Notes under the pieces: model-generated
Seen by the model: the letters and a program-made list of their open reading frames with translations, nothing else
Databases searched by the model: none
Told to the model about the DNA's origin: nothing
Part shown: positions 1 through 64,000 of the stretch, piece after piece
Numbering within the stretch: position 1 is the stretch's first letter
Layout of the letters: every line of letters starts with the position of its first letter
Made by a program: the position numbers and the translations under genes
Origin: Turritopsis dohrnii
Lineage: Eukaryota > Cnidaria > Hydrozoa > Anthoathecata > Oceaniidae
Assembly (NCBI GenBank): GCA_027922465.2
Contig: BQMF02000040.1
Span: 682,001-746,000, forward strand
DNA length: 64,000 bases
Direction: 5' to 3'

Positions 1-929
1 AAGCTGAATGATTGTTACTGGATATTTGCCACCCACGTACTCCAAAAAAGTGCATCGACACAATACGAAACTTTAATTTAACCACATTAAATATAACGAA
101 TCCTATAAAAAGATTGTGTATACTGGCGGTAACAAACATATCGTTTGGGCAGCACAAACTAATATATAAAGTTTCTATATTGATCTCCTCAGAATGAAAA
201 ATATAAATATCACAATAATAATTACTTAGAAATTAAAGCTCATATCTAATCTAAAAGTTAAAAAAATACAACATACGTAGGGAGAAAAGAGATAAGCTGA
301 TATAGCCAGAATACATCCAAAAATTGCTACTAAATATAGTATAAATAGCTGTATAAAGTGCATATGTTGGTGATGTTGGGGAGGAGCTGAAAGGAAGCTA
401 AGCTGAGCTTTAAAAATCCAAAAGCTTCTAAAAATTGACTTCAAACATGCATACACATACAAAATACACGAAGGTCTTTCATATTTAAAAAGGCTTGGAG
501 CAAAAATAAAACAAGAAATACCTTTTCTTCCACACACCATGTATTATTGGCACTGTTTTCATATTTTAAACTTCAAGAAAACTTCTTTCAAAAAACAGAA
601 TAACCACACTGTAATTTAATTTTGTGAACATGATAAGTTCCCAACAGTAATGCAATTCTTTATATAAAATTATAAGCTGTATTAACTTCTTTTAAAGCCA
701 TATTTCCATCAAAGAAACTTTTAGCAAACTACACACGTTCTTTCGCTGCCATTTTTAAAACGTTTTGTGGACGATCACATGGCATGGCGAAAATCAGCCA
801 ATAAACTATCGCTATTTAAGTGGAGGTGGCTAAATTAACACCCGTTCGTAGAAATCGGGCATTATGCACCAATGACAATTAAGACGGCTTTTTTATGAAC
901 CAATGAAATTTAAGAAACAAAAATGCGCC
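1..929. repeat. Partial copy of the 1.2-kb repeat unit
   Basis: This stretch matches, nearly base for base, the units at 6289-7504 and 7505-8713. The run beginning AAGCTGAATGATTGTTACTG recurs at 6572 and 7786, and the closing motif GGTTTGGACAGTAAG recurs at 930, 7505 and 8714. The window starts inside the unit, so its left end is not seen. Short open frames are shared by the copies (for example minus strand 226-540) but are disrupted by small indels between copies, so I do not call a gene. Confidence 0.85.
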
Positions 930-956
930 GGTTTGGACAGTAAGATGAAAAAAAAA

Positions 957-1022
957 AAAAAATCAGAAAAACACGGACGATCGTAAAGTATTTCTTGCTT
1001 ACGCAGAAATCCAAAAAAAACC
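957..1022. repeat. Single unit of the 55-bp minisatellite
   Basis: One copy of the motif containing ACGATCGTAAAGTATTTC and CTTGCTTACGCAGAAATCC lies directly after the 1.2-kb repeat copy. The same order (1.2-kb unit, then minisatellite) is seen at 8714-8998, where the motif is repeated five times. Confidence 0.8.
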
Positions 1023-1118
1023 TTTTTCTTCGGGAGTTGGAGCTCAAAGAAGCAAACAAAAGTCCGTATATTTTATCGTTTTCGCAGATTAATTTCTTCC
1101 TTATTATTTATGTAAGTA

Positions 1119-3399
1119 CAGTACACATCCGTTAATTCGAACACCCAAGGGACCGAAAAATTTGTTCGAATTAGCGAATGTTCGAATTATCGAAATAATT
1201 GGGAAAAACATAAATTCGGACAGAATTTCTCAAAATTCTTTACTAAGAATGATTAAAATGTAAGTGATAGAATTTATTGCAAGTCTTTAAAATAATCATT
1301 AATCTTTGTTCACCTGCTGCGCGTAAGCAATAGCAGTGTTTGGAAAGAGCTGGTATCCGATCCGATTCGTAAAATTTTCACTACTTTTACGTCACTACTC
1401 ACATTGTGTATTTGAAAGTTATATCACGCGTTTTCACTACATTTTTCAGCAATGTCAGCACAGCAGGTGATCGAGACTTTCAGTCTTTCTTGTTTGCTTC
1501 TTCGCCTGGGCAAAGTGCATGTCAAGAATCCGTCCAATGTGATTTGCATAGGATTGAACAAGCTTTCCATCATTTGAAAATAAGGAGAACCGTTTCATAA
1601 GCTCCACCATCTGTAAAAGTTCGTTTTGTTTGGGGCATTCAACGGGTTCTTCTTCAGCTTCGACTTCGCCATCACAATCATCATCATCTTCGTTGCCGAC
1701 ATCTTCTGTACCCAAAACATCTGCAATGATTTCCGCGTCAGTGAATAAAATTGGCTGCACAACGGCAACTCCATCATCAACATCAGTGAAGGAAGCGGCA
1801 TCCATTGTGTCAGAAACAAGATCGGGTTGCACTGCACGAAGTTTCTCCATCTCCTCTTCCAAGTCTTTGAAAGGGTTATCATCTTCAGCGATAGCAGCGT
1901 TTTGGTTTTCAACTGATATCTTAGACTTCCGAAAACAATTCACTACTGTCTTAGCCGTCACTGCCTCCCAAGCTGAAACTAACATTTACATTCCTTGAAG
2001 TAAAGAAACATTTGGAAGTGATTTATTCTTCTCAATAGATTGGATGATCTTACGAACAACTTGTTTGCGATATTGCTTTATAAGAGAGCGAATCACGCCC
2101 TGGTCCATTGGCTTGGTCTGAGAAGTGGTGTTTGGTGGTAGGAAAAACAACTTCGTGGCTTTCAGATTTTCAATTTCCGGATGTGCTGGGCAATTGTCGA
2201 TAATCAATGCAACATGTCTTCCTCAGTATGAAATTTCTTGTCCATCTCTCTGACCCACTCTTCAAACAACACGCAATCCATCCAGCTTTTGCGTTGATTT
2301 CTGTAGCGGCATGGCGAAAACCTGATGTTCTTGAAGCACCGCGGATTTTTGGCTTTTCCAATAACGAACATTGGTAACTTTTCTCCGACTGCCTTAGCTG
2401 CTGCCAATCCAGTAATTCGAATCTTACTCATCTTTCCGCCAGAACATTTCTCAGATTTGAATTGATATGTCTTATTTGGAAAGCATTGGTAAAATAATCC
2501 AAATTCATCCGCGTTATAAATGTTGTTAAACTCGTAGTTTGATAGAAGAGTGGAAAGAGAGGTTTCCCACCAACCAGCTACCATGTTTGGCGTAACTGAT
2601 TTTGATTCACCTGATACGGTTTTGAATGTAATGTGGTTTCGTTCCTTCCAGCGCCGTAGCCAGCCATCCGCTGCCTGGAAGTTTTCAACGTTTAGCTGCT
2701 TGGCGAATGCAATCGCTTTCTCTTGGATCATGGCTGCAGATAATGGAACATTTTGACTTCGCATGCTTTTAAACCAATTCACAACAGCCTTGTCTACCAA
2801 TTCGAAGCTACCTGTTCTCAACTTTTGTCGTTTAGTGTTGGCTCCTATTTCTAGTGAACCCATAAGTTTCTCTTTGTTCTTGACCCAAGTTGACAAAGTA
2901 TTTTTTGGTACATGATATTTTGCAGCTACATCTTTATTATTCATCCCTTTTTCAAGGTCCTTTAAAGCCTGGCATTTCTCCCACAGACTTTTGTGGTTGT
3001 ACTTGCGTTTTCCAGCGATTAACATCTTTCTTGCACGTTGGTAGAAAACGAAAAGAATGAATAAAAACATTCCATCTTCAAATTTTCAAAATCGAACGTT
3101 TTTAAAATCGAACGTTTTCAAAATCGAATGTTTCCAGAATCAGATTTCAGACGCGACGCGAGAAATAAGAAAATTATGTCTTTTTCATTACAATTTTAGA
3201 TTGATAGTGCGCAAAAGTTCGAATTAACGAGTGGTTTTTTAGCCTAGGGACCGAAAAAACTGTTCGAATTAACGAAATGTTCGAATTAACGGAGTTCGAA
3301 TTAAGCGTCTTTATTAGACCAAACTCAAGGGACCGGAAAATTTGTTCGAAATAAAGAATGTTCGAATTAAGCGGCATTCGAATTAACGGATGTGTACTG
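1119..3399 (-). mobile_element. Tigger/pogo-type DNA transposon, 2281 bp, with TIRs and TA target duplication
   Basis: The ends are perfect inverted repeats starting CAGTACACATCCGTTAATTC (1119 onward; complement ends at 3399). Both ends are bordered by TA (1117-1118 and 3400-3401), as expected for Tc1/mariner-superfamily pogo/Tigger elements. A CENP-B-like transposase is encoded on the minus strand but is broken. The right end carries a second internal TIR-like module (about 3212-3305) beside the terminal one (about 3306-3399); both contain the GGGACCG...TTCGAATTAA signature. Confidence 0.93.
1455..3070 (-). pseudogene. Tigger transposase, disrupted by one frameshift and one stop
   Basis: Three consecutive minus-strand segments together cover a full Tigger transposase. 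Segment 2204-3070 has an N-terminal psq/CENP-B helix-turn-helix (KRKYNHKS, KNTLSTW), a second CENP-B DNA-binding domain (DGWLRRWKERN) and the first catalytic Asp in NIYNADEFG. Segment 1986-2207 has the second Asp (IIDNCPAHP) and the third (KPMDQGVIRS). Segment 1455-1985 is the acidic C-terminal region. A frameshift near 2207 breaks the first join and an in-frame TAA at 1986-1988 breaks the second. The likely start is the Met at about 3025. With only two lesions the copy looks young. It is non-functional as read, unless these are assembly errors. Confidence 0.9.
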
Positions 3400-3784
3400 T
3401 ATATCCTTTCATACACCGTTAGAAAGAAAATTTATTGCTCTACACGAATTCACGAAATATTTTTACTTAAAATGTAATGGTAAAAAGAAATAACGGAAAA
3501 AGTTATACAATGCATATGTGAGTAAAAGGTACGCTGAGCCCTTAAGTAAATAGGGGTGGTTATATTTATGGAATCAATGGTTTCGTCTCTTAAAGTTAGA
3601 TTTCAATTTAGGGAACAGTCCCTCATATTTCACCTAAAAGCTTACAAGGGAAGTCCCTCTTTTCCATGCATACACCTCTGCTCTTTATTACTAAAATATC
3701 TTAATTTCACTCAGTTTCACAAAGAACATCAGTTATCTATCTTAGAAATTTGACGTTTTTTTTGGTCTTTGAATGCTTCGTATA
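3400..3784. other. Intergenic, no gene seen
   Basis: AT-rich flank between the Tigger element and the GTTTCCATTAA element. A 65-aa open frame (3556-3753) has no recognisable features. I see nothing else. Confidence 0.5.
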
Positions 3785-4337
3785 AGACTCCGTTTCCATT
3801 AAAGGAGTGGTATCGTCATTTCAAATTTTATGACAAATTTTAGTTTAAAAAATGTATAGTTAACCTGCGTTAAAGCTTTTCTAAAAAACGTTTTACTTCC
3901 GAAGATATTGAGTTTTTAATTTTTTTATAAACCCCCGTCTTTTTTTCTGATGAAAAGTGTGTGACGTCATTGAAGAAGTTTCATTTATTTTTACTTGTTA
4001 TGTCAGTGCAAAGGAGCGTTTTAGTTTTTCATGTTTTCAGAAATCATGAGTGAGAATTCAAGTGAAGAGGAATCAGATGTTCTCAGCGAAGATGAAGGAT
4101 GTAGCAATGAGTTTTATTCAAGGATTTCACAGAGAATTTTTGCGGTTTGAGCAATATAGTTTTGACCCAGTTGCTGTAAAGAACATGAAGAAGTCCGGAT
4201 GATGATTTTGATGACGAAAATGCTTTACAGGAGAGAGTTGGCAACAAACAGTGATGCAAATGTGTTGCAAAGAAGTTTATGCGATCGAAGACGATAAATT
4301 TCAAAATAATTTTTTGTACAAATCAAAACGAAATACA

Positions 4338-4380
4338 ACAAGATGCCCTTACGGGCAGAAGGATTTCTGCAAAATCAGCT
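4338..4380. repeat. Fragment of the 1.2-kb repeat (double-hairpin segment)
   Basis: CAAGATGCCCTTACGGGCAG followed by AAGGATTTCTGC matches the segment at about 6311-6345 and 7535-7575. It contains two small adjacent hairpins, GCCC/GGGC and GCAGAA/TTCTGC. A short degenerate remnant. Confidence 0.65.
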
Positions 4381-6288
4381 GAAGTATGAAAATGGAAGAC
4401 TAACAATAACATTATTGAAACTTGAAAGATTTTGAATGATTGAACAATACAATACAACATTGACTGCTGCTCAGTGTAGACTGCACACAGCAGGTGGGGA
4501 TTGTGACACACAAATTAAAATGAGATTTGTTATTGAAATTTTGAAGTTAAATATGTTCAAACAGCTGGCCAAAGGTGTGCTACCAGTGAAAATTTTCATG
4601 ACTAAATGATTTGAAATTATATGTTGACTCTTTTGAATGTTTGAATGAGAGTGAGAAATGTAAAAAGTACTTTTATAATTACATAAACAATACACAAATT
4701 ACATATAAAAGATACGCATGACATAACAATCAACCCAAAATGACCTAATTTAATCTAACACAATAGAAGAAAAGTTTATAAAAATTCTTTTAGAAATTCG
4801 AAAAGGTTGAATGATCTTTACAAGGCATGCCGAAAGTGTACTATGTAAAACTTTATTGCATATATACATCTGAATGACATGAAACATTGTTTATTTTGGG
4901 TATACAACATACGATTAAGTTTATATTGATCTTTTCTGATATCACAGCGATTACGTATGAAAATCATGTAATATGCTTTAAACATTTGATATGTACTTCC
5001 AATCTTCTTAATTACATACAAACAGAATTCCCAATGTTGCAAATACAAAAAATAATCAAAGATCTTCATCATTAAAAGTATATGCTCTATAAATTTATAC
5101 CAAAATTTACCAAAATTTTGTATTGTGTTACTAATAGTACAGTAATTTGAATTTATACACAGAACATTTCAATTTGCCAGGATGATGATCAGGGCTACAT
5201 TACAAAACAAAACGTGATTATAGAAAAAACATCAACAAACAAATCAACAAACATAACATAATAATAAATACGTATTTTATACTGACGCTCGACCCACACA
5301 CAAGCCACATACAAACAGGAACAAATTCACAACAGATAACATGAGCAAATAAAAACGTTCAACTACAAAGAAACATATCAACTGTGACTAACAATACAAT
5401 ACGACATTAACACTACATACACGGGTCCACACAGCACGTAAAAATTGAACACAACATAATTGTTCATTAACAATCGTGATTAGGAAGATCATTCGTAAAT
5501 GGGGGCATTGTCAGTATATCTTAGCTAAACAATCATCAAGCAAAAGTGGTGCAGAGCTGAGGAGAAAAAGGTGTTAAAGTATTACAACCCAAACAAGAAA
5601 CAAAAAAATTCTTTCGTATCTAGAAAGGCTTAAACATTGAAACATTTTCCCCTAATACAAACACATAGCTCTTTGACTCAAAACTTCTGAAGTTGCAACT
5701 TTTTAGTTAGAAAAGAATTATCACACTACAGTTATTAAATGTACGTACTCCCAAGAGCTACATGAAAGCATAATTGACACTACAAAAACTTTAAACTATA
5801 TATACCACCAGACCTATATTTATTAACATCTGAATGAAAAATACTTAATGAATAATACTGAATGAAAAATAAGCTTAAAATATAGCTAGAGTGAAACATT
5901 AAAGATATAAAAAGTGATGCTGAGTAGGCAGACAGTTGGAGCTGATATGGAACTTAAGCTGAGCTGTACGCATCCAGAGCTTAAAAAGCATTACAGCCCA
6001 CATTTGAAACAAAAAATGATCTTTTTTTAGAAAAAATCTCAGACATTAATCTCAAAAACAAAACATACCTTTTCCTTCTGTTTATAAAATGAAACGAAAA
6101 ATCACCATTGAATCATAATAATAAATAAATTACTGCTACAAATTTTATTCTTCATCTTCAGTTTTGGAAATGTGCATCTTCTTTAATACTGACTAAAGCT
6201 GCTTTGGTATCCTTTTGGTGTTTCTTCGACTGAAATGCGTGACTTAGGCTTCGTGTAAACATTCGCACGAGATTTTCAAAAACCGCTA
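4381..6288. other. Non-coding interior of element A
   Basis: No gene is recognisable. Two decayed segments (about 5550-5640 and 5930-6060) resemble the GCTAAGCTGAGC/poly-A-rich part of the 1.2-kb repeat, suggesting older sub-copies. The remainder is low-complexity AT-rich sequence; open frames such as 4818-5072 look random. Confidence 0.5.
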
Positions 6289-8713
6289 GGTTTGGACAGT
6301 AAGAAGAAGAACAAGATGCCCTACCGGGCAGAAGGATTTCTGCAAGCTTTGCTGCTGAAAATGCTACAAAAATGCAACACTAGCACACTAGTCCTGCAAA
6401 ACTAAGACAGTCACATCATTCAGCTCGAGAAGCATCAGCATTAAATAAACAAAAATATTGATGCGACTGACAATGTTCGTCAAGAAAGTCAGCCTACCAT
6501 AACATAAAAAAGGGGCTTTTCTTTATGCTATCGCAGAGATCATTTATGAAGACCTGTTTTTTTGTACGAATAAGCTGAATGATTGTTACTGGATATTTGC
6601 CACCCACGTACTCCAAGAAAGTGCATCGACACAATACGAAACTTTAATTTAACCACATTAAATATAACGAATCCTATAAAAAGATTGTGTATACTGGCGG
6701 TAACCAACATAACGTTTGGGCAGCACAAACTAATATATATATAAAGTTTCTATATTGATCACCTCAGAATGAAAAATATAAATATCACAATAATAATTAC
6801 TTAGAAATTAAAGCTAATATCTAATCTAAAAGTTAAAAAAAAAACATACGTAGGGAGAAAAGAGATAAGCTGATATAGCCAGAATACATCCAAAAATTGC
6901 TACTAAATATATATAGTATAAATAGCTGTATAAAGTGCATATGTTGGTGATTGGTGATGTTGAGGAGGAGCTGAAAGGAAGCTAAGCTGAGCTTTAAAAA
7001 TCCAAAAGCTTCTAAAAATTGACTTCAAACATGCATACACATACAAAATACACGAAGGTCTTTCATATTTAAAAAGGCTTGGAGCAAAAATAAAACAAGA
7101 AATACCTTTTCTTCCACACACCATGGCACTGTTTTCATATTTTAAACTTCAAGAAACTTCTTTCAAAAAACAGAATAACCACACTGTAATTTAATTTTGT
7201 GAACATGATAAGTTCCCAACAGTAATGCAATTTTTTATATAAAATTTTAAGCTGTATTAACTTCTTTTAAAGCCATATTTCCATCAAAGAAACTTTTAGC
7301 AAACTACACACGTTCTTTCGCTGCCATTTTTAAAACGTTTTGTGGACGATCACATGGCATGGCGAAAATCAGCCAATAAACTATCGCTATTTAAGTGGAG
7401 GTGGCTAAATTAGCACCCTTTTGTAGAAATCGGGCATTATGCACCAATGACAATTAAGACGGCTTTTTTATGAACCAATGAAATTTAAGAAACAAATATG
7501 CGCCGGTTTGGACAGTAAGATGAAAAAAAAAAACAAGATGCCCTACCGGGCAGAAGGATTTCTGCAAGCTTTGCTGCTGAAAATGCCACAACACTAGCAC
7601 ACTAGTCCTGCAAAACTAAGACAGTCACATCATTCAGCTCGAGAAGCATCAGCATTAAATAAACAAAAATTTTGATTCGACTGACAATGTTCGTCAAGAA
7701 AGTCAGCCTACCATAACATAAAAAAGGGGCTTTTCTTTATGCTATCGTGGAGATCATTTATGAAGATCTGGTTTTTTGTACGAATAAGCTGAATGATTGT
7801 TACTGGATATTTGCCACCCACGTACTCCAAAAAAGTGCATCGACACAATACGAAACTTTAATTTAACCACATTAAATATAACGAATCCTATAAAAAGATT
7901 GTGTATACTGGCGGTAACCAACATATCGTTTGGGCAGCACAAACTAATATATAAAGTTTCTATATTGATCTCCTCAGAATGAAAAATATAAATATCACAA
8001 TAATAATTACTTAGAAATAAAAGCGCATATCTAATCTAAAAGTTAAAAAAAATACAACATACGTAGGGAGAAAAGAGATAAGCTGATATAGCCAGAATAC
8101 ATCCAAAAATTGCTACTAAATATAGTATAAATAGCTGTATAAAAGTGCATATGTTGGTGATGTTGGGGAGGAGCTGAAAGGAAGCTAAGCTGAGCTTTAA
8201 AAATCCAAAAGCTTCTAAAAATTGACTTCAAACATGCATACACATACAAAATACACGAAGGTCTTTCATATTTAAAAAGGCTTGGAGCAAAAATAAAACA
8301 AGAAATACCTTTTCTTCCACACACCATGTATTGGCACTGTTTTCATATTTTAAACTTCAAGAAAACTTCTTTCAAAAAACAGAATAACCACACTGTAATT
8401 TAATTTTGTGAACATGATAAGTTCCCAACAGTAATGCAATTCTTTATATAAAATCATAAGCTGTATTAACTTCTTTTAAAGCCATATTTCCATCAAAGAA
8501 ACTTTTAGCAAAGTACACACGTTCTTTCGCTGCCATTTTTAAAACGTTTTGTGGACGATCACATGGCATGGCGAAAATCAGCCAATAAACTATCGCTATT
8601 TAAGTGGAGGTGGCTAAATTAGCACCCTTTCGTAGAAATCGGGCATTATGCACCAATGAACATTAAGTCGGCTTTTGTATGAACCAATCAAATTGGAGAA
8701 ACAAATATGACTA
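6289..8713. repeat. Two head-to-tail copies of a 1.2-kb repeat
   Basis: Unit boundaries are taken from the motif GGTTTGGACAGTAAG at 6289, 7505 and 8714, giving periods of 1216 and 1209 bp. The copies are nearly identical, differing by small indels such as the number of A or TA repeats. Each unit starts with the double-hairpin segment CAAGATGCCCTACCGGGCAG. No protein family is recognised. A third, partial copy opens the window. Confidence 0.9.
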
Positions 8714-8744
8714 GGTTTGGACAGTAAGATGAAAAAAAAACAAA

Positions 8745-8998
8745 GACGATCGTAAAGGCTTTCTTGCTTACGCAGAAATCCAAAAAACAGAAAAACACGG
8801 ACGATCGTAAAGTATTTCTTGCTTACACGCAGAAATCCAAAAAATCAGAAAAACACGGACGATCGTAAAGTATTTCTTGCTTACGCAGAAATCCAAAAAG
8901 AACAGAGCCGGTTTTAAGGTATTTCTTGCTTACGCAGAAATCCAAAAACAAAGCCGGTTTTAAAGTATTTCTTGCTTTCGCAGAAATCCAAAAACATG
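8745..8998. repeat. 55-58 bp minisatellite, about five units
   Basis: Units starting ACGATCGTAAAG occur at 8746, 8801 and 8859. Two diverged units follow, in which the start is replaced by CCGGTTTTAAAG (about 8908 and 8954). Every unit ends CTTGCTTACGCAGAAATCC or a close variant. The repeated 'protein' seen on the minus strand is a by-product of this array. Confidence 0.88.
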
Positions 8999-9000
8999 CA

Positions 9001-9570
9001 ATATTGAGTTGATCATTGATCGTAGTAAAATTCATATATTGTAAGTTAACGTTTTTCCAATTTTCCGTTTTCCGTGCAGGAGTTCAAGAATCAATAGCTC
9101 ATAATCAATAGCTCATTCTATGAAAACAATAATGAAATAATCGGTGAAACGGAATAATATTCAAATGCCCAGTTCGAAGAGAAACACGAAAACAAAAATC
9201 GAAAAACACTTGCACACAGAAGTAAAAGTTCACCTATTTATAACGAAAAGTGTAGATAAAACATGAAAGTAAAACTCCTTATAACATGTTTACCATCAAA
9301 TTTCTTCCAAAACATGATTCTTTAAAATATAAGTGACGTAAAGATGGAAGATTGGCCTCGCTGCAACTTTGAAATCCATTTTTTTTTTAAATATGAATTT
9401 TAGGTAATCTAAACAAACTAATGTTCTGTCCTTTGGTTGAGTCACTGTCACATCCCACAGCAGCACAAATAACCATGTTTTTCATTAGATTTAAAAAAAA
9501 ATACTTATTACTTACGAATTTCAAAGAACACTCGCTCGATTTGAATGCAAAACATCACATCAACACTGAA
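9001..9570. other. Intergenic, no gene seen
   Basis: AT-rich spacer between the minisatellite and the right arm of element A. I see no coding or structured feature. Confidence 0.5.
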
Positions 9571-9947
9571 TATAACTTCTTCAATGACGTCACATAATTA
9601 TTACTAATTTATTCAGCGTTTTAAGCCTATCTTTTAAAGTGGCATTTTATAGCTAAAAAAGACTTTTTTTTTCCAAATTAAATTTATTTTGTAGTATCTA
9701 CATTAAAACAAGGGATATACGAAGAAAAAAAATTTTTTCAAATTTTCATGATACCACTCCTTTAAAACGATATATTGTAGCGTCGCGGCGTCTTATAATT
9801 TCCATTTTTAATGGAAACACCTCTGAACCATTTCGTTATAAGACGATATAAAGTGTTTCCATTAAAACGAAAATTATACGCAAATGGTTATTTATCTCCA
9901 TCTGAAGTGTTCTCAGAAATAAATCAAAAGGAAAAACAACTTAATAA

Positions 9948-12236
9948 CACTACGACCTGAAACGCCTAAAAGATATACGTTGTAGACACCCAAGTAATGT
10001 TATTTTTTCATACATAAATATCAACTCGATTAGGAATAAGTTGGATTTGTTAGGGTCATACTTAAGCGGTCTGGTAGATATCTTATCGATTGGGAAGACT
10101 AAACTCGATAGTTCATTTCCAGAACCTCAATTTTATCTCCCAAGCTTTAAAATGCCCTATCGACTTGACGCCTCATGCCAAAGGGGTGGTCTTTTAACTT
10201 ATGTGAAGAACAACATTCCTTTACATCGTCTTTTTGATTTCAATTTTCCTATTGATATTCAAGTTATTCCAATTGAGTTGAGATTGCGTGGGAGGAAGTG
10301 GCTGTTACTGAGTGTCTACAGACCACCAAAACAATGCTCAAAATATTTCTTAAGTAAGTTACAAGAAGCTATCATGTTTTATAGCAAATTTGAGTATATC
10401 ATCATAAGTGGTGACCTTAATACAGAACCAACAAACCCAGAACTATCTGAATTTCTTGAAATTAACTCCCTATTCAACCATGTGAAAAATAAAACCTGTT
10501 GGAAAGCTGCGTCAGGGAGTTGTATAGCAACTACCAACAGGAGATATTGTGTTATGAATACTGGGACTGTTGAGACTGGATTAAGCGATCACCACTTGTT
10601 TATTTATACTATGCTTAAAACTAGGTTTCAAAAACTTCCACCCAAAGTTATTGACTATCGTCTATGGAAGAATTTTGACCACGACTTATTTAGAAATGAT
10701 GTATCAAAGGCTCTTGATGGTATCGATACATATTCCAATTTTGAACAAACATATACTCGAACTTTAGATAAACACGCCCCAAGGAAAACTAAAATCCTCC
10801 GTGGAAATAACCAGCCACACATGACCAAAAACCTCAGGAAGGCCATCATGTTAAGATCTAAATTTAAAAACAAGGCCAATAAAGCTGGAGATCCTGAGGA
10901 CATGGCACGTTACAGGAAACAGAGGAATTTAGTAGTGAATTTGAGCAGACAAACAAAGAAATCTTACTTCAGGGATTCCATGCGTTCCAATGGCTCCTTT
11001 TGGAAATCTGTTAAGCCTTACTTTGAAACGAAGCATGGAATTACTGAAGAAAGAATTCTGTTAGTCGAAAATGACGACAGCGACGCAGGAGAAATTTCAT
11101 CTGTATTTAATTCGTTTTTTAATAGAATCACTGAAAATCTTTCGATCCCAGATATTCCAGAAACTTCAGTGACAGAAAACTTTGACCCCGTTTCTGCAGC
11201 TATTGCAAAATATGCTACACATCCATCTATAGTGGCTATTAAATCCAAAGTTAGAATCTCCTCACCTTTCAAGCTTCGTCCAATCACAGAAGCTGAAATG
11301 ATAAAGGAAATTCTGTCTCTGAATTCTTGTAAATCTGTCAGTGGTTCTATCTCAATCAAAGCTCTAAAGTTGGGTGTTTTTGACTATGCAAGGGCTTTGA
11401 CTAAGATTTTCAATGGCACCATAGTTCAGGAATCGTCTTTTCCAGTCGAGCTAAAGTTTGCTGATATTATTAAAAGTTAAGTTTTTATCCTCATATAATG
11501 GAAGTCTGTAAAAAGGCTTCCAATAATTCAAAGGCCTTAATGAGGATAAGAAGTTATCTATCTCAAAAGCAAGCTGATCTTCTCTACTCTGCGTACATAA
11601 TGTCTCCGTTTAACTACTGCCCCTTGGTGTGGATGTTCTGCAGCAAAAGGGCACATAATTTTATCAATGTAACTCATCACAAGGCCCTATGTGCAAAGCT
11701 AAATACTTTTGCATACTCATTAGATGAGCTACTATTGATGTCCAATAGCATTCACATCCACACCAAGAACCTCCAGCTAATGGTCATTGAGGTATTCAAA
11801 TCCCTTAATATACTAAATCCCGAATTTATGAGAGATTATTTCATCTTAAAGGGAAACATGTACGATCTTAGACAAGGTTCTTCATTTTTGTTCCTAAAGC
11901 AAAAACAAGAAAAGCCCTGAATTCCTTCATATTTCGTGCATCCTTAGCATGGAATCACTTACCTGCAAACATGAAGGAATTAAAGGACCTGTCTAAGTTC
12001 ATGCATGTACTGAAGGGACAGAAAATATATTGCAAATGCAAAAACTGTAATTAATATGCTTTAGGTTTTAACCTTCATATTTTCTTTTATTCCTTATTGT
12101 TATTTGTTTGTTTGTTTGTTTGTTTTATATTTTTTCTATCGCTTTTATATAGTTGTTGCATGTTGGACTTGATTAGTATTGTATGCTATAGTTTATATCC
12201 AACTGAAAATAAAGAATAAATAAATACAATAAATAA
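9948..12236 (+). pseudogene. CR1/Jockey-like LINE, catalytic core of reverse transcriptase deleted
   Basis: The main frame opens at about 9948 and ends at 11480. It begins inside the endonuclease (ININSIRNK), contains ISGDLN and GLSDHH of the EEP nuclease fold, and runs to the start of the reverse transcriptase (FPVELKFADI). The sequence then jumps to the C-terminal end of the RT at 11498 (ICKK-like, LLYSAYI...NYCPLVW), so the fingers/palm region including the catalytic YxDD motif is missing. A further frameshift near 11912 leads into the terminal CKCKNC segment, ending at 12053. The usual nuclease ETK motif reads GKTK here, losing the catalytic Glu, and a short stretch between GSCI and TNR is missing. 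The 3' end shows (TGTT)n and AATAAATAAATAC tracts. Dead element. Confidence 0.9.
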
Positions 12237-12694
12237 TATCAAAAAAATACAAACTAAAATACATGTGGAAGAAATTTGTGGGTTTTGAAAGAAAACATTT
12301 TTTTCCATCTTATGAAGTTCGACGGGATGTGTTAAACAAGTAGTGAACAGTAGTGATAGCCAACTGTTCATTTTCTGTTAACATAATCTGCTGAGTTCTC
12401 AGTTGGTCTCTTTTTTTGGATATAAGTTACCTCTACAGCGGCAATGCATTGGGGAAAACCACATCGCGCATAAAACTTTTCAGCTTGATCTTAAACATCT
12501 TTAGTTGTTGGAAGGTTTATGTATTTGGGTCCTAGTCTTTCCATCAAAAAATTACCAAAGAGTTAAAAATATTGTTTGCTGATATCCAAACTTTTTGTAT
12601 TAATAACCTTTGTTCACATAACTTCTTTCTACTCAGTGTCATTTTGTTTGTTTTGTGAGGTTTCGTCTTAATAATCATAACGACACCATTTGTT

Positions 12695-12830
12695 TAGTGT
12701 TTCCATTAAAAAAAAATTGCGTATTAAAAGCTTTCCGATTGATGTTACATCACTTTCAGAATCGGAGCGTAGTAAAAGCTATCCGATACTGTCTTCATGT
12801 CGAAGTGATGCGTTTTTAATGGAAACAGAC
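12695..12830. mobile_element. Small MITE C (about 136 bp) of the GTTTCCATTAA family
   Basis: It starts AGTGTTTCCATTAA and ends TTAATGGAAACAGAC, so the shared 11-bp core lies at 12699-12709 and, inverted, at 12816-12826. No coding capacity. It sits entirely inside element B. Confidence 0.65.
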
Positions 12831-12902
12831 CCCCTATCCGATATGATTCTTAAGACGCGACGCAACGCTACGATGCAAATCGTCTTAATGGAAACGGAGT
12901 CT

Positions 12903-14086
12903 AAGTGTAGTACTTTAAGTTTTGAAATGAACTAAAATGTTGTGTTCTATGTTTCATTACTTTACAAAAATTTAGGCATTTTTTCCCAATTTTTTGGGAT
13001 TGAGTAGCTAAAACATGTTGTTTAGGACAATGGAGCACCTGTTTTTCTGAAAAGTCAGCAAAACGGTGGAGACAAATCAGAAAAAAACATAAAAATAAGC
13101 TAAATTTCAATTTCGAAAACACTTCATTTTTTGCCTTTCCACAAAATTTTATACTGTTGCGGATTTAATTTTACTGTTCAGTCTTGTGTACGTCATGCAC
13201 CCTCTCTAGTGCAATATTCAAATGAACATAGCAGTATAGTTACAAGCATTTTCAATTTCGGGAACTATTTATTTGCAACAAAATTATGACATTATTATAT
13301 GAGTTTAAGGAGATGCTTGGACTTGCCATAATATTCCTCTTAAAATATTCTTTACCTTTAAGTCGTTTTCAGGCTGATTGAGAGAGTTTAAACACATAAA
13401 TGTTCTCGTTGACCCAAATAGAATTAACAAAGTTTTGACCATCGCAATTAGGTACGATGGGTAGGTATAGGTAGGTGCTCGTAGTCTTGAATGTAAGAAT
13501 GCATATTGACAGGTTTCTTTAAAGTCACCAGAGTTCCCATCTGTTAAGGATAGCGTATTCATCCAACCACTTTTGCAATTTAATAGCTGAACCTGACATT
13601 TTATACGCTTGTGGTTTGGATCTTTAACATGAAAATGAGTGCAAAGAGTTTAAAAGCTGAATGTTGCTTTAATAATTTAGGTTTTCATTTTCTGGTGTGG
13701 TCGACGAACCTGACTCTAAAATAACGCTTTAAACATATGGCATTGAGATGGTATAGAAAATCTTGCTATATACAGGAAAGAAAGCACGACTTTATCTTGA
13801 CCAAATTGAAAATACACAAACTACTTTATATTTCTTGATTTTGAAAACAACAAAAGCATCTACATCGAACAACTACCTTTCAAAGATAAACGACACATAA
13901 ATAAGAATAATTGCTATGATGTTTTTCCCATAATTAACAGCAAGCTGTCTCTTCCATAAACATCTATTCATGGATATTTTTTGCACTGTTATCCCTCAGT
14001 AAGCTGAGTGTCACTCATTTAACTATCAATTGAAATGTCATTACTAAACATAAACTCGTGCCACTATGTCAGCACTGCACATCATC
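12903..14086. other. Intergenic region downstream of the heparanase gene
   Basis: No gene recognised. It includes the expected 3' flank of the minus-strand heparanase gene; I could not assign a polyadenylation signal with confidence. The open frames are short and featureless. Confidence 0.5.
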
Positions 14087-17000
14087 TCATGCCATACAAA
14101 CGCTGGCAACTGCTGTATCGATTACAAAGAACCCAAACGATCTACCCGGAACCGTAATCGGTTGTTCAACCTCTTTACCGGGCATTTCGGGTAAATTGTC
14201 ACCTAGCATTTCCAACTTTTCCCCATTCAGTCTCACATCAGCGGATTGCAGGCCATCAGCTGTTAGAAGGTATTGGGTCACCTTCATCGTCTCGTACCCT
14301 TTCACCGAAAATGATTTTTTGCTCTTGTGAAGATTCAGAAGGTAGACAGTAACAGAGCCAGGAGTTACGCCATCACCTGGGTGTGTACAGTGGGCGTAAG
14401 CTCGAAAGTGTCCATCTTTGATAGTCTTTTCTTCTAGCTCGTTCAATTTGACCTCCGCTTTAAGGACACTTCGACCGACCAAACGCTTGAAAAGCACTGC
14501 TAAATAATAATCTGGGAAAGGTGTGTACGTCTCCTTGTCAACCATTGCATATTTCCCAGCCATAAATGATTGCCTAGCAACTACTTTCATGCAGTACTTG
14601 GCGGCAACGCCCAATTTATCAAGGTAAGCAAAGCCAGCAACATACCTGTTTGATATTTCCGCCCCACCCCCGCCCCACGCGCTCCCTGTCTCAGTTAACC
14701 ATATTGGCTTCTTGAATTTATTCTGAGATGCAATTGAGCGCATCATTCGGCATTGAAGAACAAACTCGTTTAAAACTTTCGGCTGGAGAAATTGCTCGGG
14801 AGTAGCAGTGCGGCCGTTGACATAGTACTGGTGCCACGACAATCTGTCGATAGAATCTTTCGCCTTTTTAAAAAAGTCGGTTAAGAAAGCCATGACGTTT
14901 CCACTTACTTTTGGACGTGTCGTGTCAGGACCGATTATATAACTTCTCCCAAACCGACGGGTTGATAGAATCTTGTCAAATGCTTCATAATCTTCACCAA
15001 CTTGTGAGCCGCTTAGTTCGTGATCAGGTCCAAATTTCTTATAGTGGTTTGGTTCATTTCCAAGCTGCCAATGAACATATTTGTACTGTTTTCGTTTGAC
15101 GTAGTTTATCAACTTGATGGCATTTGAGGAGTCCCAATGATTTTGTGGAGTTCTGCGGAATGCATTGACGTCAAATATTATTTGGTTGCCGGTGTCGGTG
15201 ACAAAGAGAGTGTACAAGTCGTCAAATAAATCTGCCGTCATGTTGAAATTTCGGTATGCACGAAGTTTTTCTAACTTCTTCTCTTTTACTTCTGATTCAG
15301 TCAGTACCTTTTCCGTTTTGTTCTTCTTCTTCTTTTTCTTCTTCTTTTTCCTCTTATTTTCTTTATTCAGTTGTTTCAATTTATTGGTGATTTCAACTGC
15401 ATTTTCAAGTAGATCAGCTTGTCGAGCAAACCGAAAGCCCATATTATCACCAATTGGTATTGCCATGTTTCCAAGCATCGGAACCGGGGTCATCACATTT
15501 GGTACAATGGTGATTTGTGGTCGAACGGTGGAAGGAAAATTAGTTGAGGTACTGTGAGGAATGGTGGTCGCCACAGGTAAACCAGAGGGAGGCACTCTGG
15601 CTGTGGTAGTAGATGGAGTAGTTTTCAACTCCTCAAGAAACGCACTATCTGGGTTTTCCTTTCCTTCCTCGTATCTGATGACCTTCTTCTTTTTCTTCCT
15701 TTTCTTTCCCTTCGGTTTCTGCCCAGAAGATAGGTTATTATCATCTTCATCATCATACGACGACATCTCATTCGAATTTATTTTCTTATTATTAGCTTTC
15801 TCATCGTTTTCACTTGCCAACTGGTCTGAAGCAATGTCCTTATCTTCATCGTCACCAAAAGTCGTCAACTTTTTCGACTTCTTTTTCTTTTTCTTTTTTT
15901 TGCCTTTCTTAGGTTTCTCGTTTGTCGAGGATGTTGTAGTATCTGGTAGATCACTTGGTAACTGCTCCGAATCAACGTTGTCATCTTCATCGTCACCAAA
16001 AGTCGTCAACTTTTTCGACTTCTTTTTCTTTTTCTTTTCTTTGCCTTCCTTAGGTCTCTCGTTTGTCGAAGATGTTGTAGTGTCCGGTAGATCACTTGGT
16101 AACTGCTCCGAATCAACGTTGTCATCTTCATCGTCACCAAAAGTCGTCAACTTTTTCGACTTCTTTTTCTTTTTCTTTTCTTTGCCTTCCTTAGGTCTCT
16201 CGTTTGTCGAAGATGTTGTAGTGTCCGGTAGATCACTTTGTAACTTCTCTGAATCAGCGTTGTCATCTTCATGGTCACCAAAAGTCGTCAACTTTTTCGA
16301 CTTCTTTTTCTTTTTCTTTTCTTTGCCTTCCTTAGGTCTCTCGTTTGTCGAGGATGTTGTAGTGTCCGGTAGATCACTTGGTAACTGCTCTGAATCAACG
16401 TTGTCATCTTCATCGTCACCAAAAGTCGTCAACTTTTTCGACTTCTTTTTCTTTTTCTTTTCTTTGCCTTCCTTAGGTCTCTCGTTTGTCGAGGATGTTG
16501 TAGTGTCTGGTAGATCACTTGGTAACTGCTCTGAATCAACGTTGTCATCTTCATCGTCACCAAAAGTCGTCAACTTTTTCGACTTCTTTTTCTTTTTCTT
16601 TTCTTTGCCTTCCTTAGGTCTCTCGTTTGTCGAAGATGTTGTAGTGTCCGGTAGATCACTTGGTAACTTCTCTGAATCAGCGTTGTCATCTTCATCGTCA
16701 CCAAAAGTCGTCAGCTTTTTCGACTTCTTTTTCTTTTTCTTTTCTTTGCCTTCCTTAGGTCTCTCGTTTGTCGAGGATGTTGTAGTGTCCGGTAGATCAC
16801 TTGGTAACTGCTCTGAATCAACGTTGTCATCTTCATCGTCACCAAAAGTCGTCAACTTTTTCGACTTCTTTTTCTTTTTCTTTTCTTTGCCTTCCTTAGG
16901 TCTCTCGTTTGTCGAAGATGTTGTAGTGTCTGGTAGATCACTTGGTAACTTCTCTGAATCAGCGTTGTCATCTTCATTGTCACCAAAAGTCGTCAGTTTT

Positions 17001-18127
17001 TTCGACTTCTTTTTCTTTTCTTTGTCTTCCTTAGGTGTCTCGTTTGTCGAGGATGTTGTAGTGTCTGGTAGATCACTTGGTAACTGCTCTGAATCAACGT
17101 TGTCATCTTCATCGTCACCAAAAGTCGTCAACTTTTTCGACTTCTTTTTCTTTTCTTTGCCGTCCTTTATTTTCTCGTTTGTCGAGGATGTTGAAGTATC
17201 TGGTAGATCACTTGGTAACTTCTTTGAATCAACGTTGCTATCTTCATCGTCTTCGAAAGTCGTCAACTTATTCGACTTCCTTTTCTTCTTTTTTAATTTC
17301 TGTTTATTTTTATTCGGCATTTCAGGGAGTGGTTCACCTTTATCACTTGAGGTGGGAGCGATAGTTGATGCCCTTTTTGGGTAAGGTGTGGTTAACAACG
17401 GACCTTTTTCTTTCTGAGGTGGCACAGTTATATCTTTAATTTGGTCAGTGTTTTCAGTTTGCGGATTATTTTCAGACGGTCCTGAATCGTCATTATCATT
17501 ATCATCACCATTATCACTTGGTTCGTCTACTTCACTTTCGTTACGTTCGTCTTCAGCTACATCGTTGTTTGGTTTTGTATCTGTACTTGGTGTTGTTGGG
17601 GGTTCTATAGGACTTTCAGAACTTGCATCATTCCCTGCTGACTCGTCTATACTTTCGGGACGTGTCGTTCTACTTGGCTGTTTAACTGTTAATGGTTTGG
17701 GTGTCGATGTATGTGGAGCAGCAGTGAGCCGAATTTCAGGCGCTGTTGTTGCAACTGTAGTTAGAGGTGTTGGTGTCGTTGTCGTACTAACTTGGCCAGA
17801 ACTATCTGGGATAACTCGTGGCTGAAAGTCTAAGAAATTAGCTCGTGTACCACCAATTCGTATGTAACTTGGTGACAATGCTAACAATAAATTCTTCAGT
17901 TTCACTGAATCGATATCATAACCGCTAAAGGTCTTATTCAAGTTGCCTATACTGAAGGCCAGTGACAAAAATCTACGGTTAACTTTACAGTGGGGGTCAT
18001 CGACATCAGTCTGGATGGAGATTACGTAATCAGATTTCGAATCGATTTCGGTCGAACTAGCCAAGCTGTCAATGCCTTTACCAGTAACCAGTACGAAATG
18101 AATAGCTAGTAATACTAGAGAAAACAT
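14087..18127 (-). CDS. Heparanase-like GH79 endo-beta-glucuronidase with giant repetitive linker
   Basis: Uninterrupted 1346-aa frame. Residues 1-17 form a signal peptide (MFSLVLLAIHFVLVTG). Residues about 40-104 match the small N-terminal heparanase part (LSPSYIRIGGTRANFLDF). Residues about 960-1346 match the large catalytic part: the acid/base Glu in LGNEPN (about E1025) and the nucleophile Glu in WLTETGSAWGGG (about E1146), spaced as in vertebrate heparanase, then AGFAYLDKLG and PDYYLAVLFK. Vertebrate proheparanase has a linker of about 50 residues here, excised by cathepsin L; this protein has about 840 residues of Thr/Ser-rich, acidic and Lys-rich sequence with tandem 47-residue repeats. 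Expected role: cleaving heparan sulfate outside the cell or in lysosomes. The absence of introns is odd beside the multi-exon neighbours. An alternative is an inactive or structural paralogue, but the catalytic residues are present. Confidence 0.92.
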   Translation of the reverse strand: MFSLVLLAIHFVLVTGKGIDSLASSTEIDSKSDYVISIQTDVDDPHCKVNRRFLSLAFSIGNLNKTFSGYDIDSVKLKNLLLALSPSYIRIGGTRANFLDFQPRVIPDSSGQVSTTTTPTPLTTVATTAPEIRLTAAPHTSTPKPLTVKQPSRTTRPESIDESAGNDASSESPIEPPTTPSTDTKPNNDVAEDERNESEVDEPSDNGDDNDNDDSGPSENNPQTENTDQIKDITVPPQKEKGPLLTTPYPKRASTIAPTSSDKGEPLPEMPNKNKQKLKKKKRKSNKLTTFEDDEDSNVDSKKLPSDLPDTSTSSTNEKIKDGKEKKKKSKKLTTFGDDEDDNVDSEQLPSDLPDTTTSSTNETPKEDKEKKKKSKKLTTFGDNEDDNADSEKLPSDLPDTTTSSTNERPKEGKEKKKKKKSKKLTTFGDDEDDNVDSEQLPSDLPDTTTSSTNERPKEGKEKKKKKKSKKLTTFGDDEDDNADSEKLPSDLPDTTTSSTNERPKEGKEKKKKKKSKKLTTFGDDEDDNVDSEQLPSDLPDTTTSSTNERPKEGKEKKKKKKSKKLTTFGDDEDDNVDSEQLPSDLPDTTTSSTNERPKEGKEKKKKKKSKKLTTFGDHEDDNADSEKLQSDLPDTTTSSTNERPKEGKEKKKKKKSKKLTTFGDDEDDNVDSEQLPSDLPDTTTSSTNERPKEGKEKKKKKKSKKLTTFGDDEDDNVDSEQLPSDLPDTTTSSTNEKPKKGKKKKKKKKSKKLTTFGDDEDKDIASDQLASENDEKANNKKINSNEMSSYDDEDDNNLSSGQKPKGKKRKKKKKVIRYEEGKENPDSAFLEELKTTPSTTTARVPPSGLPVATTIPHSTSTNFPSTVRPQITIVPNVMTPVPMLGNMAIPIGDNMGFRFARQADLLENAVEITNKLKQLNKENKRKKKKKKKKKNKTEKVLTESEVKEKKLEKLRAYRNFNMTADLFDDLYTLFVTDTGNQIIFDVNAFRRTPQNHWDSSNAIKLINYVKRKQYKYVHWQLGNEPNHYKKFGPDHELSGSQVGEDYEAFDKILSTRRFGRSYIIGPDTTRPKVSGNVMAFLTDFFKKAKDSIDRLSWHQYYVNGRTATPEQFLQPKVLNEFVLQCRMMRSIASQNKFKKPIWLTETGSAWGGGGAEISNRYVAGFAYLDKLGVAAKYCMKVVARQSFMAGKYAMVDKETYTPFPDYYLAVLFKRLVGRSVLKAEVKLNELEEKTIKDGHFRAYAHCTHPGDGVTPGSVTVYLLNLHKSKKSFSVKGYETMKVTQYLLTADGLQSADVRLNGEKLEMLGDNLPEMPGKEVEQPITVPGRSFGFFVIDTAVASVCMA
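15800..17305 (-). repeat. Coding tandem repeat in the heparanase linker, 141-bp period, about 11 units
   Basis: The spacing of the SKKLTTFGDDED coding block is exactly 141 bp in the central part (for example 15981 to 16122). A unit consists of a Lys run, SKKLTTFG, an acidic stretch, a SDLPDTTTSST segment and NERPKEG. Terminal units are diverged (first: LTTFEDDEDSN; last: GDDEDKDIASDQ), while central units are nearly identical, typical of homogenisation by unequal exchange. Two of the N-terminal-side units have a Lys run shorter by two codons. Confidence 0.95.
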
Positions 18128-18905
18128 AGCTCGTGCGTTGTCAATGCTATAGGTCCTGCCAGTAATTCGCCATCACCATTTAAAAAACACAGCAATTCTT
18201 CATACACACTGAGAAGTAATGTACATATAGGCTGGTTGTACGGTTCCGCCTCAGCAGTTTTTCTTGAAGCTTCAAGCAGAGAATGAGTGCGTCACGGTTC
18301 AGTGGATTAACAAAAATTAAGAAAGACGCGGGGGAGAAGTGTAATTGGATGTTCTCCTTGGAAAGCGTCTCTACCATCGCCTGGAAACCCATTCAGTATT
18401 GCATACTACAAACCGCTTCTTTAGGTCGAAAGCCTGCAGTAGAAAAATTACGAATTTTACGACTGTTCAAATAATGAATATAGATTTGTAGGTTTTGAGA
18501 GTTTAACCGGAAACGTCTTTTATTCTCACAGCTGATTAGAAATATGGTTAAAGTAATACCATAGTTTTTCACTGTGAAATTAAGGAATTTAGAAAGTGGC
18601 AGCATTCCGGAAACAGTGAATTGTTAATAGTAGCAGTACAGCAAATTATGTATATATGATCTTGAAACTGATTCAAATTCTGCAAATACAATAAAATGCT
18701 GCAAATCGAAATGTTTATCATTCAAAATCTATCGCTAAATGATACGGCGTTAAAAAACAATCAGGTGGGTCAATTTCCGAAATATAGCGGCAATGTTATA
18801 GCTTATCACTAAACAACTGTCTCAAGAAGTCGGTCAAATAAAATAGTCAACAGGGTAAACTAGATTTAATAATCGAGAGTGTGTTTTATTATTCAAAATG
18901 TGGAT
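18128..18905. other. Upstream flank of the heparanase gene
   Basis: Presumed promoter side of the minus-strand heparanase gene. I could not point to a specific TATA box or initiator. The short open frames at 18180-18605 look random. Nothing else seen. Confidence 0.4.
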
Positions 18906-19307
18906 AAGATACACTCTTTTTTTATAAGAACCATGAAATTTGAGTTGAGGTTCAACTGTTCTTATTTTTTTTTCCACTTTCAGCCTCAAATTGTTCTTAT
19001 TTCGTTCTTATTTTTGGGCTATTTTTACACGGAAATCTAGTTTCAAAAAGCTTCGCAGTTTCATTATCATATATCATATACTTATGTTTACTTTTTGAAC
19101 CTAGTTTTTATTCTTTTAATTTTAAACTGTAAAACTAGAATATCTTCTGTTACATTTTTCAACAAGAAAAGGAGAAAAAAGAAAAAAAAAAACATTTCAG
19201 AAAAATTTTGAGCCTCAGAGCTGTTCTTAAATTGTTCTTATTTTTTGGCCATTTTGAGCCTCATTGTTCTTATAAAATTGTTCTTATAAAAAAAAAGAGT
19301 GTATCTT
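18906..19307. mobile_element. MITE of 402 bp with AAGATACACTC terminal repeats
   Basis: The left end AAGATACACTCTTTTTTTAT continues to AAGAAC; its complement (GTTCTTATAA, A-run, GAGTGTATCTT) ends at 19307. The inverted repeats are about 26 bp. Internally, TGTTCTTATT and GAGCCTCA occur repeatedly near both ends. No coding frame, and no clear target duplication. It lies five bases from the Mutator-like element. Confidence 0.8.
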
Positions 19308-19744
19308 GTTGAGGTGGTTCCAGGGGAAAAAATGGCCGATTTTTGGAAAAATGTCAATATTGAGTTTTATATATCACTAGAAAGCTGATTTCATCTACTT
19401 TCACCTGCTGAAAACCACAACTCGATATCTTTTCAATATATTGCACAATTAGCTGCTAAAGTTTCCCTGTCAACATTCCCGGTCCCTTAGCAACGGTCCT
19501 TAGCAACGCTTTTTGGGTTATTTCTCTCGATAGATTTGCCGTAGAAACTTCAAATTTTCGCCATTTTACGCCCCAAGCGTTTGTGTATCATTCACGGCTT
19601 TTTTTGGCTATTAGTCATGCCCTGAAACCGTGACAAACCGTTCTCAAGTTAGAGCTCCTGGAGGAAGGTAGCAAATTTTGCGTTCTTCCTTCAGTCCTGT
19701 TTTATAACTGGTTTTGAGCAGGAAAAAATCATATAATTGTTGAA

Positions 19745-21571
19745 ATGGGATCATCAAAGAGGTATACAAAAAGCAGAACTAAGAAGAGAAAGAGTTTCAA
19801 TGGTAAACGCTTTAGAGAAGCTGCCAAAAGTACAGTACAAGATGTTGTCGAGGAACCGCAGTCTGCCGGCGCTTCCTCAAAAAAGTTAGACACTACTGCC
19901 CATTCTTTGTTGGAGGATGGGTTCGAAACTGTCCAAAAAGACTGTAATTTCATCATGGAGAGTGAATCATTTATGTCCCTCATAGTTATGATTGCTAGAT
20001 GTCCAGACTGTGATGCTACCGTCAATGTTGAACACTTACTAAACGAGAAAATGGGCTTAGCGCATTATTTTGACATTTCTTGTGTTGCTTGTCCATGGAA
20101 GATAAAATTTTGTTCCTCTAAAGTATGTGATAAAGTAGAGGAAGGCTCTGGAAGAAGAGGATTTGAAATTAACCGACGAGCGATAATGGCATTTAGAGAA
20201 AACGGCCTTGGGTTTACCGGCATGGAGACATTTTGTCGCTGTATGAATATGCCGCCCCCGATGGCTAAAACGACTTTTGAAGAAATTGGCTGCAGCATTC
20301 AGAATGCCTACGTGGAATCGGCTCAGGAGTCCATGACAAAAGCAGCCAATGAAACTAGAACAAAAGGAATTAAAGATGACATGAACAATGTTGACAGAGA
20401 TGGTGTTGTCAACGTTAGCGTCAGTGGTGATGGTGCATGGCAAAAACGAGGCTATTCCTCCTTAAACGGTGTGATGACTTTAATTTCCAACGGTAAATGT
20501 ATCGACACAGAGGTAATGTCGAAAAAATGCAGACTTTGTGATGTTTGGAAAAAGAAACTAGACACAGAAGAGTATGCAAAATGGAAAGAGAGCCACCACG
20601 AATTTTGTTCGCTCAACCATGAAGGCAGCTCAGGTGCAATGGAAGTCACCGGGCTAAATCGTTTGTTCAAGCGCTCAGTCAACCTATACAAATTACGATA
20701 TACGTTTTACATTGGCGATGGTGACAGCAAATCCTTCAGTGATGTGTGTAACTCAAACCCTTATCCTGGGAATACAATAGAGAAAGGCGAATGTATTGGA
20801 CACGTTCAAAAGAGAGTTGGTACCCGTTTGCGTAAAATAAAGACCGACTACAAGGGCCGAAAACTAGGAGACGGTAAAGGGATCGGCAGAGGTAAAGGCC
20901 GTTTGACGGATAAAGTTATGAATACATTACAAAATCATTATGGCATGGCTATCCGTCAAAATACCAATAATTTATACGCAATGAAGAAATCTGTTGCCTC
21001 TGTGTTATTCCACTCGACCGCAAATCCCGATCCTGAAAAGCGCCATCAGTATTGTCCACGCCGTGAAGATTCTTGGTGTAAATATCAGAGCGACAAGATT
21101 ACAGGAGAAACCACATACAAAGGAACGTTAAATATTGACAAAACAGTGTCAGATGTCATCTCTGATGTTATCTCAAGTAAGGACTTGGGAAGCGAGGAAT
21201 TTTTGAAAAAACGCCTCCACGGCCAGACGCAGAACGTCAACGAGGCTCTTAACAATCTGATCTGGACCCGCTGTCCAAAAAGAATTTATGTGGGTAATTC
21301 CACATTGAAGACTGCTGTTGCTTCAGCAGTGATTTCATTTAATGAAGGACAGAGAGGGTTACTTTCAGTCTTTCAAAAACTTAGTATCGAACCTGGATAT
21401 TTTACAATTACCGGGTTTGAGAAAGCTGATACGATACGCGTGAAAGAGTCTGACCGCAAGGCCAAGGGAACAGAGAAAAAAAGACGTAAAAAGCTTAGAG
21501 CTGTAAGAAAAGGTTTTGAGGACAGAAACAATCAACAAGAGGGTGAAACTTATGGTTATGGAGCATTTTAA
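19745..21571 (+). CDS. Mutator-like transposase (PF20700-type)
   Basis: 608-aa intact frame without introns. It opens with a basic N-terminus, then Cys pairs at CPDC (86-89) and CVAC (113-116) that could bind zinc. The core holds the signatures of the Mutator-like transposase family common in cnidarian genomes: VSGDGAWQKRG (Asp about 229), LRYTFYIGDGDSKSF (Asp about 325), ECIGHVQKRVGTRLRK and GRGKGRLTDK. The C-terminus is Lys/Arg-rich. The first two motifs are good candidates for catalytic acidic residues; I cannot assign the third with certainty. Its place between matching inverted repeats supports a transposase rather than a domesticated gene. No frameshift or stop is visible. Confidence 0.9.
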   Translation: MGSSKRYTKSRTKKRKSFNGKRFREAAKSTVQDVVEEPQSAGASSKKLDTTAHSLLEDGFETVQKDCNFIMESESFMSLIVMIARCPDCDATVNVEHLLNEKMGLAHYFDISCVACPWKIKFCSSKVCDKVEEGSGRRGFEINRRAIMAFRENGLGFTGMETFCRCMNMPPPMAKTTFEEIGCSIQNAYVESAQESMTKAANETRTKGIKDDMNNVDRDGVVNVSVSGDGAWQKRGYSSLNGVMTLISNGKCIDTEVMSKKCRLCDVWKKKLDTEEYAKWKESHHEFCSLNHEGSSGAMEVTGLNRLFKRSVNLYKLRYTFYIGDGDSKSFSDVCNSNPYPGNTIEKGECIGHVQKRVGTRLRKIKTDYKGRKLGDGKGIGRGKGRLTDKVMNTLQNHYGMAIRQNTNNLYAMKKSVASVLFHSTANPDPEKRHQYCPRREDSWCKYQSDKITGETTYKGTLNIDKTVSDVISDVISSKDLGSEEFLKKRLHGQTQNVNEALNNLIWTRCPKRIYVGNSTLKTAVASAVISFNEGQRGLLSVFQKLSIEPGYFTITGFEKADTIRVKESDRKAKGTEKKRRKKLRAVRKGFEDRNNQQEGETYGYGAF

Positions 21572-21740
21572 ACTGTCAGATTGAGTGCTGATTTCATTTT
21601 CTTTAAAAGTTTTATTTTCTTTTTACGATATCTCAGAATCACATTTTCGTATAATTTTCATCCTCTTAACAAAGATAACTTTTGAACGGATAAAGATTTT
21701 TGGCTGAAATTTTCAACAGAGTTTCTTTAATCTATTTAGT

Positions 21741-21897
21741 ATGTTCTGTATTGATTACTTTTTCAAATTAGGTTCTAAATTTTGTTTAATGAGGATATAT
21801 GCATGAAGCTTTATGTCCAAATTTTGCTTTTTCGGGTTTGAGAGACAACCTGGAGTGAATCAGGGAAATTTTCAAAAAAGTAATCAATACAGAACAT
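21741..21897. repeat. Perfect 23-bp inverted repeat in the Mutator-like element's 3' non-coding part
   Basis: The arm ATGTTCTGTATTGATTACTT (plus TTT) at 21741-21763 is matched by its exact complement at 21875-21897, with 111 bp between. It lies between the transposase stop and the right terminal repeat. Possible roles are a transcript hairpin, transposase subterminal binding, or a remnant of another insertion; none is proven. Confidence 0.85.
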
Positions 21898-22153
21898 GCT
21901 CCTACATATGAAGATCATTTTTGGAAAGTTTCATTGAATTTGAATTAGTCTGTGAGAAGATATTCTTGTTAAGAAAAGGGTCACTTTTTGGCCTGAAAAA
22001 TCTTTAATTGTACGCATAATTAGTGACGTCATCAATTTTTTTTTCAAAATTTTTATTTTTCTCCCTTTTTTCATAGGATACAACTTTGTGTCAAAGCATT
22101 TTGAAAAATTCTCATTTTTTACAAAAAAAAATTGTTTTCCCCTGGAACCACCT

Positions 22154-24188
22154 TCGACATCGACTTGAGGCGCAGACAAATTGCGAATAACTAAAGTAGA
22201 CGTTGAAAAACATATATAGTGTCTTTTCCATGCTGCACTGTCAGCTAAATCAATTGCTCTTTTGAAATTCATAAAAAAGTTCACATAGCTGTATATCTTT
22301 GACGTACCACAAGCTTATGTTCTTTGACAAGAAAACCTTTGAGTCTTTATTCACTTTCTTCCCATTTCACCTTAAAAATCTCTGGAAACGTTTTATAAAA
22401 GTATCCAATCAGCATTAACAATTGAGGACTGGTGGAATGTCACGTGATCTTCAAGATGTTTTATTTATTTTTTATCTGTAAAACAAAAGATATCTTTTTG
22501 TCAGTCAAGTCTATATAACTCTAGTCTTTTCTAATATCTCTCGCAAGAAGACGGAGTACACCTAATCGATATAAGCGTGATTAGGCTGATAATTGCCAAA
22601 CATAAACTAAACTAAGCATATCTTTGACCCTGAAAAAATTGTGTAAGCATAAACAATAGTCAAGAAATATTTTTCGGGTGGATATGAAACCTCTCCGTAG
22701 CAAAGGAAGGTTTGGCTGTGATATAAACAGTGTATGATTGAAGACATTGCAATGGTGGTTTGCTTGAAAAGTAAAAACAAGCATAAAATAAGGCTGAAAC
22801 TCGATATTTATGGTTATTAGGTTTGGATAGACTAAGCATGTTTATAAGCATGGATTAAGGCTCGATTCTCAAAATCTTTAAGCATAACTGAGGCTGAGCC
22901 AAATTTACCTGATGCTTATAAAAAAAAGGTGTATTAGAAATCGAACATGAAGTAAATACCATCACGGGAAATATCCCGAAATATCATCCGTTTAAATCAA
23001 ATGACCATGTGATGTGAATCGGGGTTCAAGGATTCAATAGACATTTTCATAAATTACGTCATTACAAGCATCGCCTCGTTTCTAAGTTTATGGATTTTTA
23101 CTTGCTGAACCTTTATAAAAGAATTTCGTGAAAACAATTTACATGAGGTGTCGTTTCTCTTTGTAAATGACGCAAACGTCATTAATATTCAGTTTGAAAA
23201 CGAGACGTTGTTTGTAGTGACGCAATTCATGAAAAGGTCTGTTAGATTCTGATATCAGTAAACGGAGTCGGTAAAGACAGAGATATTTCTTTGAACAAGT
23301 TTGTTTCAAAAATACCAATCTATTACGCATGCTCACACAACTACAACTATTTACAAAGTGTCCGAACAAGCTCAAAAAGCGTTAAAAATACTGACCATAA
23401 CAATTGTCCATTTCTTTCACAAAGAGATCCACTTGGAAGCCGTCGAGAAAGATGTAAAAGGACAGTGTTTATTATGGATGGCTCTACCCAGCGGGCAAAA
23501 TCGCCAAAACATCACCGCGACAAAGAGTATTTTTTTATAGAAATAGTGTGTTTATTTTAGAAATGCACTCCTTCGCAAAGGTTTTTTAACAAGTGTTCCT
23601 GCTGAGAATTGCCCATTGAAATGTACTTCTTATGTTACTATATAGTGATTCATTTGCTATCAAAAGTGTGAGGTCCAAACGCTTTCTTAACATAGAGATT
23701 CAAATACATTCAAATACAAGTACAAAACCAGCTATTCAAATACAACTAGATGTAACAACGTGTTCTTGGACGGAACACAAAATCTGTTTTCTACTTGGTG
23801 AAATACAAAAAACTCTATATCTCAAAACCTTTTTGCATCCAAGAACAGAAGAAAATAACAGACAATCATGGTGAACAGCAACGAATATAATAATTCATCA
23901 GCAAACGTTCTCAACAAATGGATAGAACCTAACAACTGTTCATCTTGTAAAACTTCTTTTAAAGGCCTAAAACTGGATACCAACGTAAAAAGGGAGGTAT
24001 ATACTGTTGAGGTTCACCATTGGGCCAACCCATCAGCCATTAGGATTCCTCATGTAACTTGCATGCGATGAAATGCAACAACAACAGCAGTCACAGGATC
24101 AAATCTTCAATCCGTAGGAAGTGAATCAGTACTGGCCATCATGTCGGCATACGAAACCCTCAAACCTGTGAATACGAACGTATTACAT
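22154..24188. other. Intergenic between the Mutator-like element and CIAO2A
   Basis: No gene recognised. A motif around 23570-23600 (AGAAATGCACTCCTTCGC, then AAAGGTTTTTTAA) recurs in diverged form at about 27692-27720, a small dispersed repeat. Open frames of 60-90 codons (for example 23291-23560, 23868-24071) show no family features. Confidence 0.45.
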
Positions 24189-26223
24189 CTACCAGCACTG
24201 GTCTTGAATACATGACTGGACGATTTTTAATAATTCAGGATTTTCCATAGCAGCAGCTGTTCTTTCTTTATCATTGATCTGTTTTGTCACTAAAGGACAA
24301 AAGGGAAAAAGGACGAGTTAAGTCTGGGAAAGCTTATTTTTCCAAAAAAAAGCGTTTTTTCAAAATGTTATGAAGAACATGGCATAATATTAGGTATCCA
24401 CTGGTTGGGGTTGCTTAATCAAAAAGATGCATGTATAATGGTAATACAAAGAAATGACCTGCCACATACCCTCTGTCGCGTTTTCATGATTTTCTTCACG
24501 AACGCAAATATCAAGCTAACGAAGGAAAACAATTGGTTCATCAGTTTTTTTAAAAAAAATACAATTTGTCAAGGTTATGCAATTTTGTCAGAATGAACAA
24601 AATCAATTCAGATCAGATAAAAAAAACCCAGAAATAAAGACAAAAGATCACACAAATGATCGCAACATTAATAGAAATTGGTGAAAGAGTTTATTTCACT
24701 TCATATACACTGCTAATATTGCAAAAAGGGGACATAAAATACCTTGTAATTACATAAAAGATTCTCCTGCAGCTTCACACGGATGCACAAACCTTTGAAA
24801 AAAATTGTTAATTAAATGTATACGGTTTAGTTGAACCTGTGCAATGAAAAATATCATAGCAGGTAAACAGAATATGAATGATTTGACTTTCAAATTAATG
24901 TAATTGGTAACTTAGTGAACAAGCACACAAAACAAACCAGATGATTTTTATAAGGAAACTATTTGACTGTCAAAATGGTTGGAATAATCAATTTAATTCC
25001 TTTGATAGTTAAAATATGTGTCCAAAGCACGTGTTTTATCAAGCACTCCCAGTCATCCAACCATTTCACTATCCAACAGAAAAATTTATGTTTATCAATA
25101 CGCACCTATCAGAGTTGCAAGAGAACAATGAGGCACAGTAGGTACAAACTCCACACTGATCAGATAGTCTTCGTCCCCGATTTTCTTTACATTCACCAAC
25201 TTTTCTTGTACCACAAATAAATCTTCCAATGTTTGGCTTTTCTCTGGATCCTGGTTAAAATACAGAGCACACATGTTGTTAAGGGTAACCACGCAGGAAA
25301 CATTTTTATATTAGATTGTTTAACTGTTACACAGTGGAAAGATTTTTGCGCACATCTCACACAAACTGTTGCAATGCAGATGCTTAAAAGGATAACTGAT
25401 AACCAGAAAATATCATTTATATAGCTTTTTTACTTGAAAAATTCCCTTAGTAGATAAATATAGATACAAGAAAAAAAATGTTAACATTTAAGCCCTCAAA
25501 AGGTAGGTGATCACATTGTTCTTGTTGCCATCATGCAAAATAGCTTCTCGCGAAATATAAATATTGTGACATATCTTTGCAAAGTTTTCAACAACTTTAC
25601 ATACAAACACTATCATTAACCCAAACAGGGCCATTTAAACCTGAGCTAAGTTAATTTCTAGTGTAATATAGAAATGTATCTTGCAAGAAATTTTGAGGGC
25701 AAATATTTTTAAAATTATTTCATGGAAAATCTTTCATGGAAAAGGCAGTTTTTGCTTATTTTCTATAAATTTTAGGGGTATATATTTGTTTGTACAACTA
25801 ATGCAACACATGGATATTTGTGAGAGGACATCAAACCAAGTGAAATGTTCTATAACAGTTGTTTCATTTACAATGACAAGATCAATGTATATAAGTTATG
25901 AACAAAACTATGACATACCAAAATGGTCTTGATAATATCTAAAATGAATCAGAAAAACTGTGAATAAATGCATGTTAATAAATTATATAACCTCATGAAA
26001 GCTTGTGCCAAAAAATATCCTTTCACAATATGGTTCTACTATTGTATAAAATACAGTCTTTAAAATGATGTGAAAGCAATGAAAGTCTTTGACTATAAAC
26101 TATAATTATTTTGAGACACATTTTAGTTGTTGCTTGCAAAATAAAATATATACTAAACCCACCAAATGCTTCTGCAGCGAGCTCAGTACAACCACAATCA
26201 GCAGTTATTCTCCCATTATACAT
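24189..26223 (-). CDS. CIAO2A: CIAO2A (FAM96A), cytosolic iron-sulfur assembly component, six coding exons
   Basis: Exons assembled by eye on the minus strand: 26163-26223, 25919-25938, 25106-25250, 24743-24792, 24470-24515 and 24189-24289. All have AG/GT borders and compatible phases, and together give 140 aa plus stop. The protein carries the MIP18-family core: an [22 protein letters not shown] join, then [14 protein letters not shown] with the conserved reactive Cys, IRVKLQ, and [16 protein letters not shown] near the end. Human CIAO2A is 160 aa; the N-terminus here is shorter, starting at the first Met after an upstream in-frame stop. The family helps deliver iron-sulfur clusters to cytosolic targets such as IRP1. 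[13 protein letters not shown] and the DPEK context favour 2A over 2B. Confidence 0.9.
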
Positions 26224-27005
26224 TCTTGTATTAGTTCTATATATATCTTATATATGAAATAAACAATAATGAGAGGAAGTGACGATAACATCCTTACGGT
26301 CAAAACTTATTGGAAGATGTAAAAATACACAGACATATGCACAGTGTATAGAAATACACAATGATATTTTGTAGGGATTCACACAATCATATACCTCATC
26401 ATGATGATTTTACAAAAAAAGATTTTGATGAAAATTGACCAAATAAATTTAGTTCATGAGACCTTTTGCTCCTAACTTACTAACTAATGAACCAACCACA
26501 ATGTCTTAATCTTGACAATTTCTATTATATATCTGTTAGAGTTTCCTAATTTCCATTTTGCAACATGTAATAAATTCGAAAGGTTTCTCAGCTGAGTGGC
26601 AGCAAGCTAATTTTCATACGAAAGACTTTAGCCTTCTTGAAAAGTTCTTGTATACCTCAGTCTCCCATACATAATGAATATTTTAACTACAACAGTGTGA
26701 AAATTCACTAAGACAAACATTTTGCATTTCAAGTTCCTGCGATTACCTTTCGAGTATTCCTGAACCGAACCAATATGATTGGGCGATTCGAAGGCTGTCA
26801 GAAGGCGCATTTGGGCGTAAGAACAGCGCCATCAGAGTTGAAAACATGCAAATGGGATGAAATCACTCAAATCTGTCTAAATTGGTACTGGTCCCAAAAG
26901 GCCACCTTCTGAATACCAGTGTGGACAAGGGGTCTATTAATGGAGACATGTATACTAGTATCCGCCGCCGTTCAACATTATATTCAGTATACTTAGTAAA
27001 AGAAC

Positions 27006-27437
27006 ATGGCGCTATTACGTGTGGCATATCACGTGACTGCTAAACTCAGATACTTGATTTCAAAGTATTTTTCGTTAGCGGATAAGCATCATGTGGTCTC
27101 TCTGCGCACATATCTGAGGCAAACTGTCGCGGAATATAAGGATAGAACAAGAACAAATTTGAAAGCGACGGGTTGGTTCGTTATTCTGCATTTATATCTT
27201 TCATTACAAACGGTCTTGAAGAAATACAAGACTATCAGGAAGTATCCAAAGGGCAAGAAGGAACGCAATATCAGAAAATATCTCGAACCAGGAGTCCACC
27301 CTAATTATTTTCGTAAAAAAACTCGTACAAATATCACAAAAATCTCTAGGCTGTTTTTTTCCTCATTGCTTCTTGGTCTTTCCACCGACATACTTCGAAT
27401 GGCTTTTGTACCAAAGAACAAATGGAATAATAAGTGA
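27006..27437 (+). CDS. Uncharacterised 143-codon open frame, possibly a small gene
   Basis: The start context AACATGG is favourable. The frame lies head-to-head with CIAO2A, 780 bp from its start codon, so a shared promoter is conceivable. The protein is basic, with a hydrophobic WFVILHLYLSL stretch near residues 58-68 and KKYKTIRKYPKGKK after it. The last 25 or so codons are antisense to the final coding exon of SSR2, which argues that at least the C-terminus is accidental or spliced away. No family recognised. Confidence 0.3.
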   Translation: MALLRVAYHVTAKLRYLISKYFSLADKHHVVSLRTYLRQTVAEYKDRTRTNLKATGWFVILHLYLSLQTVLKKYKTIRKYPKGKKERNIRKYLEPGVHPNYFRKKTRTNITKISRLFFSSLLLGLSTDILRMAFVPKNKWNNK

Positions 27438-28346
27438 CGGCATACACATAAGAGCAAATATCGCCCATTCCAACTAAAACCGAAGAATAATCATTAATTA
27501 CTTCACCGGTTTAATATCATGTCAAACGAGGCAAATACAAAATGGTCAAATAACAAATAACGGAAATGAAACAAAGAACAACGCTTACCAAATGCGGTGA
27601 ATGTTTCCTGTTAAATTCTACTTCTGTCATGATGAATCCTTCTCCAGGGAATGACGTAAAAGCTTTCTGAAATGCGATAGACATTTCTATAGAAATACAC
27701 TCCTCCGCAGAGATTTTTTAATTACATGTGCGAGCTGGGTAATCAAAAACATTGTTGAAGGATTTCATGTTAAATGTTCGATTGTTAACAATTCTACAAT
27801 CAGCTGGAAAAAAAATCAAAATAAGTAATATAATGATTAATACCTGCACATCAGCATTCTCACTAGGTACGTAGGAGAATTGAGCTGCAGTGAAATTGAA
27901 ATAACCACTTTTGTGAGGTTTCAAAACAAGGACGTGAGTAACATTTCCATTCGGTTGAATGCTCCTCCATTCCACATTAAGATTTCCTCTTATTACTTCA
28001 AAATCTGCCACAGGGAATGTCTTCTCGAGTAATTTAACTTGACTAGCAGCACTAAATATATTTATAAGAGTACGGTTACGACTAAAAACTTTTACATGGA
28101 AAAACTCATAAGTAACTGCATGGAAATCTTCGACATGATGAAACTGATAGATATTACCTTGACATAAACAAAGAATCAAAACTCATACCTGTTGCCAACA
28201 TTGTAAATATTATATTTTATTGTTAGTTCTCGGTTTTGAACTATGAACTTATTACCAACATTCTTTGATGCTAACAATTTTGCAGTTGATTCTAATTCGG
28301 CGGCCAATGAACATGCTACCAGTGAAGCCAACAAGAGAAGTATCAT
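27363..28346 (-). CDS. SSR2: Translocon-associated protein subunit beta (SSR2/TRAPB), four coding exons
   Basis: Coding exons: 28189-28346, 27844-28051, 27589-27666 and 27363-27473, all with AG/GT borders and matching phases, giving 184 aa (human SSR2: 183 aa). Exon 1 has the signal peptide (MILLLLASLVACSLA) and LLASKNVGN...YNIYNVGN. Exon 2 holds the lumenal domain with two N-glycosylation sites, GNVTH and FNFTAA, at positions equivalent to those in vertebrates. Exon 3 has EVEFNRKHSPHL. Exon 4 has the membrane segment WAIFALMCMPSLIIPFVLWY and a short Lys-rich cytosolic tail. A polypyrimidine-AG acceptor directly precedes the ATG, implying an upstream 5' UTR exon. The protein is part of the TRAP complex at the ER Sec61 translocon. 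Confidence 0.95.
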
Positions 28347-28370
28347 CTGATGAAAAGAAAAAACATAGAT

Positions 28371-29348
28371 TATACTGCAGATCAAGCCAAACAAAATCTG
28401 ATAGTCAAGTTTATAGTCAAACGTTTATATTCAAAAAACAAAATCCACAATATGGGAGATTCAGAAATACACAACTTGCTTTCAATACTTAACCATGTGT
28501 TTTCATGACGAACAAATGACACTGGATGAACAATATACTTTTACTTTTTTTGTTTTGTTATTACTACAGATACATCATTTTACATTATTTCTTCCATTGG
28601 CTTTCTATGATCAATTTTAAGTGATGATTCTCAGGTTTGCAATCAAAATATCAAAACTGATGCTCTTTTAAAAGTATGAATTCAAATACATACATAGGTT
28701 TATTTCAGTTCACTCCTGTAACTATTGGCCCGTTCTATAAACCTGCAATTTTCTTTACTGGAAATGATATGGTTTTGTTTATTTACATTGCAGATTAAAA
28801 TAACTAGTTGATAGCTACAGGAGTAAACCACAATTAAGCCAAGATTAATATAAAAAAAACCCCCAAGCCTAATCAAATCCTAATTTTCACATATGGAAAC
28901 TTGACAGATGAAACAAAAAGAAATTATCAAAGAAACAGGCTGTAAAGTCATGTAGACCATAAAAAATGACAAAAAAATGACAAAAATGACAAAAAAAGAC
29001 ACTTCTTTGCCTATTTGAAGTATTTTTCTTCACAATGTGATATATGTATATATATAAATATGATTTATGCAGATAAAACAAAAAGCAATGAACGAGAGCA
29101 TGAAGATGAAATAGTACAAAGTATGATTCCAAGCACAATAAAACCTGGTAAATCTGAAACATAAGAAGGGCACATCTTGATAAAATAATTATTATTCAGG
29201 TAGTAAGGAAAGGGGGAAAAATAAAAAATCAATTTCCAGGGTTATGTCGAGATATCGTATCCGAAATTGTGAAAATGTTTTGAAGAAAGGCAAAGATATT
29301 CAAGCAACTAAACTCTTTCTGTTGAATGTTACCCTTTCCCTAAACCAG
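28371..29348. other. Upstream flank of SSR2
   Basis: Presumed 5' UTR intron and promoter side of SSR2. Contains A-rich ATGACAAAAA repeats near 28965-29000. No gene seen. Confidence 0.4.
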
Positions 29349-29349
29349 G

Positions 29350-29999
29350 CCTGGTCGTAAGAGGCGTGCGATCACGCATGCAGACTTCCACACATGCCAA
29401 AATTTATTTAGGCCTGGCTTGTAATGACAAGTGTAATAACAAATGTTGACTTGAAAGTCAACAAATATCTGCCCCAAAATGTTGAACGTTTTGCTTCGGA
29501 AATTGTTCATGTGCTATGATTAAATTTTCCAATAACGGAATGAAACTTTGCTACCATTTCAGTAAATGAGGTCTCCGATCACTTTGGAATACGGTAGTGA
29601 TTTTGAATTAAAAGCCAGTGCTCGCAAATTTTCTTCGTTTCATAGCAGATGGAACAATGGAGAGTAATACAATTTTTTCTTTATTTTCAGGTTTTATTTT
29701 TCCTTTTTATTAATAATATTATTTATCCTCAAAGTGATTTTTATAGCTAACATTTTACGTTCTGAATCTTTGAAAACATTGTTTTGTTTTATTAAATTCA
29801 TTCTCCGTGAAAATCTCATTGTTTTTACATATATGACACATTTAAAATTTCACTTAAGATTATCTATCATACAGAATGAAGATCGTTGATTGTTGACAAA
29901 ATTGACCGCACATCTGTCAAAAATTTACACATGTCATAACTGATATCGTCAATTAAAACGTGTGATGACCGCACGTCTGCTAATTTTCTTACGACCAGG
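29350..29999. mobile_element. Candidate TIR element of 650 bp (CCTGGTCGTAAGA ends)
   Basis: CCTGGTCGTAAGA at 29350-29362 and its exact complement at 29987-29999. Subterminal sequences on both sides contain related GATCACGC/GTGATGACCGCAC and ACACATG blocks. No coding frame. Classification unknown. Confidence 0.6.
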
Positions 30000-30954
30000 C
30001 TGCTAAACCTTTAAACAAACTAAACAAACACAAAATATTCATGAAAAGATAATCTAAACTCTATAGAAAACATGAAGTATATAGTAGCTCTACTTCTTTT
30101 TGTAACTCATCATGAAAAACAAAAACACATTTTCTTTAGGATAACATTTCAGCTGGGATCCTTTCCTATAGTAGTCTAGTCACTGACCATTTTACACAAC
30201 CACCTAATAGAAAGGACGGACATACTATCCTGCGAAACATTGCCTTCATTTGGTGAGTCATATAGTAAAATTTGAATTAGAGAAGATTAGAGAAGCTCTG
30301 GGGAGTTGTTAGTTGCATAATGTTGAATCTGCCTCAGCAATTCGCAGCTATCACATTGCTTCTACTAGAGAGACTTTCTCTGAGAAAGACTTGCGTTTAG
30401 AACAATCTTTGTCGTTCAGTTTTGAAGGATGGGCTTCTTTATAGAAGTGCCAGAGACAGTTAATCGGCAAATGTTATTACCAAAACACATGTAAGACATC
30501 GATTTGTGTTTTGGGTTCTCTGCGTGCTGCTTGGCTAGACACTTTTAATTCTGAAACAAACACTACAACTACACATACTCTGGTCACTGATACAAGTTTT
30601 CTGACAAAAAAAAAGAAAATAAATGACAATTTTGGTGAAAAAAATGAAAGAAATGACAAAGTCACAGAAAAAATGAAAAAAATGATCCACTTGACAGCCC
30701 ACAGACACTAACCCGTAGGAAATAAACCTAAGAAATTTACCTTGAATATTCTTTTTTTCCTGGCTACTCAACGCAACTCTTTCTCATGTGTCAGTGAATG
30801 AGTTACTCTGTTGTGATGGCCTCGTTCTCGTTAATATTTCGTCGTGAAAAGAGTCAAAATGAGGTTGGGAAACGTGGTTTTACTGCTGAAACTGCCGTCG
30901 TAACAACAATTTCCGCGCTATTAACTTTTTTATGTATTCGGGCACCACGCCATC

Positions 30955-31024
30955 GGTCTTGATCAATGATATATATATTTCACTTCGCTTTCACGCTTCG
31001 CTTATATATATCATTGGTCTTGAT
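30955..31024. repeat. 52-bp palindromic insertion with 9-bp direct repeats
   Basis: GGTCTTGAT at 30955-30963 is repeated at 31016-31024. Between them the 52-bp segment begins CAATGATATATATA and ends TATATATATCATT, giving perfect 13-bp inverted arms (30965-30977 and 31003-31015) around a CTTCGCTTTCACGCTTCG-like centre. The layout looks like a very small MITE with a 9-bp target duplication. Confidence 0.7.
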
Positions 31025-31179
31025 ATGAACGATTGATTTTAATGTAGTAACAACACATGGTAAGGTCCTTTATAATCGAATCATTTTATGTGAAAATGGT
31101 TATACGGAAATAATAACAGAATATTTCAAAGGAACATTCTTTAAAAGAATGAAACAAAACAAGAGCGAGCGAGGTTGTT

Positions 31180-31560
31180 GTGATCATAGTTAATATTGAT
31201 ATATGTTGTGATGCATGCAGGGAGGACGCGGAACAAGCTTATTTAAGGTGGTTCGGTGAGTGTAGCCAGCGAAACATTTGCAGCTGCAGCTGGGGGTTTT
31301 CAACTGGGGATTTAGAGGCACTGTACGGCCTTTATCAAATCTCAGACAAAAAATCCAGCTATTCACGCTTAAGAAGGATCATTGCAGCATATGCATCATC
31401 ATTTATAAGAATCAAAGATCGCCTCAAGCTTGAAATACCAACAACTCAAGCAGCATACCAGAAAGGGAAGATCAACAACTGAACACGCCTTTTGCATGCA
31501 AACAAAGTCATTGATACACTTGGAGATGAGTAAAACGTTTTCGTCAACAGAGAGACCTGA
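31180..31560 (+). pseudogene. LINE reverse-transcriptase fragment, frameshifted
   Basis: A short segment reads LRRIIAAYASS...IKDRLKLEIPTTQAAYQKG, the N-terminal fingers region of a LINE reverse transcriptase. The expected R-STTEH continuation lies in the next frame, from about 31469. No other part of the element is visible nearby. Confidence 0.7.
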
Positions 31561-31645
31561 ATAACAAATATGGATATACCATGGCCAGATGAACACTTTT
31601 TTGCTAAGCTTTCAAACTTCTACTTTGGCTATTTCACGAATGGTG

Positions 31646-31697
31646 TAATATCGTTGACATCTTAATATCGTCGACATCTTAATATCGTTGACATCTT
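31646..31697. repeat. 17-bp tandem repeat, three units
   Basis: TAATATCGTTGACATCT is repeated three times with one base change (TCGTCGACATC in the middle unit). Confidence 0.8.
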
Positions 31698-32406
31698 GCT
31701 GCCAACAAATGAAAGCAAAACAAATTGCAAATAAAAGGTGCATCAAGCACGGCACATTAGTAACCTCGTACCTAGGATTCCTCATACGAGTCCTGGGTAC
31801 GAGGCTGCGGGCACATTTGCACATCATTTTAATAGTTTCCTTTTTTTTCGAATACGCCCTCATATTTTTATGTCCTTCTGATAATTTGTTGGATACACAA
31901 GTTTTAATTGACAAGAAACGTCAACCATACTTCAATCAACCATATGATTAACTGGAATAGCGTAGTTATTTGTGAAACTTGGTAAAAGTCCCATCATTAC
32001 TTTGCACGGCTCGTAGTCATATAAGGAGGTTTTACATTCGAGAATATGACATGAGGTCTCATTATATCATTTCATGCCAGTCTGAAGCATCCCCCAAAAT
32101 TCCAATGCACAATGTCATTCTCAGGCTACCCGATTTCGGATGAAACGGGAATAATGGCGGTGAATTTTGAAGCAAATTAAGTGCAATGTTACTTTAAAAT
32201 GGTGACAAAGAGAATAACTTTGTCTCAGCTTGTAAGGAAGCTCGATATTCTTGTTTGCTTTGAGGCTATGAGACTAAACCAAAGAACTGAAATATTTATC
32301 CTAGAAAGTTTTCGTTCTTCATAGGAAGGCTCCACACAGTTGCCACTATTTAGAGTAAGTCTTTTTATTATGAATCATTAACAAAAACAAAAAATTGAGC
32401 AATTAT

Positions 32407-32690
32407 TACCCAGTAAACACAAAAACATCTTCAAGACGTCTTTAAAACGTCTGTAAGTCGTCTTTCAAAATGCAAATGAGACGTCTTTAATACAGCTTTA
32501 AGACGTCTTTGAAACAAACTCGTCTAAAAGCGTTACAGTTTTCAATCAAATAAAGACGTATTAAAGACGTCCTTCTGGTATCTTGAAAGATGTATTGAAG
32601 ACGTCCCTTTGGTATCTTGAAAGACGTCTTGAAGACGTCCCTTTGGTTTCTTGAAAGATGTATTGAAGACGTTTTTGTGTTTATTGGGTA
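32407..32690. mobile_element. MITE rich in GACGTC, TIR CCCARTAAACACAAAAAC
   Basis: The left end TACCCAGTAAACACAAAAAC and right end (complement TACCCAATAAACACAAAAAC) are near-perfect inverted repeats that begin with CCCA inside a TA duplication (32407-32408, 32689-32690). The interior holds at least three direct units of about 32 bp (GACGTCC...TGGTATCTTGAAAGA) and many GACGTC palindromes. No coding capacity. Confidence 0.85.
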
Positions 32691-34751
32691 GTGTTTATTT
32701 TCTTAATAAGTTGTTGATTAATGATCGATTATGTTCATGACATTTTCCCATGAATTCATGCTAATATAATATCTGACACACATTCCAGGGAATTTATGAC
32801 TGACCACAAAAAAGGATTTCTGGCTACGTCACTGAAAGGTCTCGTTGTGTGTTCAAAAAATAACCGCAACTTTCAGAAAAATCACACCCGAATGGATCAG
32901 GTTCTGATCATCAATACATCTTTCCCCAAATATTTTTTTCATCCTGATTCAAAACGAGCACATAATTGATAAAAATGTAGACAAACTCTTGGGGAAAGGC
33001 TGAGGTACAGCTGAACAAGTGGAGGAAAAAAGTTTGATCGAAATAAAGGTTTCTTTCCCATAGAAAGATGATGTGTCTTTATATTTTATTCTTATAAGCA
33101 GTGACATTTTTTCTTTGTATACATTTTTTAGAAACTTGGAAAGAGTAAACATACCATTGACAAAGCTAGATAACTATGATGATCACTTGAGAAAGATCAT
33201 TCCAACTTGCAAAACACATATATCATCATGATTGACAACCTGCATTCATTCAATTGACTGAAGATCTAGATAAATACAAGAACAGATTGTGATATGAAGA
33301 CAAATCTAAATACAGGGATAACCTACAAGAATAAAAATAAGTACTGCCATGTGTCATATGAATATCAGTAACTGCTATTCATATAACCAATAATCAAGAG
33401 ATTCCAACTTGTTTATAACGGCTACTAGATTATCAGTCCAAACTTTTGATATACTATTTACTTATCTGAATCCTAGAAACAATGAAATCTTTTTGACAGT
33501 TCTTGGAAATTCTGTTTCCTTGAGCATATTTCGATATTAGAAATCATCATGTGTATAACACATAATTATGATGTAATAGTAAGTGAGGCCAACACCTTAC
33601 CCTCACTAACCCCAAACACATTTCACAAAGTTTACACCGTAAAGTCTGTTGTTTTCGATTTTTCAGACGAACTGTATGCAGAGGTGGATTTGGAGAGTGC
33701 AGAAGATAAGAAAGTAATTTTACCATAGCGGAGGAGAGAGAACAGCTGAAATCTTGGCATGCAGGTACCACGCTACTCTTCAACAATACACCTATTCAAG
33801 TTTTTATAGACTTTCTAGTACTGTTGACGCGTCGTTGAGAAAAAGTATTAAAAAGTTTTACAGATTATTATCAAAAATCCAAAAACAAACATGTTTTCAC
33901 TTCACGTGAAAGGAGAAGGAAGGACTCGAACCGGTGTGGAGGATCGTAAAACTTATATGTTCATCTATACGTCATTGTCATTCCCAAGCAATACTAAAAC
34001 AACTGCTGAACAGAGACACGACAAACAGTCCAAGAATCGAAAGATGGCAAATGAGAATACAAGCATCTAGGTGATTTTAGATTAGTGAAAAGACAGACGA
34101 TTTAGAGAAGTCATAGTTACATGAAAATAGTTACATAGTTTGTATGAAAAATGCAAATAAAAATAATCCATATTATCACGACGAAGAAGTATTCGTAACG
34201 AATTACATAAAGACGCCACGCTGTTTGATTTATTAGTCAACTATAATTTTATATCTTTTTATTTGTGATCCAAGAAAAACCGTCATAATTTTAACAAACA
34301 ACCTGACTTGCTTCCGTAGTCAGTTGCATTCTTTGATATTTCGTTTTTAAGTAGTGGGAGGGGGAGCTATTATGTATGCTGCTTTCAGTTTATAACTTAT
34401 TTTAGTTAATAACAAGATGTTTTTAGGAGGAAACCCCTAAAATATACCACCTATATCAGAATAGAATGTATAAAATATTACTTACTGACATCTTTGAAAT
34501 CTATGATCTGCAATGAAAATCAAATCATATACTATTTGTTTTACAATGACCAGGAGAGTATGGTAAAAGTTGATCATGCCTGCATGTATAATAAGATTGA
34601 AATAACTGACAGGGGAATACTTCTGTCCTCCCTCAAACTTTCAAGCCTGTTGATAGGCATGTGATTGCGTTGCCATTGACTGAATGTAATATTTTCATTG
34701 ATTTAACGTTTTGGTTTTTAGGTTTCTAGCTCCACTGGAAGATTTCTTGTT
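32691..34751. other. Upstream region of the first membrane-protein paralogue
   Basis: No gene seen. From about 33660 the sequence is patchily homologous to the region upstream of the second paralogue (about 42590-43850); shared blocks include TTTTACCAT, CCAAGAATC(A/G)AAAGATGG, CACGACGAA(G/A)AAGTATTCGT and TGATCATGCCTG. Both upstream regions end in a TTTTTAG or TTTAG acceptor just before the ATG (about 34722 and 43827), so a 5' UTR intron is probably conserved. Confidence 0.55.
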
Positions 34752-35627
34752 ATGTATCCAACTTTAATACAACTGATAGTTCAAGGTGTTGCAGCTGGTT
34801 GTGTTGTTGTTGCAGTGGTGATTACTTTAATTGTTTGGAAAGGATGTAAAGGGAAGTGTAATGCGTTCCAAGAATGGATCATCTTGTTGGTATTTCCACC
34901 AGATTTCATTGCTTTGGAACGAGTTACCGATAAAGATGGATCCAAGAAGCAGTCCTTGGTGCTTTTAGGAAACGTCGTCGATCCTGAATACGAAGCCAAA
35001 ACACGTTCATGCTGTTTCATAGCAGCTATGGCTCTTGCCGTTGAATTACTTGTTATTTTCATATCATATTGTGTTTTTAAACAACATCAAGGTTGCCCAG
35101 CTGGCGTAATCAACATGGCCGAAGATTGGCATTGCTTTTATGAAGGAAACGATTTTGACTGTTTCAATTATCTTACGGATAATTATCTTCTCTTGCAAAA
35201 GGCTTTCAGAGTAAACAAAGTGGTGTGTACAAAGATCTCTTTTTCACCTGGACTGGCCGCTGCAAGAGCGCTTGGTACATATAAACTCGTCATTTTTGTG
35301 GCAACAGTTTTTGGAAAGATAATTCAAATAAGTGGCGATCCCCAAAAAAAGAACTCGTATGGCTATTGTTTTACATTCTTTTATATCTCTTTCGTTCTTG
35401 CATACATAGGGGCATTCGTTGGCTTGGGGATTTATCTAGCGAGAGATGGCTTGACGAATTTGGAGATGTACAAGTTTATAGAATATTTGGTTTCCAGTTT
35501 TATGCTTGTGGTGTTGCCATTTGCGATGGTTTGGAGCACAAGAAAACGCTATTTTTTGGGTGAAAGTGAAGATTATCCATTGCCTAAGACTGATGCAAAG
35601 ACTGATGTCGTTTCAACGATTGCTTGA
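34752..35627 (+). CDS. Multi-pass membrane protein of unknown family (paralogue 1)
   Basis: 291-aa single-exon frame. Hydrophobic segments lie near residues 9-29, 86-109, 166-191, 205-231 and 243-264, with a further weakly hydrophobic piece at 41-52 (WIILLVFPPDFIAL). The stretch between segments 2 and 3 has four Cys (about 115, 128, 137, 159) in GCPAGVI...DWHCFYEGNDFDCFNY...VVCTK, likely two disulfides on the outside. A conserved GLAAARALGTYKL precedes segment 3 and KRYFLGESEDYPL closes the last segment. I do not recognise the family. The paralogue at 43856 shares all of these features. Orientation, channel or receptor function are open; no enzyme motif is visible. Confidence 0.8.
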   Translation: MYPTLIQLIVQGVAAGCVVVAVVITLIVWKGCKGKCNAFQEWIILLVFPPDFIALERVTDKDGSKKQSLVLLGNVVDPEYEAKTRSCCFIAAMALAVELLVIFISYCVFKQHQGCPAGVINMAEDWHCFYEGNDFDCFNYLTDNYLLLQKAFRVNKVVCTKISFSPGLAAARALGTYKLVIFVATVFGKIIQISGDPQKKNSYGYCFTFFYISFVLAYIGAFVGLGIYLARDGLTNLEMYKFIEYLVSSFMLVVLPFAMVWSTRKRYFLGESEDYPLPKTDAKTDVVSTIA

Positions 35628-36691
35628 AGATCGATTCCACTCTTTTTGGACAACAGGACAACAGTTTTGGGACTTATACTCTCTTATTTTATATATATAT
35701 ATTAGTTTTTAAGGTTTACAAGAAACACTTTGCATCTCAATTACGTTATATTTCTTAAACCACAATTGTCATTATTGAAAATGATACTGTAGTATGGTCA
35801 AGACATTTTCGGTTGCAAATTTTATAAAATATTGAAAATTTGGCCTACATTTGTTCCAAATTTCACTTTTTTGACCAAGTTATAAAGAATGAATATCGGA
35901 ACGCGCAGCTGGTAGATACACTAATGTGCATAATAAGAAACGTCCAAATTTTCGGAAGATTTTTTGAACACAATATAAAAACAATTTATAAATACAAATA
36001 ATTAAAAAGTATAATAAGGTTAAAAACAGCAATAAATAGGTATAAATAAAGGTATAAAAATTCAAGAAATTAAGTAAAATATCACTGCACAATGTGAAAA
36101 AAGAGCATGTAAAAAAAACTGAAACGAAGCAACCGCTTACAAAAAACATACAAAGCAAAGCAATGCTACAAACGAGACAAATGACCAAATATTAGAGACA
36201 CTTGCGTACTCAAGCGTGAAATGGAAACCCAATTTTCGGAAGATTGAGGCCTTGATGACTAAAATTATAAAAGCTGAACGTGGAAAATCAGTATAGTCAA
36301 ATTAATATAGGCTAGCGCGAAGTTTCCTGAAATATACTCGAATAATAATGAATATCAGCTGGGGTGGCAAAGTAACCCGTCCCCTATATCGGTTAGTAAA
36401 AAAAAGTCCGCCTGAGCAAGAATAATAAAAAAAACTTCTTTTGCAAAGATCGTTTTCCATGACATTCAAATTTTATTTTATGAAATCTCGATCGATCTAA
36501 TACTGAATATACCGACCTCGTGTGTCGACCAAGCCGATACGCTCGTGCTGCAGAAAACACTTATGATGGCAAGAAGAATAGAGTCTTGAAACTACATACA
36601 TACTGTATCATAGTTCAATTCCAAAGAACATGGTAAAATCTAAGGAGTTGGATGGTTTTAACAAAGTTTAGATGAACAAAACGAAGGTTAA
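35628..36691. other. Downstream flank of paralogue 1, no gene
   Basis: AT-rich sequence. A 102-aa hydrophobic frame on the minus strand (35880-36188) is Phe/Leu/Cys-rich and looks like random AT-rich sequence. Nothing else is supported. Confidence 0.4.
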
Positions 36692-36799
36692 AGGCTGGTG
36701 TTCACTGACAAAAATGTCCTATCGCGAAATTATTTCGATTTTGGGAAGCGCCATCTTGTCACTGAAAAACGTAAACAACGAAAAAAAGTGAAAAATATG

Positions 36800-37610
36800 G
36801 TTTCGAAAGATATTTCAAGAAAGAGAAAAACGAGGTGTTTATACAACTCTGCTAAAATCTCTTCGACTGCATGACATAGAGTCTTATTTCAGGTAGACAA
36901 TTTTATATGTTTTTTGAGTCTTCACTAATATACATATACTAGCCACCAAGGCGGCGTCGCTCGCCGCCCGTTCAGCCTGAGTTGAGTTCACGAAAAATAA
37001 AATTAAAGAATTGGCAATGATAAGTGTGCCCATGTTGTAGAGCTCGAGAAACCGATCAAAAAAATGTATGGGATCGTTTTGCTGCGACCAACCGTTACGG
37101 AGATATCGTCGATCAAAAGTTTTGATGACGTCACAGACCCGTCCCCCCAAAAAATTAGACCCAAATTTTTTGTAACCCCATCGCCTGTATCGCGGACCCC
37201 AAAAAACGTCAGTTATTCCTATTGGTTATCGAGATCATTTTCCCTAAATGTCCCATTCGATTAAGGTCTCTTTACAATGGTTTCACACCTGACGTCGCAC
37301 AAAATAAAATGAAATAATCACTCTCATAACTCAATCTACCATTTTGCGTGACTTACAGACAAACAGACGGAGAATCAGCTATTAATATATAGACACAAAT
37401 TACATATTTTCCATAGATTTCTGCGCATGTCTCCTGAAAGATTTGAGCATCTTCTAAGCCTTGTAGAACCAAGCATTGTAAAAAAGGACACCAATTTTCG
37501 GAAAGCAGTAACTTCGTCCGAAAGACTTGCGCTGACTCTCAGGTTTTTGGCATCGGGTGAAAGTCAAATCTCCTTATCATTTTCTTTCCGAATGGGAGGT
37601 AAAAATGTCA
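36800..37610 (+). pseudogene. Harbinger (ALP1-like) nuclease, N-terminal remnant split by an insertion
   Basis: About 36831-36896 reads RGVYTTLLKSLRLHDIESYF. About 37411-37600 continues FLRMSPERFEHLLSLVEP, KDTNFRKAV and RLALTLRFLASGESQISLSF, the standard start of Harbinger transposases. The two parts are separated by the dispersed repeat at 36925-37394. The catalytic domain downstream is missing. Confidence 0.82.
36925..37394 (+). repeat. Dispersed repeat copy nested in the Harbinger element
   Basis: The segment from ACTAGCCACC to TATTAATATATAGAC contains GTATGGGATCGTTT, GAGATATCGTCGATCAAA, GATGACGTCA, CGTATCGC-like and CCTATTGGTT blocks in the same order as the complement of 59235-59795 and 59784-60345. 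Unclassified family. Confidence 0.75.
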
Positions 37611-37796
37611 CCCAGATCAGATCCAGTTTATTTCTACCCATTTTTCAAAAAAAAACTTCACTCCACATCAGTATACAAATTGTTTTTTTTAAAAAATGAT
37701 ATTTTTCAAAAACTACGTAAAACAATAGATTTAATGAAGCGCGCTGTCGGTATTCTTTGATTTGAAATTATTTAGGTTTTTTCGCAAAAAAATAGC

Positions 37797-37831
37797 GCGA
37801 TATGGAATGAAAATTTTTCATTCCATATCGC
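37797..37831. repeat. 35-bp near-perfect palindrome
   Basis: GCGATATGGAATGAAAA, one T, then its exact complement: 17-bp arms with a one-base centre. It lies inside the Harbinger element near its right end. Confidence 0.9.
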
Positions 37832-37986
37832 AAAAAAAAAATAGGTCATGTTTTTACGCGAAAGACATAAAAGATAGGTCAGTTTTTGTGTTCACCAAAA
37901 AGTCCCGAAATTATTTTGCGATTTTATTTCGCGATAGGTAAAAAATACCTGCAGTGAACACCAGCCTTAAGAAAGCTGCATTCAAC

Positions 37987-38022
37987 CATAGTTAATAGAA
38001 ACATTTATTTCTATTAACTATG
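37987..38022. repeat. Hairpin with 15-bp perfect arms
   Basis: CATAGTTAATAGAAA, loop CATTTA, then TTTCTATTAACTATG. It starts 17 bases outside the Harbinger element's right target duplication. No coding context. Confidence 0.9.
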
Positions 38023-38599
38023 ATTCAACAAAATTCCTGTATTCTCTTTAATTAGCGCCCTTCTACATTAATAAGCGCACCCTTCAAGTTGAAAATATTT
38101 TTATAAGCGCGCTTGTCTAATAACCGCTGGGCACTTATTGGAAAGAATAGTACAGTGGCGGATCTAGAGGTATGTCGAAATTTGTGTAGGAGAGTGTTAG
38201 CAATCTAACCATAAAAGAAAAGCGTTCAAATAATCCCATTGGTAATATGAATTGAATTCACAAATTAATAAGCACCCGGGCGGTAATTATAATTTTGGGA
38301 AAAAATACGAAAATGCCGTAATGGAAACAAAAGAAATAGAAATATTTACATGATGTTTTAGAAGTATGAAAAAGGTTAAAAAGATTTAAAAATGTTTCCT
38401 TCTTAATTTTTGAAGTTTTAATGTTCCTATGAATAGCTTTTCCTTTCTCCAACTTATTGAGAGCGTCATTTGCTTTAGGACTTATTTAGGACAAAGAATA
38501 ACACGTTATCGCCTCGACAGCAGACATAACCATTTTCTAGAGTTCCTTTTTTATGTGCCCCTCTCCAATTCGCCCCTCGACCGTATCTAAAAAATACGG

Positions 38600-39330
38600 A
38601 AAGTGAGACACCTCAAGAGAAATTGTTTTTGTTGTCAAAGAGTGCTGAATATCTGTATGGTGAAATTTGCAAACCTGCTAAAAACTAAGAAAAACTGTGA
38701 ACAACTATTACATTCTAGCCAGGGCATATCATTTCAAAGAAAGCCCTTTCAAAAAGGTTCTCCTTCTCAGAATTTGAATGTGTATCTTCCGATCTAACCA
38801 TTCAGACCGATGCGTCAAAGGGCGCTCAATGAAAGGATATGATCATGAGCTGAGTCCTTGTAAAGTTTGGGACAGGGTTAGTACAGTACATTTTAATGAA
38901 TATAAGTACAGGGAAAACTAGTTCTCCAAACTTCTACAATGGCAGAAAGTGAATCAAATAGACAAGTGGCCGTTAAATAAAAAAGGGTTTCCAAAGTGAG
39001 AAATTGTTCTAGTTCTCAAAGGAAGTCTGAGAATTTTTGGTCAAGTATCAAATCATTGTAGAGTGTCCTCAGGCATATGAAGTATCATGCAGACTGAGAA
39101 TACATATGGATTTAAGCAAATGGATTTTAATTCATCTGATTTACAAGGAAATAGCACGAAGAGTAGGGATCGTGAACATAGATCTGTTTGCACCAGGATT
39201 GTTTTACCAAGTCCCTGAAGGATCAGCAAGCAAGGGAACTGATGCCATGCAATATCCCTTGTGAATTGAATTCCCTCCACTTTCTATGATAAACAGTGTT
39301 GTTCTAACAAAGATTTAGAAAGAAAAGGTA
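38600..39330 (+). pseudogene. Decayed DIRS-like retrotransposon (RT/RNase H fragment)
   Basis: Broken frames read TIQTDASKG (RNase H-type Asp motif of DIRS-like pol) near 38800, and VNIDLFAPGL...GTDAMQYP then EFPPLSMIN near 39165-39290. These match the (M)DLFAS..., TDAF... and FPPFSLI motifs that follow the RNase H domain in DIRS/Ngaro elements. Several stops and frameshifts. Ends not seen. Confidence 0.6.
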
Positions 39331-39937
39331 AGGGGAATACTTGTGACACTACTGTGGTAAATCAGGGATGGGTAAATTCAACCCTGACATGCCACCCTAC
39401 TAAATAATTTTGTAAGAAAACATAAAACATAAAACGGCACATTGACCGGCTATCACTTTTCAGGAATCGCTTTTTTAAAAACGCTTTAAACACTGAAATC
39501 ATACGGGCACGAGGTGGCGGCAATTTTGGCGATCGCGCGAGGTTGGGATAGTTGATATGAGATCGACGGCGATTTATGAAATACAATTCCTTAATTTCAT
39601 CATAAGGCCGCGCAGGAAATTTATAACCACCTCCTCGATCTCAACAGATAAACATATACAACGTTGTTTCTGGGGTAGGCGTGGGCGTACTTCGATTTTG
39701 ATCATGAAATTCAAATTCTGCCTTCTTCACTGTGCGCCCATAAAAGTAAGTATTTGCATTAGCTAAATGTTTAAGGGCGTCTTGATAATGACGCCATTTT
39801 CCTGATGTCCATTATTGAAAACATTATTGAAAAACTAGCCTACAATCGATAATCGCAATTTTTGTCCAAATATTTAATCATTTTGTTGACTTTAGGACAC
39901 CCGTGGTGGAGTAAAGTATTTAAAATACCCGTGGTTT

Positions 39938-39973
39938 CTCCTCCTCCTCCTCCTACTACTACTACTACTCCAA
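39938..39973. repeat. Microsatellite (CTC)n(CTA)n
   Basis: Uninterrupted CTC repeats pass directly into CTA repeats, 36 bp in all. Confidence 0.9.
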
Positions 39974-40009
39974 GTTATGAACGTTTTCGTGCAGCGTTTA
40001 CATGACATC

Positions 40010-40435
40010 GTTGCCGAATTCGCAAATTTGGTCAAATTAGGACTTCCAGTTGACCAATTTTCATGAAAATTTGCACAAAGCACAATTGAAAGGTGCTGAT
40101 TTCAAATTTGACAATGATATTGCCAGGTTTGACTAAAATTGGCCAATTTAGGCCAAATTTGGACCAAGTTTCGAAAGTTCTTCAATTTTCAGGAAATTTT
40201 GCACGGATCACAATTGAAAGGTGCTGATTTCGAATTTGACAATTATGTTGCCAGGTTTTACTAAAATTGGGCAATTTAGGTCAAATTCGGACCAAATTTA
40301 GAAAGTTCTTCAAATTTCAAAACATTTTGCGCCGATCACATTTGAAAGGTGCTGATTACGAATTTGTCAGTCATTTTGTCAGATTTGAACAGAAATGGGT
40401 AATTCGGGCCAAATTTGGATCAAACTTAGAAGCGG
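40010..40435. repeat. Satellite-like tandem repeat, 128-bp period, about three units
   Basis: AAAGGTGCTGAT occurs at 40089, 40217 and 40345, exactly 128 bp apart. Each unit also contains AATTTGACAAT-like and GGTCAAATT/GGCCAAATTTGGA blocks. The right end runs into AAGCGGCCAAGCGGCTTCTTG. No coding frame is conserved. Confidence 0.88.
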
Positions 40436-40599
40436 CCAAGCGGCTTCTTGTTTTTATATAGTATATTCTGCTTGAAAAATAATATGAGCTGTGAGAGAAA
40501 AAAATACCAAAAAAATGATCTACCGGGTGCAAAAAATAAAATTTTCCTGATGTCCCTAGTAACATATTTTAATTGGAATCCGGAAATTGATAAAATTCA

Positions 40600-41060
40600 A
40601 AATGTGTAAACAAAATATGGCCACTTGGACTTGACTTTCGCTTCTTATGTTTTTTGGAGACCGAAAAAGGAGAATATATAGTATCTGTCAGTGTTTCGAG
40701 AAATATATAAGGAATTATATACAGAATGAAAGGTTTTTGTATGCGTGAAGAATAAGATGAAAACAACAAGCCAATAATACAAGTGATTCACTAACAAGAT
40801 CTTGATGAAATATTTTTAACCTAAAAAAGAAATATTTGTCTTCTGCATAGAGAAATGTTTCTGTATTTGACGTCCTTAATATCGTTAACTTGCTTAGAGC
40901 CCACCAGACTGCATCTCCAGGTACCCAATCTAAATCAAAAGTCTTTCTCCAAATCCACAAAAGCAAAAAATACAGATATATACCTCCTTTCTAGGTTACT
41001 AAATGTTTCACTTAACAACTGTCTCAAAATAAATATTTCATCTTTTGTACTACAACCTGC
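40600..41060. repeat. Segmental duplication block B, copy 1
   Basis: Contains ACAAAATATGGCCACT, CTTATGTTTTTTGGAGA...AAAAGGAGA, a TCCAAATCCACAAAAGCAAA block, and CACTTAACAACTGTCTCA. The same blocks occur in the same order at 45700-47170, beyond the second membrane-protein gene. Confidence 0.65.
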
Positions 41061-43855
41061 CATGACATCAAACAGCAGTTTGTCTATATGTTCCAGCTTT
41101 CCAATCAATCATTCAATAACCCTCCCATTGCTTTTGTAACCTAGCCATCAACTTCCAGTAACTATCAGGTAGGAGCAACTTCTAATTAAGCTATTATGAG
41201 AGAATATAATACAATATTTTCCCATAGGAAGAGACACCAATTTGTATATAGCTCACTTGGTAAGATGGTGAGCTTGTAGTTCAAGGGTGATAACTGGCAC
41301 TGTAGAATGCTAATGCGATTTGATAGTTACAGAATAATTATGTATGCAGCCAAAAATTTGATTGTGCATGTTGTGTTGGAATGAACAAGTGCCTAGAATT
41401 TCATAGATAAAACCACAATCATCTGTCAGTCTAGTATGTGCAGTTCTCTCTAAGGTATACATTCCTGACGGAGGCCCCCACATCAGTGGATTTCACTGCC
41501 AGCCCCCCTTGGCCTGGTTAAAATAAATTGAAACAAAAAAACAAAAACAACTATTACAGTGGTACGTACAACCCAATAAGAAAATTAAAAATATATGAAT
41601 ATTTGAGAATGACTTGCATTGATAGTCAAGTTAGGTGAAGCCGCAAGTTAAGCTCTGTTGCATAATTAGAAGTTGTCTATGTCATTATTTTAGATTATTT
41701 CAAGGAACATAATTGCCTTTATATTGCCTTTAACATTAAGTATTGAAAACATTGAGCAATTATCGAGGAAAGAACACAACATTAAACAATTACAGATTAT
41801 TTACTATATATGACTTCATTAAATCAGTTTTTTCTGAGAATTAGTTTATGCTGGCTTGATTATGAGGTGTTTGTAATTGTTTGATCACAGCATTAACAAA
41901 CAGCGAGTTTGAATACCTCTTCTTATTCATCTGTTTGATAGTTGTTTTATCTCAAGCAATGCACTCGAAAACCAATGCTTTTTATTTGATTTACCATTTG
42001 TGTAGATTTGTCTTCTCTGATAACACTTGTCAAAGTTCTTTTTTTCATGGCGGCGCTTATACTATTGTATCGTTGTATTGTAAAACTTGTCCACTCTTGG
42101 ATCTGCTTATGCTCAGTATATTGCGGGGCCATTCATAGCGAGAGCTACTTGCTAGTATGTAAATCACATAAATTTTACTAAACAATTTGTAGATGGCTTC
42201 GTACGTTTAAAGTGTTAACAGCGTTTATAAGAAAGCAAAAAGGAATTGCTACAATTAGGTCCCGTGATTTCATTGTAGGAGACACGCCTTTTACTTCGAT
42301 ACTGGTGGAGATGCTGTTGAGTTTGCTGAAAAGTACAGAGCTTCAAAAACACTAAGAACGAAACTACTTAATGAAGTATTAACTCTTGTATAATTAACTG
42401 AAATGGCAAGAAATACTAAATTATTGAGTTTTTAAGCAGCAGAGGTTACAGAGAAAGTTGAATCAAAAGAAATCAACATTCAAGAAAAGAGAAACTACTT
42501 TATGACCAGCAATAAAATTTCAGCAATGTCAACAAAACCCTGTCGAATTAAAAAATTATTCGAACAAGTTCGAAAATATTAACACAGAGATGGAATCGAG
42601 AGTGAAAAAGATGGGTAAATGGTTTTACCATGGCTGAGAAGAGAGAATAGGTAAAATTTCTTATAAACTTTGGGAATACTATTGACGTCACGAGAAAAAG
42701 CATTTGAGAAAACAGTGAAAATTTATGTTCAACAGAAATGCCCATAACAGACCAAGAATCAAAAGATGGAAAATGAATGCTTAGCATAGCGTATAAACAA
42801 AGCTACTTGAATATAGCTGATTTGATATGCCGAGCTTTCAACAATGAACAATCAGACGATTCAGAAAGGTCACATTTATATACGAGAATCTCAATATCAC
42901 AACCGCTGTTCCTATAGCTGGGCGAGATAAGATCTGCAAAAAAATTTACGGACCTATGCCAAGGTGAAAACGGATTAAACACCGTAATTGGACAGGACAT
43001 CATTACAGAAATTTAATTACCATTTAATTCTGTAGAAAAATTTCTGCCCACGAGCACCAAAATCGTTCAAAACTCCGAAAACTGGAAAAAGTCTTTAGCG
43101 CTACAGTATCCCTCCTGCAATCAACTAAATACCTGCCAGTTATTCTTTAATCGTGCGACAACATGAAAGGTAGAAGAGATCGAGAATCACACCACCAAAT
43201 ATATTGCAACAAAGTTTCAACCAACTATCTCGACAATGTCAATTATAGTAGTTATGGTTGTCAGTTATGACACTTTTTAAGTTTCTCATACCTCACGAAA
43301 CAAACATGTTTATGTCATCACGACGAAAAAGTATTCGTTACGAGGCGTTATTTGTTTTCTTTTTTTTAAGTAAGGGAAAGTATACGATGCTTACAGTTTA
43401 CGAATTTTGAGTTATTCAGTCACTAAAAAGACGTTATGAGGAGAAGACTTAATTCTTTCTGAAAAAGACCACCTTTCTGAAATATCCGCATTTTATGTCA
43501 GAATAAAATGTGGATGATATTATAAAATTCTTTAAAATGCCTCATCTATATAAACAACATCTGGAATCAAAAACAAATTATGTACTATTTGTTGTCAAGA
43601 TCAAGAGAATAGTAAAACATGATCATGCCTGTAAACAAATAATTTCGGATAGAAGTAAATGACAGGACAACAGATTAGATGTGTTAACTTTCCTCATTAA
43701 TCCTAAAACAATTTCTTACAATAAATCCCTCAATGCAACTCATCGATAATCATTATTTATGTTGTTCCTAGTACTTAAGTCCTATGTTTGTGTATCAATT
43801 TTTAATTTTCACTAATTTTTATTTAGTTGTCTAGTTCGTTGGAACACATCTTGTA
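41061..43855. other. Intergenic region before paralogue 2
   Basis: 41061-42580: no gene recognised; the frames at 41881-42138 (both strands) are featureless. About 42590-43855 is the upstream region of paralogue 2, homologous to that of paralogue 1, ending in a TTTATTTAG acceptor at about 43827. Confidence 0.5.
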
Positions 43856-44851
43856 ATGGATCCAGGTAAAATACAATTGATAGTTGAATGTGTTGCAGCT
43901 GGATTTGGTTTGTTTGTAGTGGTGATTTGTTCCATATCAATTTACATAGAATGCTGTAAAGAAAAAGCAAAAGCATTTCAAGAATTGATCATCTTCTTGA
44001 TATTCCCACGAGATTTCATTGCTATAGAGCGAGTAACCATTGAAGATGGATCCAAGAGGCAGTCACTGATACTTTTGGGGAACATTGTTTATCGTGAACA
44101 CGAAGCCAAAACACGTACATGCTGCTTCATAGCAGCTATGTTTCTTGGCACTGAATTACTTGTTATTTTTGCAGCATTTTCTCTTTTTAAACAAGAACAA
44201 GGTTGCGCAGCTGGCGTAATCAACAAGGCCGAAGATTGGTGGTGCTTCTATGAAGGAAACGATTTTGATTGTTTCAATTATCTTATGAAAAATGCGACAA
44301 AGAATTTCAGGGTCGACAAGGTGGTATGTACTAAATTCTCTTTTTCATTTGGACTGGCCGCTGCAAGAGTACTTGGTACATACAAACTCGTCATTTTTGT
44401 GGCAAGAATTATGGGAAAGTTTTATCAAAAGCTTGGTGATCGGAGACATGAATACTGTCGAGTGAGAGGCAAGGATTTAAGATGCTTTTGTCTTTTATTC
44501 CTCTCGATCCTTTTGTCTGTTCTATACATTGCAGCATTCGTCGGCTTGTGGATTTATTTAGCGAGGAATGGCTGGACGAATTTGGACATATACCAATTTA
44601 TAGAATATTTGGTTTCCAGTTTTTTGCTTTTTGCGTTGCCATGGGCGATGGTCAATAGTACAAGGAAACGATATTTTTTGGGCGAAAGTGAGGAATATCC
44701 ATTGACTAAGGAAAATAGACGTTTGGACACTTTAACAAACAGGAATGCTCATATCGTGTCACCAGAAAACATTATTGTGAACACTTCTAGCAAGCGAAAG
44801 AAGAAACAAAAGAATCAAAACAAGACTGATACCGTTTTAGACATCCCTTGA
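43856..44851 (+). CDS. Multi-pass membrane protein of unknown family (paralogue 2)
   Basis: 331-aa single-exon frame, clearly paralogous to 34752-35627 (shared FQE(L/W)II, F(P)RDFIAIERVT, KRQSLILLGN, EAKTRTCCFIAAM, GNDFDCFNYL, GLAAARVLGTYKL, KRYFLGESEEYPL). The same five hydrophobic segments and four loop Cys are kept. It differs by a longer loop before hydrophobic segment 4 and by a C-terminal tail of about 45 residues with a basic SSKRKKKQKNQ stretch, suggesting a different cytosolic contact or turnover signal. It probably arose by the local duplication that also copied about 1.2 kb of upstream DNA. Function unknown. Confidence 0.82.
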   Translation: MDPGKIQLIVECVAAGFGLFVVVICSISIYIECCKEKAKAFQELIIFLIFPRDFIAIERVTIEDGSKRQSLILLGNIVYREHEAKTRTCCFIAAMFLGTELLVIFAAFSLFKQEQGCAAGVINKAEDWWCFYEGNDFDCFNYLMKNATKNFRVDKVVCTKFSFSFGLAAARVLGTYKLVIFVARIMGKFYQKLGDRRHEYCRVRGKDLRCFCLLFLSILLSVLYIAAFVGLWIYLARNGWTNLDIYQFIEYLVSSFLLFALPWAMVNSTRKRYFLGESEEYPLTKENRRLDTLTNRNAHIVSPENIIVNTSSKRKKKQKNQNKTDTVLDIP

Positions 44852-45699
44852 AGATTCGTTGTAATCCGTTTTGACGATAACTTTGAGTATTTATTTATTG
44901 TCATGTTTTATATGTGTTGGTTATTTATTTATTTTATTGTTAAAAAGGACGCCATTTGTTGTTTTATTGTTGTTTTAATTACTTTTTTTATCGAAAAGTG
45001 CAGAATTTTGTAGTCAACTAGTAGAATTCCTCTTTCTTCTGAGTGAAAGATAAATCCATATTGAAGCCTCCAGTTGATAAATATTACGACGCTCTAAGTG
45101 AAATCCAGGAACAAGAGGAAATGTTTTTTATATTTATTTTGTTAAGGAGTTTCCGATATTTCGCTATCCGCATTCGCCCGTTTTTTTAAGAAATCTGAAG
45201 TTATTAGCTTGTTCTAAAAAAAACTTCAATAAAAGCCTTTTTAAGTTTTCAATGTGTAATGGAAGGAAGTGTATGGAAAAGTTGTCCTTGTTCATAGTCT
45301 TCGATTAATATTATTCTTATTTTCATTTTCAATATTATGTAAAATTATTTAATTGTTCACATTATTGTGCCTAGATAAATCATCTTGCTGGTCGTTTGAT
45401 CATTGCGTTTCTCAAACGCCGCCGCCTACTCTCTTTCGTCCAGTGCATTTTGTCTTGCAGTCTCATAGCTGAGATTTATCTCGGCAAGGTCTTCTTTTAC
45501 TGTTGATCAAGGAAATATAAAACGGATTTTAAAAAATAGAAAATATAAAAAATATAAAACGGTTTTATATTTTCTGGTGTTTTGATATCCAAGTGGTTTG
45601 GTGGTTTTCCCTAGAGATCTTTTGAAACGTAGCGTGTGATCTCCGCGCACGGTACGATAACACACACATTCCAATTTCAACATGGTGGGTTTCTAATGA

Positions 45700-47170
45700 A
45701 AACAAAATATGGCCACTACGTATCATATGTTCATATGTTTTTCGAGAGCGAAATAAGGAGAGTTTCAAGAGTTAAGGCATGATGTGTAGAATCAAGTTTG
45801 TTTAAAAGAGACATGTGGAAGAATGAAGAAGGAATTACAAATCGTATTGTGGAATTACTGTGGGTTACTAGCATAATTTTTAGATAGCCAGTGATAGTGA
45901 TTCAAACTAAAGATTTAGCTATATATAAGTTATCAGCATAGAGCAATTTTTCTGGACCTAACATCATTAATTTCCTAAAAATCCTTAGACTATTACAACT
46001 AGTAGTAATTTATTTGATAAAGTAGGTTATGTAAAGCAATTAATGGGCAGCATAAGATAAGAGTTGACGTGGGACCTACAACTGAAAGAATGCTAGTGTA
46101 GTGAGCCACATGTGTAATCGAGTGTATATGTATAGAAGATAAAATGAAAAATCAGAAGCTGTATAAGATTAAGTGGCTGGTGAGTTGAATGTAAACTGTT
46201 TAGGAAATTTCAGAGAAGAATCAAATTGGATCAAATCAAAACAAATCGAAACTAATATGAAAACGGTATATAGAATTTTTGGTGCATGTTATTTTTCATC
46301 AACAGAGCCCCCAAACTGAGTCTGGGTATACTCAATAAAAAGCCTTCTTCCAATCCACAATAGCAAAGAATACAGATGCTTAAGCTATACCATCTTTGTG
46401 CCTAATTACGGACAGCCTTCGTAATTACGGACATCAAAATGTAAACAAACATTCTTGTCACAAACATAGACATGCATTCTTGCCAAGATCACCACGTATA
46501 ACTGAATAAAATGTTTTATGAAACAGAGCAAAAGAGAGCAATTACCAGAAATATGTGAAGAAATGAACTGTGAACCATGAAGAAGCCTCTTTATTTAAAT
46601 ACTCATTATATAATGTTCTCCTCCACTGAAGTGATCGATTTCAAATGCGATAAACATAGAAATGTTATAGTTTAGCTAAATAAATCGATCCAAACATTGA
46701 AAAGTTTGACCTGTTTTTCTCTCAAAGTAAGAGTTTTCACTGGGAAAATGTATTTTTCCTTGTACTTCATTCAATTTAAACCCATAATTTTCACCTGTGA
46801 ATTTAAAAGATTCCCGTAGTATGCACCACAAATTTAACAAGCGCCTTGGCGCATTATACAGGTTTGCACATAAACTCAACACGTCGTTTTATATAGATTT
46901 TTAATCATATCACGAGCTCGTAAAATTACGTAGGACTCTCGAGGGAGATTAAGAGTCTATTAAGAAATTTGTGGAATAGAAGTCAAAAGTTTGTGTTTTA
47001 GTTTGATTGATTGTACGGCATGTGCAGTGTTTTTAATTTTACAGACAGTTGGAATTATGTTTTGATCGATGTCCGTAATTACGAAGGCTGTCTGTAATTA
47101 GGCACGAAGACAGTATAATATATATAAATGTTCACTTGCAACTGTCTCAGAATTACAATATGGCATGAAT
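45700..47170. repeat. Segmental duplication block B, copy 2, split by a MITE
   Basis: ACAAAATATGGCCACTACG, CATATGTTTTTCGAGAGCGA, TCCAATCCACAATAGCAAA and CACTTGCAACTGTCTCA follow the order of copy 1 at 40600-41060. The last two are separated by a 708-bp TIR element at 46398-47105, which therefore inserted after the duplication. Confidence 0.65.
46398..47105. mobile_element. MITE of 708 bp with long TIRs (GTGCCTAATTACGGACAG)
   Basis: The left GTGCCTAATTACGGACAGCC continues to TTCGTAATTACGGACATC; the right end is its complement with one mismatch, about 38 bp in all. Inside each TIR the TAATTACGGACA motif occurs twice. No coding frame of note. It disrupts duplication block B, copy 2. Confidence 0.88.
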
Positions 47171-47807
47171 CAAGCAAGTAGGCACAGCAAAAAATAAAAG
47201 ATGAAAAACGCGTGAAAATATCCCTAGCTGCACAATCATCGCGACTGTGAATTGTTTGCACATATAACTTTTGAAAATATTATTTGTCAAAAAAATTGAA
47301 AAATTATACATAGCTTTAATATTCACCACTAAATTAATATATATACCTGAAGATGAACTGTGAGAAGTTTCACGGCTTCATTTGATTTATTTCTTAAGAT
47401 ATTTACAATTAAAGAGCTCAAACAGTCGTCATCATGATAGATTATTAAGAGGCATCCAGTTCATTAAATTTTAAACTTTGTGACATATTTATGCAATCAC
47501 CATTTTGTGTATGAGTGAGAGCAGAGATATGTAAAGATATCTTCTCTACATATCTCTGGTTAGAGAAACAGAGGATGCGTAAAATTATCTATGCTAAAAT
47601 GAAACAAATTCTTAAAAGCTGATTAGAGTGAAAGAAATCTGTACTTCTGCCATTTTATAATTGAGTTAGCCTGTAGTGGAGTCATAGATGCCAGAAAAGA
47701 CCTGATGTAATTTAGAAAATCCCAATTGGTTATTTTGTATATATATATATCAATGTTTATCACAAGGCAGTATTTTGGATCCATCGTAAAATGCTCTTGT
47801 TTAATTT

Positions 47808-47990
47808 GTAATTTATCAGTATTATAATACTGATAAATTACTGATTATTTATCAGTATTTACCGATTATTTTATCAGTAATTACTGATTACTTCATGGAA
47901 CGAATTACTGATAAATCGAACGAATTACTGATAAATTGAATGAATTACTGATTAAATCTTTTGTTTTCTAATCAATAATTTACTGAATTT
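47808..47990. repeat. 34-bp perfect palindrome followed by AATTACTGAT repeats
   Basis: 47808-47841 is a perfect palindrome (half-site GTAATTTATCAGTATTA). It is followed by six or more copies of AATTACTGAT/ATCAGTAATT in both orientations up to 47990. AT-rich and able to form a cruciform. Confidence 0.88.
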
Positions 47991-48848
47991 ATCAGAAATT
48001 ATCACTTGTTACCCTCAAACCATCACATATTACCTGAAGGTCCTGCAGCCCTCACTCACTGGATCAACTTGTAACAGATTATTTCTATCCCAAGTAAATT
48101 CTCTTATAATATAGCTTTTCTATGTTGCAGTCTTATATAAATAACTAATACCAAATTGGTATCGGCAATACCTATAATTTCCAACACACCGTTCACTAAC
48201 CTGATTAGTCTTAGAAGCTTCACATTTCTGATCATCACTTTTCTCAACTATTTATTTCTACTTCATATATACATGCCTTCTTTCCAACTTTTCATACTTT
48301 CCTTAGATGCCCTGGTCACATGAACAATTTTAATTGCAGCTCTGGTATCAAGTTTCAGTTTTTGGTGATAAAATTAACCTAATGGGCTGCAGACCTCAGT
48401 GGATTTAGAAAGAATTACATGGGATCAACATTATGGTAGTAAAATTGCCAGGACTATACAAATCCTTGGCAGCAGTATATGGTCTGAGCATTTGGTATGC
48501 TAAGGAGACGCTGGGGAATTTGAAAAGGTCTATTTAAGAATTATGTTTCTGCGGTAATATGAGCATGAAAAAAATATAACACTTTTAGAAACATTTGCAT
48601 TAACACGGAATTGTTTTTGTGAAGATGTCATAAAGAGTCAGTTTTTACCCTTTTTACCCATTACATAATTTTCCATTTGTCTCAAAGTCTCTCCCATACG
48701 AGTGTCTTTTGTATCTGACACAATGTATTTTTGTTTTATTAGTAATTGGATGTATAATGTATTGTTTTCTCACATCCATTTTATTTTGTTGTCTAGAGAA
48801 ACAAGAAGTTCATTTGATGTTTTTGTCCAGCTTTTCTTGAATTTGTAA

Positions 48849-51800
48849 ATGCCAGGCAAGCAATCAGGAGCAAGGCGTTATGAGCCACCATCCCCTTCTT
48901 TAGAAGGCTATGACAATATTGAGGAAGCATTTTTGAAAGATGTAGAAAAACTCCATGATAAACTCCCACAACCATTTCGGAGAATTGATAAAATTCTTTG
49001 GGAAGTATTCGAACATGCTTGGGTTGTTATCGAACAAAACGAAAAAGAAAGGGAATACAAACAATCCAATCAGTTAGAAATCGATAAATTATTATACGAA
49101 GAAGAGCTAACTATTTGTTCTCCTGTTCATTCATTAGCAGTATGTGAAAGTTATGTTTTCATTGGAGGTGTCACTGACGTTGTGGTTTATAAACTCCCAA
49201 GCCTTTGTAAAATCAATTCTTTCAAAAGCCATGAAAGTGATAGCTCTTGGATTGACAAGCTGTCGATACTGACTTTTTCAGAAGACAAAGTGCTTTTATT
49301 ACTTGCAAAGAAAGCAGGTAGGAATTTTAATTACATAAACTTTTAAGGCTTAAAATTTTTGCTTGAATGAAAGTTAGGGTGTATTTATATAACTGAATAT
49401 TTCCTTTTTCACAAAAAACAGTTAAAAAGAGATAATTGTATGTTGTTTATTGATTCTCTTCTGTTTATTTAATGTGGAAAATTAAGATTGAAGTACAAAG
49501 TGAAACCACTGTATTACGCAGCTGAAAGGGTTACCCTGGTGAAATATGTTTTTAAATAAATAAAAAATACGTAGCTGTTACCTTATTCTCGGAAAATTCA
49601 CAAAAGTGGAATTAGCACCATGGATGGACCAAAATATTTAAATTTTCAAATGAATTTAACATAAATCGAGGAAGACTTTTGTATATCGCATAATTTGTAT
49701 TTGTATTTGTATTTATCAAATTTTTATACAGGATGACCATTTCAGATTTTATACAAGTATATATGCAAGTAAAATTCTATTATCAATATGGGTCCTGTTG
49801 AAGTTAAAAATGTTATAATAAAAGTAAATATTAATGTTGGTAAATGATTGTAAATATATACAAAGGTTAAAATATGACCCAGAGTTGTAAGAAAATCAAG
49901 AGGAAGTGAAAATTAGTGGAAAAAGGGGGAAATGAAACACGTGTAGCATACGTGTTGGGAAGAACAAGGATGGGCTATGAGCTATGAGGGCTATAAGGCA
50001 GTAAAAATGAAAGGAATTGAGGAATGGATGAAATAGCAGCAATTAGAGACACTATACTACTCCTATTACAGTAAAAACTCAACAGTTATAACTTTGCGAC
50101 CAATCTTTTCTTATACTATAATATATATATAAGACATGAAATATAACAATAACATAATGTTACTACTTTCCTTTAACAAGAAAGGAAGGTGAATATAAGA
50201 GTCAGTATACAATAGCTCATGCTATTAAGTATCAGTTTTTTTGAGCGCACTAAGGAAGATGTCCTTAGCCTATATCTAGTCATCTTCACAGTCAATTCAA
50301 ATAATTACGCCTTTAGAATTCATGGTTCGATTCCATGTAAGCTTTTGTCCCTTACTTCTCATATTGTGATGAGACTCTGCCAGCCTTTCGAAAAGAGCGT
50401 TTATATGGCTAGCCTCTGCTGCAGATACGTCATATAACTTCTTATCATCTGGCAGAGCTTCTTGTTGTTGTTGGATATCAGTTGGTTGACAGATATCGAC
50501 TTGATGGATATCGACTTGTTGTAGGATATTGTCTTGTTGCTCTGGAATATCAACTTGTTGTACAGTATCGCCTTGTTGTGCAGTATCGCCTTGTAGTGCG
50601 ATATCACCTTATTTCACTTGATTTTTGTCTCGAATACGTCTGGAATCTCCTCTGTTCAGAAAAAGTTGATTCCCAACGGTCTTGGTAACTTCATAAGTAT
50701 GGGGGTCAAAAGGGGACTTCACTGTTGTTTTCTTCTGGCGTATCAAAACACTGTCTCCAGTTGCAATGTATTTCGCCTTTGCCTTCGTTCTTTTATCATG
50801 GTAGCTTTTCTGGGCCATTCATTTTTTGTTGTGATGTTCACGGACAGAAGCTGTGTCCTTGTCGTCTTGTTTGATGGCGATATGAGGAAGCGTAGTAGCA
50901 AGTCTACGGTTGAAGAGCATCTCTGCTGGTGATGTGTTAGTAGTAGAATGAGGAGTAGCATGGTAGTGTAGGAGAAAATTGTAAAGCTCAGATTTTAGTG
51001 ATTTTCCTTCAACAGTAGCAGTGTGCACAAGCTTGCATAGTTGTTTTACAAAGTTTTCTGCAAAACCATTGCCACTGGGGTCCTCTGCTGAAACTGGGGT
51101 CAGTTGAAACCCTTTTTCTGCTGCATACTGTGCCATTTCACCACTTGAGTAGGGTGGTCCATTGTCAGAAGTCACTGATTCTGGGATGCCATGTGTTGCA
51201 AAAACTCTGTCTAGCATTGGTTGGAGTTTTTTGAATGATGTAGAGCTTACAATATCGACTTCAGGGTATTTAGAATATTGATCGATAATGACGTGCAGGT
51301 AGTATTGTCCCCCGATTGGTCCTTTGAAATCTGCATGTAGCTTCTGCCAGGGTTTATCTGGAAGGAAGTTTGGTTCAAGTGGAACAGGTCTTGTGTAATT
51401 GTTGGATGCCATGCAACCAATGCAGCTTTCTACATAATCTTTGGCTAGTTTTCCCATTCCTGGAAACCAGCAGGTTTGTCTCAACAATCTTAGTGTCTTT
51501 TCTATGCCTTGATGGCCTTCATGAGCCAATCCAATCACATCTGCAGGGGCTAATACAGGATTTGAATTTGGGCGGCGGTAGCCGCACATTGAGCGTGACG
51601 AGCGAAGCGAGCCAGGCGAACAAATGCAGCTGGGGGTCAGGGGGGGCGCTGTAAGCCCCCTCTGTGGGGTCCGGGGGCGAAGCCCCGAAAAATTTTCGAT
51701 TTGAGGGCCTAGAATGGTCTAAAATGCGTTCTATTTTAACATACTATACATATTCTTAGTCCCTTAAAACTTTCTCATTTCTTGTTATTCGTGTCGTAAC

Positions 51801-54800
51801 AGTCTTTCCTGTAGAATCTTCAAATGTTCTTTGAAATTCAATCACGCGAATCGGCGTGTTTACCTTCCGCCATTTTTGATTTCCTTACTTTGTGTATATT
51901 TTACAGGACTATATAATCATTTCGAAAGTTTCAGTTCGTAAAGTAACCACCTAGCCTTGGTAACCAGGTACGGAAACCTCACAGAGTGCCCTTCTTTCCC
52001 AGCGCTTCTTCTCTGCTTTACGCTAAATCGTAAGTCTGATTTAGCGCAAAAGAGAGAAGAAGCGACGGTAACGAGGTTGGCTTTCCGCTTTAAAATAAGA
52101 TGAACGAGTTTTGTTTCTCCTCACGATTCCTTTTTTCCCTTTCTTTCGTTTTGCTCTTCTCACATTCTTTTTTGATCTTTTCAAAAAAAAATTTTTCCCT
52201 TTTTTTTTTGAATTTGGGCGCCTTGATCTTGGCGCCCAATAGCGGTTACTGCTATGAAATTTGACCTGTATTAGCCCCTGATCTGCTCTCAGGGATGATG
52301 GAATGATGACTTGCTCACCTCGCATGACAACATCATTGATGACATATAATTCATTGAAAACTCCTGCATACTACTTGAGGTTCTTTTAACATCCAGAATC
52401 ATCGTGAGTGTGAAGCATATGGATAAGACTTTGAAGCTCCTTGTCAATCGAGGTTACCTTCTGCAGTATGTTGACGGTGACTGCTTTTGGCATGCTGTCT
52501 TCTAGCAGCCGGTTGACAAGAATATCTCCTCCTTCTTCTGTGCACCAGCTCTCTACTTGCTGCTGCGTAAATTTGTGTGTTGGTGGGTGACGTGAGCCAT
52601 AGTCACATGGTGTGAGGCTGCCTGGTTCATTTATGACATTGTATTGGAATGACAGCAGCTTATTCCTGTGATTGCTGACATGGAGTTGCTTCGGTTTAGA
52701 TGTATTGTTATAAATTGGTACTAGGGGTGCATGATCAGTAACTATTTCGACATGAGTTCCTAAGGTATACATTTTATTCATATGCATACCGGTAACAATT
52801 GCATTGCTTTCTCTTTCAATTTGGCTGTAGGCTGCCTCCGTTTTTGTCCATGCTCAAGAAGTTTGATTTACTGGACGCCAATGTTGCTCCCCGTGAATGT
52901 CATATGCTTGGGAAAGTGTTGCTTGGGTCCCAATCGGGCTTGAGTTTACATATAGCCTCGTCTTACCTTGAGTGTCGTATGGTGCAAGCATTGTTGTACT
53001 ACAAAGTCGTCTTTGAATCTCTGCAAATGCAGATGATTCAGTTTTTCCACAGACAAATCGTGCATTTTTCTTTGTAAGAGCTCGTAGTGGTGCAGTGAGC
53101 TCTGGATATGATCTGTCACCAGATGGACCATGCAGGAATTTGCTGTTGAACTGGACTGTCTGCAAGAAGCTTTTGACATCTGCAGTATATTTAGGAGCAG
53201 GCCAGTTTTTGATAATTTGGCACTTCTCTGGGTCAGGTGACATTCCTTCTTGTGAGTAAATGTTACCAAACCATTTGACTTTTGGCTTTCCCAGCTCACA
53301 CTTGTCAGGACGTAAAGTGGCATAGTGCTCCATCAGTTTCTTTAATACTTCTCGAAGTGTCATGTCATGCCGGCGTCCTTGGCCATGGACAAGAATGTCG
53401 TCTTTGATGTGGATAGCATTTTTGCAGTCTTTGATAAGCTCCTGATCTTCTTTTGTATTTCGCTACTTGCTGGGCTTGTTCCCATAACCATACGTTTATA
53501 TTGGTAAATGCCCCAGGGGGTGCGGAAGGCGTAAAACTTCCGTGCCTTCTCTTCAATTTCAAACTGGTGGTAACAGTTAGTCATGTCTAGAGTGGTAAAT
53601 CTGTCACTACCCTTTAACTGATGCCGGAGCATTTCTGGTGTAGGAATTGGTTCATGAGTTGTGTAAATTTCTTTGTTCACAGCTTAACAAATGTTACTCT
53701 AATTCGATCAGTGTTTTTCTTGTCAGTGATAACCAGGTTACTAATGAAGGTCCCTGGTAATTCTTCAGTTATTGGTCCCTTAATGACATCATCCTTTAAC
53801 ATTGCTGCTATCTCAGCTTTGAGTCTGGAGATGTAGTGTAAGGGAATTCTCCTTGGAGGTTGCACAACAGGTTTGACATCATCTTTCACGTGAATCTTTA
53901 TTGGATTTTGTTGGATTTTGTTGGATTTTTTTTTATTGATTTTGCCCGTTGAGTGCGAGAACACAGAGGAGAATTCTTTAACGATTTTGTCTATGTTTAA
54001 ATCTATTTCTCGCTGTGTCTGTTTGTCAGATTTAGAGTGTTCAGGATAGTCCTCATTTGAAGAATCAGATAGATGTTGTATGACCTCTTCTGAGGCCCCA
54101 ACTACATTGAGTGTTCGCCCAGAAGGGATTGTTCTTTCGGGTCATCAACAACATACACCCATGTTGTAATAGTTGCTCCTCGTTTTGCCTGAAGAGTGAC
54201 ATGAGCTTTGCCTTTTATTGGAAAGTGGTAGGCAGTACCATATGGTCTAAATCGTTTTGAAGTCTTTACAAATTTACACTTATTATCTTCGTGTAATTTT
54301 TCTCTGATCAAACTCCATCTGTGCTTATTGTTTTACGTTCGTGCATCACGGACCACATCAAGATTCAGTGTTAACATTTTCATAAGAAACTTTTACTTAA
54401 TTAGAAAAATCAAGGTTCTGCAAAATTGTGTGGGTTGACGTCAACTAGTGTCACATCCCTCCCCCCTCCCCCGTCAACCAGCGTCAACTTTAGCATAACC
54501 CCCCTCCCCCTTCCCCCTTCATTTGTGAACAGTCCCTTAGCTCATCGTAAGATACATTGTCTTGTAGAGCTCTCTCACGTAGTTTTGGATTAGATGTCTG
54601 TAATACTATTGCATCAACTGCTGCTTGTTTACAATCATAATTTTCGTAAGAGATGAGTTTAGCGGCGTTGCTTACTTCCTGTGACCACTTCTCAAATGAC
54701 TTCTGTCCTTGGAAGAAGTTTCAAAACAACATGTTACGTTGGACAACAATGTTTGTCCTGCTTATTAATCCTTCTTTAATCTTCTTGACAGTTGACTGAT

Positions 54801-55145
54801 AAGTGTCTCCATCGACAATCTTCCCAACATGTTGGAAGAGTTCTTTCATGTCTCTTCCACCTTTGAAAAGTAGCATGGCTTTTCTCTCCCCATCACTTGG
54901 AGAGTAAGTTGTACCGTCTGCTTTCCGGAATACTAACTGGAACAGTAACACCATTCGTTCGGTGTATTCTTCAAATCTGTGGAGAGTGCCACCAGGGTTG
55001 GCATCGAGATCTTTGAAGGCTTCTATATCAATGGAATTCATCATAGATTGTTAGTGGCCTGATAGATTGGCCGCTTTCGTTGCCAGTAAAAAACTCAACG
55101 GTTATAACGTTGCGACCAATCTTTTCTTATACTATAATATATATA

Positions 55146-55191
<46 letters not shown>

Positions 55192-58100
55192 GAATATTTA
55201 CAATGAGGATAAACATTTCAGTGATATATTACACTGATATATTACACTGTTATATGACATATAACAATAACATAATGTTACTATTACTATACTAAAAATA
55301 ATATGGTTGTTGAAAGTGTTAGAGTTACTTAACATCCCCGGCAACAAACATAATATCAACATTACACGTGTAGTTCTTTACGTCTACAGATTAACATGGT
55401 TAACAGTTGCCATAGAAACTCTTGAGCAGTGTACAGCTTCTACTGCTTTCCAGCTTTGAAAAGACAGTTTTCTATTTTGAAAGGAGACTGTGTGGTTACC
55501 AGGAGTATCAGAGAATATAGACCATTTGTTGGACGGAAGATTATATTTTGCACAAGAAGGAAACAATAGTTATAACAGGTTTTTGCTGTCTGTGGTTCTG
55601 TAAATTTACCTGGTAAAATAAATCTTGAAGTTGTCAAACACGTTACACAAGAATAGAACAGGTATATCAGGTATGTCATTGAACTAGGAGCAGCCTAAAT
55701 GTGAAGGTGGCATCAGAAAAATACAGACCAAGAGTTTGGATTAAAAATGTAATGTTATGATTTGTTTCAAATAATAGTGTATTTTAAATTATTATCTTGT
55801 GAAATTAACGTATATGAAATGAACTCAAAGTTTTACGTTATATGGGCGTTTTTTTCTAGAATTTTCTAGAATAAGGTTCATCAGGGTTCCCACGCAATTC
55901 TAAAAAATCGAAAAGGCAATTATAAAAAACAAGAAAAAAAATAAGATAAAAAAATAAGATAATTTTCCTAAAAATATCTTAAAGTTTATAAAGTAATAAT
56001 TTGAAGTGGTGTTTTGTTTAGGTGCTGTAGCTGTGGTTGGTTTTAAAAATGATACTTTTTACGAAGTAGCAGAGTTTCATAAAGTTAGTGGTAATGTATT
56101 TATGATATGTGTTGTGCACTATATATTTAATATTATACTATACAATATAAAAAGCACAGAGAATTTACCATTTTCTAGTTTTGAACTCATTATACAATGA
56201 ATTTCACTGAAATCATTATTTCCTAAACAGAGCCAAAGGGAAACAGAAGATACGACTGCTGCAGAAATAGTCAATGTATCCGAAGACAGTCACTATGTCG
56301 GGATCAGTTGGAATGGTCTGTGTTTAATAATGTTTTGTGTTCGCAATAAGGTAGCACAGAAAAATCTGTCCTCAGCTTCATTTTTTCAATACATCATCCT
56401 AGGCCTAAAAACTGATCTTACGAATCTCTGTGCTCAGAATTCAAACTGAAATGAATTCGAAACATTGAAGAACATAATATTGTTGTTATCACAAAACGAA
56501 AGCATTACATGTATAGCGTGACAAAGAAAATGACTCAATATTTTGGAATATGCAGAGTATAAATACAATGATGGAGACTGAAGGAGATATTTAGTACAAC
56601 ATTAAAATACCCTATTTCATTAAATAAACATTACAGTGTTTATTGCAAGCACTAAGGTACAGTGTTGCTAGTGGAAATGTGGTATTAAGTTTTGTATCTA
56701 TACTTTATGTGTATTAGCTTAAAGTATTGTAACTTATAATGTATAAGGTTGTTGATGACAATTCAGTGATTGTAGCTTCATAATCTTCTTTTTCCTCTGG
56801 TTGTAGTAGCTATTTTTGAACTTTCTTTACTTTGATATAGATTCTTGTAACCAGTGGTTAGATATTTACAAGCTACCACTTGAGGACTGGTTGATTTGCC
56901 TGGACAAGATTTATTTTGCCAAACAAAGTGATGTCAATGAAGATGAAATTCAAGATGAGGTATCTCCGTAATTGCTTTTATGGTTTTTCTATGGCCAGCA
57001 ATTCTTCCACCAGCTTTCTTCTTTTATCAGCAACATGAAAAAGTTAGATTCCCATAAAATCTCTCAGTGGGCAAAATTGTAAAAAAGACACTGCAAGGAA
57101 GAGCATTTTAATTGAAATAGTGTGTATGTTTTGATGCTTTTCTGTAATGTTCTCCTTTGCAGGGACTTTTCCACAAATTTGTCCAATGCGTTCTGCTAGT
57201 AAAAGAAGCTGTAGGAGCTGTGCCCCATTTTCTGTATTCACTTGCAAATATAACAAACATGATATTGAGGAAATTGTATCTTTTATTGGAAACTGCCTCA
57301 AATACTTATTCATACTTATTTTCATCTATTTTGAGCTATAGTTTCAATATCCACTTTTCATATATGCTTTTTGTTTTGTAGCATAGACCATAATTTTGAT
57401 GTTCAAACTGTTCTGCTTACAGGAAGAAAATGTAGAATTGCCTCCACAATTTGCATCCATGGATCATATTTTACATATCACTCCTTGCCAAGTAAAGGCG
57501 AACAACACAAACATCTCGTCATTGTTGAAGCATATGGAAAATGATGCTAAAGTGATCGGTACTGGTTCCTTTCATGCTCTCTCGACAACTTTTTTTCACC
57601 ATCTTCATAAGGAGTTCATGTTGAAATCCAGATGGACTGGTGACGAGAACTTTGATGTCAGGTTAGTTCAGAGAGGATGATTTCCATTTATTTTACCTTG
57701 CATCTCCATGCCGATTCAATGGCGATTGAAGTGTTTCAACTTAAAATCAAGAACAAATTTTGTTCCAATTTCTTCAATCTTCATTGACAGAGCAGTCGAG
57801 ATTAACATAATTACCACCAATTTCTTCCCAATCACAAATTATCATTTTAGCCATTGATAATTCGATTGATGTTGGTATTTTCTGTAAACATTCCTTTCGA
57901 TGTCTCAATGCAGAGAAGTTAACTTTTTAACTTCTTCAAAATCAATATTCAAAACATTAAAATCAACTCATTTAGGCACTTTCAATTTAACTAAATTTCC
58001 TTTTAGAAGCGATACTGTTGCTACCATGCATTTCTTGAAAGGTCAATTGAACAGCAGCTTCTTTTCATCTCGAAGTACCTTATCTGATGGTATGTTTTTT

Positions 58101-61100
58101 ATAATGAGAGTCCATCCACCTCTTTTGTTTTTCCTTTTCTTTGATTGTCAAACGTTATTTAAAAGAACTTTCACTAACCAATTTATTTGTATTTATCTTA
58201 GTATTGTTTTGTCTTGTTTTTGACTTTTCTTCATTTGAAGTATTCAAAATTCTAAACAATATTACTAAAACTGTAATATTAGTGAAAACACTTTATCTTG
58301 AAAAACCAATGTTTTAGCCTTTTCAACGTAAAAAAAAATCAGAGTTTTCAACTGTCTTCCTAATTACAACATACATATATGTATTGGTTCTTAGGAAGTT
58401 AAAGCTATTCTTCAAAACCATGTTTAAATTGTAACCAATTTTTTTGATTCAAAACAACCATAAGCGCCTCGTATACTATCACTGCAATTTCATCATAACC
58501 TCTTGGGTTGAAGTGTACACCATCATCCCATATATTCATTCCATTCTGATGATGCAAATGCTCCAGTCTCTCCGACAAATCAACAAAGACAGAATGGTTA
58601 CGTTGCTCTTGCACGTACAAACGTAGATGGTTATTTATAAGGACTCTGTAATTCCTATAAAACGCGGTGTTCGGTTTTCGTTCGATAGATATCGGTGGTA
58701 TTGATACGGCTAACGTTTTTACATTGTATCGGTGGCTATTGGTATGAAGCTCTTCAATGTGTTCGGCTATTTCAACAGCCGCAACGTTCAGCGAGGTTTC
58801 ATTTTTATACAATGTATTCTGGTGTTTTTTTATCATATGGACATAGTCGTTGGTACCAGCTAGTATAATAAAAACAGTTTTTTGGTGTTGATCTTTGATG
58901 ATCCCATCTTCAAGTCTTATTTTCATATCATCGACTCTTTCACCGCTCACACCAGCATTTTCAACCGTTATATTTTTCCCAGATTGTTTCAAGAGGGCGT
59001 TTAGATGTATGGTGTACGGGTGGAATTTCTTTGATTTAGGCCAGTCGTAAAGACCTTCAGTTAAGCTATCACCAAATGCTACTATACGAATAGGTGGTTT
59101 GTGCCATGTGCGTCTCTTGTCGGTGGTATTGCTGTCTAAAAGCTTGGTGAACGTCTGTTTGTTGTAAAGAACTAGCATAGCAACTAAAATGAAAAATATG
59201 AACTTCTTGTGAGCTTTCCATTCCATTTGCTTATCTACTTATACTAATTCGCAATCGTGTGTAACACATTTAACTTAGAGAGTGTTTTGTTTTTGTTTTT
59301 TTAATGGTCAAAATCTTCTTAATCGTGGTCATATAGCGGCAGTTCGACCACGCAAGACACATTCACGATTAGTATAATAGCACGTGGCATTTGACGTCAG
59401 ATGTTTTTGTGACCACGGGGAACCATTGCATTGCATCCCCAAACGAACGCGACGTTTTTGGGAAAATATCTCGAGAACCAATAGGGACAACTGACGTATT
59501 TTAGGGTCAGCGATACGGGTGTTAGGGTGACGCAACATTTGAGTCAAAATTTTATTTGGTACTGCGGATATGACGTCATTAAAATCTTTGATCGACGATA
59601 TCTCTGCAACGGTTGATCGTAGCGAAACGATCCCATACAAATTTTTGCTCAGTTTTTCAAGCTCTACAACATGGGCTCCATCTCTTTTCAAGATTCGGTG
59701 ATTTAATTTTTCGTCACCTGTTTTCGTCACAATGTTTTCGAAATAAAAACCGTAAAAAACTTTTACGCGAGATACTAGTCTTATTATACTAATTCGCATT
59801 TGTGCATACCACTTTTATTTTAGAGAGTGACATATTTAGTTTTAATTTACGGTCATCGTCCTCTTATGTGCGCGTAAAACCACGTAGAAGCGAGAGACAC
59901 TTTTTTCACGATCATTCCAAAAGCACGTGGCATCATTTGACGTCAGTTTTTTATAATCACGGGGAATCATTGCATTGCATCCCTAATCGAACGCGACGTT
60001 TTTGGGGAAATATCTCGAGAACCAATAGGGAAAACTGACGTTTTTTGGGGTCAGCGATACGGGTGATGGGGTGACGCATTATTTGGGCCTAAATTTTATT
60101 TGGTACTGCGGATATGACGTCATCAAATCTTTGACCGATGATATCTCTGCAACGGTTGGTCGTAGCGAAACGATCCCATACATTTTTTTGATCAGTTTTT
60201 CGAGCTCTACAACATGGTTACATTTTCCGTTTCCAATTCCTAAATTGAATTTTCATTACGGGGATCGTTCACGGGAAAGGCGATTTTGACCCATCCTTTT
60301 CGAAGTTAAGTTCGGTAAAAAGTTTTTACTCGGGATACTAGTTATCTTTCTATCTTTTGATGTGTTTATCATATTCTGCATTGATTAATTAACCACTAGA
60401 CATCGGTTAAATCATGCCGAACTCCAATGGTCGACTATCGTAACACTCCCTGCAAGAATGTACTTACGAACAGCGCAAACGAACATTTTTGACTGTTTTT
60501 CGTCGATTTATAATGTCTAGAATTTGCAAGGATTGTAAACCTAAAAAATGCAGCCGGCCATGCTAGCAAGTCAGTGACATTTTGATAATCTTATGACTTG
60601 CACGTTCTTCCTTGAACTTGAATAGTACTGACCAGAAATTGTTCAAAATCATCGATAGCGACGAAGACGACGACGAAACCCTATTCCAATAGTCAGCTAG
60701 CCAAAGCCCCTAGCCAATAAAGTTTTAGAATTTACATTGATGTCTTAAAATGTTTTGTTGGAAAACCACCATTTTTGAATGAACGTGGCATGATGTAACA
60801 ATTTATCCTCGATATCCCAGACCAAAGTAAAATAAATTCCAGTTCCAATAACTTCCTAATGAAATATTTTAAGTCTAACAGCTGGATTCCTAACTATACA
60901 TTTTGTTTCTGGAATTATTTTTTTCGTTTTTTTTTATATAAAAGATATGCTCGATGTGTTATTATAAACCTTTTTTATTTCAGACGCGCACTTTAACAGC
61001 ATAGCAGTGTTTTGGAAGGGGAGTAACACAATGTATATATACCCTCTCAAGTCCATGAAAGGTAGCGTATAATTCTGCCGAATCCTCTGTTGTGTTGAAT

Positions 61101-62621
61101 ATCTCTGTCTTACACAAACATGCTCACACGTACCGAGATTAATAAAGCTGAATGGGAAATACGATGATACGCTGTTGAATTTTCTCAGTTTTCTGGACCG
61201 TATGACAATAGTCCACAGGGAAATTTCTATTTCTATGACCTGATGAAAAATTCTAAAACCAATGATGTCAATGGCCCGACATGACACCCAGATAAAATCT
61301 TAAGATTAAACACTGAATGATATATATAACTGGCAGTAACACGTGACCTTGTCGGCTACACTGCTTTTAGACCTTTAAGATCACAAGAATTGAGATACTA
61401 ACACTTCGGGCTTGATTATATGAAGGGGGTTGGCTCGGGTTACGTTGAAGGTCGAGTTGGCTTATTTCGTATAACTCGCATGAACAGCAAGGAAAAAAAG
61501 GTGAGCTCAAGCCTCAACATGGGTCAACGTGGGTTGACTTTTTTTACCCCGGGTTGTGAAAGCAGTTTGACTTGGCAAAGCGAGTTGAGCCGGGTCAACT
61601 TTTCTGATGTAATTATGATCAGAGTTTTAATAGGTGGACTTACTATAACTCAACAAACCAACCTGGATTAACTTGCCTCGTGTAATCAGGCCCTTAAGGT
61701 AATTAATTATTTTGTTTATAGAACCATCTCCCATTTCCCTGCTGCCTCATTCTGATGCGATAAATCTGTCTGCGGTTAATTCACGAACAGACATGATTGC
61801 TACAAGCCTGGCCAGCTCTTGTATTTCTGTGTGGAACCGATACACAGGTAACCGTCTGTCTGTTGCTATTTGCATTTCTTGTGAAACACGCCACTTTGAA
61901 CTGTGTGTTATATAGCCAGGGTGTGGAAGAAGAATTAGAAAAATGATTAGGGCCGCTTTAAAAGGGGTCGGTGTGCGATTATTCCGTATGTTTAAACCGC
62001 TCTTCATCAACGTTGCAGGTGAAACGTTTGTAGCCTTACGTCTTTTGAGAGTGGAATGTCACTCGTTGTTTAGGCCAACCTATGAAAGTGCTCCAGCCCA
62101 TAGAATGTCAGAACATAGCGATGTTGCGCTTTTCTACCGTATATCACGGCTGTTTACAAACTCGTTTGTCGTACGCCACAAGCAATGGTAAACTGTATCA
62201 AATGACTTGTGGGAAGAGTGATGTCACAGATCCCGTACTAATGGATGACAGGTAAGGGAAAATATCCCTTCGTCTTTTCGCTTATTACGGTTGTGTATAA
62301 CTTGGTCATACTGGGGTACACACATTTTTATGGGATTGAATGTGTCTTTACTAACCTCTACGGAACTACATGTCTGAAACCTGCAATAATAGTCACTTGT
62401 AAGGGATCAAGCCTGATTTAATGACTGTTAGATACCGGTATTTGCAAAGGGTCTATCTAGGAAAGAGTTGTTGCTATGCTTGAAAGTTATTGTGTATCTG
62501 GATATGCAGTGTTTGTGATTACCTTGTCTCTCTTTCAACTATATATTACTATCATTTTAGAAGCTCTGTGATGTCTGATCATGATGTAGTTTCAAAAACA
62601 ATTTCTAGCCCGATGAATTTG
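48849..62621 (+). CDS. WDR93: WDR93, WD-repeat protein of motile cilia, multi-exon
   Basis: Exons found by eye: 48849-49317, 56022-56083, 56231-56315, 56841-56959, 57423-57661, 58007-58089, 61722-61847, about 62019/62050-62251 and 62561-62621. The first seven have GT/AG borders and fitting phases. WDR93 marks: LPQPFRRIDKIL...HAWVVIEQNE and YVFIGG in exon 1; QWLDIYKLPLEDWL in exon 4; a VIGTGSFHAL block in exon 5; ATMHFLKGQ in exon 6; a SCISVWNRYTG WD-type strand in exon 7; LYQMTCG in exon 8. Intron 1 (6.7 kb) contains a Gypsy element; the intron after exon 6 contains an antisense GDSL gene. Exon 8 needs two frames (see findings). The 3' end is unresolved. By homology it is expected in the ciliary/flagellar axoneme. 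Confidence 0.85.
50609..55044 (-). pseudogene. Gypsy gag-pol, broken
   Basis: Segments on the minus strand, in order: gag-like (54721-55044); aspartic-protease region fragment (54102-54311); reverse transcriptase (53360-53964, with LDMTNCYHQF and an altered tail, then 52854-53363); RNase H region (52386-52787, TDHAPL); zinc-finger/integrase (50819-51589, HEGHQG, C-x2-C, then HADFKGP and SDNGPPY as core acidic motifs); C-terminal tail (50609-50818). Frames are interrupted by stops and shifts, the RT catalytic YxDD region appears lost or frameshifted around 53360-53480, and a 737-bp element splits the integrase N-terminus. Not functional as read. Confidence 0.88.
51544..52280. mobile_element. 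737-bp TIR element nested in the Gypsy integrase
   Basis: The perfect inverted repeat CAGGGGCTAATACAGG begins at 51544 and its complement ends at 52280. The 5-bp target duplication ATCTG lies at 51539-51543 and 52281-52285. Removing it rejoins the integrase reading frame around SLRAD-VIGLAHEG. The interior has a GC-rich patch (51590-51690), unlike its AT-rich surroundings, and a long hairpin (52003-52029 with 52038-52064, two mismatches). No transposase. The 5-bp duplication and CAGGGG end leave the superfamily open (a hAT-like or other cut-and-paste group). Confidence 0.9.
55143..55190. repeat. Microsatellite (ATT)n within the Gypsy right LTR
   Basis: About 15 ATT units follow an AT run. 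The corresponding place in the left LTR has only TATATATATAAGACATG, so the tract is private to one LTR. Confidence 0.9.
58405..59226 (-). CDS. Membrane-anchored or secreted GDSL/SGNH-family esterase
   Basis: 273-aa single-exon frame. Residues 7-21 (KFIFFILVAMLVLY) form a signal anchor or signal peptide. The SGNH blocks are all present: IVAFGDSLTEG (nucleophile Ser about 54), ENAGVSGE (oxyanion Gly about 93), LAGTNDY (Asn about 126) and DDGVHFNPRGY (Asp about 235 and His about 238). Four N-glycosylation sequons (NTT, NIT, NET, NHS) fit a lumenal or extracellular catalytic domain. Expected activity is hydrolysis of an ester (acyl-ester, lipid or sugar ester); the substrate cannot be told. It lies inside a WDR93 intron on the opposite strand. 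Immediately upstream are two copies of a dispersed repeat that may supply or disturb its promoter. Confidence 0.92.
   Translation of the reverse strand: MEWKAHKKFIFFILVAMLVLYNKQTFTKLLDSNTTDKRRTWHKPPIRIVAFGDSLTEGLYDWPKSKKFHPYTIHLNALLKQSGKNITVENAGVSGERVDDMKIRLEDGIIKDQHQKTVFIILAGTNDYVHMIKKHQNTLYKNETSLNVAAVEIAEHIEELHTNSHRYNVKTLAVSIPPISIERKPNTAFYRNYRVLINNHLRLYVQEQRNHSVFVDLSERLEHLHHQNGMNIWDDGVHFNPRGYDEIAVIVYEALMVVLNQKNWLQFKHGFEE
59235..60345 (-). repeat. Two head-to-tail copies of a dispersed 0.56-kb repeat
   Basis: Copies at about 59235-59795 and 59784-60345 (in the minus orientation each starts ACTAGTATC and ends GCGAATTAGTATAA). Shared blocks: CGAAACGATCCCATAC, GATATCTCTGCAACGGTTG, GATATGACGTCAT, CGATACGGGTG, CTCGAGAACCAATAGGGA. 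A third, inverted copy sits at 36925-37394. The copies abut at a common TACTAGT/TATACTAATTCGC junction. Superfamily not determined. Confidence 0.85.
60346..61407. other. WDR93 intron sequence, no gene
   Basis: Contains a 117-codon minus-strand frame (60934-61287) with no recognised family features. I see nothing else. Confidence 0.4.
61408..61693. mobile_element. MITE of 286 bp (GGGCYTGATTAYAYGARG ends)
   Basis: The left end GGGCTTGATTATATGAAGG and right end (complement GGGCCTGATTACACGAGGC) are imperfect inverted repeats of about 18 bp. The interior repeats GGTTGAC/GTCAACCC motifs in both orientations. It ends 28 bp before WDR93 exon 61722-61847. Confidence 0.7.
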
Positions 62622-62684
62622 GTAAGTTTAGTGAAGGTTTTAACTTACTAGTCCGTGTATGAAGGTAAGTGCTAAATCTACCTT

Positions 62685-62815
62685 ATCGGACAAAACTTAG
62701 TCGGACAAAAGTGACTAAATTTTTTGGAAGTGACTAAAATTTTGTCCGACTAATAATTTTGTCCGACTAAAATTTTGTCCGACTAATTATTATGTCCGAC
62801 TAAATATTTGGTCCA
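62685..62815. repeat. TTTTGTCCGACTAA repeat cluster, direct and inverted
   Basis: At least four copies of TTTTGTCCGACTAA or a near variant are preceded by two inverted copies (TTAGTCGGACAAAA and a partial one). Intronic, 64 bp after the last well-supported WDR93 exon. Confidence 0.8.
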
Positions 62816-63092
62816 AATCACTTTTTTCAGAATTCTTCTTCTTATCAGTTTTAATTACAAAATTTTAGATATTCATAATTTCTTTTTGACTTTTCTTTTT
62901 GCTCACCAACGAATACAATATTTTTACATGACTTAGTCATAATTAAACAACTTCTAAAGTGGTAAAGTTTTTTGATAAATAATATTAACGCTCGGTTTCA
63001 TGATGTTTATTGTTTATTCTTTACGCTCTAAAGGGATTCTCGACGCTTTCGTAAACAGATTGGATGTTTTTAATAGCGTCACTTATTCCAGG

Positions 63093-63231
63093 AAAGAATC
63101 CACAGGAAAAGAGAAAAGCACCGGTAATAACAGAAACTTCCGATGAAAGTGATAGCGAGGTAGTTCAAAACAAAATGAAGAAGACAGTCATAATAGAAGA
63201 AACGCGTGAAGCCAATGCAGTAACCAAAACA
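63093..63231 (+). CDS. Possible further WDR93 exon (charged C-terminal region)
   Basis: After a TTATTCCAG acceptor, an open frame reads KNPQEKRKAPVITETSDESD...KKTVIIEETREAN, acidic and Ser-rich in the middle. Its phase does not match the preceding exon (62561-62621 ends in phase 0), so an exon is missing between them or this is not part of the gene. No donor is obvious. Confidence 0.3.
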
Positions 63232-63319
63232 GATTTATTTTTATTATTTTATTATTTTTTTATTAATTGTCTTTCAGGCACTTCCATATTTCACAATGGC
63301 TATTCGTCCTATTAAAATA

Positions 63320-64000
63320 AGCATATTTAAATAAAGAAATAATTTATTATGAAAAAATATACCGTATAAAATATAATTTTCAAAAGATACTGGCAAAAGA
63401 CTGCGAACGGAATTGGAATCTTGTACTTGGTTGGAACTTGGAGAAATTGAAAATTTGAAACTGACTAAAGTAAAAGTTGATTGGAACTAAATGATCATGG
63501 AACTAGCAGTATTGGTATTGATAAGACTTTAAAATTTTCAAATATTTTAAGTATAAATATACTAAATAAATTAACGATGGCTACCCTGAAAAGATAATGT
63601 ACTAGAAGCTTGGAGACTGGCAATATAGAAATTGAATTGGATGTGGTAATCTGGAGTGATCTCAAAAATCAAATGACTGGAATGTCACTGGTTTTAGGAT
63701 GTAGTAACGAACCGCACAAAGCGCTGAAAATATTGGAGAAGCTGATATGGATGTGAAAAGTTAGAAATAAAATAAATAAGATTAAGTTATTTATTGGGCA
63801 TAATGTAAAATATATATATACTAATCAATCGACAGTCAAGAATATGACATTGAAATTGAAAAATAAAATTATACTACAACCCTTTTAATTAGGATTTTTT
63901 TCGTCGTGGTATGATGATTTTGTTGGACATATGTTTTTCACGTCGGCAAAACTATTTTTATTAAATATGCATTTTCCCTGGTTTTCCTATACACACCTAG
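63320..64000. other. AT-rich end of window, no feature
   Basis: No gene, repeat or RNA recognised. Could be WDR93 intron or 3' flank. Confidence 0.4.

Follow-up and report, generated by a model that had tools for sequence, protein, structure and literature searches.

A Turritopsis dohrnii heparanase gene with an 855-residue repetitive linker at the place of the human 6-kDa linker

According to available passages of PMC12406646, the linker of human proheparanase covers the active-site cleft and is removed by cathepsin L. A reading frame in the window analyzed here (a 64-kb stretch of T. dohrnii DNA) raises the question of what becomes of a heparanase when the sequence at this position is hundreds of residues long. 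The initial annotation proposed that both halves and both catalytic Glu are intact and that about 840 repetitive residues separate the halves at the position of the vertebrate linker of about 50 residues. Both points are borne out: PDB matches cover residues 27-104 and 956-1344, the catalytic residues are E1025 and E1146, and the linker, whose ends were set with profiles of both heparanase halves, spans 855 residues and includes a 141-bp tandem array.

Two heparanase halves and the chain between them

The gene comprises the following features (positions in the window, basis in brackets):
14087..18127, minus strand: heparanase (GH79) gene, single ORF of 1346 aa (ORF, Pfam and PDB matches)
18080..18127, minus strand: hydrophobic N-terminal residues 1-16, probably a signal peptide (read by eye from the sequence)
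17819..18079, minus strand: N-terminal part resembling the 8-kDa subunit, residues 17-103, of which 44-103 match the profile (7rg8_B match and profiles)
15254..17818, minus strand: linker, residues 104-958, 855 aa (profiles of both halves and composition)
17270..17818, minus strand: first part of the linker, Thr/Pro-rich then acidic, residues 104-286 (segment reading)
15810..17294, minus strand: tandem array with 10.6 copies of 141 bp, encoding the 47-aa unit KLTTFGDDEDDNVDSEQLPSDLPDTTTSSTNERPKEGKEKKKKKKSK (repeat detection and unit alignment)
15422..15433, minus strand: RFAR at residues 899-902, which may be a convertase site, 59 residues ahead of the linker end (motif picked post hoc)
15323..15349, minus strand: nine consecutive Lys, residues 927-935 (sequence reading)
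14090..15253, minus strand: C-terminal part resembling the 50-kDa subunit, residues 959-1346 (PDB match and profiles)
15053..15055, minus strand: acid/base catalytic Glu E1025, human E225 (PDB alignment and motif reading)
14690..14692, minus strand: nucleophile Glu E1146, human E343 (PDB alignment and motif reading)

The frame is unbroken, as initially claimed, with zero internal stops across its 1346 aa. A PDB sequence search pairs residues 956-1344 with human heparanase, 5la4 being the best entry at 2.7e-76, and residues 27-104 with 7rg8_B, a chain of the 8-kDa subunit (E = 3e-4); the N-terminal segment that completes the barrel is present. Pfam places GH79n at residues 950-1173 (7.2e-18) and no other domain in the protein at E ≤ 0.001. 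E1025 lies within WQLGNEPN and E1146 within WLTETGSAWGGG, at positions equal to those of human E225 and E343, whose catalytic roles are given in the same passages of PMC12406646. A GH79 heparanase would be expected to show endo-beta-glucuronidase activity on heparan sulfate. In the predicted structure of the Hydractinia homologue, the N-terminus, at the position of the probable signal peptide, is a helix.

The linker runs from a Thr/Pro-rich opening through an acidic section, ten complete units of 45-47 aa and another Thr/Pro section to the nine Lys. It closes with a short segment rich in Lys and Glu; the equivalent segment of the Hydractinia homologue is a helix in the predicted structure. 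The linker contains 22% T/S, 21% D/E and 18% K, has no Cys and is probably disordered, with Lys blocks alternating with acidic and Thr-rich blocks over most of its length. Since its net charge is 0, it is a polyampholyte and not a plain cationic tail.

Of the ten whole units of the array, the first two measure 45 aa and the other eight 47 aa; all lengths are multiples of three bases, and the array has 94% matches. An antisense frame (15561-17384, 607 aa) is likewise open, and the open frame alone is therefore little proof of coding. Pooled pairwise pN/pS in the array is 0.36 for ten units and 0.26 for eight, the lowest among the six frames (the other five range from 0.45 to 1.62); counted as distinct substitutions, 6 of 14 are synonymous against 4.8 expected, which is not significant (P = 0.34). 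This selection test is weak, and the long-linker homologues, with the linker at the same position, are the stronger evidence for a real coding linker. Splicing of the repeat was also considered and rejected: by a simple scan, which is no stand-in for RNA data, the linker has two donor-like words, at 17787 and 15758, but lacks any acceptor whose pyrimidine tract reaches 75%. Nor does the array look like a dispersed repeat captured by the gene, as no second copy of its DNA was found elsewhere in the 435,911,712 bases (891 contigs) searched, by a search that passes over simple repeats. The TUR_r2.0.1 assembly of T. dohrnii is described, in passages of PMC9835754, as 891 sequences and 435,923,997 bases with 34.7% GC, from PacBio and Illumina data.

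A search of the assembly with the C-terminal part found four GH79 loci, a lower bound; only one of these four carries a giant linker. The second encodes 519 aa with a linker of 29; the two others, which are neighbours (contig C50 of G000, 912-920 kb), encode 476 aa each with a linker of 0. Both catalytic motifs can be read in all four loci. A retrogene, which an intronless frame would fit, was discarded: each locus found consists of one open frame, and the gene therefore shows no sign of being a recent copy.

Several other frames were observed in the window. A Mutator-like transposase frame (19745-21571, plus strand, 608 aa, PF20700, 8.2e-72) lies upstream of the heparanase gene, some 1.6 kb from its start, and a Tc5/CENP-B/DDE_1 transposase frame of 288 aa lies at 2204-3070 (minus strand). 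Retroelement pieces occupy 50819-53363 (minus strand), where 50819-51589 encodes the zinc-binding and core domains of an integrase and a second frame, polymerase-like by eye, spans 52854-53363. Two frames on the plus strand that look similar by eye (34752-35627, 291 aa, and 43856-44851, 331 aa) resemble membrane proteins and have no Pfam match. The minus strand also carries a GDSL lipase/acylhydrolase frame (58405-59226, 273 aa) and an exon-like frame matching TRAP-beta (27718-28179, 3.7e-19).

Linker length across heparanases and their phylogeny

Relatives were collected by three protein searches: the first, based on words of the C-terminal part, took in proteins of about 740-2355 residues (16 matches), the second those of about 218-695 (51 matches) and the third, which included alignment, scored the 8000 candidates sharing most words (49 matches). 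The first was headed by P0001 from Hydractinia symbiolongicarpus (1108 aa, 59%) and P0002-P0004. Of 103 sequences (the giant-linker protein, its three paralogues and 99 other proteins), 90 allowed the linker length to be set; the 13 others were dropped because the linker-adjoining end of one half is missing.

The median linker is 38 residues (n = 90) and only five exceed 500: those of the ENA proteins P0002-P0004 (1111-1120 residues in proteins of 1589-1598 aa, with 105, 9 and 9 member sequences), of T. dohrnii (855) and of P0001 (626). Another 14 have linkers of 187-284 residues, 13 of which, P0077 from Rhopilema esculentum included, group together in the tree; the last, P0053, groups with two of the others in a separate comparison. 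Linkers of named anthozoans are short (Actinia 32, Dendronephthya 38), as is that of P0046, which groups with Dendronephthya (26); vertebrates have 56 (frog) and 54 (hagfish), and named crustaceans up to 177. P0023, whose start is cut off, has at least 304 residues ahead of its C-terminal part. By eye, P0005 from the mantis shrimp Oratosquilla oratoria (888 aa) has an apparent second long insertion after GPDITRPK in the C-terminal part. The search of cnidarian heparanases for linker length, advised initially, thus revealed long linkers at the same position in relatives. The architecture is unusual, as had been claimed, but it is not unique to this gene.

The tree was built from 45 rows with the linkers removed; "hydrozoan-type" and "Rhopilema-type" are our own labels, each clade having few named members. 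The T. dohrnii protein falls within a clade of 11 rows (99/99) with Hydractinia and P0002/P0004, Hydractinia being its sister with weak support (81/51). The Rhopilema-type clade has 14 rows (100/99), including P0079 with a linker of 14. The three long hydrozoan-type lineages are alike in linker composition (T/S 21-22%, D/E 17-21%, K 10-18%) and differ in their repeats, which are lineage-specific (47 aa in T. dohrnii, about 70 aa in Hydractinia). Among P0002-P0004, identity is 84-87% in the linker versus 96-98% in the C-terminal part. Because hydrozoan-type linkers range from 36 to 1120 residues and change faster than the core, neither length nor sequence of the linker is strongly held.

Comparison with known proteins and candidate processing sites

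The model of the Hydractinia homologue aligns to 5la4 over residues 27-1108, its N-terminal segment and C-terminal part being predicted to form one GH79 barrel and beta-sandwich as in human proheparanase. The flanking halves thus fold together in this homologue model, and the 63% core identity suggests the same two-half fold for the T. dohrnii protein. Among the nearest folds are also bacterial beta-glucuronidases and leech hyaluronidase, the latter (7eyo) aligning across both halves as a single chain.

Human heparanase HPSE1 (GH79; PDB 5la4, 5e8m) shares with the T. dohrnii protein the catalytic Glu pair and the two halves split by a linker, with the same predicted fold in the Hydractinia homologue. 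However, the human 6-kDa lid is helical, whereas the T. dohrnii one is repetitive and probably disordered; with about 50 linker residues in vertebrate HPSE1-type precursors against 855, the protein departs from these precursors in linker length. The Hydractinia protein P0001 has the same layout and a K/T/D-rich linker with a different repeat. P0002-P0004 also share the layout; in P0002 the linker has an extended acidic stretch and lacks any strong repeat. P0077 (a Rhopilema esculentum heparanase-like protein) and its clade have linkers enlarged at the same position, with more Pro, many SG and a dibasic site at the end. P0001 is named proteoglycan 4-like in the database, a label likely explained by Thr/Lys/Pro-rich repeats in common with proteoglycan 4 (lubricin). 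Lubricin carries somatomedin B and hemopexin domains, neither of which was found in the T. dohrnii protein at E ≤ 0.001.

Basic sites occur near the linker end in both clades. In the Rhopilema-type clade, all 14 linkers tested (P0079 left out) have KR or RR within 40 residues of the C-terminal part, versus 1.0 expected; in hydrozoan-type linkers, 6 of 11 (P0003 left out) have such a pair in the last 40 residues, versus 3.6 expected (P = 0.08). The standard furin-like motifs are not enriched in the 12 hydrozoan-type linkers, RxxR (5 versus 3.6 expected) and [KR]x[KR]R (5 versus 4.1) both being at chance. The motif [RKQ][FY]x[RK], picked post hoc on related rows whose counts are not independent, is present in the last 100 residues of 9/12 hydrozoan-type linkers versus 2.0 expected (7/10 versus 1.9 without P0003 and P0004), an excess that is above chance pooled and not row by row. 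RFAR is its form in T. dohrnii, and Hydractinia, P0021 and P0022 lack it. A Y-R or Y-K pair ahead of the C-terminal part was considered as the counterpart of Y156-Q157, which we take to be the cathepsin L site of human proheparanase, and was rejected since structural residue ranges place this pair at human 160-161, within the mature chain.

SG dipeptides number 72 in Rhopilema-type linkers, twice the 34.3 obtained after shuffling, and 14 versus 14.9 in hydrozoan-type linkers. In the SG-rich set (P0024, P0025, P0053, P0068-P0078), many SG stand beside acidic residues, with none such in P0069, and resemble glycosaminoglycan attachment sites.

Role of the linker: proenzyme, spacer or tolerated loop

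Judged from its sequence, this heparanase is real and looks functional, and its linker architecture is common to several lineages. In position, the giant linker exits the barrel where the human one does, and shielding and release are therefore the natural first guess. In the reading that we favor, and which we consider about evenly poised, the gene encodes a working secreted heparanase made as a latent precursor. Through lineage-specific tandem duplication, a human-type lid loop over the cleft would have lengthened to a chain of 855 residues that includes Thr/Pro-rich, acidic and poly-Lys stretches. The precursor would be secreted or stored latent, the linker might shield the active-site cleft while its Lys blocks might hold the precursor on sulfated glycans, and proteases cutting at basic residues would then excise it to give the two-chain active enzyme. 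This proenzyme reading is weakened by the post hoc choice of the [RKQ][FY]x[RK] motif on related rows and its absence from Hydractinia, the nearest relative, by the lack of enrichment of standard convertase motifs, by the loose hold on linker length and sequence, and by the zero net charge, which weakens the case for a simple cationic tether. A rival reading is a single-chain enzyme, open to its substrate, whose linker is never removed and stays on as a tether or spacer within mesoglea, mucus or the outer coat of the polyp; it draws on the alternation of Lys blocks with acidic and Thr-rich ones over most of the linker. The single-chain alignment of 7eyo over both halves and the glycosaminoglycans of hydrozoan outer coats, where passages of PMC5316283 leave the presence of heparan sulfate open, agree with this idea; however, the human enzyme requires removal of its lid (passages of PMC12406646), and the basic sites near the linker end (14/14 Rhopilema-type linkers tested, 9/12 hydrozoan-type ones with the post hoc motif) suggest cutting. 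We consider a permanent single chain unlikely, albeit a serious contender.

Lineage-specific repeats, a length range of 36-1120, fast sequence change and the lack of significant selection in the array are also what mostly neutral growth would leave, if the lid loop tolerated any disordered chain and slippage of Lys, Thr and Asp codons extended it with no new function. Such growth would account less readily for the similar composition of three long hydrozoan-type lineages, for enlarged linkers in two clades, for more than 2.5 kb without a stop and for the short linkers of the three other loci found in the T. dohrnii genome, and we find it rather improbable. An assembly join, an unspliced intron or a decaying copy could be suspected from the single intronless frame and from near-identical array units, which are prone to miscounting. 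Against this, each of the four GH79 loci found is a single open frame, the assembly was built with long reads (passages of PMC9835754), a simple scan found no good acceptor in the linker, and two other lineages share the layout. For this last reason, the join of a separate gene into heparanase, raised at the outset as what would undo the claim, is very unlikely, and an artefact or dead gene of any of these kinds is hardly credible. More speculatively, the jellyfish and hydroid enzymes might be self-tethered proenzymes whose linker, mucin-like or glycosaminoglycan-carrying, would act as their own decoy substrate or anchor until a cut at its basic end released the enzyme; the doubled SG count of Rhopilema-type linkers, not seen in hydrozoan-type ones, is offered for this idea, which we regard as a long shot.

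Heparanases have already been met in hydrozoans: in a head-enriched library of Hydra oligactis, heparanase-like cDNAs ranked third by frequency (54 clones, and 7 for another gene; PMC4820225), and heparanase is named among raised lysosomal genes of symbiotic Hydra (PMC7859245). The passages concerned in these two articles and in PMC5316283 do not describe the linker, and the open-licence PMC literature, judged mostly by its listing, yielded no account of long heparanase linkers from jellyfish or hydroids. As far as the open papers searched show, the long-linker heparanase is an undescribed variant of a well-known enzyme, and its recognition exposes the database label of the Hydractinia member as misleading. 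Removal of a short lid is the activation switch of human heparanase. In nature, lids range from 0 to more than 1100 residues in one phylum and from 0 to 855 in one genome, a series that lets one ask whether the role of the lid is to shield, to tether, or whether it is merely tolerated.
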